Part shown: positions 1 to 64,000 of the stretch, in pieces | Layout of the letters: every line of letters begins with the position of its first letter | Numbering within the stretch: position 1 is the stretch's first letter | Source of the DNA: Cryptobacterium curtum DSM 15641 | GTDB lineage: Bacteria > Actinomycetota > Coriobacteriia > Coriobacteriales > Eggerthellaceae | Length of the DNA stretch: 64,000 bases | Reading direction: 5' to 3' | Assembly (NCBI RefSeq): GCF_000023845.1 | Contig: NC_013170.1 | Location: 1,218,501-1,282,500, forward strand | Made by a program: the position numbers and the translations under genes | The notes under the pieces: generated by a model | Seen by the model: only the letters and a program-made list of their open reading frames with translations | Told to the model about the DNA's origin: nothing | The model's database searches: none

Positions 1-1
1 T

Positions 2-109
2 CACTCAAAACCACGTTACCTTATTGGATCTGGCGCAAAGCCACTGGCTTTCTTACATGCGGTGTTGCCCACCCGTGTGTTTGATCGGTTTATCAAGCGC
101 ATAATGTAA
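2..109 (+). CDS. C-terminal end of a short-chain dehydrogenase (partial)
   Basis: Frame 2 is open from the window edge to a TAA at 107-109 and gives 35 residues. They include KPRYLIGSGAKPLAFLHAVL and end in a basic FDRFIKRIM tail. This fits the C-terminus of classical SDR oxidoreductases, which often end in 'P.RY..G..A......LP.R..D'. The catalytic YxxxK and the NAD(P)-binding part lie outside the window, so the substrate cannot be named. It faces the antiporter gene, with a hairpin between them. The call rests on a short tail only. Confidence 0.5.
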   Translation, partial: HSKPRYLIGSGAKPLAFLHAVLPTRVFDRFIKRIM

Positions 110-123
110 CTGTCTGACCCTCA

Positions 124-160
124 AGCTACTTGGTTGTTCCTTTAGAGCAACTAAGTAGCT
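124..160. terminator. Hairpin between convergent genes
   Basis: Arms 124-136 and 148-160 pair over 13 positions, with one G-T pair on one strand, around an 11-base loop. It lies between the converging SDR and antiporter genes, so it may stop transcription from both sides. Neither side has a clear U-tract, which lowers confidence. Confidence 0.45.
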
Positions 161-204
161 AATTGACACTATAAATCGTACAAAAATCGAATAAATACCT
201 ACTA

Positions 205-2517
205 TTATTCTGTGTCGAGGCTCATCTGCAGTAGATGCACATTTTTACGCAGTTCACGCGCAACGTTATCAGTGATCTTGCCCTCGTTGCGCAGGTGTCT
301 GATCTCGTCAAGTTCAATATCGAGCACATAGGCATCAACCTGGTCGGCATACTTACGCGCTTGGCCAAACTGCTCAGCGAATGACGTACCCCCTACCTCA
401 GCAGGTTGGTCACCTGTAGAATCATTCAGCATGTCGGAAACGAGCGTTTGCCGTTGGCTGATGCGACTTTCAAGCGACTCAATCGCCGCACGATGTTCGT
501 TGATAAGCACCCGAGCCGCCGCAGCACGCGTATTGTTCTGTGCTCCTGCTGCCGTATCTGCTGGTGATTCTATTTCTGTTATCGTATCTGTCTGCACTTC
601 CGCTTTTTCTTGCGCATCTAGCTGCAATGTTGAGCCGCCTCTCGAATCGGACCCCACTTCTACAGCCGTTTTCGCATCCGCCCTCACTTCTGCTTTTAAA
701 TTGCCCGATGCCAATGAAGAAGAAGCGATAACCTCTTCCAGATAATCAATCGCAGCTTGTTCAAGTTCAATCGCATACAAACAGGCAATGTAGTACAGCT
801 GCTCATCGGAGCTATTCATCTCTTCGCCATAATGTTGACGACGACGCGCCGCGATTCCCAAGAGACCAATGATGACATGGACACGCGATCCCACCCGTGC
901 ACTCTGGGTATAGCCAATCGAGCGCCGAATACCATTGAACATGGCTTGATACGTAGTGCGCTCTTTAAAGCTCAGCGACGAATCCTCCTTGATGGAAGAC
1001 TCCAGTTCATTCATCATGGCGCGCTGCTTTTCGTGCACTTCGTCGTTGAGTTCTCGCAGCGCCGCTCCGCACTGATCGAGTTCCATGCGTTCGCGCACTA
1101 ACCGCGTACGATAGCGCATGATGGTCAAGCGCAAGGCGGGCGTGTATTCAGAATCCGCGTGCTCAACCTGCCAACTGCGCAACTTTTGAATCGTTCGTTC
1201 CAAAACCTCTATTGTTGCGCGCCGCAGGGCACGGTCATCGTCTGCCGCAGCGTCGTCATCCTTTGGAATCAGACGCGGTAAAGTGGTATCAGCAAGCAGC
1301 AGCGTCAGCAAAATAACGCCGGCAGCCAAAAAGATCAGAAAGTCGCGCGCAGGAAACAGCACTCCATTATCAAGCGTGTAGGGAATAGTAAAAATAATGG
1401 AGAGCGTAACGGCACCCTTAGGTCCCGCTATGGTCATCACCAGCGCGTTTTTTAAGGCGTTGCGAATATGTGTTATACCGCGTTCGCCGGTTTCTTCGTC
1501 GCGATGAATAAGCTCCATTGCTGCAATCCACAGAAAACGGCAGAGCACAACAAGGAAAGTGATACCAACAACAAGTCCTACCAGTTCAAAGAAGGAAAAA
1601 TCGCCGTTAAGTGTAGGGGATACCGCCTGCGGCAGCTGCATACCCAGCATCACGAAAATCACGCCGTTGATTAGAAAGACAATGACTTCCCAAAAGCTAT
1701 TCGACACCATGCTTTGTCGCGCCAAATCAGTTGAGACAAGGCGCGGTGAACGATCGCTCATAACAAGCCCTGCAGCCACCACTGCCAAGATGCCGCTGAC
1801 ATCAAGCGCTTCAGCCAGCAAAAACACAATAAACGGTGTGAATACTTCGTAAAGCACATGAACCGTTGTGTTCTCAACACCACTCCGTCGCAGAATTCGC
1901 GACGTAGCGGTTGCTATAAACCCGAAGAGAAGTCCCGCCACAATACCGCCAACGAACAACACTAAAAAGGTTCCACCGGCTTCGCTTGCTGAAAAAGCAC
2001 CAGTTGTTACTGCTGCAATAGCAAACTGGAATGACACGACGCCCGACGCATCATTGATGAGTGATTCGCCTGAAAGTAGCGTACTCTGGCGACGCGAAAG
2101 GTTGACCTGCGACCCCAAAGCACCAACAGCAGCAGCATCGGTTGGGCCAAGCGCGGCAGCCAAGGCAAAAGCCGCTGCCAGGGGTATCGAAGGGACAATC
2201 CAATTGAGGGTAAAACCCACCACTAGCACAGTGGCTAAAACTAAGCCGATAGCTAACGAAAGAATGGATCCTTTATTCGTCCACAGCGCACGAATATTCG
2301 CCTCGCGCGCTTCATTAAAGAGCAATGGCGCAATAAACAACACCAGAAATAGCTCCGACTCGATGTAGACCTCATTGACTGCAGGCAAAATAAGGGCAGC
2401 AATAAGACCGATAGCTATCTGAGCCAAAGGAAGCGATACGCGCCTAACCACCTGGTCGAGCACGGCAGAAAGAATCACGCACGCAAGCAGAATAAGAACA
2501 AGTTCAAAGGTTTCCAC
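205..2517 (-). CDS. CPA1-family Na+(K+)/H+ antiporter
   Basis: A membrane exchanger that moves Na+ or K+ against H+. Residues 1 to about 410 are strongly hydrophobic (about 12 segments) and carry the CPA1 motifs GPTDAAAVGALGS and SGESLINDASGVV, whose ND pair is the expected ion site. Residues 410-770 form a charged, helical cytoplasmic tail. Inside the tail, about residues 600-670 are low-complexity (Ala, Asp, Glu, Thr, Ser) and interrupt otherwise ordinary helices. The start is GTG at 2517, with AAAGGA just upstream. At 770 residues it is longer than minimal NhaP proteins because of the tail. Ion preference cannot be read from the sequence. Confidence 0.9.
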   Translation of the reverse strand: METFELVLILLACVILSAVLDQVVRRVSLPLAQIAIGLIAALILPAVNEVYIESELFLVLFIAPLLFNEAREANIRALWTNKGSILSLAIGLVLATVLVVGFTLNWIVPSIPLAAAFALAAALGPTDAAAVGALGSQVNLSRRQSTLLSGESLINDASGVVSFQFAIAAVTTGAFSASEAGGTFLVLFVGGIVAGLLFGFIATATSRILRRSGVENTTVHVLYEVFTPFIVFLLAEALDVSGILAVVAAGLVMSDRSPRLVSTDLARQSMVSNSFWEVIVFLINGVIFVMLGMQLPQAVSPTLNGDFSFFELVGLVVGITFLVVLCRFLWIAAMELIHRDEETGERGITHIRNALKNALVMTIAGPKGAVTLSIIFTIPYTLDNGVLFPARDFLIFLAAGVILLTLLLADTTLPRLIPKDDDAAADDDRALRRATIEVLERTIQKLRSWQVEHADSEYTPALRLTIMRYRTRLVRERMELDQCGAALRELNDEVHEKQRAMMNELESSIKEDSSLSFKERTTYQAMFNGIRRSIGYTQSARVGSRVHVIIGLLGIAARRRQHYGEEMNSSDEQLYYIACLYAIELEQAAIDYLEEVIASSSLASGNLKAEVRADAKTAVEVGSDSRGGSTLQLDAQEKAEVQTDTITEIESPADTAAGAQNNTRAAAARVLINEHRAAIESLESRISQRQTLVSDMLNDSTGDQPAEVGGTSFAEQFGQARKYADQVDAYVLDIELDEIRHLRNEGKITDNVARELRKNVHLLQMSLDTE

Positions 2518-2607
2518 AGATATCCTTTCGCGAAAGCCGCTTTATTCTGCCGTATTCATCGGTATGCGCGCAATCCACTGCTGCACGGGAACAAAATAAC
2601 TACTGCC

Positions 2608-3519
2608 CTATCCTTCTCGTGAGTCCTCGTATGGGATTCTAAACTGCTGCAACAGCTTCTTGAAATTATCCTGAGCACTAAGTGCCGTGCCTTCAAGATA
2701 TCCCGGTTCACGACGGTATTCTGCAAGACCCCGATAGTAGAAGGTTTTAATATCGTCGGTAATGATAAAAGGCACCACGTTATGCTTGAGACATTCCTTT
2801 AACATGATGAGCCTTCCAATACGCCCGTTTCCATCTTGAAAAGGGTGAATACGTTCGAAGCGCCAGTGAAACTCTAAGATATCGCCTATGCCCATTTGAT
2901 CCTGAGCCTCATACCAATCAAGAAGATCAGCCATAGACTCCGCCACTTTTTCGGGTTCTGTGGTCATAACACCACCAACCTCGTTAGGAAGCTGCTTATA
3001 GTCGCCCACAGCGAACCATTCGCGCGTCGCATCCTTGGTTCCGGTCTTGAGCATAAGGTGAAGCCGCTTAATGTATGCCTGAGTCAGCTGCTTACCCGCC
3101 GTGTCTATAATGTAATCAATGCAGTTGAAGTGGTTTACCGTTTCTATTACATCATCGACGTTCACCACACCTTCTTGCGCGCCGATAGTTCTGGTTTCGA
3201 ATATAAGGCGCGTTTGGTCGTGCGTGAGCTTACTACCTTCGATGTGATTAGAGTTATAGGTCAAATCTATTTGCAGGCGGTGATAGATACCACCCGGCAT
3301 CCCCGCGTCTTTTTCGTCGCGCAACACCTGTAAAAAGCCACGTTGCTTTAATTTTTCCGACAGCATCCTACTCGGTTTTTCTGCATCGGCAGGGATATTC
3401 CAGGTTTTGCCAGTAATAAAAGCTCCAGGCACGCGCCCCTGAGCGCAGTAGTTGCGCACCGATCGTTCCGATATGCCCCACATATCAGCCGCCTGCTTCA
3501 CTGAAACGAAATCCTGCAT
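2608..3519 (-). CDS. Fic-domain protein with N-terminal helix-turn-helix
   Basis: A probable AMP-transferase (or related nucleotide-transfer enzyme). Residues 1-50 resemble an excisionase/MerR-type helix-turn-helix (SVKQAADMWGISERSVRNYC). The Fic core follows, with the complete active motif HPFQDGNGRIGR near residue 220. Upstream, SNHIEGS near residue 95 matches the (S/T)xxxE(G/N) inhibitory helix, so this is a class II, self-inhibited Fic protein in which the Glu blocks the ATP site until released. No antitoxin-like partner gene adjoins it. Inverted repeats in its promoter region could be the site for its own HTH. The target is unknown. Confidence 0.88.
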   Translation of the reverse strand: MQDFVSVKQAADMWGISERSVRNYCAQGRVPGAFITGKTWNIPADAEKPSRMLSEKLKQRGFLQVLRDEKDAGMPGGIYHRLQIDLTYNSNHIEGSKLTHDQTRLIFETRTIGAQEGVVNVDDVIETVNHFNCIDYIIDTAGKQLTQAYIKRLHLMLKTGTKDATREWFAVGDYKQLPNEVGGVMTTEPEKVAESMADLLDWYEAQDQMGIGDILEFHWRFERIHPFQDGNGRIGRLIMLKECLKHNVVPFIITDDIKTFYYRGLAEYRREPGYLEGTALSAQDNFKKLLQQFRIPYEDSREG

Positions 3520-3536
3520 CGTTGTTTGTTTCCTCT

Positions 3537-3599
3537 ATCGGCAATTATTATTTAAATTATATACCTATTTTTCGTATTATATTGCCGATGAGGTATATA
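3537..3599. promoter_or_regulatory. Inverted repeats upstream of the Fic gene
   Basis: Two perfect 9-bp inverted repeats interlock in an AT-rich stretch. ATCGGCAAT (3537-3545) pairs with ATTGCCGAT (3581-3589), and TATATACCT (3558-3566) pairs with AGGTATATA (3591-3599). Two TATAAT hexamers occur on the minus strand here. The region is the natural place for a fic promoter and operator. Autoregulation by the Fic protein's own HTH is an inference. Confidence 0.45.
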
Positions 3600-3709
3600 C
3601 TTGCCTGCCTCTGTCAGATACAGGAAACCTTTGGGTTTTGTAAGGGCAGCTCAATCAGATTTTGCTCTCGTTTTGATTAGAAAATCTTTGCTTAGGCTTG
3701 AGGGGTTAA

Positions 3710-3753
3710 AGGACAAAAAATAACACAGCTGGAGTTTAAAACCCCAGCTGTGT
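3710..3753 (-). terminator. Rho-independent terminator of the LPxTG adhesin
   Basis: A 10-bp perfect stem (ACACAGCTGG at 3723-3732 with its complement at 3744-3753) has an 11-base loop. Read on the minus strand it is followed by TTATTTTTTG. It lies 32 bases past the adhesin stop. Confidence 0.85.
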
Positions 3754-3785
3754 CGTTCTTCTATTTCGTTAGGAAGATATACCTA

Positions 3786-6307
<2,522 letters not shown>

Positions 6308-6466
6308 ATCTTCCCTCTAAAACAAAAAACAAGACTATATGAAAGTTTAAAGTAACTTTTCTGATTTAGGAATAGCTTTTGCCACCGCATTGCTCTTCCC
6401 ATACAGAAAACACGAAATGTACTACCAGTCAATTTGCGCTATATAGCCGGTTGCGTAGCCGTGCTG

Positions 6467-8137
6467 CTATCTCTCAGCAGCACTCGCACGTTCAAGTGCT
6501 TCCACAACCTGCGGAATACTCTCAATCGAGATCATCGTGTAATTCATGACAAACCAGGCTGTCGAAGTACTTTCATTGGTTATTTCAGCATCATCATTAA
6601 TTGCTGCAATGTCTTCGCTGATCAGTGATGATATGCCAAGATTAAACCGGCTAAGCGGATCAAGTAATATTCCCTGTTCGCTTGCCGATTGCGCAAATGC
6701 TTCTTCATTAACTCTGGTAATACCCATAAGAAAATTGATGCCCGCATCAAGCGATTTCAACCGAAGTCGCGGCGCAATAGATGAAGCGCGCAAGGCCGAA
6801 ACCAGCGCATCTTGCACGGTGCGATAACGCGCACGCAGACGATTTATATGACGCTCGAACGCACCACTTTCCATAAAATGCGCGAGCACCAATTGATCAA
6901 GGGCGCCAACCGTACATGCGTAAAAACCGAGCTGATCATGATAGCGCTGCATCCAATGCACCGGCAGAACCGCATATCCAATACGTAATCCTGCCCCCAA
7001 CGTCTTGGCAAAGGTGTTCAGATAAATAACCTGCCCAAGCGTATCGATACTCGCAAGAGTTGGCAGTGGACGACCCGCCAAGCGAAACTCGCAATCGTAA
7101 TCGTCCTCGATAATTAATCGATGCGCATCTTGAGCTGCCCATGAAAGTAAATCATAGCGTGCAGCAATTCCCATAGCCTGCCCCGTTGGAAACTGATGCG
7201 AAGGCATCACATGCGCGGTATCGCAGGTGCTCGCCCGTAAAGCGGAAAGGCTCATACCTTCTTCAGTTAATGGCAGTGGCTGCGTATGTACACCCATAGC
7301 CTTATAAATATGCTGCAGACGCGGATATCCCGGTGTTTCAAGAGCTATTTCTCGGTCGCGACCTGTCAACTGCACGATCAGCTGGTACAGATATTGCGAA
7401 CCTGCAGCAATCAATATCTGATTGGGATCAACGTCCATCCCTCGAAATCCTCGGAGGTGCGCACAGATCGCCTGACGAAGACGATGTGATCCTTGTCCTG
7501 ATGAGGCTGCCAATAGGCTGTTTGCCCCTTCTTCGGACAGTACCGCTCGGGTCGCCTGTGCCCACCCTTCGTATGGCAATGTACCAGCCCCTGCTGCATT
7601 GCCGCAAAAATCAGCGAGTGGCACCGCTGAATACTTTTGGTCGTTTGCGCTGCTGGGAGTGTTTGCGTTTGCGGTATCAATAACGCTCGCAATATTGAAG
7701 GGGCTTGCCGTACTACTGGAATGCGCACTACCAATGAAATTGGTAGCATTGATGGAACTGGCAGTACCACCATAAGCATCCGACCAGTTGTTGCCATTCA
7801 GAAACACCGGTGTTTCTGAATGCGTTGATATATGTGTTGGCGCATGTGTTGCCGACGTCGCTAGCCTTCCACCAATCCGCGGCGCAAGTCCCTTGGGTAT
7901 ATCGCAGACATAGTATCCCCGCCGCTCTCGCGCCTGTACATATCCTTCGGCCACCAGCTGGCGATACGCGCCTTCCACCGTAATAATGCTAATACCTAAA
8001 TGGTCAGCAAGGCTTCGTTTGGATGGTAGCCGCTCGTCAGCAGCAATAATTCCCCGCACAATGTCGTCACGGATGCAGCGATACAGAAAATCGTACAACG
8101 GCAGCTCGCCGCGCTGTCCCATGTCATACGTGAGCAT
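6467..8137 (-). CDS. pdxR: PdxR, MocR/GntR-type regulator of vitamin B6 synthesis
   Basis: A GntR winged helix (about residues 5-75, LPSKRSLADHLGISIITVE) is fused to an aminotransferase-like domain (about 170-550) with the PLP-lysine region NTFAKTLGAGLRIGY. MocR proteins of this type sense PLP. Its position divergent from pdxS-pdxT marks it as PdxR, an activator of that operon in other Gram-positive bacteria. A long Ser/Thr/Asn/Ala-rich linker (about residues 95-180) joins the domains and is longer than usual. ATG 8137 was chosen because AAGGT lies six bases upstream. A TTG at 8173 would add 12 residues and has no better ribosome site. Confidence 0.88.
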   Translation of the reverse strand: MLTYDMGQRGELPLYDFLYRCIRDDIVRGIIAADERLPSKRSLADHLGISIITVEGAYRQLVAEGYVQARERRGYYVCDIPKGLAPRIGGRLATSATHAPTHISTHSETPVFLNGNNWSDAYGGTASSINATNFIGSAHSSSTASPFNIASVIDTANANTPSSANDQKYSAVPLADFCGNAAGAGTLPYEGWAQATRAVLSEEGANSLLAASSGQGSHRLRQAICAHLRGFRGMDVDPNQILIAAGSQYLYQLIVQLTGRDREIALETPGYPRLQHIYKAMGVHTQPLPLTEEGMSLSALRASTCDTAHVMPSHQFPTGQAMGIAARYDLLSWAAQDAHRLIIEDDYDCEFRLAGRPLPTLASIDTLGQVIYLNTFAKTLGAGLRIGYAVLPVHWMQRYHDQLGFYACTVGALDQLVLAHFMESGAFERHINRLRARYRTVQDALVSALRASSIAPRLRLKSLDAGINFLMGITRVNEEAFAQSASEQGILLDPLSRFNLGISSLISEDIAAINDDAEITNESTSTAWFVMNYTMISIESIPQVVEALERASAAER

Positions 8138-8298
8138 CTTGACCTTACTCTGGTTATATTCTGACCTTATCAATATATCTTATTTTGGAAGTATCAACCA
8201 TACCAGATTGCCAGTAACCTGTTCATTTATAGAAAAGCGTCACTCCAATGACACGCCAGTCAAAGGGAAACGCACATTTGACTGGTGCTGAAAGCGAT

Positions 8299-8383
8299 GC
8301 ACTCGAATTGGGACCCCAATTTAGTTGGCGCCCAAGACGCACTCGAATTGGAGCCGGCGCCAAAACCTGCGCACTCTAATTAG
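8299..8383 (+). promoter_or_regulatory. Candidate PdxR operator repeats upstream of pdxS
   Basis: Three direct repeats of GCACTC(G/T)AATT(G/A)G start at 8299, 8339 and 8371; the first two are identical over 13 bases. The first is part of a palindrome, AATTGGG-AC-CCCAATT (8305-8320). Regulators of the MocR family commonly bind paired direct repeats between the divergent genes, so these are the best operator candidates. The function is inferred from position and symmetry. Confidence 0.6.
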
Positions 8384-8436
8384 CGGCTTCATTTGGGCGA
8401 CGCTAATAGAGCTCCTATAAGTAAGAAAGGCACACC

Positions 8437-9312
8437 ATGGACAACAAGCGTTACGGACTGAACAAGCAACTGGCCCAGATGCTCAAAGGCGGCGTCATTA
8501 TGGACGTAACGACCCCCGAACAAGCACATATCGCTGAAGAAGCAGGAGCCTGTGCAGTCATGGCACTTGAACGTATTCCTGCTGATATTCGCGCAGCAGG
8601 TGGCGTGTCACGCATGAGTGATCCCAAAATGATCAAGGGGATACAGCAAGCAGTCAGTATCCCGGTGATGGCAAAATGCCGCATTGGTCATTTTGTCGAA
8701 GCGCAGATTCTTGAAGCTATAGAAATCGACTACATCGACGAATCCGAGGTGCTCTCCCCTGCTGACGACGTGTATCACATCGACAAGACTGCCTTTTCAG
8801 TGCCGTTTGTTTGCGGCGCACGCAACTTAGGCGAAGCGCTCAGACGTATTGCTGAGGGTGCCACAATGATCCGCACGAAAGGTGAACCGGGCACGGGCGA
8901 TGTTGTACAGGCCGTTACGCACATGCGCCTTATCCAAGCGCAAATTCATCAGGTAGCAAGCCTGCGTGAAGATGAACTCTTCGAAGAAGCAAAACGCTTA
9001 CAAGTACCCGTTGATTTACTGCGCACAGTCCACGATAGTGGAGCGCTACCTGTAGTGAATTTTGCGGCTGGTGGCGTAGCAACTCCAGCAGACGCAGCCC
9101 TTATGATGCAGCTGGGCGCTGAAGGTGTATTTGTTGGGTCGGGTATCTTCAAATCGGGTAACCCCGCCAAACGTGCACAAGCCATTGTAAAGGCTGTTGC
9201 CAACTATAAAGATGCCTCTCTGATTGCTTCACTTTCTGAAGACTTGGGCGAAGCCATGGTGGGCATCAACGAACAGGAAATCGAATTACTTATGGCCGAA
9301 CGAGGCAAGTAA
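8437..9312 (+). CDS. pdxS: PdxS, pyridoxal 5'-phosphate synthase lyase subunit
   Basis: Builds PLP from ribose 5-phosphate, glyceraldehyde 3-phosphate and ammonia supplied by PdxT. At 291 residues it has family length. Visible marks are the N-terminal [19 protein letters not shown], the lysine-bearing [16 protein letters not shown], the phosphate-binding [11 protein letters not shown] and the C-terminal [10 protein letters not shown]. An AGAAAGG ribosome site precedes the ATG. pdxT follows after two bases, so the two are co-transcribed and probably made in step for the 12:12 complex. Confidence 0.97.
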
Positions 9313-9314
9313 GT

Positions 9315-9890
9315 ATGACTGCTCAGAAGAAAGCCGGCGCCGGCATTGTTGTCGGCGTCCTTGCTGTGCAAGGTGCTTTTATCGAGCACGAACGACGCCT
9401 TGAAGCCCTTGGTGCAACCTGTATTGAACTGCGCCGCGGAAGCGATGTACACCGCAATTTTGATTGCCTCGTGCTTCCCGGTGGCGAAAGTACGGTGCAA
9501 TCAAAACTGCTACATGAACTCGATATGTTCGATACGCTCGAAGAATATATAGAAAACGGTATGCCCACCCTAGGCACGTGTGCCGGCATGATTTTACTAG
9601 CACACTCAAGCGAGATCGAAGGGTTTGATACTCTTCCTATAACTATCAAACGTAACGCATACGGACGTCAGCTGGGCAGTTTTACTGCATGCAGCGACCA
9701 AGGAGCGCCGCTCACGTTTATCCGCGCGCCACGTATTAGCAGTATGGATACCGGTGTTGAAGTGCTCGCCAGCTATAACAACTATCCTGTCGCGGTGCGC
9801 TTTGCCAACCAACTTGCCTGCGCGTTTCATCCAGAGCTTGACGACGATCCGTGGCTGCACAAACTGTTGCTCTCACTTGCGCGAAAGTAA
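9315..9890 (+). CDS. pdxT: PdxT, glutaminase subunit of PLP synthase
   Basis: A class I glutamine amidotransferase that frees ammonia from glutamine for PdxS. It shows VGVLAVQGAFIEHE at the start, the oxyanion loop GGESTV, the nucleophile cysteine in LGTCAGMI, and the His-x-Glu pair in AFHPEL near the end. At 191 residues it is of normal length. It starts two bases after pdxS. Confidence 0.97.
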   Translation: MTAQKKAGAGIVVGVLAVQGAFIEHERRLEALGATCIELRRGSDVHRNFDCLVLPGGESTVQSKLLHELDMFDTLEEYIENGMPTLGTCAGMILLAHSSEIEGFDTLPITIKRNAYGRQLGSFTACSDQGAPLTFIRAPRISSMDTGVEVLASYNNYPVAVRFANQLACAFHPELDDDPWLHKLLLSLARK

Positions 9891-10056
9891 TAAGACGAGC
9901 TTCATTACACGGCTTTGAGCTTCGTTCTACGCTTTTGTTACTCACCCTTGCTGTGCACTGTCGTTACGCGGGTTTACTACACGGTTTCGTCGTATGCAAT
10001 GGTGTTGCTCAGTTTCACTCACGATGCATTGTGCGCGATGTTATTGCTCAGTTTTG

Positions 10057-11472
10057 TTACATAGTTTCACTGCGCGGCGCGCGCACCATGTCGTGAGCAC
10101 AAAGCGGAAACGGCACTCGCATGGTATAGACATCCATGATGCGGTTGGCTTCTTCAACCTGCGCTCGCGCAGGGCGGGCCAAATCAAGTAACCCTGAAGC
10201 AATCAAGCGCTCGGCAAAAGTATGTGCCGAAGCAGCTACGTTCGCATCAAGGTGATTGGTCAGTGGGTCAGACAAGCCAGCGGCACGCGCAGCATCAACT
10301 TCAGAACACCCAAGACGCGGCACCCAGTGGATGTCCTCGGCATGAAATGTCCGCACCGGTTGACCGGGAGAGAGTACTTCAAGCTGCGCATTATGAGTAA
10401 AGCGATTGCGCGCTAAGCCCCACGCACACCACGATCCATCTGGTTCTGCCTTACAGGTGAGCACTTCAAATACCCAGTCATACGGACGAACATAGTCATC
10501 TGTTTCAGGTGTTTGGTGTGCTGGACCAAAATAGAATCCTGTACCATAGGGCCGATGTGAAACCGTTTCCAGTTCACCTTCCCAGTCAGATGGATCAGCT
10601 CCATCAAGTACCTGTCGATACGCATTAACGACGCACGCCACATAGAACGCCTTTTTGTTGCGCCCTTCAATCTTGATGGAATTAATACCCGCCTGGCGCA
10701 TATCATCCACGTGAGCCAGCATATTCAAATCCTGCGCATTTAATAGATAGCTACCCCGGTCGTCCTCTTCCACGCTGAAGAATTTGCCGGGTCGCTTTTC
10801 TTCTTGCAGCGAGTATTTCCAACGACAGGGCTGCGCACAATTACCTGTTACACCACTGCGCCCTGTCATATAATCGCTGATCAAACACCTACCCGATGTT
10901 GCCATACACTGTGCACCATGCGCAAAGGCTTCTATTTCTAAATCGCTGGGAAGTTCTGTCCGGAGCCGCGCAATGGCATCAAGGCTCATTTCGCGCGCAC
11001 AGACAATGCGGCGTGCTCCCAGTTCATACCAGGTTAACGCCGAGGGAACATTCGAAACTGATGCCTGCGTACTCACATGCACTGCGAGATCCGGCGCCTG
11101 TTGACGTACTATCCTCAGTGCGCCCAAATCGCCCACAATAACCGCATCAACCTGTGCTGACGCAAGCGAGTGAACATAGTGCGCCAGTTCCGCCAAGTCA
11201 CCGTCGTACATCTGCACATTGAGGGTCACGTGAACCGCAACATTCGCCTGGTGGGCGCACTCAACAACCTGCGGTATTTCATCGAGAGAAAAGTTATTCG
11301 CCCGTGCCCGCATGCCAAACCGGTCAGCTGCCAAATACACTGCATCGGCGCCAAACCGAATCGCGTAATGCAGCTGTTCCCACCCACCAGCTGGAGCAAG
11401 TAGTTCGCACTTCTCACATTCACGTTTATCAACCGCTGACGAGATAGCTAAATTATTTGCGGTCGAGCTCAT
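10057..11472 (-). CDS. U32-family protein, TrhP-like tRNA hydroxylation factor
   Basis: A peptidase-U32-family protein. Its central signature FAHGAQCMATSGRC, followed by GNCAQPCRWKYSL, is the cysteine-rich motif of the YegQ/TrhP group, which installs 5-hydroxyuridine at wobble position 34 of tRNA with prephenate as helper. KIEGRNKKAFYV follows as expected. ATG 11472 overlaps the stop of the HAD gene as ATGA, so translational coupling is likely. An ATG at 11496 would add eight residues. The exact member (TrhP, RlhA or a protease-like form) cannot be settled by eye, though the motif order favours TrhP. Confidence 0.8.
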   Translation of the reverse strand: MSSTANNLAISSAVDKRECEKCELLAPAGGWEQLHYAIRFGADAVYLAADRFGMRARANNFSLDEIPQVVECAHQANVAVHVTLNVQMYDGDLAELAHYVHSLASAQVDAVIVGDLGALRIVRQQAPDLAVHVSTQASVSNVPSALTWYELGARRIVCAREMSLDAIARLRTELPSDLEIEAFAHGAQCMATSGRCLISDYMTGRSGVTGNCAQPCRWKYSLQEEKRPGKFFSVEEDDRGSYLLNAQDLNMLAHVDDMRQAGINSIKIEGRNKKAFYVACVVNAYRQVLDGADPSDWEGELETVSHRPYGTGFYFGPAHQTPETDDYVRPYDWVFEVLTCKAEPDGSWCAWGLARNRFTHNAQLEVLSPGQPVRTFHAEDIHWVPRLGCSEVDAARAAGLSDPLTNHLDANVAASAHTFAERLIASGLLDLARPARAQVEEANRIMDVYTMRVPFPLCAHDMVRAPRSETM

Positions 11473-12359
11473 CGGATAGGAGCTTTCACATCGCATTGAG
11501 TTGAATCTTTTACGTGCGCTTGATTGGAGTTTTCTGTGCCTGCTTCGTTAGACATTCTAATATTTGTTTGGCAGGCGGCTTGGCTAGAAGCTGTTGAATT
11601 GTAGACTGCAGTGAAAGCTGAATCCATATGAACTGCTGACTGCGTGGATCCATTTTTGTTGAACGTTTTGTCGCGCAGTGACCGCGCAAGACGCGGAAGG
11701 TCTGCTGGCGTAGCGCAACAAGCAACAGGATGTTGCTCGCACAGTGTTTCTATCGGATGCTGACCCCATGCCACTGCTATCCCACGAGCCCCCGATGCAG
11801 CTGCTGCTTGCATGTCATAGGGACTATCACCCACATAAAGACACTGCGTGCTTTCAAGACCTAACAGATGGCTTCCGACCTCAATCGGATTAGGATCAGG
11901 CTTAGGGCGCACTACGTCGTCGGCGCCGATCAGACATTCAAAAAAACGCATCATATCGAATAGATCAAGGCAGAATTGCGCTGACTCATGTCTCTTCGAG
12001 GTAACTACCCCAAGACGCCATCCATCGCATTTGAGCTCTTCGAGAGTTTCTTCCATACCATCGAATGTCTTAAGTGCATTGGCACGCATCTGGTGGTCGT
12101 ACGACCGATACGCCGCTGAAAGTGCACGGGCTGTTTCTTCATCGCCGTAGCCAAGCATCTGTTCGTCAAGTGGGCGGCCGATCGTGCGATTGAAATGTTC
12201 CATCGGCGCAACATATCCAAGCACTTCACGAGTCGCACGGCGAAACGACTGCTGCAAAAGATCATAGGTATCAAGCAAGGTGCCGTCTAAATCGAACAAA
12301 ATGCCTTGAAGCGAAGAAGACTGACGTAAAGAAGCTACCTCATTGGCGCTACTGTTCAT
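11469..12359 (-). CDS. HAD-superfamily phosphatase with low-complexity C-terminal tail
   Basis: A HAD hydrolase of the phosphoglycolate phosphatase/PpaX type. Motif I is LFDLDGTLLDTYD, the motif II threonine is in VVTSKR, and motif IV is YVGDSPYDMQAA. A helical cap lies between motifs I and II. The substrate is unknown. The fold should end near residue 230, but about 60 more residues follow, rich in Ser, Thr, Asn, Gln and Ala and with no visible domain. The stop overlaps the U32 gene by four bases. Confidence 0.82.
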   Translation of the reverse strand: MNSSANEVASLRQSSSLQGILFDLDGTLLDTYDLLQQSFRRATREVLGYVAPMEHFNRTIGRPLDEQMLGYGDEETARALSAAYRSYDHQMRANALKTFDGMEETLEELKCDGWRLGVVTSKRHESAQFCLDLFDMMRFFECLIGADDVVRPKPDPNPIEVGSHLLGLESTQCLYVGDSPYDMQAAAASGARGIAVAWGQHPIETLCEQHPVACCATPADLPRLARSLRDKTFNKNGSTQSAVHMDSAFTAVYNSTASSQAACQTNIRMSNEAGTENSNQAHVKDSTQCDVKAPIR

Positions 12360-12539
12360 TCATACCCTTTCTAAAGTACGCGCGGTACGCATGCAAAACG
12401 CACACGCAGATGCCACATGTATGGCAAGAGCACACTCGTTGGCTTGCAATACACCGCAACCTACGCGCAATGGCACACATGCGCGGCATGGCAATATGTA
12501 CGCAATAGCATGTACGCCAGCACAAACTGAGTGACCAGT

Positions 12540-14192
12540 TTACTTCCGTCGCCAGATATCTACCACTATCCAAATGGATAACACCATAGCACCCGCATAG
12601 CCAAAGAACGACAACAGCGGCATCCCAAGAACAAACGGCCCAGACCCGTAGGGTGCAAAAAGACTCGAACCCATAAACAGACCTGCCGTAATAATACCGA
12701 GCGTAAGACGATTTACGATTTTCGAAAGTGATGCCATAGGCGCTTCCGACCCAAGCACTTCCATATTAAACTTCAGCTGCCCACGCGTCAGCATCTTAAG
12801 CATTGGGCCAGATAGCTCAGCTGCTTCAAGTGTGCCCTTCGCCGCCTTGCGTGTATCGCGCGCTGTGTTCAGAAGGAAGTCTTCAAATTCGGACAGCGGA
12901 TTACTTGAACGCTTGATATGCTCGTTAACAATATTGATGATATTATTGTCGGGAATAAACGATGCGATCGTACCTTCAATGGATACAATGCCACGCGAGA
13001 CATTAGTGATTGACGAAGGCAACGTCACCCGACTCATACGCGTGAGGGCAAACACATCACCCAAGAACAGGCCAATATCAAGGTCAGCCACATCGCATGA
13101 ACCGTACTGAGAAAGCAGCAGGTCAAGGTCGGCTAAAAAGCGGGCATGGTCAATAGATGCATTATCCTTTGAAGCTGCAAAGGCGATAAGCGCATCTTTC
13201 AGCCGCTGCGCATCGAGCATGCCCACCGCATGAATAATCTCTGAAAAGCCCGATCGTTCGCTGGGTGTTAAACGTCCCATAATACCCAAGTCGATATAGA
13301 CGATCTTCCCCTCGCGTATAAGAATATTTCCCGGATGCGGGTCGGCATGGAAAAATCCAAAATCAAGAATCTGTGTCGCGTAGTTATCAAGCACTTTCTC
13401 GCCGATTTCCGCAAGATCGTAGCCCGCTTCCACCAGTAAATCGCGCCGATAGATAGGAATGCCATCAACGTATTCCATAACCAGCACGTCTTCGCTGCAC
13501 AGTTCGGGATATACCTTTGGACAATCAATAAAAGCAACCGTACGATTGAGATCAGCAAAACGCTGTAGGTTGTCCGCTTCGCGGGTGAAATCGGTTTCCT
13601 CAAGAAATGTCGCCCACATTTCTTCGACAACCTCTTGAAGGTCGAGCATCTGCCCATCCTTCATAAAACGAGCTGCATGGTGCACTAACTTGCGCATGAT
13701 ATCGATGTCTTGTGCCATAGTTGCACGTACGCCGGGTCGCTGCACCTTTACCGCAACAACATCACCGGTACTGAGATGTGCCTTGTGCACCTGCGCAAGA
13801 GACGCACTGCCAAGCGGACGTGGGTCTACTTCGCTAAAGAGACGCTTGAACTTATCGCCATAGATAGTACTAAGCACCTGCATAATCACCGAAAAAGGCA
13901 GAGGGTCGCATTCGGTCTGCAGTTTGGCCAATTCATCGCAATAGGCTGTTGGGAGTATTTCGGAACGCGTTGAGAGCGTCTGTCCAATCTTTACAAAACT
14001 GGGACCAAGATCTTCTAAGGCCGCACGAAAACTTTCAGGGGTAAATCCCTGCATAAAGTGATGTTTGCGCAAGATAGAAATAATCTCGCGCATGCGTCGG
14101 GAACGCGTCCTCCCATTGAGATCAAAACGCTTTTCAGAATCAGAACTTGCCCCGTATCCGAAGAAGTGCTTGAGAACTGTATTATCGGACAT
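12540..14192 (-). CDS. AarF/UbiB (ABC1) family atypical kinase
   Basis: An ABC1 protein kinase-like protein. The family motif VKIGQTLSTRSE is near residue 70. VAVKVQRPGVRA gives the nucleotide-binding lysine, and HADPHPGNILI plus VYIDLGIMGRL give the catalytic and metal-binding acids. Two hydrophobic segments end the protein (about residues 490-545), which anchors it in the membrane. In other bacteria the family supports quinone synthesis, but its role here is unproven. It follows a phasin-like gene by 17 bases, forming a probable two-gene operon. Confidence 0.9.
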   Translation of the reverse strand: MSDNTVLKHFFGYGASSDSEKRFDLNGRTRSRRMREIISILRKHHFMQGFTPESFRAALEDLGPSFVKIGQTLSTRSEILPTAYCDELAKLQTECDPLPFSVIMQVLSTIYGDKFKRLFSEVDPRPLGSASLAQVHKAHLSTGDVVAVKVQRPGVRATMAQDIDIMRKLVHHAARFMKDGQMLDLQEVVEEMWATFLEETDFTREADNLQRFADLNRTVAFIDCPKVYPELCSEDVLVMEYVDGIPIYRRDLLVEAGYDLAEIGEKVLDNYATQILDFGFFHADPHPGNILIREGKIVYIDLGIMGRLTPSERSGFSEIIHAVGMLDAQRLKDALIAFAASKDNASIDHARFLADLDLLLSQYGSCDVADLDIGLFLGDVFALTRMSRVTLPSSITNVSRGIVSIEGTIASFIPDNNIINIVNEHIKRSSNPLSEFEDFLLNTARDTRKAAKGTLEAAELSGPMLKMLTRGQLKFNMEVLGSEAPMASLSKIVNRLTLGIITAGLFMGSSLFAPYGSGPFVLGMPLLSFFGYAGAMVLSIWIVVDIWRRK

Positions 14193-14209
14193 GGCCGACT
14201 CTCTATGAA

Positions 14210-14623
14210 TTAAGCATTCGCTTCAGTGTCATGCGGTTTGGCAGCTGCAGAAGATTCCACTGCTTCAGAAGCCGCCTTGTCAACGTCAACCGGTGCTACT
14301 TCGCTAGCAACCTCTTGCACATCAACCTGAGCTTCAGCTTTGTTTTGCGTTGCCGCAATCTTGGCAGCTTTCTGGGCAAAAGCGGTGCGTTCTTCTGGTG
14401 TCATGGCCATCATACGTGCTTCAAGGGCACTTTCACGTGCCATAGCAGCAGCATCGTCAACCTTGTGCTTCAGCTCGGTGTTTAGTTCTTTCCCCTGTTC
14501 AACAGTCAGTTCACCCTTGGCAACAAGAGCATCTATCAGTTCTTTACCCTTTTCCCCGGTAATAGCTGCTGCGCCAATGCCTGCGAGAAAAATATTTTTA
14601 AAACCGTCACCAATGCCTGCCAT
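14210..14623 (-). CDS. Small phasin-like coiled-coil protein
   Basis: A 137-residue protein that begins MAGIGDGFKNIFLAGIGAAA, continues with GEKGKELIDALVAKGELT and then a charged helix with many Ala and Glu. This matches the short phasin or granule-associated family often found beside ABC1 kinase genes. The C-terminal 45 residues are low-complexity (Ala, Glu, Val, Ser). Polyester storage is not implied by this gene alone. A role as a partner of the AarF-like kinase is an inference from adjacency. Confidence 0.65.
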   Translation of the reverse strand: MAGIGDGFKNIFLAGIGAAAITGEKGKELIDALVAKGELTVEQGKELNTELKHKVDDAAAMARESALEARMMAMTPEERTAFAQKAAKIAATQNKAEAQVDVQEVASEVAPVDVDKAASEAVESSAAAKPHDTEANA

Positions 14624-14917
14624 GAAAACCTCCTTGATCGGAAGAAACTTCGCACACGGACCCCGGTCACACGATGGAAGCAGTATGCGCCTTCCCTTAT
14701 ATGATGCGTCAATTCCCCAAGCAAGGCAACTAAAGCAGCCTGTTGAACACGCGATGAGCAGGAGAACCCTGGACAGCGGTCGTATAATGCACTGGCGACT
14801 TACTCAACGACCGAATTGTCATAGTCCTTTAGGCTTACCCAACGGTCTGCTTGCCATAACCTGTCAACTTATGGGTCTGCCTCGTTGCATTAATTGTTCG
14901 GTACGTACCGATCTACC

Positions 14918-16684
14918 CTACAGAGCTTCTGTGCCCGCTATGCGTTCGAGAATTTGCTCGATAGCTGCCCGCGCAACATCTGGCATCGATTTCACCATAG
15001 CCAACGCAGCATTGAATTCATCGATGGCAATCGTGCGTTTTGCTCCGGTAGAACGATTCTTCAATTCATATTCGCCAGCATCAAGTCCACGCTTACCGAT
15101 AATAATCTGCAGAGGCCAGCCGAGCAGATCCGCTTCAGCAAACTTTACACCAGGACGCTCTTTGCGGTCGTCGATAACCACTTCAAGACCCATTCCGGCT
15201 AGCTCATGCGCCAGTGCTTCAGCAGCAGGCTCAACTTCTTCGTCACCCACTGCGAGTGGCAAGATACACACCTGCGCCGGCGCCACACTCAACGGCCATT
15301 TAATGCCATATTCATCGTTATGCTGTTCGACCACTGCAGCCATAGTGCGCGAAACACCAACACCGTAGCAGCCCATAAGAAATGGCTGTTCAGACCCATC
15401 TTCCGCCATAAAGGTAGCGCCCATAGCACGCGAGTATTTGTCGCCAAGCTGAAACACCTGTCCTACTTCAATGCCGCGCGTAATCTCAACGAGCTCACCG
15501 CACTCAGGACAAACATCGCCTGCTTTAATCGTACACAGGTCGGCCCAGATATCTACCGTGAAATCACGCCCCTGTTCGGCACCGACATAGTGGAAGCCAT
15601 GTTCGTTAGCACCAACAACCCAATGGACAATATTCTTGAGGCTTACATCAGCCCCGATACGCACACCCTTCGGCAGCCCCACACAACCAATTGAACCCTT
15701 GGGCAACCCCGAAGCAGCCAGTTCTTCATCATTCATTAGCGTAAAGCCATCTACTGCCCGTGTAGCTTTAAGTTCGTTCAGTTCATGATCGCCCGGCACA
15801 AACAGCACCCAGGGGTTCCCCTTGGAGTCTTTGCCAACCATGGCCTTAACGGTTGAAGACTCAGGACACTTAAGGAATTGGGCTAAATCGGCAATGGTTG
15901 CAACGCCCGGTGTAGCAACCTTGCGCAGTTCAGTCTCGGGATATTCAGTGGGGTGACACTGACATGCGGCCACTTCAGTGTTGGATGCCCATCCACAAGA
16001 ACAGGAAGCTAATTCAGCTTCACCAGCGTCAGCAAGGGCATGATATTCGCAGGTCACACTACCGCCAATTTGACCAGCATCAGCTTCGACAGGACGATAG
16101 ACTAATCCCACACGCTCGCAAATACGGGCATACGCCGCACTCATTTCGTCGTAAGTCTTCTGCAGTGATTCTTTGCTCGCGTGGAAGCTGTAGGCATCCT
16201 TCATGATAAATTCGCGACTCCGCATCAGGCCAAAACGCGGCCGAATTTCGTCGCGGAACTTCGATTGAATCTGATAGAGAATCACCGGCAATTGCTTGTA
16301 GGAACGCAGTTCGTTACGAACAAGGGCAGTAATAAGCTCCTCGTGCGTTGGACCGAGACATAAACCATGCCCGTGACGGTCGTCCATGCGCATAAGTTCA
16401 GGGCCGTAATCGTTCCACCGGCCGCTTTCGTGCCAAAGCTCAGCCGGTTGAATAACCGGCATCATAATCTCTTGCGACCCAATGGCATCCATTTCTTCGC
16501 GCACAATCCGCTCAATTTTGCGAATAACACGCCATCCAAGGGGCAAATAGGTATAAGCACCCGTCGCGCTTTTGCGCATCATGCCAGCACGCAGCAAGAG
16601 CTGGTGACTCGCAATATCGGCATCGGTGGGCACTTCTTTAAGCGTGGGTACATACAGAGCACTCATGCGGATGATCTGGCTCAT
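14918..16684 (-). CDS. proS: Prolyl-tRNA synthetase, bacterial type with editing domain
   Basis: Charges tRNA-Pro. About 588 residues fits the long bacterial form: class II core with LRAGMMRKSATGAYTYLPLG and motif 2 FRDEIRPRFGLMRSREFIMKD, then an INS (YbaK-like) editing domain (about 230-390), a return to the core (GCYGVGVSRTMAAVVEQ) and the anticodon-binding domain. ATG 16684 overlaps the ispG stop as ATGA, and GGAGGAG lies upstream. The longer frame from 16786 would add 34 residues unlike the family. It is the last gene of the pyrH-to-proS operon. Confidence 0.96.
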   Translation of the reverse strand: MSQIIRMSALYVPTLKEVPTDADIASHQLLLRAGMMRKSATGAYTYLPLGWRVIRKIERIVREEMDAIGSQEIMMPVIQPAELWHESGRWNDYGPELMRMDDRHGHGLCLGPTHEELITALVRNELRSYKQLPVILYQIQSKFRDEIRPRFGLMRSREFIMKDAYSFHASKESLQKTYDEMSAAYARICERVGLVYRPVEADAGQIGGSVTCEYHALADAGEAELASCSCGWASNTEVAACQCHPTEYPETELRKVATPGVATIADLAQFLKCPESSTVKAMVGKDSKGNPWVLFVPGDHELNELKATRAVDGFTLMNDEELAASGLPKGSIGCVGLPKGVRIGADVSLKNIVHWVVGANEHGFHYVGAEQGRDFTVDIWADLCTIKAGDVCPECGELVEITRGIEVGQVFQLGDKYSRAMGATFMAEDGSEQPFLMGCYGVGVSRTMAAVVEQHNDEYGIKWPLSVAPAQVCILPLAVGDEEVEPAAEALAHELAGMGLEVVIDDRKERPGVKFAEADLLGWPLQIIIGKRGLDAGEYELKNRSTGAKRTIAIDEFNAALAMVKSMPDVARAAIEQILERIAGTEAL

Positions 16685-17778
16685 AGTTTTCCAATCTCCT
16701 CCATCAAAGCATCCACAATAGATGCTTCGTCCACCTTGCGCAAGGTTTTCCCGTCTTTGAAAATCACGCCTGATCCAGACCCACACGCCACACCGATATC
16801 GGCATCGGCCGCCTCACCCGGCCCGTTGACCACACAGCCCATAACCGCCACCTTTACCGGTGACGCCACATCACGTAAGCGCTCGTCAACTTCTTTTGCC
16901 AGCCCGATTAAATTGACCTGACACCGCCCACAGGTGGGACAACTTACCAGTTCAGGACTGCGACGACGCAACCCCAAGGCCGACAGCAACGACCAGCACG
17001 CATGCACTTCTTCCACCGGATCGTCGGTTAGCGAAATACGCATGGTATCGCCAATGCCTTCTTCCAGTAGAATCCCTAAACCACTTGCCGACTTAACAAG
17101 ACCCTGGAACAGCGTACCGGCTTCGGTTACCCCAATATGCAGGGGAATCTCAGGGATGCGCTGTGCCAGTAAGCGATAAGCAGCAACGGTGGTGGGAACG
17201 TCGGAAGCCTTAGCCGATACTACAATATCAGTGAACCCACGCTGCTCGAAATGATCTACGTAGCCAGCAGCAGATTCGGCAAGTTTTTCGGGCAGTGCTA
17301 AGTCGTCACGCGCTGCAAGAGCATCGTCGAGAGAGCCCGCATTAACGCCAATACGAATGGGGATACCCGCTTCACCAGCTGCGTCAATAACTGCATCAGC
17401 CTTAGCAAGACCACCAACATTGCCAGGATTGATGCGCAGTTTCGCTGCGCCGCGGCGCGCTGCTTCAATGGCAATATGCGCATCAAAGTGCACGTCGGCC
17501 ACCACCGGCAAAGGCGACGCCTCGCAGACTGCTTGGAACGTATCAAGATAGGCACGACGGGGAATGGCCATACGCACAATTTCACAGCCAGCTGCAGCAA
17601 GACGCGCAATTTGATCGAGGTTTGCTTGGGCGTCGTCAGCTGGCATGCATGTCATTGACTGTACGGCACAGGGAGCACCAGCCCCTAAAGGTACTGAGCC
17701 CACCATGACCCGTCGTGTTAATTCATGAGGCGCCACCGGCTGCCCTGCATTCGTTTTCCTGCTTGTACTATCACTCAT
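16681..17778 (-). CDS. ispG: IspG, 4-hydroxy-3-methylbut-2-enyl diphosphate synthase
   Basis: The [4Fe-4S] enzyme of the MEP pathway that converts MEcPP to HMBPP. A TIM-barrel N-terminal part begins TRRVMVGSVPLGAGAP. The C-terminal cluster-binding part shows CPTCGRCQVNL and GCVVNGPGEA, which hold the cluster cysteines. Length is 365 residues. It is one base after rseP and overlaps proS by four bases. With dxr in the same operon it shows isoprenoids are made by the MEP route. Confidence 0.97.
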   Translation of the reverse strand: MSDSTSRKTNAGQPVAPHELTRRVMVGSVPLGAGAPCAVQSMTCMPADDAQANLDQIARLAAAGCEIVRMAIPRRAYLDTFQAVCEASPLPVVADVHFDAHIAIEAARRGAAKLRINPGNVGGLAKADAVIDAAGEAGIPIRIGVNAGSLDDALAARDDLALPEKLAESAAGYVDHFEQRGFTDIVVSAKASDVPTTVAAYRLLAQRIPEIPLHIGVTEAGTLFQGLVKSASGLGILLEEGIGDTMRISLTDDPVEEVHACWSLLSALGLRRRSPELVSCPTCGRCQVNLIGLAKEVDERLRDVASPVKVAVMGCVVNGPGEAADADIGVACGSGSGVIFKDGKTLRKVDEASIVDALMEEIGKL

Positions 17779-17779
17779 A

Positions 17780-18853
17780 TCAGCTGATCGTTCCTAAGAC
17801 AAAACGTTGAATATCTTGTCCAATCATGACAATAAACAGCAATCCAAATAACGCCATACCCGCCAATGAAAGCGCATTAACCGCACGCACACTCGCCGTG
17901 CGACGGCGTATCTTCTGGTAAATTTCAACTACAAAACGACCACCATCAAGCGGTGGAATAGGCAGCAGATTCATAACGCCCAACGAAACTGAAATCATCG
18001 CAGTAAACATGCATAGCGACATAAAGCCTGCATCGGCGGCCGATTTGGAAAGCACGGCGATGCCCATAACCGATGTAGAATTCGAAACCGTTTCCGCCGC
18101 GGTTTGTGGGTTGAAGAGCCCCGCGACTGCTGCAATCACCATGCCAATGTAGCTGAACCCTGCTGAAAGCGCACGAAGCGGACCAACCTGCACATGGACG
18201 GTTTCGCCCTGAGCATTAACCGCATCGAAGCCAATGAGCGAATAGAGCACAACGAAAACGATAAGTGCAAACAAGATATTTACCAGCGGACCAGCCAACA
18301 GAATAACGCAGCGCTTCCAAAACGGCAGAGCACGATACTGTTGAGATCGTTCATGGGCAAACATTGCCGCTGGGTCGGCAAGAGGACGAGCCTCCCCTTC
18401 AGCGTACGAGCCGCCATCACACGCTTGGGCAGATGAAGGTGCCCGATAGATATTGTACTTGTCACGGCGCTGCGGCGGTATAATACTGCCCCATTCGGCT
18501 AGCTCGTCGAGCGCACGATAAGCTTCATCGTCGCTGATAGAAAGGGTACGGGCTGCATCTTCCATGAGCACTTCGCCGCGTTCATAAACCAGCGCCAGCA
18601 TCCGCCGCAGATGGGGGCTTTCCTCGCCTGCTTCCATGCCACACACGCGCGCATACCCGCCTAACGGAATCGCCGTGACACCGAAACGCGTGCCATGATG
18701 CAAAAAACCAATGCGCGGACCAGGCAAACCAACCATAAATTCAGTGACACGCACGCCAAATGCGCGCGCGGCACAATAATGGCCTCCCTCGTGAATAACC
18801 ACCAGAAAGCCCAAGACCAACACGCCATAAAGGATCATAAGGACAACGTCCAT
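17780..18853 (-). CDS. rseP: Site-2 (M50) membrane metalloprotease, PDZ-less with winged-helix-like insert
   Basis: An intramembrane zinc protease in the place of RseP. HEGGH (residues 21-25) and NLLPIPPLDGG (295-305) give the zinc site. Between PLGGY (63-67) and the second core helix (FWKR at 178) lies an extra stretch of about 110 residues. Residues 81-136 read like a winged helix (LRRMLALVYERG, ISDDEAYRALDELAEWG). The usual PDZ position, after AGPLVN and before GPLRALS, is only about 25 residues long, so PDZ is missing. ATG 18853 was chosen for AAAGGA six bases upstream; 18892 would add 13 residues. The gene lies between dxr and ispG, the common place for rseP. Confidence 0.9.
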   Translation of the reverse strand: MDVVLMILYGVLVLGFLVVIHEGGHYCAARAFGVRVTEFMVGLPGPRIGFLHHGTRFGVTAIPLGGYARVCGMEAGEESPHLRRMLALVYERGEVLMEDAARTLSISDDEAYRALDELAEWGSIIPPQRRDKYNIYRAPSSAQACDGGSYAEGEARPLADPAAMFAHERSQQYRALPFWKRCVILLAGPLVNILFALIVFVVLYSLIGFDAVNAQGETVHVQVGPLRALSAGFSYIGMVIAAVAGLFNPQTAAETVSNSTSVMGIAVLSKSAADAGFMSLCMFTAMISVSLGVMNLLPIPPLDGGRFVVEIYQKIRRRTASVRAVNALSLAGMALFGLLFIVMIGQDIQRFVLGTIS

Positions 18854-18958
18854 AAATTCCTTTCCCACATACCCCATCCACTCGCCCATCAAGCGAGGGT
18901 ATATCTCTGTATTATCGTATTATCGCCCGTCTTGCGCACTCTGCACTCAACAGCTCGC

Positions 18959-20161
18959 TTACCGTTTTGTGCGCTCGTTGCATGCGCTGCGTGCATGACT
19001 ACGCGCCCAAGCATCAATTTCTTGCAGCTGGGTAAAGCTTTCGACCGAAGAGACCTCATGGACATCCATAACCGTCTCAACCACCCAAGGAATACCTAAA
19101 TAATCAAGTTTTCCTGCCAGGAAGGCAGCCACTGCCACTTCATTAGCGGCATTCATTGCGCACGGCAGTGTTCCTCCGGTACGACCTGCCGCACGAGCCA
19201 AATCTAAACAGCGAAATGTCGCTGTATCGGCCGGTGCAAATTCAAGACTCCCCAGCTGAGTGAAATCGAGCGGCGCCACTGGGGCATCCCACCGTTTGGG
19301 ATAGCTGAGTGCAAACTGAATGGGAATGCGCATATCGGTTGTCCCCAGATGCGCCTTTACGCTTCCATCAGAAAATTCAACCATCGAATGAATAGCACTC
19401 TGCGGTTGTACAACCACATTGATACGATCGTAATCCATTGCAAACAAGTGATGTGCTTCGATAACCTCAAGACCCTTATTCATCAGCGTCGATGAGTCAA
19501 TAGATATCTTCGGACCCATATGCCACGTGGGATGCGCAAGCGCTTCGGCAGGAGTAATATGCTGCAATTCATTGATAGTGCGGCCGCGGAATGGTCCACC
19601 CGATGCCGTCACCCACAACCGACGCACTTCACGCGGGTCTTCGCCCAAAAGGCACTGATAGATAGCGCCATGTTCAGAATCGATAGGCAGCAGCGTTTCA
19701 TGCGTTGCCTGCGGCATAACCAAATCGCCGCCCACTACAAGGGATTCCTTGTTAGCAAGTGCCAGCACCTTGCCAGCTGCAAGCGTCTCAAGACTAGCTT
19801 GCAGTCCCGCTGCTCCAACCAGCGCATTTACTACCACATCAACCTCGGGCAGGCGACAGAGTGCCACCACCGCATCGCTGCCAAACGACACCTCAATACC
19901 CGTTGTATCAACGGTTGGAGCAGGGGCGTCTTTGATTCCTATGGCAACATAGCAAACCCCAGCCGCCCGCGCCTGCGCGATAGCTTCATCGGTGCGTCTA
20001 CCCACGGCAAGAGCTACCGCTTCAAGCTTATCCGGATGTTGCGCGATAACATCAAGTGTCTGAGTGCCAATAGAACCGGTACTACCCAGTATGGCAACAC
20101 GCTTTTTGGAAGATAGGCGCTCTTCCCCACTGTGCGATGACTGCAACACGTTAGATGACAT
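18959..20161 (-). CDS. dxr: Dxr, 1-deoxy-D-xylulose 5-phosphate reductoisomerase
   Basis: The first committed MEP step, making MEP from DXP with NADPH. Motifs seen are the nucleotide fold ILGSTGSIGTQTLDV, NKESLVVGG, DSEHGAIYQCL with metal-binding Asp and Glu, SGGPFRG and SIDSSTLMNKGLEVIEAHHLF. At 400 residues it has family length. Its first 11 bases overlap the end of cdsA, so translation is probably coupled. Confidence 0.97.
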   Translation of the reverse strand: MSSNVLQSSHSGEERLSSKKRVAILGSTGSIGTQTLDVIAQHPDKLEAVALAVGRRTDEAIAQARAAGVCYVAIGIKDAPAPTVDTTGIEVSFGSDAVVALCRLPEVDVVVNALVGAAGLQASLETLAAGKVLALANKESLVVGGDLVMPQATHETLLPIDSEHGAIYQCLLGEDPREVRRLWVTASGGPFRGRTINELQHITPAEALAHPTWHMGPKISIDSSTLMNKGLEVIEAHHLFAMDYDRINVVVQPQSAIHSMVEFSDGSVKAHLGTTDMRIPIQFALSYPKRWDAPVAPLDFTQLGSLEFAPADTATFRCLDLARAAGRTGGTLPCAMNAANEVAVAAFLAGKLDYLGIPWVVETVMDVHEVSSVESFTQLQEIDAWARSHARSACNERTKR

Positions 20162-21062
20162 ACGGAATGCACCCTCCTGCGAGCAAGAGAATCACTGCAG
20201 CAACTGCAGCAAAAAAGAGCGAATCGCAACGGTCGAGAAGACCCCCATGACCAGGCATAATCGTGCCTGAATCCTTCACGCCCACATTGCGCTTGATACG
20301 ACTTTCCACCAGATCGCCCACAACACCCGCGCAGGCAGTCAGCGCACCGAACAACAATGCCTGCGGCACATCTATCGTGACACCCGGAACAGCGATCATG
20401 CCTAACCACACCAGTGAAGAAATCACCAAGCCCGCAAAGAAACCCTCCCAGCTTTTCTTGGGAGACGTATGCGGTGCAAGGCGGTGTTTGCCAAGGCAGC
20501 TGCCGACAAGATAGGCACCGGCATCGTTGAACCATATGCTACAGAAAAGTAGCAATAGAAGGACCCCGCCCCATGGTTCGGCGATAGATTCGCGCAGCAA
20601 GATAAGGCTTGAAAGCAACATGCCCGTATAAGCCGCCCCAAAGAAACTCACCGCAACATCGGATATTCGAGCGCGCATCCAGTAGACATACCAGATGCAA
20701 AGTGCAAGCATCAGAGCAACGGTGACCAGCGCCACACCAGGCATACCGAAACGCCACGCCGCCAGCGGATATGCAGCCGCACCGATGACGCCAATTGTTT
20801 CGTTCGGCAACTTCGCGTCGACACGCATCATATAGCAGAATTCACCAGCGCAGATAGCAGCCATCACTGTGAGATAGAGCACCGTCGTAATTTCGCCAGC
20901 CAGTACGCAAAATATCGAAAGAGCGACATAGATAACCCCGGTGCGAAAACGCACCTGTAAGCTACTAGCATTCTTAAAGCGATCAGGGGTTTTATCGTAG
21001 GCAACCTGCTTGGCACGCGCGCGCTTTTTTGCAAACGTACTCTTTTTGTCTGTCTGGGCCAT
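20151..21062 (-). CDS. cdsA: CdsA, phosphatidate cytidylyltransferase
   Basis: Makes CDP-diacylglycerol from phosphatidate and CTP in the membrane. About eight hydrophobic segments are followed by the family signature SRIKRNVGVKDSGTIMPGHG and then GLLDRCDS, where Cys takes the place of the usual Ile/Leu. The first 40 residues are basic. It abuts uppS with no gap and overlaps dxr by 11 bases. Confidence 0.95.
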   Translation of the reverse strand: MAQTDKKSTFAKKRARAKQVAYDKTPDRFKNASSLQVRFRTGVIYVALSIFCVLAGEITTVLYLTVMAAICAGEFCYMMRVDAKLPNETIGVIGAAAYPLAAWRFGMPGVALVTVALMLALCIWYVYWMRARISDVAVSFFGAAYTGMLLSSLILLRESIAEPWGGVLLLLLFCSIWFNDAGAYLVGSCLGKHRLAPHTSPKKSWEGFFAGLVISSLVWLGMIAVPGVTIDVPQALLFGALTACAGVVGDLVESRIKRNVGVKDSGTIMPGHGGLLDRCDSLFFAAVAAVILLLAGGCIPYVI

Positions 21063-21932
21063 TTACACGCCTCCCCAGCGGCGTTCGCGCACTTGATAGG
21101 AAAGCAGTGCACGTAAAAATTCATATCGGTCGAAATCAGGCCAGAGTGTATCGGTCACGTAAAACTCAGCATAGGCTATCTGCCACAACAAAAAGTTACT
21201 AACCCGCATTTCACCACTGGTACGAATGAGCAAATCAGGGTCAGGCATGTCAGCCGTATATAGATGCCGAGAAATATCTTCTTCTGTTATACGAGGTAGT
21301 TTAGCGTGCTCAATTGCTTCGGTTAAAGAAGCATCAAACCCGTCGACCGTTAACCCAGCTGTTTCTTCTGTTATACCAGATAAATCGGTATGAGATTTAC
21401 CAGGAGTTGCGCTAAATCTCTCGACCATAAGCGCGTTGTAGGCATCCACGATTTCAGTGCGTGCCCCATAGTTCACAGCCACAACCAGTGTCATGCCTGT
21501 ATTATCTCGCGTCAGTTCCCACGCTTCTTCAAAAGCAGCGCGCGTTTTCGGAGGCAGCGCTTCAGTGCGACCGATTGTCATTACGCGAACATGTTCTTTA
21601 TGCAAGCCACGCGCTTCAGCAAGCATCGTACGCGCAAATAAATCCATTAACCCCGTAACCTCATCTTGAGGCCGGCGCCAGTTTTCACTTGAAAAAGAAT
21701 AGATAGTCAGGTAACGTACGCCAACATCCGAAGCACACCTAATAAGCTCTCGAACTGCTTCGATGCCAGCTTTATGCCCAGAAAGGCGATTCTTTCCCCG
21801 CGCTTTTGCCCAGCGCCCGTTGCCATCCATAATCACCGCTACATGTGCGGGCACCCGCTCTTCATTAAGCAAGCTTGCATCCAGGCCAGCGGGCACAGTG
21901 GGAAATATCTCGTCTATCGGCTTATGGAACAT
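21063..21932 (-). CDS. uppS: UppS, isoprenyl (undecaprenyl) diphosphate synthase
   Basis: A cis-prenyltransferase that makes the lipid carrier for cell-wall synthesis. The catalytic MDGNGRWAKARGKNRLSGHK, the SSENWRRP region, and RTSGEMRVSNFLLWQ with AEFYVTDTLWPDF are all present. At 289 residues it is about 35 longer than usual. The extra part lies between NYGARTEIVDAYN and ITEEDISRHLYT, and is rich in Thr, Ser and Glu (SATPGKSHTDLSGITEE). The core residues are intact, so it should be active. Confidence 0.95.
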   Translation of the reverse strand: MFHKPIDEIFPTVPAGLDASLLNEERVPAHVAVIMDGNGRWAKARGKNRLSGHKAGIEAVRELIRCASDVGVRYLTIYSFSSENWRRPQDEVTGLMDLFARTMLAEARGLHKEHVRVMTIGRTEALPPKTRAAFEEAWELTRDNTGMTLVVAVNYGARTEIVDAYNALMVERFSATPGKSHTDLSGITEETAGLTVDGFDASLTEAIEHAKLPRITEEDISRHLYTADMPDPDLLIRTSGEMRVSNFLLWQIAYAEFYVTDTLWPDFDRYEFLRALLSYQVRERRWGGV

Positions 21933-21961
21933 GACCTCGAACCTCGCAGCAAACCGCTCGT

Positions 21962-22522
21962 TTAGATCTCCATGACCTCGGCTTCCTTCTTTTTGAAGCT
22001 CTCTTCCACTTTAGCAATATAAGAATCGGTGAGTTTTTGGATATCAGCTTCAGAACGGCGCTGCTCGTCTTCGGGCAGTCCATCGTTCTTCACCGCTTTT
22101 TCAACAGCAGAATTTGCATCGCGACGGGCATTGCGCACGGCAATACGCGCTTCTTCCGCATAAGCCTTGCACTGTTTTACGAGTTCACGGCGGCGTTCTT
22201 CGGTGAGCGTCGGGAACGACAGGCGGATAAGGTTACCGTCGTTCGTGGGAGTAAGACCCAGATTGCTGTTATTAAGCGCATGCTCGATAGCACCGAGCGT
22301 CCCCTTGTCCCAGGGCTCTATAACAAGCATATGCGCATCGGGCGTTTTAATAGCGGCCATCTGATTGATAGGAGTGGGAACCCCGTAGTAATCCACCCGG
22401 ATGCGATCGAGCACCATTGCATTAGCGCGGCCGGTGCGCACATTGGAAAATGCCTCGCCCAGCGAATCAACCGCCTTTTCCATACGCTCTTCGGCTTCAA
22501 GCATAATATCTTCTACTGCCAT
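21962..22522 (-). CDS. frr: Frr, ribosome recycling factor
   Basis: Splits post-termination ribosomes with EF-G. It shows the three-helix and hinge sequences VRTGRANAMVLDRI, VDYYGVPTPINQMA and EERRRELVKQCKAYAEEARI. ATG 22522 gives 186 residues, the normal size, with AGAAGGG nine bases upstream. The frame is open to 22606 and would add 28 residues not seen in the family. It sits in the classic order pyrH-frr-uppS-cdsA-dxr. Confidence 0.97.
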   Translation of the reverse strand: MAVEDIMLEAEERMEKAVDSLGEAFSNVRTGRANAMVLDRIRVDYYGVPTPINQMAAIKTPDAHMLVIEPWDKGTLGAIEHALNNSNLGLTPTNDGNLIRLSFPTLTEERRRELVKQCKAYAEEARIAVRNARRDANSAVEKAVKNDGLPEDEQRRSEADIQKLTDSYIAKVEESFKKKEAEVMEI

Positions 22523-22892
22523 CGATTGCATCCCTTCTGAAAGCGGCTTCCCGCAGTCTATATTTTGTCGTGTGGCTGCCGATTGAGGCTCCGATCGCAG
22601 CTTCACAGTCGCACACTCAGCGAAACCTTGTAGGCGCCCTCAATAAACTGCCGCTTATTATCGCATACGCATGTCGTTTGCATACTGTAGCATCACAATA
22701 TACAAGGCATGAATTGCCGCTTAAGGCCACGCTCGAAACCACTGAGACTACTTGAGGTGTCGTATCTTAAAGTGCCACTCAGTCGATCGTGGTGCCAATA
22801 CGTTCCGTTCGTTATCTATTCATTCGTATCGGATCGATAATCATCTTGGTAATTACCCCGATAATCATCCAACGAGCTTTCCCCTTATTAGC
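22523..22892. other. Gene-free spacer between pyrH and frr
   Basis: About 370 bases separate two genes that are usually close together. I see no credible ORF and no terminator hairpin with a U-tract. The spacer holds two copies each of GCCGCTTA and CGATAATCATC but no larger structure. A promoter for frr and later genes could lie here but is not recognisable. Confidence 0.5.
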
Positions 22893-23690
<798 letters not shown>

Positions 23691-23750
23691 TTAGCTCAAC
23701 CATCATGAAAAGTGGCGTCGATGTGAGGACGGACACGAGGACAGGAAGGT

Positions 23751-23780
23751 GTTAGTTAGTTAGTTAGTTAGTTAGTTAGT
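23751..23780. repeat. GTTA tetranucleotide tract, 7.5 units
   Basis: GTTA repeats without error over 30 bases between htrA and pyrH. It is followed (to about 23860) by a mix of shorter GATT, GGTT and ATCG repeats. No long ORF spans it. It lies upstream of pyrH, so length change could alter promoter spacing or leader structure, but no promoter could be placed. Confidence 0.85.
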
Positions 23781-23886
23781 CGGGTGGACGGATGGCTGAT
23801 TGATTAGTCAGTTAGCTAGTTGAGTGGTTGGTTGGTTGGTTCGTTAATCGATCGATGACTAGTTGATAAACGTCAGTCTGCCATGA

Positions 23887-23929
23887 GAAACAAAAACAGG
23901 GCAAGAGCTTTTGAGCCCTTACCCTGTTT
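23887..23929 (-). terminator. Rho-independent terminator of htrA
   Basis: Arms AAACAGGG (23894-23901) and CCCTGTTT (23922-23929) pair, and the stem extends inward with two mismatches. On the minus strand it is followed by a T-rich TTTTTGTTT. It lies 63 bases past the htrA stop. Confidence 0.8.
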
Positions 23930-23991
23930 ATGAATCACGCAGTCGCAATAACGTGACGAAATCTTATTAACCTATGGTGCTCACAGCAACA

Positions 23992-25611
23992 CTAAGCAGC
24001 TGCCCTTTGAGGAGAAGACTGACTCGATCCTGTTGAACCAGTTGCCGTTGAGCCTTGGTTGTTGCCGCTTCCCTGGTTGTCATAGCTCATACCAAATAAG
24101 CCGCCCCGGCTGCTACTATTCTTGCGCAACAGCGAATTGGCATTGTCGTCTGATCCAAGGGTCACTTGAGCGGTCATCTGCTGACCATCGCGCAGATAGG
24201 TAACCGTTACTGTGTCGCCGACATTCTTCGAACGCACAGCCGCGATCAATCCTGTTGCGTCTGTTACCGCCGTATCATCAACCTTCGTGATGATATCGCC
24301 CTCTTCAAGGCCAGCCTGCGCAGCGCCACTACCTTCAACAATGCTCGATACATACGCACCTGAATCAGTACCCAAGTGGTAGCGCTGATTGAGCTGGCTC
24401 GTAATTGAAATCGGCGTTACCCCAATCATGGCATGCGTTGGCGTTTTACCAGAAATAATCTGCTGCGCGATATCCATGGCGTAGTCAACAGGGATGGCAA
24501 ATCCAACACCTGAATAGTTACCTGAATACGATTCGATAACCGCATTGATGCCAATGAGCTTACCATTTGCATCAACAAGCGCACCACCGGAATTGCCCGG
24601 GTTGATAGCTGCATCGGTCTGAATCATGTTCGTGTAAATCGTAGGTGCAGCAGCCGAAGAGTAGCTATTGTTATAGCCATTACCCGACCCTTCATCGCTA
24701 CTTGACGACACGGCCACGGTACGACTTGTTGCCGAAATAATACCCGTCGCCACTGACTGTTCAAGACCAAAGGGGCTGCCAACGGTCATGACCCACTGAC
24801 CAGCCTTCAAATCGGACGATTTGCCGATCTCGATGGGGGTCAAACCCGTTGCATCAATCTTAATGACTGCCAGGTCAGTAGTTGGGTCAGTACCCACAAC
24901 CTTGGCATCATATTCTTGCCCATTGGCCGTTACCTTTAATGCATCAGCTGATTCAACCACATGGTTATTTGTCAGAATGTAGCCATCGGAAGAAATAATC
25001 ACGCCGCTGCCCAGGCTTGTCTTAACCAAACTCGACTGATCGGTTGAACGACCCAACATGCTGCCCCACCCCGATTGGTCGGTGTACACATTAATAGCTG
25101 TAACCGATGGAAGCGTCTTGTCAGCTACCTTTTCAGCACGATCAGTCTCGTCGTCGCTTGCGGTAATGGTGCTGTCACTGGAAGACCCCAGTACCACCTG
25201 GGAAGCCGAATGCCCCGTAATCGACTGATAGCCAAGAAAACACGCGGCAGCAACCGCACACGCAGCAAGTGCACCGATAAACGCAATACCAAAGACACGC
25301 TTACCTGAAACACCGGTCTGGGGCACATGAGCTGCTGGTATAGCAGTTGTTGTGCCCGCTGGTGGAACGGTTGGAGGTTGCGGAGGAACGGAGGTAAATT
25401 GAGGCGGCACGGTTGCATACGAAGTTGCCTGTGTCGCCTGGGTTGGCTGCGCTGTTGTAGCCGATTGTGCTGCCTGCATTGTTTGTGCCGTTTGTGTCGC
25501 TGAAGTCATCGGTTGAGTCGACTGCGGTGGAATCGGCGCACCCGGCTGTCCGGTATATCCCGTATATGAAGAGCCCGTCGGTCCTACGGGAGGAATTCCA
25601 TTCTCGGTCAT
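23992..25611 (-). CDS. htrA: HtrA/DegP-type serine protease with PDZ domain
   Basis: A membrane-anchored envelope quality-control protease. Residues 1-95 are a Pro/Thr/Gln/Ala-rich cytoplasmic tail. One membrane segment follows near 105-128 (IAFIGALAACAVAAACFLG). The trypsin-like domain has His in TNNHVVESADAL, Asp in TTDLAVIKID and Ser in NPGNSGGALVD. A PDZ domain (about 400-490) and a Gly/Ser/Asn-rich tail end the protein. The N-terminal tail has many PTQATQA-like short repeats. It is probably a single-gene unit, given the terminator behind it. Confidence 0.93.
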   Translation of the reverse strand: MTENGIPPVGPTGSSYTGYTGQPGAPIPPQSTQPMTSATQTAQTMQAAQSATTAQPTQATQATSYATVPPQFTSVPPQPPTVPPAGTTTAIPAAHVPQTGVSGKRVFGIAFIGALAACAVAAACFLGYQSITGHSASQVVLGSSSDSTITASDDETDRAEKVADKTLPSVTAINVYTDQSGWGSMLGRSTDQSSLVKTSLGSGVIISSDGYILTNNHVVESADALKVTANGQEYDAKVVGTDPTTDLAVIKIDATGLTPIEIGKSSDLKAGQWVMTVGSPFGLEQSVATGIISATSRTVAVSSSSDEGSGNGYNNSYSSAAAPTIYTNMIQTDAAINPGNSGGALVDANGKLIGINAVIESYSGNYSGVGFAIPVDYAMDIAQQIISGKTPTHAMIGVTPISITSQLNQRYHLGTDSGAYVSSIVEGSGAAQAGLEEGDIITKVDDTAVTDATGLIAAVRSKNVGDTVTVTYLRDGQQMTAQVTLGSDDNANSLLRKNSSSRGGLFGMSYDNQGSGNNQGSTATGSTGSSQSSPQRAAA

Positions 25612-25937
25612 CTACGTTATGCTCCTTACCTGTTCAAATCGTCCGCGTGTATACTTCGATAACACGAACCTTAGCACGTGCCGTAATCGAATAAGAACAA
25701 ACAGTCAGTTCGTCAACGATACGGAACCTAATTACATCATTCGATGTACAAATTGAAGAGTACGACGAGCAGGCAGATGGATGCTCGTTGCCCAAAGCCA
25801 CACAAAATAGCGTCGGAAGATAGCCTCCGTTACGCCTGATAAATCGGCTCATAACCAACCCGATAGAGTCTGAACAGTTGAAACCTCATACATCTCCGAC
25901 GGTTGAATGAAGTCGAAATGTGTCCCGATGTGCGTCT
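25612..25937. other. Gene-free region upstream of htrA
   Basis: About 326 bases between the MOSC gene and htrA. No credible ORF, hairpin with a U-tract or repeat was seen. It should hold the htrA promoter, but no convincing -35/-10 pair could be picked. Confidence 0.45.
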
Positions 25938-26714
25938 CTATGTCTGACAAACTGGCTGTTTGACTTCAGGCAGTGGTGTATCCGACACCAGATGATGCAC
26001 CTGCCCGCTTCCTAAGGAAAGCACCTGCACGGTATCGCCCACCCGAACGGCACCAGGCTTTACGACCCATCCGAATACCCCTTCACGCGGGAAAATGCAA
26101 TCGCCCGCCAGGTAAAAGATGGCGCACCGACGATGGCAAATCTTACCAATCTGGGATATTTCTATTTCAGCAGTACCAACAGAAAGACGGGTACCTAAAG
26201 GCATACCCTTCATATTGATACCTGAGACAGTAATGTTTTCGCCAAAGTCACCTTCGGATATATCGAGCCCGTGATCCTTCGCGACATCAATCGATTCTTC
26301 CGCTAAAAACGATACCTGTCGATGCCAATTACCGGCATGAGCATCACCATGTACACCATAATCGGAATCAAGCATAATCACACCTGCTTCAACAGGCGAC
26401 TTGCGCGTTCCCTTCCGTTTAGACACATTGACTGATGTCACCGTGCCACAATCCCCTACCTGTGGATCGGGCATAGCCACGCTTTCCATCTGTGGAGCAG
26501 GCTCAATCGGCGCAAGTAGTGCATCATTAGTGGTTGTGGGAGCGTTTTCCTTGGGCGATTCGGACCCTATAGCAGGACCCGACTTACTCGTAGATACAGA
26601 CCCATCAGCAAATGTAGACCGAGTAGTGGATTTAGACCCAATAGCAGATGCGGATCTGACAGTAGATTCAAGACCCGTAGCAAGTACGGACTCATTGGTA
26701 ATAACACCAGACAT
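25938..26714 (-). CDS. MOSC-domain protein with repeat-rich N-terminal extension
   Basis: The MOSC domain (about residues 90-240) resembles the C-terminal domain of molybdenum-cofactor sulfurases and YiiM/YuaD. Visible marks are GVHGDAHAGNWHRQVSFLAEE, GDFGENITVSG and the cysteine motif GKICHRRCAIF. It probably handles sulfur or the molybdenum cofactor. The first 85 residues are low-complexity with AIGSKS/AIGSES-type repeats, encoded by a degenerate DNA repeat of roughly 36 bases. Since the ATG at 26714 has AAGGA upstream, the extension is probably translated. The family normally lacks such an extension. Confidence 0.82.
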   Translation of the reverse strand: MSGVITNESVLATGLESTVRSASAIGSKSTTRSTFADGSVSTSKSGPAIGSESPKENAPTTTNDALLAPIEPAPQMESVAMPDPQVGDCGTVTSVNVSKRKGTRKSPVEAGVIMLDSDYGVHGDAHAGNWHRQVSFLAEESIDVAKDHGLDISEGDFGENITVSGINMKGMPLGTRLSVGTAEIEISQIGKICHRRCAIFYLAGDCIFPREGVFGWVVKPGAVRVGDTVQVLSLGSGQVHHLVSDTPLPEVKQPVCQT

Positions 26715-26920
26715 GCGATGGTCCTTCTCTATAACTCTTCAATCTGCGCTCAAGCGCGATTATAGTCGTCAATCCATCGACAAACACAAAGAAATCCGCC
26801 ATGATAAAGGCTGATCGCACAACCGCCAAGTCGAATAAATTCCCCTGAATAATAGCCTTGGCAGATCAGCAAAATAGTTCCACCCTCGTTTGATGAATCC
26901 CCACTGAAAGGAATCCCTTT

Positions 26921-27283
26921 ATGTTGTTCATCGAATATCCGCAATGCTCCACCTGTCAGAAAGCCAAAAAGTGGCTCGATGCACAGGGGATCGACTACAC
27001 CGACCGCAACATTAAGCAAGATCGGCCAACCATAGCCGAGCTGACAGACTGGCACGAGCGCAGTGGTATCGACTTAAAACGGCTGTTTAATACCAGTGGC
27101 ATGGTCTATCGCGCACGCGGGCTGAAAGACAAACTGCCCACTATGACTGACGAAGAGAAGATCGCCGAGCTCGCCTCTGATGGCATGCTGGTAAAACGCC
27201 CTTTGGTTATAGATGGCGACACGGTACTCGCTGGGTTCCGCGAGGCGGAATGGGCACAGGCTTTCGGCGTTACAAAAGCATGA
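26921..27283 (+). CDS. ArsC/Spx-family (YffB-like) thioredoxin-fold protein
   Basis: A 120-residue ArsC-family protein. The N-terminal CSTCQKAKKWL gives a CxxC pair, followed by NIKQDRPTIAEL and the C-terminal LVKRPLVIDGDTVLAGF. These marks fit the Spx/ArsC/YffB superfamily. The Arg set of true arsenate reductases cannot be confirmed, and no ars genes are near, so a redox role is as likely as arsenate reduction. AAAGGA precedes the ATG by eight bases. Confidence 0.85.
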   Translation: MLFIEYPQCSTCQKAKKWLDAQGIDYTDRNIKQDRPTIAELTDWHERSGIDLKRLFNTSGMVYRARGLKDKLPTMTDEEKIAELASDGMLVKRPLVIDGDTVLAGFREAEWAQAFGVTKA

Positions 27284-27469
27284 TAACTGACACAGACTCT
27301 CAATGTGATAGCAGATGTTTGTAGCGTTTTATAATCAGTCGGCCTAATAAAACCAATAGAATCTCTTAGTGACACATCTCTCGCTTTTTGGAGAAAGCTT
27401 CCGGAGACCGTTTGCCATCAGCCGACTGACAATTAGATGGACAATAACCGAATAAGCCGCACAAGGCAG

Positions 27470-27510
27470 TTGACCCCTTGTCAATAAACCATTAGGGTTG
27501 CCTAACTAAA
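27470..27510 (+). promoter_or_regulatory. Flavodoxin promoter with DtxR/IdeR-like iron box
   Basis: TTGACC (27470-27475) and TAGGGT (27493-27498), 17 bases apart, form a weak sigma-70-type promoter. Over the -10, TTAGGGTTGCCTAACTAAA (27492-27510) matches the DtxR/IdeR consensus TTAGGTTAGCCTAACCTAA at 15 of 19 positions and keeps the inverted TTAGG-4-CCTAA core. Iron-bound repressor here would block transcription, consistent with flavodoxin replacing ferredoxin when iron is short. The regulator gene is not in the window. Confidence 0.6.
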
Positions 27511-27523
27511 AGGAGTATCCGCG

Positions 27524-27583
27524 ATGACGGGAAAATTAAAAACAAACCCGCACAAACGGACCAATGGAAAGGACCTCACATGA
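27524..27583 (+). CDS. Possible 19-residue leader peptide before flavodoxin
   Basis: A short ORF (MTGKLKTNPHKRTNGKDLT) has a strong AAAAGGAG ribosome site seven bases before its ATG. Its TGA overlaps the flavodoxin ATG as ATGA. The peptide is basic. The arrangement suggests translational coupling, but flavodoxin has its own AAAGGA, and such a short ORF could arise by chance. Confidence 0.35.
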   Translation: MTGKLKTNPHKRTNGKDLT

Positions 27584-28002
27584 GTAAAGTAGCAGTCGTG
27601 TTCTGGAGCGGTACCGGCAACACCGAAGCAATGGCCGACCTGGTTGCTCAGGGCGTAAAGGAAGCCGGTGGCGACGCAAGCCTCATCCAGATCTCGGACT
27701 TCGACGAAAGTCAAATCGACGACTTTGATGCCTTCGCGTTCGGCTGCCCCGCTATGGGCGACGAAGAACTCGAAGATACCGAGTTTCTGCCCGTCTACGA
27801 TATCGTAGAACCCCTGCTCGGTGATAAGAAAGTCGTGCTATTTGGATCCTACGACTGGAACGATGGCGAATGGATGGAACTGTGGGAACAGCGTGCGCAG
27901 GATGCAGGTGTCAACGTAGTTGATTCACTCATCGCCAAAGATTACCCCGACGACGAAGCTTCTGCCGAGTGTGTTCGTGTTGGCAAGCTGCTTGTCGGAT
28001 AG
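27580..28002 (+). CDS. fld: Short-chain flavodoxin
   Basis: An FMN-binding electron carrier. The phosphate loop VVFWSGTGNTEAMADLV is at the N-terminus. FGCPAMGDEELED and LFGSYDWNDGEWMELW supply the two FMN-flanking loops. Length is 140 residues, typical of clostridial-type flavodoxins, and the protein is strongly acidic. It probably replaces ferredoxin under low iron, given the iron-box-like site over its promoter. Confidence 0.95.
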   Translation: MSKVAVVFWSGTGNTEAMADLVAQGVKEAGGDASLIQISDFDESQIDDFDAFAFGCPAMGDEELEDTEFLPVYDIVEPLLGDKKVVLFGSYDWNDGEWMELWEQRAQDAGVNVVDSLIAKDYPDDEASAECVRVGKLLVG

Positions 28003-28060
28003 TTCATCTTCAGAGATACTTTTAATACTAACGGGTAAAGGGCATCGCGCAATTTACCCA

Positions 28061-28091
28061 AGGCAGAGCCGCCCGATGGGCGGTTCTGCCT
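28061..28091 (+). terminator. Strong hairpin after flavodoxin
   Basis: AGGCAGAGCCGCCC pairs with GGGCGGTTCTGCCT over 14 bp (one G-T) around a 3-base loop. Only a weak TATATT follows, so it may act as terminator or as a stabilising 3' end. It lies 59 bases after the flavodoxin stop and before ettA. Confidence 0.6.
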
Positions 28092-28128
28092 ATATTGACT
28101 CATACAAACGAGAACGCTGAGGTACGCT

Positions 28129-29805
28129 GTGGCAGAATTTATCTACCAAATGCACAAGGCACGCAAGGCCCACGGGGATAAAGTCATCCTCGACGACGTA
28201 ACAATGGCCTTCTATCCTGGCGCCAAAATTGGCGTTGTTGGCCCCAATGGTATGGGAAAGTCAACACTGCTTAAGATTATGGCGGGCATTGAAGATGTCA
28301 GCAATGGTTCAGCGCAGCTCTCAAGCGGCTATACGGTGGGTCTGCTCGAGCAGGAACCGCCACTCGATGAAACAAAAACCGTTAAGGAAAACATTGAGGA
28401 GGCTTTTGGCGAAATTATTGCCAAAGTGAATCGTTTTAATGAAATTGGCGCGGAAATGGCTAATCCTGATGCTGATTTCGATGCGCTCATGGAAGAAATG
28501 GGAAGCCTACAAACTGCCATCGACGCGGCCAATGGCTGGGATCTGGACAGTCAACTGTCTCAGGCAATGGACGCCCTGCAATGCCCCGACCCCGATGAAA
28601 CGGTCGATCATCTTTCGGGCGGCGAGAGGCGTCGTGTAGCGTTGTGCCGCCTGCTGCTTGAAGCGCCTGACCTTCTTCTGCTTGACGAACCAACCAACCA
28701 TCTCGACGCAGAAAGTGTCTTGTGGCTTGAGCAATTCCTGAAAGACTACCCCGGTGCAGTGCTCGCTGTAACCCACGATCGCTATTTTTTGGATGATGTG
28801 GCTGAGTGGATCTGCGAGGTCGACCGCGGCACGTTATATCCGTACAAAGGCAATTATTCAACCTATTTAGAAACAAAAGCCGCGCGTCTTGAGGCTCAAG
28901 GTAAGCAGGATGAAAAGCGTGCTAAAAAGATGCGATCGGAACTTGAGTGGGTACGTTCGAGCCCTAAAGCGCGACAAGCGAAGAACAAGGCACGTCTTGA
29001 GCGCTATGAACAAATGGCTGCCGAAGCAGGACGTGCGCAAGTCGACTTTACTGAAATTAATATTCCGGTTGGCCCCCGGCTTGGTAGTAAAGTTATTGTG
29101 GCTGATCATCTCCATAAAGCGTTTGGTGATCGCGTACTCATTGACGATCTTTCATTTGATCTGCCTCGCAACGGCATTGTCGGTGTTATTGGCCCGAATG
29201 GCGTTGGTAAATCAACTCTGTTCAAAATGATTATGGGTATCGAAGATATATCTGGTGGATCCCTTGAGATCGGTGAAACGGTAAAGATCAGCTATGTCGA
29301 CCAAAACCGTGCGGGCATCGACCCCAACCGCACTCTTTGGGAAGTGGTATCTGACGGGCTTGACTACCTGATGGTAGGACAAACTGAAATCCCCAGTCGT
29401 GCCTACGTAGCAAGCTTCGGCTTTAAAGGAAGCGATCAGCAAAAACCAAGCAACGTGCTTTCCGGTGGTGAGCGTAATCGCCTCAACTTGGCACTCACGT
29501 TAAAGCAAGGGGGCAACCTCTTGTTGCTTGACGAGCCGACAAACGACCTCGACACCGAAACGCTTGAAAGCCTTGAGGAAGCACTGCTTGCCTTCCCCGG
29601 TTGCGCCGTTGTCACCAGCCACGATCGGTGGTTCCTCGACCGCGTTGCGACGCATATCCTCGCCTGGGAAGGAACGGACGATAATCCTGGTGCCTGGACG
29701 TGGTTTGAAGGAAACTTTGCCGACTACCAGAAAAACCGTGAGCAGCGCTTAGGGCCAGAAGCGTCCAAACCGCACCGTTTACATCGCAAGCTCACCCGCA
29801 ACTAA
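28129..29805 (+). CDS. ettA: EttA, ABC-F translational throttle ATPase
   Basis: A ribosome-bound ABC-F protein that gates the first elongation step by energy state. There are two ATPase halves: Walker A GPNGMGKSTLLK and GPNGVGKSTLFK, signatures LSGGERRRVAL and LSGGERNRLNL, Walker B LLLLDEPTNHLD and LLLLDEPTNDLD. The N-terminal MAEFIYQMHKARKAHGDK and the arm and linker between the halves (about 240-320) fit EttA rather than drug-resistance ABC-F types. The start is GTG with TGAGGT upstream. Length is 558 residues. Confidence 0.95.
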   Translation: MAEFIYQMHKARKAHGDKVILDDVTMAFYPGAKIGVVGPNGMGKSTLLKIMAGIEDVSNGSAQLSSGYTVGLLEQEPPLDETKTVKENIEEAFGEIIAKVNRFNEIGAEMANPDADFDALMEEMGSLQTAIDAANGWDLDSQLSQAMDALQCPDPDETVDHLSGGERRRVALCRLLLEAPDLLLLDEPTNHLDAESVLWLEQFLKDYPGAVLAVTHDRYFLDDVAEWICEVDRGTLYPYKGNYSTYLETKAARLEAQGKQDEKRAKKMRSELEWVRSSPKARQAKNKARLERYEQMAAEAGRAQVDFTEINIPVGPRLGSKVIVADHLHKAFGDRVLIDDLSFDLPRNGIVGVIGPNGVGKSTLFKMIMGIEDISGGSLEIGETVKISYVDQNRAGIDPNRTLWEVVSDGLDYLMVGQTEIPSRAYVASFGFKGSDQQKPSNVLSGGERNRLNLALTLKQGGNLLLLDEPTNDLDTETLESLEEALLAFPGCAVVTSHDRWFLDRVATHILAWEGTDDNPGAWTWFEGNFADYQKNREQRLGPEASKPHRLHRKLTRN

Positions 29806-29893
29806 ACGCTTTCGCTTCATGCGCGGCTGAAATGAGCTGCATAGCTACATAGTGCGCGTAATTACGCCGCGAACCATGCATGGTTGAATAAGA

Positions 29894-29931
29894 AAGCGCC
29901 CACATCGCAGGCAACCTGCATGCGGGCGCTT
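29894..29931. terminator. Bidirectional terminator between ettA and cysE
   Basis: AAGCGCCC (29894-29901) pairs with GGGCGCTT (29924-29931). An inner GCAGG-CAA-CCTGC stem and a CAT/ATG pairing make a long hairpin. The minus-strand side is followed by TTCTTATT and the plus side by GTTCATT. It lies between two converging genes. Confidence 0.65.
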
Positions 29932-30017
29932 GTTCATTACCCCTTACCAGGTACGACAAAGCGTGGTCAATAAACACCGGACTGCATGCGGGCGCTTGTT
30001 TATTACCCCTTACCAGG
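29916..30017 (+). repeat. Two 36-bp direct repeats (one mismatch)
   Basis: Copy 1 is 29916-29951 and copy 2 is 29982-30017. Both begin CTGCATGCGGGCGCTTG and end ACCCCTTACCAGG. The single difference is C29935 against T30001. The first copy includes the 3' arm of the ettA/cysE terminator, so the second looks like a partial copy of it. Confidence 0.85.
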
Positions 30018-30040
30018 GTCCGTGAATCTCGTTGATAAGC

Positions 30041-30955
30041 CTAAATTTCCCAGCTGGCTTTCGCGCGTTTCGAGGGGCGTACGTTCACTTCCACGCCCTT
30101 TACCGTCACACGGGAATGGGCCGGAATAGATTCGGTTACAAACGCACCGCCTGCAATGACGGTATCTTCACCGATAACCGTTTCTCCGCCGAGCACGCTC
30201 GCACCCGAATAAATGGTTACGTCGTCGCAAATCGTAGGATGACGCTTAACCCCGCGCAAGCCCTGCCCCGCCCGTGTCGACAGCGCGCCGAGCGTGACAC
30301 CCTGATAGATCTTGACATGCTTGCCAATAGTGGTGGTTTCACCAATAACTACGCCAGTTGCATGGTCGATAAAGAAGTATTCATCGATCGTCGCGCCCGC
30401 ATTGATGTCGACCCCGGAATGAACATGCGCATACTCACTCATGATGCGGGGAATCAGTGGGACATCCTGTACATAAAGGCAGTGCGCAATACGGTAAACA
30501 AAAATAGCGAAGAAGCCCGGATAACTAAAGATGATTTCTTCTTTACTCTGAGCTGCAGGATCACCGTCAAAAGCTGCCTGCACATCGGTTAGCAGGATGC
30601 GCTGCACCTCGGGTAAGCTTTCCATAAAACGCAGAATGATACTATCAACATGCTGTGCCAGTTCGTCGGCGGGCATATCTGATTCTCTGAACAGCAGTGC
30701 TTCGCGCACTTGCTCGCGTAGGTTATCTTCAATGTGCGATAACGCCTGACCGATAAAGTATTCGGGGCGGCGCGTTGAAGCACCGTCATCGCTGAAATAA
30801 CGAGGAAACAGCACGACGCGCAGATCCTTGATGATCTCAATGATGGCACGACGGCTGGGAAAATGGCGCCCTTCGCAATTGAAGCAAATCTCAGGCGAGG
30901 TGTAGTTTTGGGCAATACCCGCCACAATGGCGTCCATTTTATCGTTGTTGATCAC
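30041..30955 (-). CDS. cysE: Serine O-acetyltransferase, EpsC type
   Basis: Acetylates L-serine for cysteine synthesis. The C-terminal left-handed beta-helix is seen as hexapeptide repeats (GATIDEYFFIDHATGVVIGE, GVTLGALS, KRHPTICDDVTIYSGASVLG). IDHATGVVIGET and RHPTI hold the catalytic histidines. The N-terminal helical domain includes LRVVLFPRYF, as in the longer EpsC-type enzymes. Length is 304 residues. The start is GTG 30955 with GGAGA upstream; ATG 30937 is the alternative. A 436-base leader precedes it. Confidence 0.92.
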   Translation of the reverse strand: MINNDKMDAIVAGIAQNYTSPEICFNCEGRHFPSRRAIIEIIKDLRVVLFPRYFSDDGASTRRPEYFIGQALSHIEDNLREQVREALLFRESDMPADELAQHVDSIILRFMESLPEVQRILLTDVQAAFDGDPAAQSKEEIIFSYPGFFAIFVYRIAHCLYVQDVPLIPRIMSEYAHVHSGVDINAGATIDEYFFIDHATGVVIGETTTIGKHVKIYQGVTLGALSTRAGQGLRGVKRHPTICDDVTIYSGASVLGGETVIGEDTVIAGGAFVTESIPAHSRVTVKGVEVNVRPSKRAKASWEI

Positions 30956-31391
30956 GATCTCTCCGATCCCTGCAATACAGCCGCGCGTCCTCCTTCATAA
31001 ACGCGTTGTCATCACAGTTGCAGGAGGAAACCTCCATAAAAAGGAGCTGCCACCTACCCCGCTGATGTACAAACACGAATGCGCGTGCGAAAACCATTTT
31101 AGCCTAGCCCGTAGTCGAGTACCATATCCTAGCTGGACACCGGGATTTATAAGGGACTAAGAAAAATCCTGACGAACAACTGCTATATCAAACACACAGA
31201 TACCAGATACGAAAGTACATATACGCGACGCTCAGCCAACAAAGTATACGCACCACGCTCACGAAATCCTTAACCCACTTATCGAACACCTAGTTATTAG
31301 AGCGCGGTAATGCACCACGTTTACGACATTTGAGCCGACATTTGGGCCAATAGCACAATAACAACAGTCACTAGCGAACGCCAGATTTGAG
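30956..31391 (-). other. Long untranslated leader region of cysE
   Basis: About 436 bases without a credible gene. Read on the minus strand it contains GGAGG-TTT-CCTCC (around 31021-31036), flanked by GCAG and CTGC, and just before it AGGTGGCAGC. The last faintly recalls a T-box antiterminator but does not match its full consensus. The region may hold a structured regulatory leader, but I cannot assign a known class. Confidence 0.35.
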
Positions 31392-32840
31392 CTAGCGCGA
31401 CGACGTAGCTCCGTTGCGATGATGGGCACGACGCCGTTTTTCAAGTGCTTCCATCTGCACACGCGCCGCCTCATCTTCTTCATCCTGCAGCCGCTTATTT
31501 TCGGCGAAGTCAGCACGAATCTTATCGCGGTCACACAGCAACACATATAACGCCGAGCCGGCTACCAACCCAACGCCTCCGCCCCGAGCCAGGATGAATC
31601 CTGCCATCATGCCGGCAATACCCTGGTCGAGTTTGTCGCGCGCCAAATCGAAACAGATCTGAGCGCAGACAAACCCTTGAATACACAACACCACAACCAG
31701 CATGGCAGATGCCGCTGCAGCCGCTGCTTCATACAGCGGAAAGATAAACAGACCAACCACGGTAAAAATAAGGTTAGTGCCCGATCCATCATAGATGGAA
31801 TCCATTCCAGCACGCCCACCCTGGCGATAACGCTGGTACGTTGCAACGCAATACGGCGCAGACAACGGACCGGCGAGCGCCGGATACGGAGCAAATAGAC
31901 CAAGTATAAGATTACGGATACCACAAATGACGTTTGTGCGGTTGGGGTCAAACTCGATATATTCATCGTCGCGCTGTGCCTGCAGACCAAGCTGCTGTAC
32001 CGTAACGAAATCGCCATAGGCAATTACCCAAGCCACCAGCGCAATAGGTAGCCCAGTAAACCAGGTATGCATATCGGGAAATCCGATGCTAAACGGCGAC
32101 ACAGCGTAATACAGAGCAACAAAATCAGGGAACTTCAGCAGCTGCCCTGAAAAATGGTAGTCAAATTCCCCTGAAACACCGCCCGCAATAAGCATGGCAA
32201 TAACAGCCCAAAGGAATCCGTAGTTACCCAAAATACTGATGAACCGATTCGTTTCGATATGCTTGCGTAAGCGCTTTGAAAACATAAACAAAAAGACAAC
32301 GACAAGGCCCGCTAAACACCCCACCGTCACTGTATCGATCGCCCCACCCTCCTGCAGGCGTGCATATACGGCGTTAACGCCAGCGCCAAGCACGATGCCA
32401 GCCTTGACCGCCGGCGGCATAAGGGTATTTAAGCGCTTCGAGAGTCCGGTAAATCCCAGCACAATAAAGAGAACAGCTAATTCCAGCTGAACGGCAGAAA
32501 GCGCCTGAATACGGGCAATTCCCGAGTCGAACGATTCCAAATGTACGATGATAATTGCCATAGCAGGCGTGATCCACCCACAAATCGACGGCTCGCCAAG
32601 CAGCCAATTGAGCGTGTACATCATGGTTTCAAATACCACGAGTGCCCACGCTGTTTCAGGGTCGAGCCCTAACGTCGTAACGAGCACCGCCAATGCCCCG
32701 TACGAGGTACAAGCATTCATGAGGCCCGTTACGATTTCTGGCGGCGATATCTTGAAATGAATAAACGGCAGACGAATACGAAAAATGCCGACGGGAATAC
32801 ATGGTTGCACGCCACCATAGGAGCGTTTCATAGACGCCAT
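31392..32840 (-). CDS. Predicted multi-pass permease (NCS2/SulP-like fold)
   Basis: A 482-residue integral membrane protein with about 12 hydrophobic segments and a short basic C-terminal tail (EALEKRRRAHHRN). Stretches such as GEPSICGWITPAMAIIIVH and LMPPAVKAGIVLGAGVNAVYARL recall xanthine/uracil or sulfate-type permeases (UraA fold). I cannot name the substrate. GAGGGGG lies just before ATG 32840. It stands alone between cysE and the yhgE pair. Confidence 0.65.
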   Translation of the reverse strand: MASMKRSYGGVQPCIPVGIFRIRLPFIHFKISPPEIVTGLMNACTSYGALAVLVTTLGLDPETAWALVVFETMMYTLNWLLGEPSICGWITPAMAIIIVHLESFDSGIARIQALSAVQLELAVLFIVLGFTGLSKRLNTLMPPAVKAGIVLGAGVNAVYARLQEGGAIDTVTVGCLAGLVVVFLFMFSKRLRKHIETNRFISILGNYGFLWAVIAMLIAGGVSGEFDYHFSGQLLKFPDFVALYYAVSPFSIGFPDMHTWFTGLPIALVAWVIAYGDFVTVQQLGLQAQRDDEYIEFDPNRTNVICGIRNLILGLFAPYPALAGPLSAPYCVATYQRYRQGGRAGMDSIYDGSGTNLIFTVVGLFIFPLYEAAAAAASAMLVVVLCIQGFVCAQICFDLARDKLDQGIAGMMAGFILARGGGVGLVAGSALYVLLCDRDKIRADFAENKRLQDEEDEAARVQMEALEKRRRAHHRNGATSSR

Positions 32841-32997
32841 GCAACCCCCTCACGCAGTCGTCTTGCTGGATAGTGTTAACTTAGCAAACCGCACGTATAA
32901 CGCGATGGATCAAAAATGAAAATCCATCCATCTTATTTGGTTTTGAATGAATCAAGAGAAAAGCAGTGATTACTTCTGATGAATAGAGCCACCACTC

Positions 32998-35172
32998 CTA
33001 CATCAGCTTCGTTTCCTCTAGCTTGCGCCGCAGCATCTGGTTTGATTGCGCAATCGGCTTGCGAATAATCAAACCCAGCAGCAAGGAAAGCGCCACCAAA
33101 CTTGAAACCGCCAAAAGACCCGAGACATATTCCATTCCATAGATACCCGCCACACACGACTGCATCGCGCGCATGCCATGGACAAACGGCAGCCACGGAT
33201 AGATGTCCTGGAAAATGGTATCGGACATCTCTATGGGAAAGATGCCACCCGAACCAGCCACTTGCATAACAAGCAAGATGACCGAAATCGCCTTACCGAC
33301 ATTACCAAACGAAACCACTAACGTATAGATGAAGAAGCAGAACATCTGCCCAATCAGCACGCCAGCAAGCACAAAGAGAACCGGGTGCACGCACTGTATT
33401 TTCAAGAAGAATAGATCTCCTAGGCACACCACTAAACTCTGTCCCAAACCCAAAAGCGAAAAGATGCCAAATCGCCCAAAGAACTCCTCGCGCGGCTTCA
33501 GCTTAGGATATTGAGCGCGGCGGCTTTCGTTTAGGTGCCCTTCAAGCATAACGACCAAAATAACGGCCCCGACCCACAAGGTGAGCATTGTGTAGAACGA
33601 TGACATTGATGACCCGTTGTTTTCCACGGGAAATATGCCCTGGCGCTCCATGGAAATCGGGGAAGCTAAGTAATCGGCAAGCGACGTCGTATCGCCATCA
33701 ATAATGGCTTTGATTTTGTCAACGTCGCCCGATGCAAGGGCGTCGGAGAGTTTTTCTTTTACCTCTTTCAGATAATCAGCCGATCCGTCAAGTTCCTTGG
33801 CTGCTTGATCAAGCTGCTCTTGGGCAGAGGCTAGTCGTGCTGAAAGCGAATCGGTTGCATCAGAAAGAGATGCCATGGTTGCATCCAAGTCCGACGATAT
33901 CGTTTGCGCGCTACCCGATACCTGCGCAAGCGACTGCTTCAACTGGCCAACTGACGACGTGAGATCGCCATTGTAGTCGGTTTTCGCTGCGTTAATTCCC
34001 TGCTTTGCCTGTGCTATCAGATCGGCCACCTGTTGACGGCGCGTGGAAGAATCAGACACGCCTGAATCAATTGAATCGGCTGTGTCCGCAAGATTCTGCG
34101 CAAGATCCCCTTGGATTCTCGAAGCTTCTCGTATCTGAGTGATCACCGCATCAAACGCATGACCAGTGTTCACCGATTCAAGTGCAGTAGCAAGCGAATC
34201 GTATGACTGCTTGATCACAAGAACCCTGTTGGCAAGCGTACGCAACTGCGCCGATGCAGTCTGTGAAGAATCGCCAATGGCATCAAAAGCCTGATTAGCC
34301 TGGCCGCCCAGAGAATCAAAACTCTCTGCACTCTTGGAGAGTGCCTGACTCACGGCATCAACTGACCCCTCTAAGGATGACGCCGTTGACGAAAGCGAAT
34401 CTTCGGATGACGAAATAGCGTTCTGCATTCGTGTTGACGAATCTGAAGCGGAGTCCATCACCGATGCCGACGAGTCAACAAGCGAACGCGTTGCACCCAT
34501 GACCCGAGAGAAAGATCGGATACGGTCAGCCGCATCGTGAATGTCAGACGAAGCAGTATCGATGCTATTCCCCATGCGTTCAATATAAGAAGCCAGCTGA
34601 TCACTCTGACTGAAATCGACAAGGTCAGATGACAACGAAAGCGCCACTTCACTGACCGTGCTTGTAAACTGCTCGCGAATACTTTCTTGAATGACCCCTG
34701 CACCGGCATCAGTAATACGTGGTGCAATAGGATTTTCTTTTTCGTTGGTGTAGTAAATGATGCTCGAATGTTCAACGTTGGGAGAAAACAGCGACATAAG
34801 ATCTGCCGAAAACGACGAGGGTATAACCAGTGCCGCATAGTAGCGACCCGACCGTACCCCTTCCATGGCGGTGTCGTTATCGACAAATTCCCAGCTAAAA
34901 CTATCATTTGCCCGCAACGACGAAACAACGGAATCGCCCGTGTTTACCCGAAGAGGTAAAAAATCGCCCTTGTAGCCTTCGTCGTCGTTGACCACAGCAA
35001 CCTTGAGCCCTTGCGTATTGTTATACGGATCCCAGCTTGCCGCCGTATTGAGCCAGGCATACATAACGGGAAGCAGAATAAGACCAACTAAAATGAGGGT
35101 AGAAATAGGGCTGTGCAGACCAAGACGCAAATCATCGACAAACATGCGGAACACATTTCTCATCGAAATCAC
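32998..35172 (-). CDS. YhgE/Pip-family membrane protein (second of pair)
   Basis: An N-terminal membrane segment is followed by LPVMYAWLNTAASWDPYNNT and VAVVNDDEGYKG, the YhgE/Pip N-terminal signature. A long extracytoplasmic helical region (about 170-500) is rich in Ser, Ala and Asp. Then come FPVENNGSSMSSFY and five or six C-terminal membrane segments as in ABC-2-type permeases. The start is GTG 35172, overlapping the stop of the partner as GTGA. Relatives serve as phage-infection proteins or in type VII secretion; the function here is unknown. Confidence 0.87.
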   Translation of the reverse strand: MISMRNVFRMFVDDLRLGLHSPISTLILVGLILLPVMYAWLNTAASWDPYNNTQGLKVAVVNDDEGYKGDFLPLRVNTGDSVVSSLRANDSFSWEFVDNDTAMEGVRSGRYYAALVIPSSFSADLMSLFSPNVEHSSIIYYTNEKENPIAPRITDAGAGVIQESIREQFTSTVSEVALSLSSDLVDFSQSDQLASYIERMGNSIDTASSDIHDAADRIRSFSRVMGATRSLVDSSASVMDSASDSSTRMQNAISSSEDSLSSTASSLEGSVDAVSQALSKSAESFDSLGGQANQAFDAIGDSSQTASAQLRTLANRVLVIKQSYDSLATALESVNTGHAFDAVITQIREASRIQGDLAQNLADTADSIDSGVSDSSTRRQQVADLIAQAKQGINAAKTDYNGDLTSSVGQLKQSLAQVSGSAQTISSDLDATMASLSDATDSLSARLASAQEQLDQAAKELDGSADYLKEVKEKLSDALASGDVDKIKAIIDGDTTSLADYLASPISMERQGIFPVENNGSSMSSFYTMLTLWVGAVILVVMLEGHLNESRRAQYPKLKPREEFFGRFGIFSLLGLGQSLVVCLGDLFFLKIQCVHPVLFVLAGVLIGQMFCFFIYTLVVSFGNVGKAISVILLVMQVAGSGGIFPIEMSDTIFQDIYPWLPFVHGMRAMQSCVAGIYGMEYVSGLLAVSSLVALSLLLGLIIRKPIAQSNQMLRRKLEETKLM

Positions 35173-38045
35173 CGCTTTTCCTTATCAATAGACGCGTCCG
35201 AAGCATCGTCTGACGTTTTCGAAGCACCATCTGAAGTGCTGTCCGAAGGAGTCTCTGCAGTATCGCTTGAAATGCCGTTCGGCACCTTATGGAAAGTTTC
35301 ATCCGAAGCGTCACTCGCAGCACCATCTAATACTGCATCTGAAGCACCATTTAACGCTTTACTTGGAATATCACTCGAAACATCATTCAAGACCTCGCCC
35401 GAGGAGAGCTCTTCTGTAGCGGCATTCTTCTGAGGTACTTCACGCAAACGGGAAAGTACCGCACGCACATTTTCGGCGTGGTTGGCAGAAAAATCCTTGT
35501 GGCGCAGTGGAGTGTGACCCATCACATCAGCCATCAAATCTTCTCCACTGTGCGCAACCATGCGCACCTGGTTATTCAAGTAATCATGGAAGTACTCGAT
35601 AAGGACCAGCGCCCATCCCAGCAAAACAACCAGCGTGACAAAGCCCACAATCATGAGCACCTTGCCGTTCGGCCCCAGCGAAAATTGGCACATGATAACC
35701 AGAGCAACAAGTGGAAGGACGATTATTGAAATACGACTGATCTGTGCAATAGATGGATAGCGACGGTTGAAGCGCGTCGCACGACCAAGCAAAACGCTTC
35801 GGTATTCGTCGTTGTCCAAAAGAGCACGCACCACGTTGCGCACACGATAACGCGGTTCGCGCAGGCCTTGATCGTCATTGACCATATAGGTCGTTTCGCG
35901 TAATCGTTTGTCAAACAACACGTTCAAATTAAGAACATACGGACGGACAAATAAGCCGATGAGTAGCGAAACCGCCGCGATAAGCAAAAGCACCACTATG
36001 TTGGCGGCATATGCACCGCCGTACATGCCCCCAATTGCCTCGCGCATGGCAGAAATACCATAGGTGAAGGGTAAGAGTGGATGTACCTGTTGGAAAAAGG
36101 ACGGCATCATTTCGATAGGGTACATACCCGACGAACCAGGAATCTGCATGATAAGCAACAGCACAGCAAGCGCCTTGCCAATGTGTTTCAGGGTAATCCC
36201 TAACATGAAAACCACGTTCACAAAGGCAAAACTTGTAACGAGCCCCGCAATAACAAACGATATCGGGTCGACACAGCCAATGCCCAATGCCACATCACCG
36301 ATACAGATAATCGCCGCCTGAACTAAGGAAACTAAAACGAACAGCAGCCAGCGAGCCATATAAGCCTGCACAGCTGTCATCGATTCAAACCCTTTGCGAT
36401 CGACTTCCATCTTAAGAATAGCTATCAACATAAAGCAGCCGACCCAAATAGCCAGATTGGTATAGAACGGGGCAACGGCTGCACCATAATGCTCCACCGG
36501 ATAGAGCACTTCGGTATCAAGGGTAACCGGCGACGACATGAACTCGCCAATGCTTGTTACGTCAAGACCAAGCACCACAGAAAGTTGATCGGCTTCGAGC
36601 GCTGAAGCGATGGCGCGGATATCATCAACAGTGTCGTCAACGTGCTTTTGTACCGCACCAAGAGAACTTTCCGTGTTAGAAAGAGACGCTTGAACCTGGC
36701 TAAAGACACCCTGCGCCTGTGAAAGCAACGAAGAAATTTCTTCCACCTGCGGGCCTAGTCCAGAAACTGCCCCAGAGAGACCGCCCATCGACAGCACGAG
36801 CGAATCAAGCGAACCGCCGATACGCGACGCACTTGCAGCAAGAGCTGTTCCCGTGACCATGATGGATTGAGCACCCGTCTGCACTGTCGTGTTCATAGCA
36901 TTCGAAAGATTCTGCGCAGCAAGAGTAGCACGACCGAGGCTCGTACTGACATTTGAGAGGTTATTGACATGCTGCCTGAGCGTATCGTTATGGGATTGCA
37001 AACGCGCAATCGTATTGAGCGCGGTAGTCTTCGCGCTGCCCGCCGGCAGTGCCGCAGCGGCATCTTGCAACTGACTAATAATCTGGTCGTTCTGCGCGAT
37101 AACCCCTTGAAGACGGGTAAGCACACTATCCACGTCAGCCTTCGCCACCATAATGCGTCCAACAGCATCGTTAACCTGGCTATTTACCTGCGAAGAAGTA
37201 CTCCCTATAAGCGCACCACTCTGGGTAAGGGTCCCTGCGAGCGATGAACTGAAGCCATCCGATGAAGTGCGTACCTGAGAAAGAACGCGCGCTGCATCAT
37301 CGATAGACGTTGATGCCTGCGGCACGGCAGTTTCAAGCACATCGAGCGTTTCTTGAGCATTGTCAACGACATGCGACCACGAGTCGATAGACTGCGAAAC
37401 GTCCTGTAGCGTATCGATGATTTGAGCCACCTGTTCATTTGCCCCAGTGACCGTTTGAGAAAGACGCCCATCAGCTGTATCAATCTGGCTTTCAATGTCG
37501 CCAGCTCGGTCTTTCAACAAACCGATAAGCGCTTCGGATACCGCTTTTGAAAAGGCTTCCTCTACCTGACGCTCGATTGCCGTTGATCCAGCATCGGTTA
37601 CTTTTACAGCGGTTGAACTGTACTTTTCATTGACGTAGTAATCGATATGTGGCTCATGTCGGTCGCCCGACAGTGCGCTGGTAAAGTCAGCAGAAAGCGA
37701 CGAGGGGATCACAAAGGCAGCGTAATAGCGTCCTGACTTAACTCCGTCTATCGCTTCACCTTTTGAAACAAATTCCCAGCTAAACTGACTGTTTTGTGAT
37801 AACTGATCAACTATTTGACCGCCGACGTCGACCGATCCCATCCCTTCGACCGTTGTCGGAACGTCTTCGTTAGCGACGGCAATATGCAGTCCATTGGTAT
37901 GTTCGTAAGGGTCCCAGTTTGCTTCAATGCAATACCATGCATACAATGCCGGCAGAACCGACATTGCCACAATAACCACCAGGGCAAACGGATTTTTTAT
38001 TAGACGCACTATGTCACGCTGAAAAATGCGCAGCACCGTACCCAC
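35169..38045 (-). CDS. YhgE/Pip-family membrane protein (first of pair, long)
   Basis: A paralogue of the next gene. It shows LPALYAWYCIEANWDPYEHT, a helical external domain of about 350 residues, YPVEHYGAAVAPFY and a C-terminal six-segment membrane domain, then a cytoplasmic extension. The last about 85 residues are low-complexity (Ser, Asp, Ala, Thr), coded by degenerate 15-base repeats related to GAAGCACCATCTGAA on the plus strand. At 958 residues it is longer than usual. The start is GTG 38045 after AAAGGG. The two overlapping genes probably form a heteromeric complex. Confidence 0.87.
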   Translation of the reverse strand: MGTVLRIFQRDIVRLIKNPFALVVIVAMSVLPALYAWYCIEANWDPYEHTNGLHIAVANEDVPTTVEGMGSVDVGGQIVDQLSQNSQFSWEFVSKGEAIDGVKSGRYYAAFVIPSSLSADFTSALSGDRHEPHIDYYVNEKYSSTAVKVTDAGSTAIERQVEEAFSKAVSEALIGLLKDRAGDIESQIDTADGRLSQTVTGANEQVAQIIDTLQDVSQSIDSWSHVVDNAQETLDVLETAVPQASTSIDDAARVLSQVRTSSDGFSSSLAGTLTQSGALIGSTSSQVNSQVNDAVGRIMVAKADVDSVLTRLQGVIAQNDQIISQLQDAAAALPAGSAKTTALNTIARLQSHNDTLRQHVNNLSNVSTSLGRATLAAQNLSNAMNTTVQTGAQSIMVTGTALAASASRIGGSLDSLVLSMGGLSGAVSGLGPQVEEISSLLSQAQGVFSQVQASLSNTESSLGAVQKHVDDTVDDIRAIASALEADQLSVVLGLDVTSIGEFMSSPVTLDTEVLYPVEHYGAAVAPFYTNLAIWVGCFMLIAILKMEVDRKGFESMTAVQAYMARWLLFVLVSLVQAAIICIGDVALGIGCVDPISFVIAGLVTSFAFVNVVFMLGITLKHIGKALAVLLLIMQIPGSSGMYPIEMMPSFFQQVHPLLPFTYGISAMREAIGGMYGGAYAANIVVLLLIAAVSLLIGLFVRPYVLNLNVLFDKRLRETTYMVNDDQGLREPRYRVRNVVRALLDNDEYRSVLLGRATRFNRRYPSIAQISRISIIVLPLVALVIMCQFSLGPNGKVLMIVGFVTLVVLLGWALVLIEYFHDYLNNQVRMVAHSGEDLMADVMGHTPLRHKDFSANHAENVRAVLSRLREVPQKNAATEELSSGEVLNDVSSDIPSKALNGASDAVLDGAASDASDETFHKVPNGISSDTAETPSDSTSDGASKTSDDASDASIDKEKR

Positions 38046-38093
38046 AGATATTCCCTTTCAAGGGAGCGTTAAAGCCCCACAGTCAAACAAAGC

Positions 38094-38119
38094 AGACGCG
38101 CTCAGGTAAGAGCGCGTCT
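38094..38119 (-). terminator. Terminator of the Trm9-like methyltransferase gene
   Basis: AGACGCGCTC (38094-38103) and GAGCGCGTCT (38110-38119) form a perfect 10-bp stem with a 6-base loop. On the minus strand it is followed by GCTTTGTTTG. It lies between the methyltransferase gene and the yhgE pair. Confidence 0.75.
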
Positions 38120-38206
38120 TGGATAGCGCCCTATTATAGGGGGATTATCAGCCAAAAAAGAAGAATGACGCGCGTTTCCAACAGAGACCACAAAGCGGCG
38201 TCTGGT

Positions 38207-39226
38207 TTATCCTCGATTAGTAGCAAGATGGGGTAAAACCGCATTACTTTTCAGGGGCAGATTCCCAGCAGATTCCCGTCTGAAAACGAGATATCGATTG
38301 GTCTTGTTATCAAGCCCATCAGCAGTAAAGTTTGCGATTAAGCGCCCTTCGTTTGCAACGGCATCAACAAGCATGCACGCTTCTTCATTGGAAAAATGAT
38401 GGCAGTAGCGCCATACATCGTGCTGATCTTGCCACCCCAAAAGAAAGTCGCCTTCTTCAAGCGAGGATGGATCGACTCCACGGTGCACAAGAGCCTTCTG
38501 GGCAGCGGGCCAGCATGATCGGACTTTACGAGCCAGACGCGCATCTTCCATGAAACGCCATAGCGATACCGCCACATAACCGCCCGGCTCAGCAGCCTGT
38601 ATAAGCGCTCGCAGAAAAGCAATCCGATTTTCCAATGCTGGAATATGATGCATAAACCCGAATGAAACAACCAAACCGCTCAAAGGGATGGCGCCAAACA
38701 GCGCTTGCTCTGGCGCCTGCTCTAGCGACGGCTCGCCCCCGCGGTGTTGGTTATCAGATAGTACCTGATCGTGAGTATATCTCGTACAGGGCTGCTGCTG
38801 GGACACCTGCTTTGCAGAAATCTGCTTCTGTAAGTCTGCTTCGCGAAGAGCCAAAAGTGCTGCCATCAGATCACACTTGTGAAACACAAGGGAAGCAACA
38901 CGACGATCCACTTGAGGAAGCAAACTGTCACAATTGTCGAACGCATGAAACTCAAAACAGGCATGCGGGAATCGATCCTGTAAAAACGACTCAAACCGCA
39001 AATTGCCACACGCAGCATCAAGCACGATAGTCTGATATGCAGGGTCGCCTACCGAAGAAGGACAATCGGCTTCTGAGGTGGCAGACCAGGCTCCTTCTTG
39101 CAATATATCGGTCAGTGTTATCCATCCGTGCCAAGGAGCCTGACGCGTTGCCGAAAAGGAATCGGCCACCGTACGATAAAACTCACTATTCAGCTGAGCG
39201 AGTGTCCGAGCTGTCTGCTGATCCAT
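38207..39226 (-). CDS. Trm9/ALKBH8-like tRNA wobble-uridine methyltransferase (predicted)
   Basis: A class I SAM methyltransferase. Its N-terminal FYRTVADSFSATRQAPW closely follows the Trm9/ALKBH8 hallmark (F-Y-x(5)-F-S-x-T-R-x-x-P-W). Next are the SAM motif LDAACGNLRF, FGFMHHIP, the post-motif GGYVAVSLWRF and a C-terminal WRYCHHFSNEE, like the R-Y-Y-H region of Trm9. In eukaryotes Trm9 methylates the carboxymethyl group that Elp3 places on uridine 34. Here an Elp3 gene is divergent next door. About 50 residues (near 145-195) are a Gln/Ser-rich insert. ATG 39226 has GGGAGGAGG upstream; 39271 would add 15 residues. A generic methyltransferase is the alternative. Confidence 0.72.
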   Translation of the reverse strand: MDQQTARTLAQLNSEFYRTVADSFSATRQAPWHGWITLTDILQEGAWSATSEADCPSSVGDPAYQTIVLDAACGNLRFESFLQDRFPHACFEFHAFDNCDSLLPQVDRRVASLVFHKCDLMAALLALREADLQKQISAKQVSQQQPCTRYTHDQVLSDNQHRGGEPSLEQAPEQALFGAIPLSGLVVSFGFMHHIPALENRIAFLRALIQAAEPGGYVAVSLWRFMEDARLARKVRSCWPAAQKALVHRGVDPSSLEEGDFLLGWQDQHDVWRYCHHFSNEEACMLVDAVANEGRLIANFTADGLDNKTNRYLVFRRESAGNLPLKSNAVLPHLATNRG

Positions 39227-39544
39227 CGAAGACGCACCTCCTCCCTTTTTGCACGGCGATAACACCAACACCAGTTGCTCAAACGCGATCCTATCATGCT
39301 TGAGCGCAGCTGCACATGCTTAGTACGCTCTTACGTGGCCATTATCTTTGCATATGTCTCCGTATGCCGCAGGATTCTGCTGCTTCGTCATACTTGGAGG
39401 GCAACCGCACAGACGTTGACACACAGCACTCAACTTGTTGCTGTTCAGTCTGTCACTTGTTCATTCTGCCGCTCGTCCATTTAGCAACTCCCCACCACGC
39501 GGTGTGATGAAAATCACCGCGTAATAGGCTGTCCCGCAGCGAGC
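39227..39544. other. Divergent intergenic region, methyltransferase/elp3
   Basis: About 318 bases between two divergent starts. It holds a perfect hairpin, ACGCGGTG (39497-39504) with CACCGCGT (39515-39522), close to the elp3 start. No gene was seen. It should carry promoters for both genes, which would allow joint control. Confidence 0.5.
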
Positions 39545-41563
39545 ATGTTAGAATTTCTCCCTATGGAAAAGCCGCTCACATCCCCTGGTACCGATACATC
39601 TCCTGTCACAGAGACATCCCCTGCTGTAGATATGCTATCCAGCACAGATACGCCATGCGTTACCGATACATCACCTGGTGTAGATGCGTCAACTGTTATC
39701 AATGCATCACCCACAAACGAAAAACCCACTATCGAGGGGCTTATCACAGATATTATCCAAGCACTGAAAAGCTCTCGTGAACTTGATGCGCGAAAACTGG
39801 AATCTCTGATCGCACGCTATAATCGCGCATGGCATAGCCCAGAGCGCCACTTTGCAAAACGACAGTTGCTACCGGCCTATCAGCGCATGAAGCGCGAGCA
39901 CGAAGATCTCTGGCGCACCTGGCATATCAGCGAACAAGATGAGGCTTATCTTATTGGTATTTTACAGATGAAACCCCGCCGCAGCGCATCAGGTGTGGCC
40001 ACCATCACTGTTATTACTAAGCCACATGCCTGTGCGAGCGCGTGTCTCTACTGTCCCAACGATGTACGCATGCCAAAAAGTTACCTCTTCAAAGAGCCTG
40101 CCTGCCAACGTGCCGAACGTAACTTCTTTGACCCATACCTGCAGGTTGCAAGTCGCCTTGAAGCGCTGCACGAGATGGGTCATGCAACCGACAAGATTGA
40201 GCTGATTGTTTTAGGGGGCACCTGGAGCGATTATCCACGCAGCTATAGAACCTGGTATGCTCGTGAACTGTTCCGCGCTCTCAACGACAGCCCCACCGAG
40301 CGTCAAGAGTGCTGCAATACGCGACGCACTGCCTATAAGAAATCTGCTATCGGTTGCGAAGCTGCGGAACTTGCACAGCAGTGCGAACCCGTCCAAGCTC
40401 TTGTTAACGCTGGACAGATTACCTATAACGAAGCAGTCGGTTGTCTGTTTGGACCGCAATCTTCTTGGGGCACTACCGCAAGCTGGCAACAGACTTGCCA
40501 AGAAGACCTCTTCGCTGAACATATCCGCAACGAAACGGCAGATCACCGCTGTGTCGGATTAGTAGTAGAAACACGTCCCGATGCCATCAGCGCCGAAAGT
40601 TTACACGCTTTACGGGAAATCGGCTGCACAAAAGTACAGATCGGCGTCCAAAGTACCCGCGACGAAATTCTCGCCGCAAACGATCGCGGCATTACCACAG
40701 CCACCATCAAGCAGGCTTTTCGCCTTTTGAGAGTGTTTGGATTCAAAATCCATGCTCACTTTATGGTAAATCTCTTGGGTTCAACACCCGCCGACGACAA
40801 GCGCGACTATGCCTGCTTCGCCGATACACCCGCTTTTCGCCCTGACGAAGTAAAACTCTACCCCTGCGCCCTCATTGAAGGGACTGGTCTTATGGCGCAT
40901 TGGGAAAAAGGGACATGGCGCCCCTATTCTGAAGATGAGCTTGTCGACGTACTCACTGCAGATGTGCTGGCTACCCCTGCTTACACGCGCCTTTCCCGTA
41001 TGATCAGAGATATATCAACCCAGGATATTGTTGCGGGCAATAAAAAACCCAACTTGCGTCAAATGGTAGAAGAACGCCTACGCACCGACGGTTATCACGA
41101 AGCTATCCGCGAGATCCGTTTCCGCGAAATCAATCGCGAAACCGTTGACATAAATAAACTTACGCTAAAAGAAATCGTCTACCAAACCGAGGTATCCGAA
41201 GAACATTTCTTACAGTGGGTTGACCCCACTGACCGTATCGCTGGCTTTTTACGCCTGTCACTTCCCTATAAAAGCTATATCACTGCACACGCTGGTGAAA
41301 TCCCTATATACGCCGGTGAAGCCATGATTCGCGAAGTGCATGTATATGGCGTGGCAGCGCACTTACATCACACCGATGCGGGCGTGCAGCATCTGGGACT
41401 CGGCCGCCAACTGGTCGAACAAGCATGTATTATTGCCGCAAAAGCAGGTTTTACTAAGTTGAATGTTATCAGTGCTATTGGCACGCGCGAATACTATCGA
41501 CGCCTTAGTTTTTATGACAATGGCCTCTATCAGCAGCGCAATTTACTTGAACCAACAAAATAA
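39545..41563 (+). CDS. elp3: Elp3-type radical-SAM/GNAT tRNA uridine-34 modification enzyme
   Basis: Predicted to add a carboxymethyl-type group to wobble uridine. The radical-SAM domain has the cluster cysteines in HACASACLYC (near residue 163), then KSYL..EPA and the Elp3 hallmarks LVVETRPDAIS, CTKVQIGVQS and HAHFMVNLLGSTP. The C-terminal GNAT domain (about 560-670) shows REVHVYG, QHLGLGRQLV and YYRRLSFYDNG. Residues 7-60 are low-complexity (Thr, Ser, Pro, Asp) with repeats like TDTSP and have no counterpart in known Elp3. Residues about 245-310 hold another insert. Start ATG 39545 or 39563; neither has a strong ribosome site. Confidence 0.92.
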   Translation: MLEFLPMEKPLTSPGTDTSPVTETSPAVDMLSSTDTPCVTDTSPGVDASTVINASPTNEKPTIEGLITDIIQALKSSRELDARKLESLIARYNRAWHSPERHFAKRQLLPAYQRMKREHEDLWRTWHISEQDEAYLIGILQMKPRRSASGVATITVITKPHACASACLYCPNDVRMPKSYLFKEPACQRAERNFFDPYLQVASRLEALHEMGHATDKIELIVLGGTWSDYPRSYRTWYARELFRALNDSPTERQECCNTRRTAYKKSAIGCEAAELAQQCEPVQALVNAGQITYNEAVGCLFGPQSSWGTTASWQQTCQEDLFAEHIRNETADHRCVGLVVETRPDAISAESLHALREIGCTKVQIGVQSTRDEILAANDRGITTATIKQAFRLLRVFGFKIHAHFMVNLLGSTPADDKRDYACFADTPAFRPDEVKLYPCALIEGTGLMAHWEKGTWRPYSEDELVDVLTADVLATPAYTRLSRMIRDISTQDIVAGNKKPNLRQMVEERLRTDGYHEAIREIRFREINRETVDINKLTLKEIVYQTEVSEEHFLQWVDPTDRIAGFLRLSLPYKSYITAHAGEIPIYAGEAMIREVHVYGVAAHLHHTDAGVQHLGLGRQLVEQACIIAAKAGFTKLNVISAIGTREYYRRLSFYDNGLYQQRNLLEPTK

Positions 41564-41787
41564 GCTGCTCCAAATGCAACGATAGCCACTCACGCCGTGA
41601 GCATCAGAGGCCGCTGGGTCGGCACCACAATGAAGACACTAAACTGAAGGCACCACGCTTGGTAATCTCCTTGCGTACACAAAAGCAGATCGCGCGCCTT
41701 CACCTGCCGCGTATGGACTCGTCTTTGAACAGATCGATTTTCCTTTTAAACATTGCGCTACAATAGCAAGGCTTGAAAGGGGGACCC

Positions 41788-42759
41788 ATGATTGAATGCC
41801 TGAAAACTACTCTGGTAGGCACCGACTTGCTAACACAGCCCATAACTACTCCGGAGCCAGGCTGTTGGATTAACGTTGTCTCCCCCGATTCAAACGATCG
41901 CGACTGGTTGCTCAATCAGGTTGACATCGCCCCTGAATTTGTCCGATCTGCTTTCGACGATGAAGAGTCTTCGCATATCGACTACGATGACGATGCAAAT
42001 CAGACGCTTATTATTGTCGACTGTCCGTTCGTAGAAGATGCTTCTGAAGCGGAAGACCCGGACATCGTGCAATATGATACACATCCGCTCTCGTTTATCT
42101 TTCTGCCCGAAAAAGATATGCTCGTTACTGTTAGTCTGCGCGAAAACGCAATTGTGTCGCAATTTGCGAGCGGACATGGAGTGCGAAGGATGAACACCAA
42201 CCAGCGCACGCGGCTCTTCCTTCAGATATTCTTGCGTATCTCTCAACGCTACGTCATTTACCTGCGCAATATCGACCGTCAGTTCAACCGTATCGAAGCA
42301 AGTTTGCGCCGTGACCTACGCAACAGCGAACTCATTAAGATGCTTGGTTTCGAGAAGTCGCTCGTTTATTTTTCCACATCGCTTAAAGCCGATGAAGCAA
42401 CACTCACTAAGGTCAGTAGCGGACGAGCAGTGCGACTTTACGAAGACGATCGCGATCTACTTGACGATGTTTTTATCGAACTGCGCCAGGCTATCGAGAT
42501 GAGCGCTATCTACACGAACATTCTTGATGGCACCATGGATACGTTCGCCAGTGTTATTAGCAATAATCTCAACATCACCATGCGCACACTGACCATTATT
42601 ACGTTGGTGCTCGCCATCCCAACGATGGTGTTTAGTTTCTATGGTATGAATGTAAGCGACCTGCCAGCTGCCGATACATTTGCATTCCCCATTATCTGCG
42701 CCCTTATCGGTTGCGGTATAGCAGCTATCTTTTTCTGGCGAAGCCGTCTCTTTAAATAG
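41788..42759 (+). CDS. corA: CorA-family Mg2+/divalent cation channel
   Basis: A pentameric inner-membrane Mg2+ channel. A large acidic and helical cytoplasmic domain is followed by two C-terminal membrane segments. The selectivity motif YGMN sits at the end of the first of these. The protein ends in basic RSRLFK. ATG 41788 was chosen because AAAGGGGGA lies just upstream; a TTG at 41773 would add five residues. Length is 323. Mg2+, Co2+ or Ni2+ preference is not visible. Confidence 0.93.
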   Translation: MIECLKTTLVGTDLLTQPITTPEPGCWINVVSPDSNDRDWLLNQVDIAPEFVRSAFDDEESSHIDYDDDANQTLIIVDCPFVEDASEAEDPDIVQYDTHPLSFIFLPEKDMLVTVSLRENAIVSQFASGHGVRRMNTNQRTRLFLQIFLRISQRYVIYLRNIDRQFNRIEASLRRDLRNSELIKMLGFEKSLVYFSTSLKADEATLTKVSSGRAVRLYEDDRDLLDDVFIELRQAIEMSAIYTNILDGTMDTFASVISNNLNITMRTLTIITLVLAIPTMVFSFYGMNVSDLPAADTFAFPIICALIGCGIAAIFFWRSRLFK

Positions 42760-42787
42760 CTACTCTCAATAGTTTCATCAGATAGCA

Positions 42788-43138
42788 TTAAATAGCGCTT
42801 AAGCGCTCTTCGGAAGTCACCACAGGTGCAGATGCTTGCCGTAAGAGGCGCTTCTTCATTGTCCATGTTAGTAAAAACGACAAATTAACAATAACAAACA
42901 CGCTACCGCAGTTGTGTACCAACGCCCCTGTTACGGGGTCAAGCACTGCCGTAATAGCCAATATAATGGCAACAAAATTGAGAAGCATTGAAAAGGTCAG
43001 ATTTGCTTTGATAACACGCATCATGTGACGTGAAAGCGCCGTGAGGTGAACAAGGCCATCAATACGATCCTCCATGATTGCAATATCAGCCTGAACAGAT
43101 AGCTCATTGATATCTTGCGCTATTTGATGCTTCAACAA
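42788..43138 (-). pseudogene. C-terminal remnant of a heavy-metal P-type ATPase
   Basis: The 116 residues match only the end of a P1B ATPase: ADIAIMEDRIDGLVHLTALS (after the GDGIND region), MRVIKANLTFSMLLNFVAII, then ALVHNCGSVFVIVNLSFLLTW. The DKTGT, CPx and TGE motifs are missing, and the upstream 60 bases before mtnN cannot hold them. The frame is intact, so a short two-helix membrane protein could still be made. A decayed pump is the simplest reading. Confidence 0.75.
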
Positions 43139-43201
43139 CAGCTATCAAATAAAAGCGGTGTCGATCTTCAATGAAGGGGCAAAGTATAAGGAAGGCTCTA
43201 G

Positions 43202-43930
43202 CTACTGATAGTCATGCAGCGGCATATCCGCCAGAAAACGCTCGACGATAAGGGCACTTCGATGCGCTGCCTTTTCTTCAAAGACCGGATACGCCTCAGC
43301 ATCGCTTCCATCAGCTTTATCTGATATAGCCCGAATAATGCTAAAGGGAATCCCATTTGCATGGCATGCTTGTGCAATGGCTGCGCCTTCCATTTCACAA
43401 CAACACGCACCAAATGCATGCGCGATATAGTGCTTATCGTCGTCGGAACAGATAAACCTATCCCCTGTCGCAATGCGCCCTCGTTGTATCGAAATTTCAG
43501 GCACTGCCGCGCGGGCAGCGGCTGCTACCGCATCGCTAAGTTCCCCATCAACTGGAAAGATGGCACTTGGCAAACCAGGAACCTGTCCCGGTGCATAGCC
43601 GAGTTTTGTCACATCCATATCGTGCTGTACACAATCAAGAGCCACAACCACATCGCCAATATCGAGCGTCGCATCAAGCGAGCCCGCCGCACCAGTGTTG
43701 ATAATATGGGTTACCTCGAAATGGTCGACCAATACCTGCGTACACAACGCCGCGTTTACCTTGCCGACACCACATCGCACCACAACACATGGAACGCCCG
43801 CGATAATTCCCTGGCAGTATGGTGCTCCAGCAACAAACACCGTTTCGCGGTTGTCCATATGCTCTTGTAAAAGGGTAACTTCGACATCCATAGCACCAAT
43901 GATGCCAACAATAACAGGACAATCCTTCAT
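43202..43930 (-). CDS. mtnN: MtnN, methylthioadenosine/S-adenosylhomocysteine nucleosidase
   Basis: Cleaves SAH to S-ribosylhomocysteine and adenine (and MTA likewise). It has GIIGAMDVEVTLL at the start, HIINTGAAGSLD, the catalytic Glu region CCEMEGAAIAQACHANGIPF, and the Asp in RAISDKADGS. Length is 242. It lies 12 bases after luxS, so the two steps of SAH recycling are co-expressed. Confidence 0.96.
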   Translation of the reverse strand: MKDCPVIVGIIGAMDVEVTLLQEHMDNRETVFVAGAPYCQGIIAGVPCVVVRCGVGKVNAALCTQVLVDHFEVTHIINTGAAGSLDATLDIGDVVVALDCVQHDMDVTKLGYAPGQVPGLPSAIFPVDGELSDAVAAAARAAVPEISIQRGRIATGDRFICSDDDKHYIAHAFGACCCEMEGAAIAQACHANGIPFSIIRAISDKADGSDAEAYPVFEEKAAHRSALIVERFLADMPLHDYQ

Positions 43931-43942
43931 GCGCGCCTGCCT

Positions 43943-44428
43943 TTACACTGGATAGGATAGGTGGTCTGCATCAATACCCTCAAGGGTGCTATCAAGAAAC
44001 CGCTGTGCCCACCATTGTGCTTGAGGTAAGTCGCTGTCATGGTAATTGCCGCATTCTTCAGGGCGTGCACCAGGCACTTCGCCATTAAAGTCACGCACAA
44101 ACACACAGAAACGCTTTAGCAATCCAACGATTTCACGTGAGGAAACCGTACCGAATACCAGGAGATAGAACCCTGTGCGACAACCCATAGGCCCAAAGTA
44201 GACTATTCGGCTTCCCCATTCGGCATCATTGCGCATGAATGTTGCCCCCAGATGCTCGAGGCAATGCACAGCAGCAGTATCCATCACGGGCTCTCGGTTT
44301 GGTGCTGTCATGCGAATATCGAACGTCGTTACAACTGCACCAGTTTCTACATCAACGTCTTCGCGTGAAACATATACACCTGGTTCGAGTGTAAGATGGT
44401 CGACAGTAAAGCTTGCAATCTTATCCAT
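43943..44428 (-). CDS. luxS: LuxS, S-ribosylhomocysteine lyase
   Basis: Converts S-ribosylhomocysteine to homocysteine and DPD, the autoinducer-2 precursor. The Fe2+ site is seen as HCLEH (HxxEH) and a third ligand in ECGNYHD, with the catalytic Cys in GPMGCRTGFYLL. ATG 44428 gives 161 residues, the family size, and has AAGGGGAG seven bases upstream. The frame runs open to 44584 only because it crosses the 34-bp tandem repeats. It forms an operon with mtnN. Confidence 0.97.
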   Translation of the reverse strand: MDKIASFTVDHLTLEPGVYVSREDVDVETGAVVTTFDIRMTAPNREPVMDTAAVHCLEHLGATFMRNDAEWGSRIVYFGPMGCRTGFYLLVFGTVSSREIVGLLKRFCVFVRDFNGEVPGARPEECGNYHDSDLPQAQWWAQRFLDSTLEGIDADHLSYPV

Positions 44429-44439
44429 AAAATAACTCC

Positions 44440-44540
44440 CCTTGCGTAGAGTTCCGTTCCTGATGACAAGACCCCTTGTGTGGACTTCTATCCCTGATAG
44501 TAAAATCCCTTGTATGGGCTTCCGCTCGTAGCAGCAAATC
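44440..44540 (-). repeat. Three degenerate 34-bp tandem repeats in the luxS leader
   Basis: Units start at 44440, 44474 and 44508, each beginning CCTTG(C/T)(G/A)T(A/G)G on the plus strand; the last is 33 bases. The unit nearest the gene contributes its AAGG to the luxS ribosome site. The repeats are only partly conserved. They may be remnants of slippage or serve as a leader structure. Confidence 0.75.
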
Positions 44541-44666
44541 GTAATAACAAGAAGACAGTATACCTTGATGCCCAAACGCAACAATGAGGATAGATACGTT
44601 TAACCACGAACGCAGCCTGACCGCAAAGTATAGCCCCGCTGCTCAAATACAACAGCGGAGGTAGAG

Positions 44667-46589
44667 CTATTCGGCGGTATCCAAAACCTCTTCTATACGT
44701 GCAAGCGCATTGATGATATTACGACGCGACAAACATCCAACTAGTTTGCCATCGCGTGTAACCGGAACCTTTTTAATGCGCTTTGTGGAAAGTGCCTTGA
44801 ATACATCTTCAGGATCGCCATCTGAATCCACCGTCACCACATTCTTCGTGGCAATACGCATGACATCAAGGCTAACGAGTTCTTTCATTCGATCAAGAAA
44901 CCCATCCGATTCCATCATCGTAAAGTAGTTAGTACCGTCGGTGTAGCATGCATCTTGTTTTATTAAATACTTGAGTACATCGCCATCGGACAAAAAGCCA
45001 ACAACTCGCTTATCGTCATCTACAATCGGTACCCCATTCGTGTCGTTAGCACGCATGGCATCAATTGCCTCGCGCACGCTGCTCCCCACGGTTACATATG
45101 GTGACTGCGCATTCATCACATCAGAAACCAACCAGGGGCGCTCAAGGCCAGGGATCAAATCAGCTTGTCCAACAGTGTCAACTGGCTGCGATACAGCACT
45201 TGTATCTTCGCCGGGACGGTCACGCACAAACAGCAGGATACCTACCGACACAATAAGCAGCAGCACGCACATGCCAATAAAGGCGATATGCACCCCCACA
45301 AATGTTGTCGTAGTTTCATCGACCCCCTGCGGCGCAAACACGCTCGAAAGGGCTGTCAAACTCACAATAAAGGCAGTACCAAACGAAGCGCCCACCTGAT
45401 TCATAGTGGACGAAAGAGCATTGCCATGCTGTACCACACTATTGTCGAGTGAATTGATGCCCCACGTATTGAGCGGTGTAATAAGAAACTGGATACCAAT
45501 AGACATAGCGGTATACACCACGGTGACTATCAGGATCGGCATGCTCATCGAGAACATTGTCAAGCCGATTGCAGCAGCGGTTAAAAACAGAGCGCCAAAT
45601 ACCGCTAGTCCGCGCACGCCGCGCTTATCGAAAAGTCGACCAGCTGCCAATCCACAAACAGCACCAAGCAGCGCACCAGGCAGCATAAGCAAACCGGAAA
45701 CAGTCGCAGTTTCACCCATAACCTGCTGCACGTAAAGCGGCAAGACCACTTCAGATCCAACTAGAGCCGCCTCAAGTATGGCAATAAGAATAACAACCGT
45801 GCGAAAACGCCGTTCTTTCAGTACCTGGATGCGCAGTAGAGGTACCTCGAGCTTTGTCTGTCGGCGCGCAAATACCGCCAAAAGCACGATGCCTACCGCA
45901 ATTAAAGCAGCGGGAATCATCCATGTATCTGCCGAAGTGGAAAGCGAAATACCCGTCAGCAGACTGAGCATGCCCACAAGCAAGAGAACAACCGAAGGTT
46001 TGTCAAACGGAACACGTTCAAAGTTGGTAGGAATGTGCAGAGAAAACGATGCAAATAGAACAACAATGGCACCAAGCACGGCCACGATCACAAACAACAT
46101 CCGCCAGCCAACAGAGTCAACAAGCAAACCAGAAAGCGACGGCCCAATTGCTGGCGCAAAGCTGATGATAAGGCCGATAACTCCCATAGCTGCTCCGCGG
46201 TTTTCGCGCGGAAATACTAACAGCACCAGCGTAAACGACATCGGCATAATAATGCCGGTTGCCATAGCCATCATGACACGCGCTAAAAGAATCACCCAGA
46301 AGTTTGGTGCCACCGCTGCCACTACAGCCGCAACCGAGAACCACGCAATGCCAGCCATAAACAGCCGACGAGAAGAAAAACGCCCAATAAAAAAGGCATT
46401 CAGCGGAATAACGACCGCTTCCACCAGGGCATAACCACTCGTTAACCACTGAACCGTTGTGGCATCAACGCCGGTATCGCGCATGATGTGAGGCAGAGCC
46501 GGCGAAAGCATCGTCATGTTGAGCACAACCAAAAGCGCTCCCGAAAGGATGACTGCCACCATCATTTTCTGTTGCCGCGTTAAATCCAT
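44667..46589 (-). CDS. DHA2-type MFS transporter fused to a CBS-domain pair
   Basis: A 14-segment EmrB/QacA-like proton-driven drug exporter: MTMLSPALPHIMRDTGVD, WLTSGYALVEAVVIPLNAF, the motif A region FFIGRFSSRRLF, and PAIGPSLSGLLVD. The last about 150 residues are two CBS domains (VSDVMNAQSPYVTVGSSVR, GVPIVDDDKRVVGFLSDGD, KVPVTRDGKLVGCLSRRN), which usually bind adenine nucleotides. Such a fusion is unusual for an MFS pump and suggests control by ATP, AMP or c-di-AMP. ATG 46589 has GAAAGGGCGG upstream; 46679 would add 30 residues. The substrate is unknown. Confidence 0.9.
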   Translation of the reverse strand: MDLTRQQKMMVAVILSGALLVVLNMTMLSPALPHIMRDTGVDATTVQWLTSGYALVEAVVIPLNAFFIGRFSSRRLFMAGIAWFSVAAVVAAVAPNFWVILLARVMMAMATGIIMPMSFTLVLLVFPRENRGAAMGVIGLIISFAPAIGPSLSGLLVDSVGWRMLFVIVAVLGAIVVLFASFSLHIPTNFERVPFDKPSVVLLLVGMLSLLTGISLSTSADTWMIPAALIAVGIVLLAVFARRQTKLEVPLLRIQVLKERRFRTVVILIAILEAALVGSEVVLPLYVQQVMGETATVSGLLMLPGALLGAVCGLAAGRLFDKRGVRGLAVFGALFLTAAAIGLTMFSMSMPILIVTVVYTAMSIGIQFLITPLNTWGINSLDNSVVQHGNALSSTMNQVGASFGTAFIVSLTALSSVFAPQGVDETTTTFVGVHIAFIGMCVLLLIVSVGILLFVRDRPGEDTSAVSQPVDTVGQADLIPGLERPWLVSDVMNAQSPYVTVGSSVREAIDAMRANDTNGVPIVDDDKRVVGFLSDGDVLKYLIKQDACYTDGTNYFTMMESDGFLDRMKELVSLDVMRIATKNVVTVDSDGDPEDVFKALSTKRIKKVPVTRDGKLVGCLSRRNIINALARIEEVLDTAE

Positions 46590-46792
46590 ACAAATATCCG
46601 CCCTTTCAGAGCTTGTTGCAGACGCTTCTGCGTTTCGTCGTTCTATTGTTCTTTGGTATAGCGAGAAGATAACCCGCACATGAACTCAGAGGACACTGTA
46701 ACGCAATCCAGTTGCCGCCGCGAATATTGCATATCCTAGCGTTATGGTTTCGTCATATTAATGCGTGCTGAGTGCCAAGCAATGCGTGCATT

Positions 46793-49393
46793 TTAGTACT
46801 GAGCGAAACGCTCGTGACGTTGACGAACGAGGTCTTCGGCCGACACGTTGCGCAAAGCAGCAAGGCTGCGCGTTAAGAAAGCGCGCAAATTATCAGCCGC
46901 CTGCTCAGGATTCTCGTGAGCTGGGCCACTTCCCTCTGAAACTACTTCATCAGCCACGTGCATTTCGTACACCTGATTAGCATTCATGCGCATAACTTCA
47001 GCTGCTTCAGGCGCTCGCGAGCGGTCTTTCCACAGAATGGAAGCAAACCCTTCAGGCGAAAGTACCGAATACACGGCGTGCTCTTGCATTCCCACCTTAT
47101 TAGCTACTGCCAGAGCAAGTGCACCACCCGATCCACCTTCACCGCAAAGCACCGATACAACCGGAACGCGCAGGCCAGCCATAGCTACAAGGTTATCCGC
47201 GATAGCATTACCCTGACCGCGTTCTTCTGAATCGGCCCCACAAAATGCCCCTTGCGTATCCACAAGACACACGATGGGCCGATTGAACTTTTCAGCTTGA
47301 CGCATCAGCCGCAAACTCTTGCGATATCCTTCTGGCTGCGGGCAACCAAAATTGCGCCGAATACGCTCTTTCAGGTCGGCGCCCTTTTCTTGGGCAATCA
47401 CGGTAACCGCTTGATTACCAAGCCAGCCCACCCCAGCGATGATGGCACCATCGTCAGCAAATGAACGGTCGCCATGCAATTCGATAAAGCCGTCGAATAT
47501 CTGGTTAATATAATAGCTTGAACAGGGACGATGCACATTACGAGCCAGCTGTACACTCTGCCACGCATTTCCTGAACCTGAGCTAAGCGCATCATTTGCT
47601 GCTGGCTTTGCCTCTGCAACATCTGCCTGATGAGAACTTTCGCTTGCTGCAGCATCTGAGCTGATGCTCTCGGCCTCATCAACAGTTGACTGCATGGCTA
47701 ACGAAGAACCGTCTTCAGTTTCATATGATCCTTGTTCGAGCGTTTGTCGCAAGGTACGAACAGGATCGGTATGCGCCTGAACAACCTGTTTGACCATACC
47801 AATAAGCGACGAAAGCGCCCCCTCTTCATCCGGTTGAGCGTCGGTGAGAGGCAAGCGGCCGTACGTCACATGGTTGTAGGTATTGTGCCCCGAAGTAAGC
47901 GCACGGCAAACAGCTTGGTAGTTAACAATCGTTTCTGTACTGCCTTCACGCACTGGACGCGATTGTGTTGCAAGATGCACCGCAAGCAAATGAGCAAGAG
48001 TCGCACGCAGTTCATCGCGTGCAATAATGGCATCAACCAATCCATGTTCTAGGGCAAATTCAGCTGTTTGAAACCCTTCGGGAAGCTCTTGGCGAATGGT
48101 GTCGCGAATAACACGCTTACCAGCAAACCCCAACAACGCACGTGGCTCGATCAAGATAATATCGGCCTGCGTAGCAAATGAAGCCGTTACTCCCCCAGTG
48201 GTCGGATCGGTGACCACCGAAATATAAGGCAAGCCGGCCTGTGCATGACGCTCAACAGCACATGACACCTTTGCCATCTGCATAAGCGAGATAAGTCCTT
48301 CTTGCATACGAGCGCCACCCGAAGCGGTAAAAACAACCACCGGCAGCCCTGCTTCAGTTGCACGATCAAAGAGACGGGCAACTTTTTCACCAACCACCGA
48401 GCCCATCGAGCCCATGAAGAACCCGGCCTCCATAACACCAATGGCTAAAGAAATCCCTGCAATAGCACCACGGCCAGTACGCACTGCTTCCTGAAGACCG
48501 GTCTTTTCTCGCTGTGTTGTTAACTTCTCTTCGTAACCGGGAAAATCAAGCGGATCTGTCTCCGGCAAGCAGGCATCCCATTCGATAAAAGTGCCCATAT
48601 CAAGCAGGTCGTTAATACGCTCGTCAGACGACATACGAAAATATCCGCCACAAGCCGGACAGGTGTAATGACGCTTTGCCACGCCTTTTTTATCGAACGT
48701 CAGACCACAGTGTCGACACGTGACCCATTCGTCTGCTTCTGAAAGCTGTCGGGTGGTACTACAGCGCTGCCACCCCAAAAGAGGATGCTCAGAATCAATA
48801 GCTCTATAAACCGCAATGCCCCTGTTTTGTGCGCGAGCAAGAAAGGAATCGACTGATGAAAGCGCACTTGATACTCCATCAAGCAAAATAACCTGCACTG
48901 AAGCCTCTTCAGCGGCCGCAAGCACCGCATGCGCGTTTGAAAACAATGCATCGCCATAATGTTCGCCCAAACGCACCGTCTGACCAGGAATGCGAGAAAA
49001 TGGAACGGGTTTACGATCGTCAGTAAACGGTGTTACCGGCGTCATGCCGGCTTCACAAACAGCAGTTGCCAGCGTGCGTAGATTCTTCCCTTGCGACATA
49101 ACGAGTGCGCGGACAAGCGCAGTCCTGTCGTCATGAGGTCGCGCGGACGAAGGAACGGCCGTATATTCTTCGAGCGCTGCCGCACTTGTTGCATTCGGTG
49201 CAGCAGAGCTGTCTGTTCCCGAAAGAACCTTCTGCAGTGCTTCTTCAGCGATGCGCTCAAGTCGATAGGAAACGGCACTCGTTGTATCTGTTGAAGTGGT
49301 AGTTTCATCTGCTATCTGATCAGATGATGTCGCTTGAATCCCTTTGGCATCGCGTGTTTCATCGCTGCCGTATGTGTAATATTCCTTCTCCAC
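46793..49393 (-). CDS. accDA: Fused acetyl-CoA carboxylase carboxyltransferase (AccD-AccA) with BC-N-like domain
   Basis: The carboxyltransferase that moves CO2 from biotin to acetyl-CoA. AccD part: zinc ribbon CRHCGLTF...CPACGGYF (about 226-250) and GSVVGEK, FTASGGARMQEG. A Ser/Ala/Glu-rich linker (about 565-615) leads to the AccA part: YINQIFDGFIELHGDRSF, GSGGALALAVANKVGM. An extra region at about 93-198 (VRALVMSQGKN, VRLGEHYGDALFSN, AAEEASVQVILLDGV) resembles the first subdomain of biotin carboxylase without its ATP-grasp part. The GTG at 49393 has AGAAAGG upstream; ATG 49462 is possible. It is last in the fab operon. accB and accC are not in the window. Confidence 0.92.
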   Translation of the reverse strand: MEKEYYTYGSDETRDAKGIQATSSDQIADETTTSTDTTSAVSYRLERIAEEALQKVLSGTDSSAAPNATSAAALEEYTAVPSSARPHDDRTALVRALVMSQGKNLRTLATAVCEAGMTPVTPFTDDRKPVPFSRIPGQTVRLGEHYGDALFSNAHAVLAAAEEASVQVILLDGVSSALSSVDSFLARAQNRGIAVYRAIDSEHPLLGWQRCSTTRQLSEADEWVTCRHCGLTFDKKGVAKRHYTCPACGGYFRMSSDERINDLLDMGTFIEWDACLPETDPLDFPGYEEKLTTQREKTGLQEAVRTGRGAIAGISLAIGVMEAGFFMGSMGSVVGEKVARLFDRATEAGLPVVVFTASGGARMQEGLISLMQMAKVSCAVERHAQAGLPYISVVTDPTTGGVTASFATQADIILIEPRALLGFAGKRVIRDTIRQELPEGFQTAEFALEHGLVDAIIARDELRATLAHLLAVHLATQSRPVREGSTETIVNYQAVCRALTSGHNTYNHVTYGRLPLTDAQPDEEGALSSLIGMVKQVVQAHTDPVRTLRQTLEQGSYETEDGSSLAMQSTVDEAESISSDAAASESSHQADVAEAKPAANDALSSGSGNAWQSVQLARNVHRPCSSYYINQIFDGFIELHGDRSFADDGAIIAGVGWLGNQAVTVIAQEKGADLKERIRRNFGCPQPEGYRKSLRLMRQAEKFNRPIVCLVDTQGAFCGADSEERGQGNAIADNLVAMAGLRVPVVSVLCGEGGSGGALALAVANKVGMQEHAVYSVLSPEGFASILWKDRSRAPEAAEVMRMNANQVYEMHVADEVVSEGSGPAHENPEQAADNLRAFLTRSLAALRNVSAEDLVRQRHERFAQY

Positions 49394-49504
49394 GACAATG
49401 CCGCCTTTCTGAGGTCCTGTTAAGGCCTTTCGTGAACCTTTATCAGCCGCGCGCACCCGCATCTACCCAGGCTGGGCTACTGAATTGGACTGCCAAAACC
49501 GAAG

Positions 49505-49583
49505 CACTCTCTCAAACGCAGTGGGTTTAACGCTCTTTCAGAATGTTCGGTTACCAACCAAGCTGAAACACTCTCTCAAACGC
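49505..49583. repeat. 15-bp direct repeat pair around the fabZ end
   Basis: CACTCTCTCAAACGC occurs at 49505-49519 and 49569-49583, 64 bases apart. The second copy covers the last base of fabZ. No hairpin or known site is seen. Confidence 0.6.
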
Positions 49584-50023
49584 TATTTAGCTAACACGTA
49601 CTTCTGTGTAGCGGTGGCGCAAACGGCATCGCCCACCTTTGCCGTCACCTCGGCCACGCACAACCGCGTCGACGATTTGACGATAGTCGCTTCGAGGCGC
49701 ACGGTATCACCAGGCGACACCTGATGACGGAATCGCGCCTTATCAATGCCGGTTAAAAAGCCAAGATGGCCTTCTTCACCCCGGTCGACAAGCAGACAGA
49801 AGGAAGCCGCCTGCGCGAGCGCTTCCATTAAGATAACGCCGGGCAACACCGGATGCCCTGGGAAATGCCCTTTGAACACTGGTAAGTTTGGGTCGACATC
49901 AAGTTCAGCAACAACGCGTGACCCCGGATCGCACGAAATAACGCGTGTGACCCAGACAAACGGGTCACGATGAGGCAACACTGCTTCGACAACTTCTCTG
50001 CCACAGGGATAGGTGAATTCCAC
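49583..50023 (-). CDS. fabZ: FabZ, 3-hydroxyacyl-ACP dehydratase
   Basis: Dehydrates 3-hydroxyacyl-ACP in fatty-acid elongation. The catalytic His is in LPHRDPF and the Glu in GVILMEALAQ, after FKGHFPGHPVLPG. The frame is open to 50149, inside fabF. The true start is most likely GTG 50023, which has TAGGAGG five to six bases upstream and gives 146 residues, the family size. It lies eight bases after fabF. Confidence 0.95.
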   Translation of the reverse strand: MEFTYPCGREVVEAVLPHRDPFVWVTRVISCDPGSRVVAELDVDPNLPVFKGHFPGHPVLPGVILMEALAQAASFCLLVDRGEEGHLGFLTGIDKARFRHQVSPGDTVRLEATIVKSSTRLCVAEVTAKVGDAVCATATQKYVLAK

Positions 50024-50031
50024 GCTTCCTC

Positions 50032-51303
50032 CTAACGAACAGGCGCAATAGCCAGCGCTGCATTGTGGCCGCCAAAACCAAGATTTGTGGATAAGGCGAC
50101 CTTTTGAGGATAGTTTGTCAGCGCTTCGGTCAGCACCCGCACAGGGCAATCCTCTGCCGGCTCGGCAAAGCCCGTTGTCGGCGGAACGGTGTCACGCATC
50201 ACCGATAAGGCGCATACGATGGCCTCCGCTGCGCCCGCTGCACCAAGCATATGCCCGGTAGTTCCCTTTATAGATACGACCGGAATTTCAGCGGCATCCC
50301 CATCCGCTAGCGCGTGCAGCGCAGCAGATTCCGTTGCATCGTTCGCTTGCGTGCCGGTGCCATGAGCATTGAGGTGGCCCAAATCTGAAGGGTTAAATCC
50401 GCCTTCGGCGAGTGCGTCTGCCATAGCCCGACAAATACCTTCAGCTGATGGATCAGGTGCTGTCATGTGATAGGCATCGCCCGTCGACCCAAAACCTGTT
50501 ATTTCAGCCAGTATCTGAGCCCCCCGCGCCATGGCATGTTCGAACGACTCAAGTACGAGAGCGCCGGCTCCTTCGCCAGCGACGAATCCACCGCGACGCG
50601 CGTCGAACGGCAACGAAGCGGCGGTAGGATCGTCCGATTTGGAAAGCGCACCTAAGTTACTAAAGCCAGCAATGCAAATAGGGTTAATTGATTCTTCGGT
50701 ACCACCAGCTAAGGCCACATCAGCATACCCGTGACGAATACTGCGCACAGCCGAACCAATGCAGTGAGTGCCCGTTGCACAGGCCGTAGCGATATCGAGA
50801 CACTCCCCCTTCATGCCATAGCGGATCGCGAGATTACCCGCTGCAATATTGCCAATCATGGTGGGAATGAAAAGAGGACTTACGCGCTTGGGACCCTTAT
50901 CGTGCAAGGTGTCAAAGCCGTTTTTTAGCTCGTCGATACCACCGATACCAGTGCCAAAGACAACCGCAACACGCGCGGGATCTTCGTCTGCCATAGACAG
51001 ACCAGCCTGCGCAATTGCCTCGTCTGATGCGACAAAGGCGTATTGCACAAAGCGACCGAGACGACGCGACTCTTTCTTGGTTAAGCCATGCTCGAGCGCA
51101 TCGAAATTCTTTATTTCGCCAGCGATGTGTACATCGAACTCTGCCGTATCAAATCGTTCAATCGGCGCGATACAGCAGCGCTTCCCCACAACAGCGTCCC
51201 AGAGAACTTCGATACCAATACCAGCGGGCGTAATCGCACCCATACCGGTAATTGCCACCCGATGTGCGCCATCAGCGCGGCGTGTATTCAGCTGTTCACT
51301 CAT
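50032..51303 (-). CDS. fabF: FabF, beta-ketoacyl-ACP synthase II
   Basis: The elongating condensing enzyme. The nucleophile is in TACATGTHCIG, and the His pair in NAHGTGT and GTTGHMLGAAG. The N-terminal VAITGMGAITPAG and the C-terminal TNLGFGGHNAALA are typical. Length is 423. Its ATG overlaps the fabG stop as ATGA. Confidence 0.97.
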   Translation of the reverse strand: MSEQLNTRRADGAHRVAITGMGAITPAGIGIEVLWDAVVGKRCCIAPIERFDTAEFDVHIAGEIKNFDALEHGLTKKESRRLGRFVQYAFVASDEAIAQAGLSMADEDPARVAVVFGTGIGGIDELKNGFDTLHDKGPKRVSPLFIPTMIGNIAAGNLAIRYGMKGECLDIATACATGTHCIGSAVRSIRHGYADVALAGGTEESINPICIAGFSNLGALSKSDDPTAASLPFDARRGGFVAGEGAGALVLESFEHAMARGAQILAEITGFGSTGDAYHMTAPDPSAEGICRAMADALAEGGFNPSDLGHLNAHGTGTQANDATESAALHALADGDAAEIPVVSIKGTTGHMLGAAGAAEAIVCALSVMRDTVPPTTGFAEPAEDCPVRVLTEALTNYPQKVALSTNLGFGGHNAALAIAPVR

Positions 51304-52067
51304 AAGGAAATACCTCCATCTACGCAGATAACCTGCCCGGTGATATACGAAGCTTCGTCACTTGCGAGGAAACGAGCAAGATTTGCAACGTCATCAGGCA
51401 AACCCAAACGACCCGCACCAATACGTTCGGCAATTGAAGTACGCTGAGCTTCGGAAAGTGCAGCGGTCATATCGGTTTCAATGAAGCCCGGCGCAATAGC
51501 GTTCACCGTAACACCCCGGCTTGCAAGTTCGCGCGAAAGAGCCAGTGTCAGGCCAATCACCCCCGCTTTTGAGGCAGCGTAATTCGCCTGCCCCGCATTA
51601 CCATGCACGCCTACCACACTACTCATGTTGATAATACGGCCATGTCGTTGCTTCATAAATGGCTTTGCTACTGCTTTGCAGCAGTTAAACGTGCCTTTTA
51701 GATTCACGTTAATGACAGCGTCGAAGTCGGCTTCTTTCATGCGCATAATCAGGCCATCGCGCGTGATGCCCGCATTGTTTACCAGTATGTCGACGCGGCC
51801 AAATGCAGATATGGCTCCATCGATCAGGCGCTTTGCTTCATCTTCACGCGACACATCAGCTGCAATAGCAATTGCTTGCACGCCATAGTCATGCGCAAGA
51901 TTATCTGCCGTCTGCTGCGCAGCGGGAAGTCCCCCTTCATGCGAGCAGTTGACGATGATATTGCAACCATCTTGCGCCAGGCGTTCGGCAATGGCTTTTC
52001 CAATACCCCGACTCGAACCGGTCACCACGGCACAGCGTTCGAGTTCGGATGAATTGATATCCTGCAT
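51300..52067 (-). CDS. fabG: FabG, 3-oxoacyl-ACP reductase
   Basis: An NADPH-dependent SDR reductase of the elongation cycle. TGSSRGIGKAIA binds the cofactor; NNAGITRD, the Ser in NMSSVVGVHGN and YAASK form the active site; GFIETDMT follows. ATG 52067 gives 255 residues and has AAAGGAAG upstream. The longer frame from 52199 runs inside fabD and is not needed. It lies between fabD and fabF. Confidence 0.96.
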   Translation of the reverse strand: MQDINSSELERCAVVTGSSRGIGKAIAERLAQDGCNIIVNCSHEGGLPAAQQTADNLAHDYGVQAIAIAADVSREDEAKRLIDGAISAFGRVDILVNNAGITRDGLIMRMKEADFDAVINVNLKGTFNCCKAVAKPFMKQRHGRIINMSSVVGVHGNAGQANYAASKAGVIGLTLALSRELASRGVTVNAIAPGFIETDMTAALSEAQRTSIAERIGAGRLGLPDDVANLARFLASDEASYITGQVICVDGGISL

Positions 52068-52086
52068 GCTCTTCCTTTCTGTAAAG

Positions 52087-53142
52087 CTAAAGGGCATTAA
52101 GATCAGCTCCAGCATACGCCTCAACGCATTGCATAAAGCTCTCTTCATCTTGCACGCACAGCCGTGTCGCTTCTTTATCGATACGCCGCACAAGACCACT
52201 CAACACGCCACCAAAACCAACTTCGACAAACGTACGTGCTCCCAGCGATTCAAGGTATGCAACGCTCTTCTCAAACAGCACCGGATGCGTTAGGTGATCT
52301 GCCAAATGTGCCCGAGCGGCAGACGCAGAAAGTGGCCGCGCGTCGGTATTGCAGATAAGAGGAATTCGTGCCTCGGCAAAGGTAACGTTAGACAAGAATG
52401 AATCGAACTCATAGGCGGCAGGCTGCATCAAGGGACTGTGGAATGCACCCGCTGTGGCAAGACGAGAAAAACGTTTGCCTTGCGCAGCCCAGGCTTCCTC
52501 GGCGCGCGACACCGCGTCAACTTCTCCTGAAATAACAATTTGACCAGGACAGTTGAAGTTCGCCGGCACCAATACCTGACCTTGTGCACACCCGTTACAT
52601 ACCGCACGTACACTGTCGTGGTCGGCCTTCAAGAGCGCACTCATAGCACCAGGGCGCTCAGCTGCAACGCGTGCCATTATCGCCGCGCGCTCGCGCACGA
52701 TACGAAAAGCCTCCGTATCGGACACCATGCCTGATAAGGCAAGAGCACTCATCTGACCGAGCGAAAACCCCAGTATTGCGGCAGGCTGCACCCCAGCGGA
52801 TATAAGCGCGCGACCAAGCGCAATTGACAAGGTGGTAATAGCTGCCTGCGCATTGCGGGTATCGTTAAGAACCTCCGCAGGAGCATCTGATACCAGTTGC
52901 TTCATATCACAGCCAAATACATCCGACGCACATTCAAAGGTTTCAGCGACGGCGGGAATCTGCAGCGCACTGATACCCATGCCAGGTTGTTGCGAACCCT
53001 GCCCTGAGCACAGAAAAACCGGCGCCGTCGCTGCAATGGATGCAAGGGGCATAGCGGCAGAAGGCAAAGTTGTAGAAGACGAGGTCGTTATAGGCGTAGT
53101 TGTAGAAGTAGGTATAGCTGGAGAAGACGCTTCAGTGGACAT
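52087..53142 (-). CDS. fabD: FabD, malonyl-CoA:ACP transacylase, with low-complexity N-terminus
   Basis: Loads malonate onto ACP. FLCSGQGSQQPGMG opens the domain near residue 42. The nucleophile motif is GFSLGQ (usually GHSLGE), and the His is in AGAFHSPLM. The first about 40 residues are almost only Ser, Thr, Pro, Ala and Ile (TTPITTSSSTT) and are unusual for this enzyme. AAAAGGA directly before ATG 53142 suggests they are translated. Length is 351, against about 310 normally. Confidence 0.94.
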   Translation of the reverse strand: MSTEASSPAIPTSTTTPITTSSSTTLPSAAMPLASIAATAPVFLCSGQGSQQPGMGISALQIPAVAETFECASDVFGCDMKQLVSDAPAEVLNDTRNAQAAITTLSIALGRALISAGVQPAAILGFSLGQMSALALSGMVSDTEAFRIVRERAAIMARVAAERPGAMSALLKADHDSVRAVCNGCAQGQVLVPANFNCPGQIVISGEVDAVSRAEEAWAAQGKRFSRLATAGAFHSPLMQPAAYEFDSFLSNVTFAEARIPLICNTDARPLSASAARAHLADHLTHPVLFEKSVAYLESLGARTFVEVGFGGVLSGLVRRIDKEATRLCVQDEESFMQCVEAYAGADLNAL

Positions 53143-53197
53143 ATACGTTCCTTTTGATCATGCAAGCTTCTTTATGGCTCAGTGTCGTACTGAAAGA

Positions 53198-54169
53198 CTA
53201 CTGAAGAAGGCGCCCTCGGTGAGCATTAAGCTCTGCAAGGCCCGCAAGCGGAGTGGCCGCCAGCGCTTCGGCTTCGGCAAGCATGGACGTAATAACAGCA
53301 TGTGCTGTCAAGCGTTCACTCACCAAACCGGCAACTTGACCAGCCATAATGGAACCTTCTTCCACATCACCCGAAACAGCGCGGCGCAGACTGCCCACAT
53401 ACATATGCTCAAGTTCATCACCAGCAGAGGGAGTTGCCTCAAGCTTGCGCACCTGTCGTGCAAAACGATTCTTCAAACACCGTACGGGATGCCCCGTTCC
53501 ACGCCCGGTGACACAGGTGTCAGAATCTTTTGCACCGAGGATTTTTTCCTTATAGGCATCAGCCACCGTACATTCGTCGACCGTCAGAAAACGCGTACCA
53601 CATTGCACAGCTTCGGCACCCAAGGCGAAAGCTGCAAGCATGCCACGCCCGTCAGCGATGCCACCAGCACCGATCACAGGAATAGAAACTTCTTGGCAGA
53701 CTGCCGGAATCAACGCCATCGTGGTTAGCTCGCCGACATGGCCACCCGATTCCGTGCCTTCCGCTACCACCGCATCGGCTCCCAAGCGCTCCATGCGTCG
53801 GGCCAATGCTGTAGAAGCCACAACGGGAATCACCTTGATGCCCGCTTCTTTCCACATTTCCATGTAGTTTGCCGGGCTGCCCGCCCCCGTTGTAACAACG
53901 TCAATGTGCAAATCGCACAACAGACGCGCCAAATCGGCAGCATTTGGATCCATGAGCATCACATTTGCGCCAATTGGTTTAGACGTGATGGCACGGGCGC
54001 GCATTACCTGTTCTTCAACCCAATCAAGCGGCGCGCCACCGCATGCAATAATGCCCAGGCCACCTGCTTCGCTGACCGCACCAGCAAGACTGGCATCAGC
54101 AATGCGTGCCATAGCTCCTTGGATGATGGGGGCTTCAATACCCAAAAGCTCGGTTACCCTCGTTTCCAC
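53198..54169 (-). CDS. fabK: FabK, enoyl-ACP reductase II (flavoprotein)
   Basis: An FMN-dependent enoyl-ACP reductase of the FabK/nitronate monooxygenase family. APIIQGAMARIADASLA is at the start, then EAGGLGIIACGG, EGTESGGHVGE and IPVIGAGGIADGRG. Within a fab cluster FabK is the right call. The start is GTG 54169 after GAAGGA. With no FabI in the window it is the likely main reductase, and FabK organisms tolerate triclosan. It is the first gene of the operon behind a FabT-like box. Confidence 0.93.
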   Translation of the reverse strand: METRVTELLGIEAPIIQGAMARIADASLAGAVSEAGGLGIIACGGAPLDWVEEQVMRARAITSKPIGANVMLMDPNAADLARLLCDLHIDVVTTGAGSPANYMEMWKEAGIKVIPVVASTALARRMERLGADAVVAEGTESGGHVGELTTMALIPAVCQEVSIPVIGAGGIADGRGMLAAFALGAEAVQCGTRFLTVDECTVADAYKEKILGAKDSDTCVTGRGTGHPVRCLKNRFARQVRKLEATPSAGDELEHMYVGSLRRAVSGDVEEGSIMAGQVAGLVSERLTAHAVITSMLAEAEALAATPLAGLAELNAHRGRLLQ

Positions 54170-54269
54170 GGCAGTTCCTTCCCTGTGAGCCCGTTCATCT
54201 TTTCGATGTGCCTGGCCATCTTCTTGGTATGCGTGATGCAGCAGGCAAAATTACTTACTCTTACAAATT

Positions 54270-54284
54270 GTTTGATATTCAAAC
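54270..54284. promoter_or_regulatory. FabT-like operator upstream of fabK
   Basis: GTTTGATATTCAAAC is a perfect palindrome (GTTTGA-3-TCAAAC). It matches the streptococcal FabT consensus core TTTGATTATCAAA at 12 of 13 positions. It lies 100 bases upstream of fabK, between fabT and the fab operon, where a repressor would control the whole operon. Confidence 0.7.
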
Positions 54285-54408
54285 TTTTAGTGATGATAGG
54301 GTTCGGCCCGCCCTCTTGCAACCCTCTCCACGAGAACGCGATGGCCCAAACAGACGGCGTACAGGGAGTACCAGCACCTATCAAACCAGCAAGGTAGTAC
54401 GCGTGCAT

Positions 54409-54894
54409 TTATGCGCGTTCCTCAAAAAATGCTTTGACTTTCATAAGCGCTACAGCAAGCACGCGTTCTTCACCTTCGGAAAGTTCGGACAATGCCGCAT
54501 CCACCATTTTTTCGTGAAAGATTCGATGCACCCGGTAGACCTTCCGTCCAGCACAGGTAAGCGATAAAAGTACCTTGCGGCGGTCTTCGTCGGAGCGTGT
54601 ACGCCGAACAAAACCTAGTCGCTCTAACTTATTTACTGCCGTCGTAAGCGTTGCCATGGTTACCCCAAGCCGCGTTGCAGCAACATTCATAGGATTTTGT
54701 TCGTGCAGGCCAATTGCCACAATAGTATGTACATCGGTAATAGTAAGTCCGCGCGTAAACTTGTTATCAAGCGACTGCTCTTCGATACGTAGAATTGACT
54801 GAAAAGTCCCACTTAACAGATCATCAAGATCAAGACCCTGATCAATCAAGGGCGCATGGGGCACAGTAGGCACAGCATCATTACCAGTTGGCAT
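54409..54894 (-). CDS. fabT: FabT-like MarR-family regulator
   Basis: A winged-helix MarR protein of 161 residues. It has the recognition region VAATRLGVTMATLTTAVNKL and the wing RRTRSDEDRRKVLLSLT. Lying between divergent fabH and the fabK operon, with FabT-type palindromes on both sides, it is most likely FabT, which represses fab genes when bound to acyl-ACP. AAAGGAG precedes its ATG. Confidence 0.88.
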   Translation of the reverse strand: MPTGNDAVPTVPHAPLIDQGLDLDDLLSGTFQSILRIEEQSLDNKFTRGLTITDVHTIVAIGLHEQNPMNVAATRLGVTMATLTTAVNKLERLGFVRRTRSDEDRRKVLLSLTCAGRKVYRVHRIFHEKMVDAALSELSEGEERVLAVALMKVKAFFEERA

Positions 54895-54976
54895 GGACGC
54901 GCTCCTTTCGGCATCATAAGGGGTATCATGGAAGTCGGATGTGTTCGCTCGGCAAGACCGAGCTGGATATATTCCC

Positions 54977-54989
54977 TTTGATAGTCTAA
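54977..54989. promoter_or_regulatory. Second, weaker FabT-like operator between fabT and fabH
   Basis: TTTGATAGTCTAA differs from the fabK operator core (TTTGATATTCAAA) at two of 13 positions and keeps a TTTGA-3-TCTAA near-palindrome. It lies in the 157-base gap between divergent fabT and fabH, so it could govern both. Confidence 0.5.
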
Positions 54990-55051
54990 CGAATTATAGA
55001 CGACATGTTCATTGCCGTCATCCTGCATACGGATCGTTAAAGGAGAAGCAT

Positions 55052-56131
55052 ATGGGTTGCACTGTCATCGGTTCGGGTCGGGCTGTGCCTGCCCTTCGGG
55101 TAACCAATGATGATATGTCGCATATTGTGGATACCGATGACGAATGGATATCCCAACGCACGGGCATTAAGTCGCGCCGCATTGCTCTTTCGGAAACAGC
55201 AACCGATCTTGGAGAAGCGGCTGCGCGCAGAGCGATGGGTGAAGGCAACAGCAATGGAAATGGCAGTAGCGACAGTAGCGGCTGGACCTTGCAGCACACA
55301 GATCCGCGCACGATCGACCTTATCATCTGCATGACCATCACTCCTGATACCACCATTCCTAGCCAAGCTGCTCTTCTGAAAGAACGCTTGGGCGCCATGC
55401 ACGCTATTGCTTTTGACTTAAATGCTGCCTGTTCAGGCTGTACATACGGCATTACCGTTGCCCAAAGCATGATGCTGGCATCAACGATTACCCCCGGCAC
55501 GTCAAATCCTATCCGGCGCGCGCTTGTTATTGGCGTTGAACGCCTTTCGCGCATCGTCAACTGGACCGACCGTTCAACGTGTGTGCTCTTTGGCGATGGC
55601 GCAGGGGCCGTTATGTTGGAATGGAACGAACAGAAACGCGGCGTGCGCAGTTCGTTTTTGAAAAATACCGACGATGTCGATCGCACCCTCAACCGTGCAA
55701 GCATGTTTGATCTTTCAACGTTCCCCTTTGGTACAGGCCCTGCAGTTGATCCCCCTTTAAACACAAGTACCTCACAGCACAACCCGTTCATTACGATGGA
55801 GGGGCAAAAGGTATTCAAGTTTGCCACTGCCGCCATTATCGAAGCGATTGAAGCAGTGCTTGAGCGCGCGGGGGTTTCCCTCGACGAAGTAAGCTGTATC
55901 GTCCCTCATCAGGCTAATGAGCGCATCATTCGCTATGCCGCTCGCAAGCTCAACGTAGCTGAGGACCTCTTCCAAATCTCAATCGCCGAAACCGCCAACA
56001 CGAGTGCAGCGAGCGCTCTTATGGCTTTGGCGGATGCGTACCAAGCGGGGCGTATTCATACGGGCGATACCGTAATCATGGTTGGCTTTGGCGGCGGGCT
56101 TACTTCGGGCGCCGTTTTGTTCGAAGCGTAA
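55052..56131 (+). CDS. fabH: FabH, beta-ketoacyl-ACP synthase III
   Basis: Starts fatty-acid chains by joining an acyl-CoA primer to malonyl-ACP. The catalytic Cys is in DLNAACSGCTYG, the His in IVPHQANERI and the Asn in ETANTSAAS. The N-terminal DDEWISQRTGI is typical. ATG 55052 has AAAGGAG six bases upstream and gives 359 residues; the longer frame from 54941 has no support. An Asn/Gly/Ser insert (GEGNSNGNGSSDSSG) at about residue 65 is unusual. It is divergent from the rest of the fab cluster. Confidence 0.95.
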   Translation: MGCTVIGSGRAVPALRVTNDDMSHIVDTDDEWISQRTGIKSRRIALSETATDLGEAAARRAMGEGNSNGNGSSDSSGWTLQHTDPRTIDLIICMTITPDTTIPSQAALLKERLGAMHAIAFDLNAACSGCTYGITVAQSMMLASTITPGTSNPIRRALVIGVERLSRIVNWTDRSTCVLFGDGAGAVMLEWNEQKRGVRSSFLKNTDDVDRTLNRASMFDLSTFPFGTGPAVDPPLNTSTSQHNPFITMEGQKVFKFATAAIIEAIEAVLERAGVSLDEVSCIVPHQANERIIRYAARKLNVAEDLFQISIAETANTSAASALMALADAYQAGRIHTGDTVIMVGFGGGLTSGAVLFEA

Positions 56132-56202
56132 GAGCAAACCTATAATAAATGTCGGTAGAAAACAGCTGGTAAATCGTATAAACGACCACTGTCTAAGCTG
56201 TA

Positions 56203-57180
56203 TTAGCCCTGCGCGGCGGCGGTTTTCATCCCCCGTTGAATCGTTACCAAGAAAATAGTAATAACCATCAGCACCAGACCCACCCAATCAGCGCCCGTAA
56301 AGGCGGTACCAAGCCAGAGTGCTGAAAACAGCGTCGCGGAAACCGGCTCGATCGCACCAAGTAAGCCACCGCGCATGCTGCCAACTACCGAAACGCCATG
56401 TAGGTACAAACCAAATGCGGCAAACATTCCAATAACCACGATGACCACCAGCATGCCAATGCCATTTGCATCGAGCACCGGCATAAGAGCCCCTAAGGCC
56501 ATATCCCCCGTTTGCGGGCCAATACCCAACATGGCGAGCACAATCGACACGACCCAAACAGCCATGGCAGCAAAACCACCAAACAGCATACCGAGACCAG
56601 TAATAGGCAAACTCCCCCACTGCGCAAAAAGCTTGCGCGGCTGCATAACATAGAGCGCGAGAGAAGCCGCATTCATCATGCCCCAAAACAGCCCTTCCGC
56701 TGGAAGATTGAGCGTGCCAAAATCACCCTTAGTAGCAATCAACATGACGGCAGCAAAAGCGCATATCACACCAAGAAATTCCCCCGCATAGGGCAGACGA
56801 CGTGCCGTGAAGCAGGTAACGAGCATGATAAGGATAAGGCCAACATTTGCGAGCACCGTAGCGGTACCAGCATTCGTATACCCAATAGCAATAACATAGG
56901 TTATCTGATCGAGATACAAGCCGATGCATCCAAATACCAGCAGCGAGCCCACCGTGCGCTTATCGGACAGAATACGTCTGATTGCGCCGCGCTGGGTAAT
57001 CATGGTATAGCCGATAAAAAGTACGCTTGCGCCCAGCATACGAACCATCGTGATAAAAATCGACGATATCTCGTATGACGAAAGTAGAAATTCGGCACAT
57101 GAACCTGAAAAGCCCCAGAGTGTTGCACCTAATAGGGCTGCTATAACGCCCTGCGCAAATCGTTGCGGCTTTTCCTGCAT
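56203..57180 (-). CDS. EamA/DMT-family transporter
   Basis: A ten-segment drug/metabolite transporter of about 325 residues made of two EamA repeats. The first begins GVIAALLGATLWGFSGSCAE and the second near GLFWGMMNAASLALY, with VVGSMRGGLLGAIEPVSATL in its expected place. The substrate is unknown. ATG 57180 has TTGGAGG upstream; 57222 would add 14 residues. Confidence 0.9.
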   Translation of the reverse strand: MQEKPQRFAQGVIAALLGATLWGFSGSCAEFLLSSYEISSIFITMVRMLGASVLFIGYTMITQRGAIRRILSDKRTVGSLLVFGCIGLYLDQITYVIAIGYTNAGTATVLANVGLILIMLVTCFTARRLPYAGEFLGVICAFAAVMLIATKGDFGTLNLPAEGLFWGMMNAASLALYVMQPRKLFAQWGSLPITGLGMLFGGFAAMAVWVVSIVLAMLGIGPQTGDMALGALMPVLDANGIGMLVVIVVIGMFAAFGLYLHGVSVVGSMRGGLLGAIEPVSATLFSALWLGTAFTGADWVGLVLMVITIFLVTIQRGMKTAAAQG

Positions 57181-57245
57181 TGCTGTTCCTCCAACTGAAC
57201 GCCGTACGACATGTAGACACATGCTGCGTGTAATGCGTCGCTAGA

Positions 57246-58868
57246 TTATCGCAGAACCGCCGGCTTATCGGGGAAAAAGATCTCCTGCACAGAATCGGGC
57301 ACCTGGGTTGGCTTTGTACCGGATGCTTGAGCAGATGCTGTATCGGATCTCTTATCGGGGATTTTGCGAGGCACTGTATGGGAAGTCGTACGCTGAAGAG
57401 TATTTTCATGCGCGCGAGCACGCGAAGAAGTCAGCAGAGAAACCCCTACCATCAGCACAAACGCTACGGAAAGCCCAATAACAATCTGATGTAAACCAGC
57501 TACTTTAAACCCAGCAGCCATGCAGACGCAGTAAGCGAGCGTTCCACCTATCATCGAAGCAAGAGCCCCTTGCTTGGTAGCCCGTCGCCAAAACAGCGCC
57601 CCTAAAAGCACCCAGCAGAACGCCGTTTCGAGACCGCCAAATGCGAACATATTGATCTTCCAGATTACATCGGGCGGAACAATTGCCAGAACAAAAACTA
57701 TTGCACCCAAAGCCAGCGTGATGCACTGGCTTGCCCGTGCAAGTGTTGTATCAGGAATCGATCGGCCCATCTGTTGGGCGCGATGCATCCATAAATCTTT
57801 AATGAAGGCAGAAGAAGAAGCAATGAGCAGCGAAGAAACGGTTGATATGGAAGCGGCAATCGGGCCAACAATGGCAATACCCGCCAGCCACGTCGGAAGA
57901 CAGCGAATAATCGTCTGTGGAATAATGTTATCCACGCTGCCACCATACTCGGCCAAATCACCTGTTAATACGCCAGCCGACAGGGTACCTAATGCTGTTA
58001 CCCCAATCATCATAGCGCCGATAATAACTGTGCCCGATGTCATCGCGTGACGTAGTGCCCGCGTATCTTTGTAGCCCATGCACCGCACCACCGATTGCGG
58101 CAAACAAAACGTAAATATGCCCACAAGCAGCCACTGCGTAAAATATAGAGAAAGTGGCATTTTGCCGTCGGCAAAGGGTTTCATCATTTCAGGATGGTTC
58201 GCCTGAATAGTATCCATAATAGCGGTATAGCCACCGCCAGCCGTCAGTATTCCCGCAGCAAGAACCACGATTCCTACGAGCATCGCAATGCCGCACAGTG
58301 CATCGGTAAACGCCACACCGCGAAACCCCCCAATGGTGGTGAAGACAACAACAGCGCCCCCAAAAATCAAAAGGCCCGCGACATAGGAATAGCCCGTTAC
58401 TGCCGAAAATAGCTTTGCCCCACCAACGAACTGAGCCACCATCGTCGCTGAAAAAAATACAACGATGATAAGTGCCGAAAGATTCGCAAGCAGATTAGAG
58501 TGATAGCGCGCACGGATAACATCAACAACGGTAACCGCTCCTAATTTGCGTGAAACAAGCGCCATCTTCTTACCCATAATGCCATAGAGCAAAAACAGTG
58601 CGGTCACCTGCACAGCTGCCATATAGACCCAACCGAGTCCGACATTCCACGCCTGCCCGGGGCCGCCGACAAATGAACTAACCGACCCGTATGTGGCAAT
58701 CGTCGTCATCGCCAAAACAAACGGACCAAGGCTTCGACTACCAATAAAATATTCGGCGATAAACCCGCCCGAAGAAGCACGCTCGCCACGACGACGTGCC
58801 ACAACGGCAATTGCCAGAGCGATTGCCAGAAATACAATAACGGGAAGCAGACTAGCAAGACTATTCAT
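57246..58868 (-). CDS. panF: PanF-type Na+/pantothenate symporter
   Basis: A sodium:solute symporter (SSS) with about 13 segments. EYFIGSRSLGPFVLAMT, SSFVGGPGQAWNVGLGWVY and GKKMALVSRKLGAVTVVDV follow E. coli PanF closely. FGGLETAFCWVLLGALFW occurs later. The C-terminal about 70 residues are low-complexity and charged. ATG 58868 lies eight bases inside the end of the yhdT-like gene; 58886 would add six residues. Pantothenate uptake is a good inference from similarity and from the YhdT partner. Confidence 0.9.
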   Translation of the reverse strand: MNSLASLLPVIVFLAIALAIAVVARRRGERASSGGFIAEYFIGSRSLGPFVLAMTTIATYGSVSSFVGGPGQAWNVGLGWVYMAAVQVTALFLLYGIMGKKMALVSRKLGAVTVVDVIRARYHSNLLANLSALIIVVFFSATMVAQFVGGAKLFSAVTGYSYVAGLLIFGGAVVVFTTIGGFRGVAFTDALCGIAMLVGIVVLAAGILTAGGGYTAIMDTIQANHPEMMKPFADGKMPLSLYFTQWLLVGIFTFCLPQSVVRCMGYKDTRALRHAMTSGTVIIGAMMIGVTALGTLSAGVLTGDLAEYGGSVDNIIPQTIIRCLPTWLAGIAIVGPIAASISTVSSLLIASSSAFIKDLWMHRAQQMGRSIPDTTLARASQCITLALGAIVFVLAIVPPDVIWKINMFAFGGLETAFCWVLLGALFWRRATKQGALASMIGGTLAYCVCMAAGFKVAGLHQIVIGLSVAFVLMVGVSLLTSSRARAHENTLQRTTSHTVPRKIPDKRSDTASAQASGTKPTQVPDSVQEIFFPDKPAVLR

Positions 58869-59184
58869 GACCGATCTGCTTCCCACTGTCCGCAGCAGTT
58901 GTATCGCTGCTTATCTGATCATCCGCTTCCTCGTCAAAGGAAAAGTCAACGAAAACACGCCGCGAAAGAAACACCGATACCGCAATGGCGCAGATCCAGG
59001 TTCCAAGAGTGCCACCAATAACCCAAAGAGGCGTGTGGAACACTTCAATACCGGTACCTGCCAAGCCAAACCCATCAGCAATCCAAACAGCAATAGTTAC
59101 CACTAGGGCTGCTACAGTTGCTTTTGCTTCGCGATTCGCCTGCTGCATCTTCTGCCTGTACGTCAGGCGGTCTGGCGAGTCCAT
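58861..59184 (-). CDS. yhdT: YhdT-like (DUF997) membrane partner of PanF
   Basis: A 107-residue protein with two membrane segments (AALVVTIAVWIADGFGLAG and WVIGGTLGTWICAIAVSVFL). Between them is EVFHTPLWV, like the GFPLWF region of YhdT. It ends with FVDFSFDEEADD and an acidic tail, as YhdT ends DIPLEDDD. YhdT genes usually come right before panF, as here, with overlapping ends. AAAGGAG precedes the ATG. The exact role is not known. Confidence 0.85.
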   Translation of the reverse strand: MDSPDRLTYRQKMQQANREAKATVAALVVTIAVWIADGFGLAGTGIEVFHTPLWVIGGTLGTWICAIAVSVFLSRRVFVDFSFDEEADDQISSDTTAADSGKQIGHE

Positions 59185-59234
59185 GGTGCTCCTTTACGGC
59201 AAACAAAATAGATTTGTAGTCGTGAGGTAGTGTA

Positions 59235-59444
59235 CTACGCAACCACCGAAGCTTCGTATCCCGCGTCAACAACCGCATCAACAAGTGCGGCATCGGGTAC
59301 CTCTTGAGCAAGATCAACCACTGCATTTTTGTCGGCAAGGCTTACCTTTACCGAACTGACTCCTTCAATGCCTTCAAGCGCTTTCGTTACATGAGCAACA
59401 CAGTGCTCGCACATCATGCCGTCTACTGCAAGGGTCTTCTTCAT
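59235..59444 (-). CDS. Possible separately translated CopZ-like copper chaperone (nested in copA)
   Basis: In the same frame as copA, ATG 59444 is preceded by AGAAAGGAACCAACT, whose AAAGGA is well spaced. Starting here gives 69 residues, exactly a CopZ-size HMA domain with MCEHC. The sequence reads as if copZ had been joined to copA by loss of a stop while keeping its ribosome site. Both a fused and a free form may be made. Separate translation is an inference. Confidence 0.5.
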   Translation of the reverse strand: MKKTLAVDGMMCEHCVAHVTKALEGIEGVSSVKVSLADKNAVVDLAQEVPDAALVDAVVDAGYEASVVA

Positions 59445-62012
59445 AGTTGGTTCCTTTCTATCTACTTCGTTTTCAGGATTGTTTTGAGTTGTCTGTCCTT
59501 CACCATTCGATTGGCTCACGCTATCTGATGTGCTATCACCAGACTGACCAGTGCTTTTTGACTTATCGTCATCTGGCTGACTGTTATTCTTCGATCGGTT
59601 ATCGCCCTCCAGTTTGATGTTGCTGTTTACCTTAATGTCATCACCCAACTGGTCGCTGTTCCGTTGTCCGGCGCTCAATTGACCAGCGTCCACTGAAACT
59701 GAGGCAGCCTCAAGCGATGGCTTCCACCCGCGCAGGCGCAGAGCGTTTGTTACCACGCAGATACTCGAGAAGCTCATACACGCAGCTGCGATCATAGGGT
59801 TAAGCGCAATGCCCCACGCAGACAGCGCACCTGCTGCTATGGGAATACAGATTGCATTGTAGATAAGTGCCCAGAATAGGTTCTGCTTAATATTGCGCAT
59901 TGTCGCACGAGAAAGTTCCAGCGACGTTGCCACATCTTCAAGATCGCTGCGCATCAGCACGATATCAGCGGCGTCGATGGCAACATCAGTCCCCGCCCCA
60001 ATAGCAATACCAACATCAGCACGGGCAAGAGCAGGGGCATCATTGATGCCATCCCCCACCATAGCCGTCTTACCTTCAGCGCAGAACGCACGAACGCGTT
60101 CTTCCTTGCCTTCGGGCAGCACACTGGCAATGGCCTCATCGGTGCCGACTTCGCGTTGTATCACCGCGGCAGTACGCGCATCATCACCGGTAAGCATGAC
60201 CGTTTTAACGCCCATAGCACGCAGGCGTTCGATGGCGTGCTTGCTTGTCGGCTTAACCACATCGGCACAAGCAACTATCAGTTCAGCTTTACCGTCGCGA
60301 GCCACAATCAGCGGCGTTTTACCTTCTTCGGCAAGGCGCTTTGTTTCAGTGGCAAATGCATCGACCGTTACGCCAGTTTCACGCAACAGGCGTTCGTTAC
60401 CGGCAACGCAGAAAGAGCCGTCAACTATACCCTTTACGCCACGACCTGCCACCGTTGTAAAGTCTTCCACTGGCTGCGCTTCGACACCCCTTTCAGTGGC
60501 ATAGTCAACAAAGGCACGTGCCAGCGGATGTTCGCTGCGCTCCTCAAGCGAAAGGGCAGCCTGCACTACGCGCGTTTGGTCGGCAGTCAGTTGGTTTGTT
60601 TCTACGGCAGTCCAGCCATCATGTTCGTACACAAGAGCATCAGTCACACGCGGTGCACCTTCGGTGATGGTACCGGTCTTATCAAGCACGACAATACGTG
60701 TGTCGTGCGCATTTTCCAGCGCTTCGGCACTCTTGATGAGCACTCCCTGCTGTGCACCACGACCCGTACCCACCATAATGGCTGTTGGTGTAGCAAGACC
60801 CAAAGCACATGGGCACGAGATGACGAGCACCGAGATAGCATGCGATACGGCTGCAGAAAAATCACCAATCACTAGCCAGATAGCAAATACCACGATGGCC
60901 ACACCGATAACAGCCGGCACGAATATACCTGCAATCTGGTCAGCTTTACGTTCGATAGGGGCTTTGGTACTTGTTGCTTCATCCACAAGCTTTACGATGT
61001 GCGCCAGCGCCGTATCGGCACCAACTGCCGTTGCGCGCATGGTGAACCAGCCACTGCGATTCACCGTCGCGCCAGTTACGGTATCGCCTGCTTCCTTTTC
61101 TACGGGCAAGCTTTCCCCTGTGATAACCGATTCATCGACCGCAGCAGTGCCTTCCACCACCACGCCATCACAGGGAACAGCCGCACCAGCACGTACTGCC
61201 AGTATGTCGCCTACAACAACCTGCTCAATCAGAATTTCCTCTTCTTGGCCATCGCGCACACGAAGAGCCGTTGCCGGTGCCAAGTCAAGTAACCCGTTAA
61301 TCGCGTCGGTGGTACGACCTTTTGCTCGCGCCTCAAAAAACTTACCGAGCGTGATCAGCGTGAGAATCATCACGGCTGATTCAAAATATAAATCCATGCC
61401 CGCCGTATGCGCAGCCTGCACATCACCCACGCCCAGTGCCGCGCTCATGCGATACATCGCTGCAATACCGTAAATAATTGATGCCGTCGAACCAAGCGCA
61501 ATAAGCGAATCCATATTTGGCGCACGATGTATAAGAGTTTTAAAGCCCACACGGAAGAATTTGAAGTTAACAAACACCACCGGAATAGTTAACAAAAGCT
61601 CGGTCAGCGCTAATGACATCATGCCTTCATGGCCAGCGAGTGCTGCAGGAATTGGCCAGCTAAACATATGTCCCATTGAAAGATAGAAGAGCGGCACCGT
61701 AAATAAAATAGAGACGATCAAGCGCATGCGCACGTGACGAGCTTCTTTTTGCGCTGCGTCAGAAGCGCTTCCGCGGGATGGTGCCGCTTCGGACGAAGCC
61801 TGACCGCGCACCGTGGCACCGTACCCTGCTTTTTCCACCGCTGCGCTGACGGCAGCAAGTGTTGCATCGTTGCCATCGTAGGTTACTTCCATACTGTTTT
61901 TCAGCAGGTTCACGACCGCTTCATCTACACCGGGCACTGCTTGTGTAGCTTTTGTCACCCGCGCCGAACAGGCGGCACATGTCATACCAGTGACATCGAA
62001 TGTCTTCTTCAT
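59235..62012 (-). CDS. copA: CopA, copper P1B-type ATPase with C-terminal CopZ-like domain
   Basis: Exports Cu+ from the cytoplasm. The N-terminal metal-binding domain has GMTCAACSARV. Eight membrane segments, the TGES loop, the CPC ion site in ISCPCALGLATP, DKTGTITEG, SEHPLARA and GDGINDAPALARADVG are all intact. After the last helix an Asp/Ser/Asn/Gln-rich linker of about 80 residues leads to a second HMA domain (VDGMMCEHCVAHVTKAL), which is unusual at this end. The linker ends in an embedded ribosome site and ATG at 59444. It lies nine bases after csoR. At 925 residues it is longer than CopA (about 750-830). Confidence 0.96.
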   Translation of the reverse strand: MKKTFDVTGMTCAACSARVTKATQAVPGVDEAVVNLLKNSMEVTYDGNDATLAAVSAAVEKAGYGATVRGQASSEAAPSRGSASDAAQKEARHVRMRLIVSILFTVPLFYLSMGHMFSWPIPAALAGHEGMMSLALTELLLTIPVVFVNFKFFRVGFKTLIHRAPNMDSLIALGSTASIIYGIAAMYRMSAALGVGDVQAAHTAGMDLYFESAVMILTLITLGKFFEARAKGRTTDAINGLLDLAPATALRVRDGQEEEILIEQVVVGDILAVRAGAAVPCDGVVVEGTAAVDESVITGESLPVEKEAGDTVTGATVNRSGWFTMRATAVGADTALAHIVKLVDEATSTKAPIERKADQIAGIFVPAVIGVAIVVFAIWLVIGDFSAAVSHAISVLVISCPCALGLATPTAIMVGTGRGAQQGVLIKSAEALENAHDTRIVVLDKTGTITEGAPRVTDALVYEHDGWTAVETNQLTADQTRVVQAALSLEERSEHPLARAFVDYATERGVEAQPVEDFTTVAGRGVKGIVDGSFCVAGNERLLRETGVTVDAFATETKRLAEEGKTPLIVARDGKAELIVACADVVKPTSKHAIERLRAMGVKTVMLTGDDARTAAVIQREVGTDEAIASVLPEGKEERVRAFCAEGKTAMVGDGINDAPALARADVGIAIGAGTDVAIDAADIVLMRSDLEDVATSLELSRATMRNIKQNLFWALIYNAICIPIAAGALSAWGIALNPMIAAACMSFSSICVVTNALRLRGWKPSLEAASVSVDAGQLSAGQRNSDQLGDDIKVNSNIKLEGDNRSKNNSQPDDDKSKSTGQSGDSTSDSVSQSNGEGQTTQNNPENEVDRKEPTMKKTLAVDGMMCEHCVAHVTKALEGIEGVSSVKVSLADKNAVVDLAQEVPDAALVDAVVDAGYEASVVA

Positions 62013-62021
62013 GATGGCCCC

Positions 62022-62333
62022 CTACTTTGCCACACGTTTGATGAGATCCATTGCTTCATCAACAATCTCGTCGTTGCCCGATCGGATCTCTTCAACAACG
62101 CAGGTCTCTAAATGATTCTGCAGCACAATACGCTCTATGCTTTGAATAGCACTACGCGTCGCAGACAACTGCACCAGGACATCGCCGCAGTAGCGGTTTT
62201 CTTCAATCATCGTTTTGATACCGCCCAACTGCCCGATGGCGCGGTTCAAACGACGTTGTAAGTCTTCTTGTAAGTCTTGACTGCGCGGCGTGTGCTTCTG
62301 CCGCGCACAATGCGGACACTCTCGTTCTGCCAT
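62022..62333 (-). CDS. csoR: CsoR-type copper-sensing repressor
   Basis: A DUF156 helical repressor. LQRRLNRAIGQLGGIKTMIEE opens the fold. The Cu+ ligands Cys-His-Cys are in NRYCGDV and QNHLETC. An extra CPHC near the N-terminus (residues 6-9) is not part of the usual site. Length is 103. It is co-transcribed with copA from a promoter that carries a matching palindrome. Confidence 0.93.
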   Translation of the reverse strand: MAERECPHCARQKHTPRSQDLQEDLQRRLNRAIGQLGGIKTMIEENRYCGDVLVQLSATRSAIQSIERIVLQNHLETCVVEEIRSGNDEIVDEAMDLIKRVAK

Positions 62334-62393
62334 AGGTATGCGCTTCCTTTAACTGATTTCAGCCAGTTGACTCGTTCTTGTTTTACAGCGGCT

Positions 62394-62421
62394 ATTATAT
62401 ACCCCCTAGGGGTATAGTCAA
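62394..62421 (-). promoter_or_regulatory. csoR-copA promoter with CsoR operator as spacer
   Basis: On the minus strand TTGACT (62416-62421) and a perfect TATAAT (62394-62399) are 16 bases apart. The spacer is almost wholly the palindrome TATACCCC-CTA-GGGGTATA (62398-62416), the G/C-rich inverted repeat typical of CsoR operators. Apo-CsoR would cover the promoter, and Cu+ would release it. Confidence 0.88.
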
Positions 62422-62603
62422 CTACGAGAGGAAATATGCAAACTGGCACATCAGTAGACCTCTCGCGCCGTATCACGTGACGTCTCAATTACTGCCTACC
62501 ACCCTGAACGTTCAGCATCGAAGGTGAGTTGAACACCATTAAACAGCAGAGAAATTGTTAGTGAGCATGCCGATGGAACCGATGTCGCAAACCTGTGACA
62601 GCA

Positions 62604-63476
62604 TCAAACAGCAGAAACTTTTACGAACGATTGAGCCACGCCCAACGGATCGCTAAATACCTTCAGAGAATCGGAATGGGCCGAACAAATAAGCGTTAAA
62701 CGATACCGTCTAGCCATGTCAACTGTTAAATCGGTTGGCACTGCCTTAGAGATCAGCGTTGGGATGCCCGCACGAATAGCTTTTACCACCATATCGGTTG
62801 GAATACGTCCGCTGGTAAAAATAGTGCAATGCGCGAGGTCAACGCCATCACGCAAGGCGCAACCGACCACCTTATCGAATGCGTTATGGCGTCCTAAATC
62901 TTCGCAGCAATAGAGCACTTCTTCTCCGAGCGCCAAATAGCAGCTGTGCGCCCCAAACGTGCGCTTATGCATAGGTGTATCAGCTTCAAAGATATGCGCC
63001 ATCTTAAACACCCAAGGAATGGACCATTTAATTGGCACCACTTCCTTGAGCTCTTCATTCTTTACCCAAGAATCATCGAGGGTACGATTAAAGGTGCAGC
63101 ATGAAGGCACAACATCCACGTGAGACCGATGTGGGCGTGGTGTTTCACGGTCGTGCAAATACACCATGGCACGCGTGGCGTACTCACAGAGATAGACCTC
63201 ATCCACTTCGTCGAGGCTATCGATCATTCCCTCGGTGAATAAGCGTCCAAGAACCAGTTCAATCACATGATCGGCTGAACACATCAGCGTCATGGTAAGC
63301 GTACCATTTACATACACGCGCACCGCGTTTTCCGTCTGCAGATAGTCTTCTTCCACAGATGCCGTACAGGCAGCTTCATCCGTGGCTTGACTAGCAGCAA
63401 GACCGGACGGATTCAGCCGAATGATGTCGTATACCTTCTCTTCCTCTATCGGTTGAGAGGCATCGAATACACGCAT
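62604..63476 (-). CDS. fdhD: FdhD, formate dehydrogenase sulfurtransferase
   Basis: Transfers sulfur to the molybdenum/tungsten cofactor of formate dehydrogenase. The core EDLGRHNAFDKVVGCAL, FTSGRIPTDMVVKAIRAGIP and the C-terminal LTLICSAHSDSLKVFSDPLG are clear. The loop that usually has CxxC reads PSCCTFN, two adjacent cysteines. ATG 63476 was chosen because GAGGA lies seven bases upstream; GTG 63503 would add nine residues. It is next to fdhE. Confidence 0.93.
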   Translation of the reverse strand: MRVFDASQPIEEEKVYDIIRLNPSGLAASQATDEAACTASVEEDYLQTENAVRVYVNGTLTMTLMCSADHVIELVLGRLFTEGMIDSLDEVDEVYLCEYATRAMVYLHDRETPRPHRSHVDVVPSCCTFNRTLDDSWVKNEELKEVVPIKWSIPWVFKMAHIFEADTPMHKRTFGAHSCYLALGEEVLYCCEDLGRHNAFDKVVGCALRDGVDLAHCTIFTSGRIPTDMVVKAIRAGIPTLISKAVPTDLTVDMARRYRLTLICSAHSDSLKVFSDPLGVAQSFVKVSAV

Positions 63477-63571
63477 GACGTTCCTCTTCTCGAACTCTTT
63501 CACCTACCAGCTTAGCAATCTTTTTTCGAAAGACCAGACGGTGAAAGAAAGATGAAAAGAAAATTTAAGCG

Positions 63572-64000
63572 CTACACGTCATACGTTGGTGCGTTTTGAA
63601 AGCGCGGATCGTGAGCGATTTCATCCAAACGCGCCATGACAACATCTTCTACTTCCATGGCAAAGGGCTGTACTTTCATATCTTCGCGGAACACAACCCG
63701 CTGGTAGCCGCCACAATCGTCACATCGCTGCAGTCGATGTGCAGGATCACCTGCCACATTGAAGTAATGAAGATGACTCGTACTGCGCGTGCCGCAGTTC
63801 CCGCACCGAATACGATCGAAATTCCACTGGGTACCGCACATCGCGCAGTACTGCATGCGGCCGCGTCCGTCGCTTGCGGCCGACTCCCCTACCCACGAAG
63901 CCGTTGCGGGCGATCCGCAGACCGGGCAGTCAACGGATCGCTCGAACGAATGGTGATCGTCAGCATCTTGATAGGCAGCAACAGCCGCTTCAGCAGCGGG
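63572..64000 (-). CDS. fdhE: FdhE-like formate dehydrogenase accessory protein (partial)
   Basis: The C-terminal 142 residues of a protein that continues past the window. The frame is open from the edge. Four zinc/iron CxxC knuckles are seen: CPVCG, CAMCG, CGNCG and CDDCG, as in FdhE rubredoxin-like domains. The Met at 63856 is internal, since the first knuckle lies before it. It probably helps assemble the same formate dehydrogenase as fdhD. The N-terminal half is not visible. Confidence 0.85.
   Translation of the reverse strand, partial: PAAEAAVAAYQDADDHHSFERSVDCPVCGSPATASWVGESAASDGRGRMQYCAMCGTQWNFDRIRCGNCGTRSTSHLHYFNVAGDPAHRLQRCDDCGGYQRVVFREDMKVQPFAMEVEDVVMARLDEIAHDPRFQNAPTYDV

Follow-up and report, generated by a model that had tools for sequence, protein, structure and literature searches.

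A stand-alone Elp3 and an adjoining methyltransferase of Cryptobacterium curtum probably form a tRNA wobble-uridine pathway that replaces MnmE/MnmG. Judged from the sequences, Elp3 would make cm5U34, and the methyltransferase would turn cm5U34 into the ester mcm5U34, or into mcm5s2U34 where MnmA acts too; no Trm112 is recognisable. In eukaryotes, Elp3 makes cm5U34, and Trm9 with Trm112 methylates cm5U34 to mcm5U. The conversion by Elp3 is established for the archaeal and eukaryotic enzymes, and the characterised Trm9 enzymes require Trm112. The pair described here is thus a putative bacterial, Trm112-less variant of the pathway known from eukaryotes and archaea. A sequence-only reading had proposed that Elp3 and a Trm9-like methyltransferase may make an mcm5U-type ester, and this proposal is largely supported by the kinship of the methyltransferase to Trm9, its pairing with Elp3, and the absence of MnmE and MnmG.

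Divergent genes for Elp3 and a Trm9-like methyltransferase

The two genes lie back to back in the window (the whole 64,000-nucleotide stretch of DNA that was analysed), with the following features.

38207..39226, minus strand: Trm9-like class I SAM methyltransferase, 339 residues, start corrected to ATG 39226
38207-39271, minus strand: mechanically called open reading frame of the methyltransferase, beginning at GTG 39271
39236..39245, minus strand: Shine-Dalgarno-like sequence GGGAGGAGGT, 9 bases upstream of ATG 39226
39131..39181, minus strand: N-terminal hallmark F16-Y-x5-F-S-A-T-R-Q-A-P-W32, from the methyltransferase alignment
38990..39019, minus strand: SAM-binding motif I DAACGNLRFE; D, G, and N are invariant, and R is K in Trm9
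38639..38662, minus strand: active-site stretch FGFMHHIP; HH corresponds to the region of yeast Trm9 H115 (PMC5372719)
38393..38410, minus strand: lid motif RYCHHF, equivalent to RYYHLY of Trm9, with R241 and H retained and Y243 replaced by Cys (PMC5372719)
38297..38299, minus strand: N310 near the methyltransferase C-terminus, an invariant alignment column
39227..39544, no strand: intergenic region, 318 bases separating the two divergent starts
39545..41563, plus strand: Elp3 (radical SAM and GNAT), tRNA uridine-34 carboxymethylation enzyme, 672 residues, full-length
40031..40054, plus strand: [4Fe-4S] motif C163-x3-C167-x2-C170, present in all homologues covering the region
40286..40531, plus strand: insert in Elp3, about 80 residues long and specific to the lineage; the second lineage has 3-21 residues here
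41387..41407, plus strand: GNAT-domain acetyl-CoA loop QHLGLGR, from the Elp3 alignment

The methyltransferase likely starts at ATG 39226 rather than at GTG 39271, because GGGAGGAGGT precedes the ATG and aligned homologues begin at the same residue as its product. The motifs F-Y-x5-F-S-x-T-R-x-x-P-W and W-R-Y-C-H-H-F that had been read in the divergent methyltransferase are present exactly, the second as W272-R-Y-C-H-H-F278 toward the C-terminus in the corrected numbering, and the motifs of this enzyme are near-invariant among 30 homologues. R28 and W32 are invariant in both lineages and are also found in Trm9; from the TRxxPW motif, we infer that R28 corresponds to yeast Trm9 R29. N310 is proposed to be the equivalent of Trm9 N271. 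The intergenic region presumably contains both promoters.

The assignment of a radical-SAM/GNAT Elp3 to 39545-41563 was borne out by a match to NCBIfam TIGR01211 above the cut-off (406.4 bits; cut-off 350). Radical_SAM and Radical_SAM_C also match, and the Elp3 entries of the PDB are matched at E 1e-80. C163, C167, and C170, QHxGLG, and YY are conserved in an alignment of 78 sequences. Family membership and these motifs imply that the window Elp3 makes cm5U34.

Kinship of the methyltransferase to Trm9

Searched alone, the window methyltransferase gave a weak, generic Pfam match (Methyltransf_23 at 20 bits, below cut-off), no curated family above cut-off in Pfam or NCBIfam, and no phmmer match in the PDB (177,635 sequences). 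Its kinship to Trm9 is visible only through profiles and intermediate sequences. The best PDB match of profile A1 was Yarrowia Trm9 (5CM2; 1.3e-5), and that of profile A2 was Trm9 at 1.8e-12, with the next entry at 2.4e-10. An intermediate orthologue of 242 residues matched 5CM2 over residues 26-218 (9.8e-18); the two runners-up shown for it aligned over 42-141 and 35-144, which is the SAM core only. For residues 146-242 of this orthologue alone, Trm9 was the sole PDB match at E<1 (E 0.016; next 1.2). Among alignable columns, 15 of the 17 invariant ones are identical in Trm9, compared to 47 of the 160 remaining columns (Fisher test, 3e-6). Short methyltransferase orthologues from outside the order are also paired with Elp3, have 5CM2 as their best PDB match, and share about 21-27% identity with the Coriobacteriia methyltransferases; these short orthologues bridge the Coriobacteriia enzyme to eukaryotic Trm9. 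The closest solved relative by sequence, reached by two profiles and an intermediate homologue, is therefore Trm9 and not a non-tRNA family, in agreement with the original assignment.

Structure comparison gave a less specific picture. The two methyltransferase models (pLDDT 83 and 89) have the class I SAM methyltransferase fold that Trm9 shares, but Trm9 was not the top match: 5CM2 ranked 5 and 2 in Foldseek for the two models and reached a VIA Z of 20.5 at 30% identity, compared to a Z of 23.4 for METTL6. METTL6, NTMT1, and small-molecule methyltransferases score alike or higher, so that the fold does not single out Trm9. The class I fold is so widespread that we do not regard the fold comparison as decisive.

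Residue numbers and roles for yeast Trm9 were taken from a review, according to which five residues matter for cm5U34 by mutation, namely R29, H115, R241, Y243, and N271; R29, H115, and R241 are proposed to orient cm5U34, and Y243 is important for tRNA binding and kcat (PMC5372719). Three of these five are conserved, a fourth probably is, and the fifth (Y243) is Cys in the Coriobacteriia proteins, as it is in most bacterial members. R28, H118, and R192 of A2 (L153 numbering), the equivalents of R29, H115, and R241, are invariant and identical in 5CM2. An invariant N stands at the position expected for N271, beyond the part of 5CM2 that is covered by the alignment.

The replacement of Y243, the missing Trm112, and the far divergence of the Coriobacteriia enzymes from Trm9 would also fit a methyltransferase that acts in the Elp3 pathway on another target, such as a different Elp3-derived U34 group (e.g., towards ncm5U) or another position of the same tRNAs, or that is an essential Elp3 partner and not a methyl-ester synthase; the link to Elp3 is strong whichever chemistry applies. 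We consider this unlikely, given that the equivalents of R29, H115, and R241 are invariant in both lineages, that the Trm9-specific C-terminal lid is retained, and that the archaeal Elp3-Trm9 pair is clustered too (PMC2584109). That the methyltransferase would make mcm5U34 is concluded from its homology, from the conservation of its active-site residues, and from the strictness with which it is paired with Elp3.

Conservation and co-occurrence of the pair

The neighbourhood proved to be conserved, as the initial reading had supposed, and presence and absence of the two genes coincide. Among the best 80 loci of a scan of genome contigs, nearly all of them from Coriobacteriia, Elp3 is divergent from and adjoins the methyltransferase at 72, and each of the other window neighbours occurs at 2 at most. 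A sample of 150 genomes of the order contained 104 with both genes, 5 with Elp3 only, 4 with the methyltransferase only, and 37 with neither. Elp3 and the methyltransferase occur in identical sets of 18 of 246 Actinomycetota genomes, and in another class in identical sets of 4 of 36. Together with the near-invariant motifs, this conservation of neighbourhood and co-occurrence implies that the pairing is not due to chance. In genomes G072 and G147, Elp3 is present and the methyltransferase was not found. G357 and G387 carry the two genes on separate contigs, where each gene lies at a contig end and reads inward; a divergent pair broken up in assembly could give this arrangement.

The generic fold and the lack of a curated family above cut-off are compatible with a methyltransferase of unrelated function (small-molecule or protein methylation) that adjoins Elp3 through inherited synteny only. 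However, conservation extends to none of the other window neighbours, the divergent pair recurs in distant Actinomycetota, both genes are jointly absent in many genera and in parts of g11 and g43, and the C-terminal part matches Trm9 only (E<1), all of which make this explanation very unlikely.

Other wobble-uridine genes

MnmE and MnmG were above cut-off in 0 of the 150 genomes of the order. The C. curtum genome, searched with a 5,000-base stretch read as N, yielded no MnmE or MnmG (only other GTPases and oxidoreductases), no relative of CmoA or CmoB, and no PF03966 or YcaR match indicative of Trm112. TIGR00450 matches were rejected as MnmE, being GTPase domains only, and MnmG was not found in the four other pair-bearing genomes tested. 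The ester had been suggested to occur "instead of or beside" the MnmE/MnmG product; these absences favour the first alternative and speak against the second. The Trm112-like gene that had been expected did not materialise in this genome or in the relatives searched. Candidates within the order were rejected, as their matches lie inside frames of 198-854 residues, and the G217 candidate, a frame of 79 residues matched over 19 positions, is a weak fragment. By contrast to these genes, MnmA is present in the C. curtum genome, as are the U34 tRNAs Lys(UUU), Glu(UUC), Gln(UUG), Arg(UCU), and Gly(UCC).

The U34 methyl ester known from bacteria is made by CmoM, another class I enzyme whose substrate is a U34 carboxylate and whose fold matches (Z 16.7). 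That the methyltransferase is of the CmoM type, with cmo5U34 and not cm5U34 as its substrate, is highly improbable, since the genome lacks CmoA and CmoB, the makers of cmo5U, and encodes no full-length relative of E. coli CmoM, and since profile A2 gives CmoM 0.0013 compared to 1.8e-12 for Trm9.

Proposed pathway

In the pathway that we favour, the stand-alone Elp3 would use SAM radical chemistry and acetyl-CoA to carboxymethylate U34 at C5, and the divergently encoded methyltransferase would use SAM to esterify the carboxylate of the resulting cm5U34. MnmA would then 2-thiolate tRNA-Lys(UUU), Glu(UUC), and Gln(UUG) to mcm5s2U34, and the Arg(UCU) and Gly(UCC) tRNAs would retain mcm5U34; this assignment follows from the presence of MnmA and these tRNAs in the genome. 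The Elp3-methyltransferase route would stand in for the missing MnmE/MnmG. Because they have the Elp3 and Trm9-like pair and not the usual bacterial wobble enzymes, other pair-bearing Actinomycetota probably make mcm5U as well. It seems reasonably likely that at least two Actinomycetota lineages make mcm5U and mcm5s2U by a stand-alone Elp3 and a Trm112-independent Trm9 that replace MnmE/MnmG. Collinsella, Slackia, and Cryptobacterium are cultivable gut and oral species.

Bacterial mcm5U is not listed in reviews: one holds mcm5U-type modification to be confined to eukaryotes (PMC6382703), another places it in eukaryotes and archaea (PMC7694415), and a third states that a search for homologues of the Trm112-dependent methyltransferases in bacteria found none (PMC5372719). 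If true, a bacterial Elp3-Trm9 pair would remove this domain boundary, show how some Actinomycetota lacking MnmE/MnmG modify U34, and provide a Trm9 that works without Trm112.

Comparison with known systems

Catalytic Elp3 is common to the C. curtum system and to eukaryotic Elongator with Trm9/ALKBH8-Trm112. To our knowledge, prokaryotes have no Elongator subunits besides Elp3, and Elp1, 2, 4, 5, and 6 are not expected in C. curtum. The methyltransferase shares TRxxPW, DxxCGN, HH, D-x4-W, RYxH, and the R29/H115/R241 equivalents with eukaryotic Trm9, from which the C. curtum system differs in the Cys at Y243, in the lack of a detected Trm112, and in its side-by-side, divergent genes. Thiolation of the Lys, Glu, and Gln tRNAs is likewise expected, by MnmA in place of Ctu1/Ctu2-Urm1.

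The routes through MnmE-MnmG-MnmC and CmoA/CmoB/CmoM, by which other bacteria modify C5 of U34, serve the same decoding need, and CmoM likewise makes a methyl ester; MnmE, MnmG, CmoA, and CmoB were not found in C. curtum. A stand-alone Elp3 with a Trm9 homologue, as here, occurs in the archaea Haloferax volcanii and Sulfolobus solfataricus, and the two genes are clustered in S. solfataricus (PMC2584109). Archaeal Trm9 works with Trm112, as stated in a passage of PMC7694415 that cites van Tran 2018, whereas C. curtum has bacterial MnmA and no detectable Trm112. The Elp3 of Dehalococcoides mccartyi, whose structure is solved, is a bacterial stand-alone enzyme that the window Elp3 matches at 1.7e-80; it is described as a rare bacterial example in a passage of PMC6367351 that mentions no Trm9 partner. 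Compared to D. mccartyi Elp3, the Coriobacteriia Elp3 has an insert of 80-110 residues.

Elp3 and a divergent methyltransferase are retained as a pair

The genome of Cryptobacterium curtum (Eggerthellaceae, Actinomycetota) is a single contig of 1,617,804 bases, of which the window covers 1,218,501-1,282,500. Two window genes lie on opposite strands:

38207-39271, minus strand: methyltransferase ORF
39545-41563, plus strand: Elp3, 672 aa (TIGR01211, 406 bits against a curated cut-off of 350)

The TIGR01211 score bears out the Elp3 claimed in the sequence-only reading, and solved Elp3 proteins (PDB) match it at 1e-80. The methyltransferase start was set to ATG 39226 (339 aa) because of a strong Shine-Dalgarno-like sequence and the homologue alignment; the motifs quoted earlier for this protein match the sequence exactly. 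The radical SAM half of Coriobacteriia Elp3 carries an insert of 80-110 residues (40286-40531), compared to 3-21 residues in Elp3s of a second lineage, Actinomycetota outside the Coriobacteriales.

A methyltransferase profile was run on named genomes, and its best 80 loci come almost entirely from Coriobacteriia. Elp3 is divergent from the methyltransferase in 72 of them (68 clean, 4 with slight overlap of the 5' alignments), so that the pairing first seen in the window is kept; spacing is mostly a few hundred bases, with a maximum of about 1.9 kb. One remaining locus has a convergent Elp3, four end early at a contig edge, and Elp3 was not found in three having some upstream sequence. As a control, further window genes were looked for in the same loci. 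Among the 55 loci with full flanks, Elp3 is present in 53, compared to 2 each for CorA, an MtnN-like gene, and a LuxS-like gene, and 0 for the window membrane proteins. Thus, the pair alone has been retained.

Several features were noted in passing. Two big adjoining ORFs at 32998-38045, of 724 and 958 aa, resemble the YhgE/Pip type by eye: their membrane-anchored ends look alike, and each has a long coiled middle part. They are not conserved beside the methyltransferase elsewhere. A lone 116-residue ORF (42788-43138) matches the C-terminal end only of heavy-metal P-type ATPases, as a remnant or stand-alone piece, and by eye a single 889-residue ORF (46793-49462) resembles a fusion of the beta and alpha carboxyltransferase subunits of acetyl-CoA carboxylase. 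One locus (L049), whose contig is assigned to a Propionibacteriaceae MAG, holds a typical Coriobacteriia pair, through either misbinning or gene transfer.

Co-occurrence of the two genes

Real Elp3 was defined by E below 1e-40, and counts in 150 genomes of the order were tallied by hand: the two genes occur together in 104, Elp3 without the methyltransferase in 5, the methyltransferase without Elp3 in 4, and both are missing from 37. The corresponding counts in the 112 good-quality genomes are 78, 3, 0, and 31. In one Elp3-only exception (G007), Elp3 is truncated by the contig end; in G072 and G147 the methyltransferase was not detectable beside Elp3. Completeness is 71-89% in the four genomes that have the methyltransferase alone. 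Both genes are jointly absent from single genomes of two genera that otherwise carry them (G075 of g11, G033 of g43).

In a phylum sample of 246 genomes, 18 carry real Elp3, and strong methyltransferase matches (E below 1e-12) are present in each of these and in no others. Of the 18, 14 belong to the same order and hence are not independent; four lie outside (families f33 and f42). Fisher values for co-occurrence ignore relatedness and are indicative only. Outside the order, the two genes diverge in G217, G181, and G205 (spacing 1.6 kb in G205), and in the class of G217 both genes occur in the same 4 of 36 genomes. An ATPase-like gene (L155:1932-3263) lies between the divergent genes of G205, an insertion relative to G181 of the same genus.

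The methyltransferase resembles Trm9

As a lone query, the window methyltransferase gave little information. Profile A1, built from 30 members of the order, found Yarrowia Trm9 (5CM2) as the best of 177,635 PDB sequences (1.3e-5). The second-lineage orthologues, short (about 240 aa) and without the Coriobacteriia inserts, form a bridge to Trm9. One matches 5CM2 at 9.8e-18 across residues 26-218 of 242, taking in D-V-F-I-P-W and the lid R-Y-C-H, while the two listed runners-up (2.2e-15 and 2.5e-15) cover the SAM core only (residues 42-141 and 35-144). Residues 146-242 searched alone matched 5CM2 at E 0.016, with no other match below E 1. The combined profile A2 ranked Trm9 at 1.8e-12, the next match at 2.4e-10, and CmoM at 0.0013.

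The two bacterial lineages share 18 invariant columns; of the 17 that align to 5CM2, 15 carry the same residue in it, compared to 47 of the 160 remaining columns (p 3e-6). Yeast Trm9 mutants R29A, H115A, R241A, Y243A, and N271A are deprived of tRNA affinity and activity (reviewed in PMC5372719). The bacterial proteins keep R29, H115, and R241 without exception, and invariant N310 is probably the N271 equivalent; in contrast to yeast Trm9, the Y243 position is Cys in Coriobacteriia.

The predicted folds are ordinary class I (pLDDT 83 and 89). In the fold comparison, 5CM2 aligned across 176 of 184 residues (Z 20.5) with the top identity, 30%, but METTL6 exceeds it in Z, and therefore fold alone leaves the Trm9 assignment undecided. 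We file the protein as a Trm9-like enzyme, predicted to work like Trm9, and not as a Trm9-Trm112 holoenzyme.

Alternative U34 enzymes are missing

The genome was searched directly with E. coli proteins, and the controls DnaA, AtpA, AspS, and ArgS were all recovered; 5,000 bases (1,027,501-1,032,500) read N, where a small gene could escape. MnmA is encoded (44% identity, nearly full length). MnmG, CmoA, CmoB, and YcaR were not found, and matches to MnmE were confined to GTPase domains, its helical domain not being found. The sequence-only reading had allowed for an ester instead of or beside the MnmE/MnmG product; both genes are missing from this genome, neither passed its cut-off in any of the 150 order genomes, and MnmG was not found in the outside genomes G217, G181, G205, and G357. 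The Trm112-like partner it considered did not materialize: PF03966 was not found in the genome, and its matches in relatives are either embedded in long reading frames or weak and fragmentary. Separately, 37 of the 150 order genomes lack Elp3, the methyltransferase, MnmE, and MnmG, and therefore no known C5-U34 modification route was found there.

A proposed mcm5U34 pathway

An Elp3-Trm9 pairing was predicted in archaea in 2008 and is clustered in S. solfataricus (PMC2584109). For bacteria, no genes similar to Trm112-dependent methyltransferases were found (PMC5372719, 2017), mcm5U-type modification was held exclusive to eukaryotes (PMC6382703, 2019), and cm5U/mcm5U were placed in archaea and eukaryotes, with no assignment of mcm5s2U to bacteria (PMC7694415, 2020). 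Dehalococcoides Elp3 is described as a rare bacterial example (PMC6367351). We found no later reports of bacterial Trm9 or mcm5U in the open-licence literature, and because the search was limited to such papers we make no priority claim.

The gene pair is real and conserved, and the present analysis establishes that both genes are there, how they relate to known families, that they are linked, and that the alternative enzymes are missing. The pair very probably represents the mcm5U34 pathway of eukaryotes and archaea in a bacterial form that lacks Trm112. Elp3 alone would form cm5U34, the Trm9-like enzyme would esterify it to mcm5U34, and MnmA would thiolate the Lys, Glu, and Gln tRNAs to mcm5s2U34. 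In eukaryotic complexes, Trm112 binds via a beta-zipper with strand 3 (PMC5372719). Models of the Coriobacteriia methyltransferases show an insert, predicted with low confidence, that follows the third strand and would lie near that binding place. That the insert substitutes for Trm112 is speculation, because short orthologues without the insert are also without a clear Trm112.

Of the 49 tRNAs encoded in the genome, those that carry U34 include Lys(UUU), Glu(UUC), Gln(UUG), Arg(UCU), Gly(UCC), and Leu(UAA). A tRNA for selenocysteine, with anticodon UCA, lies outside the window at genome positions 1300452-1300549; mammalian tRNA-Sec is an mcm5U substrate.
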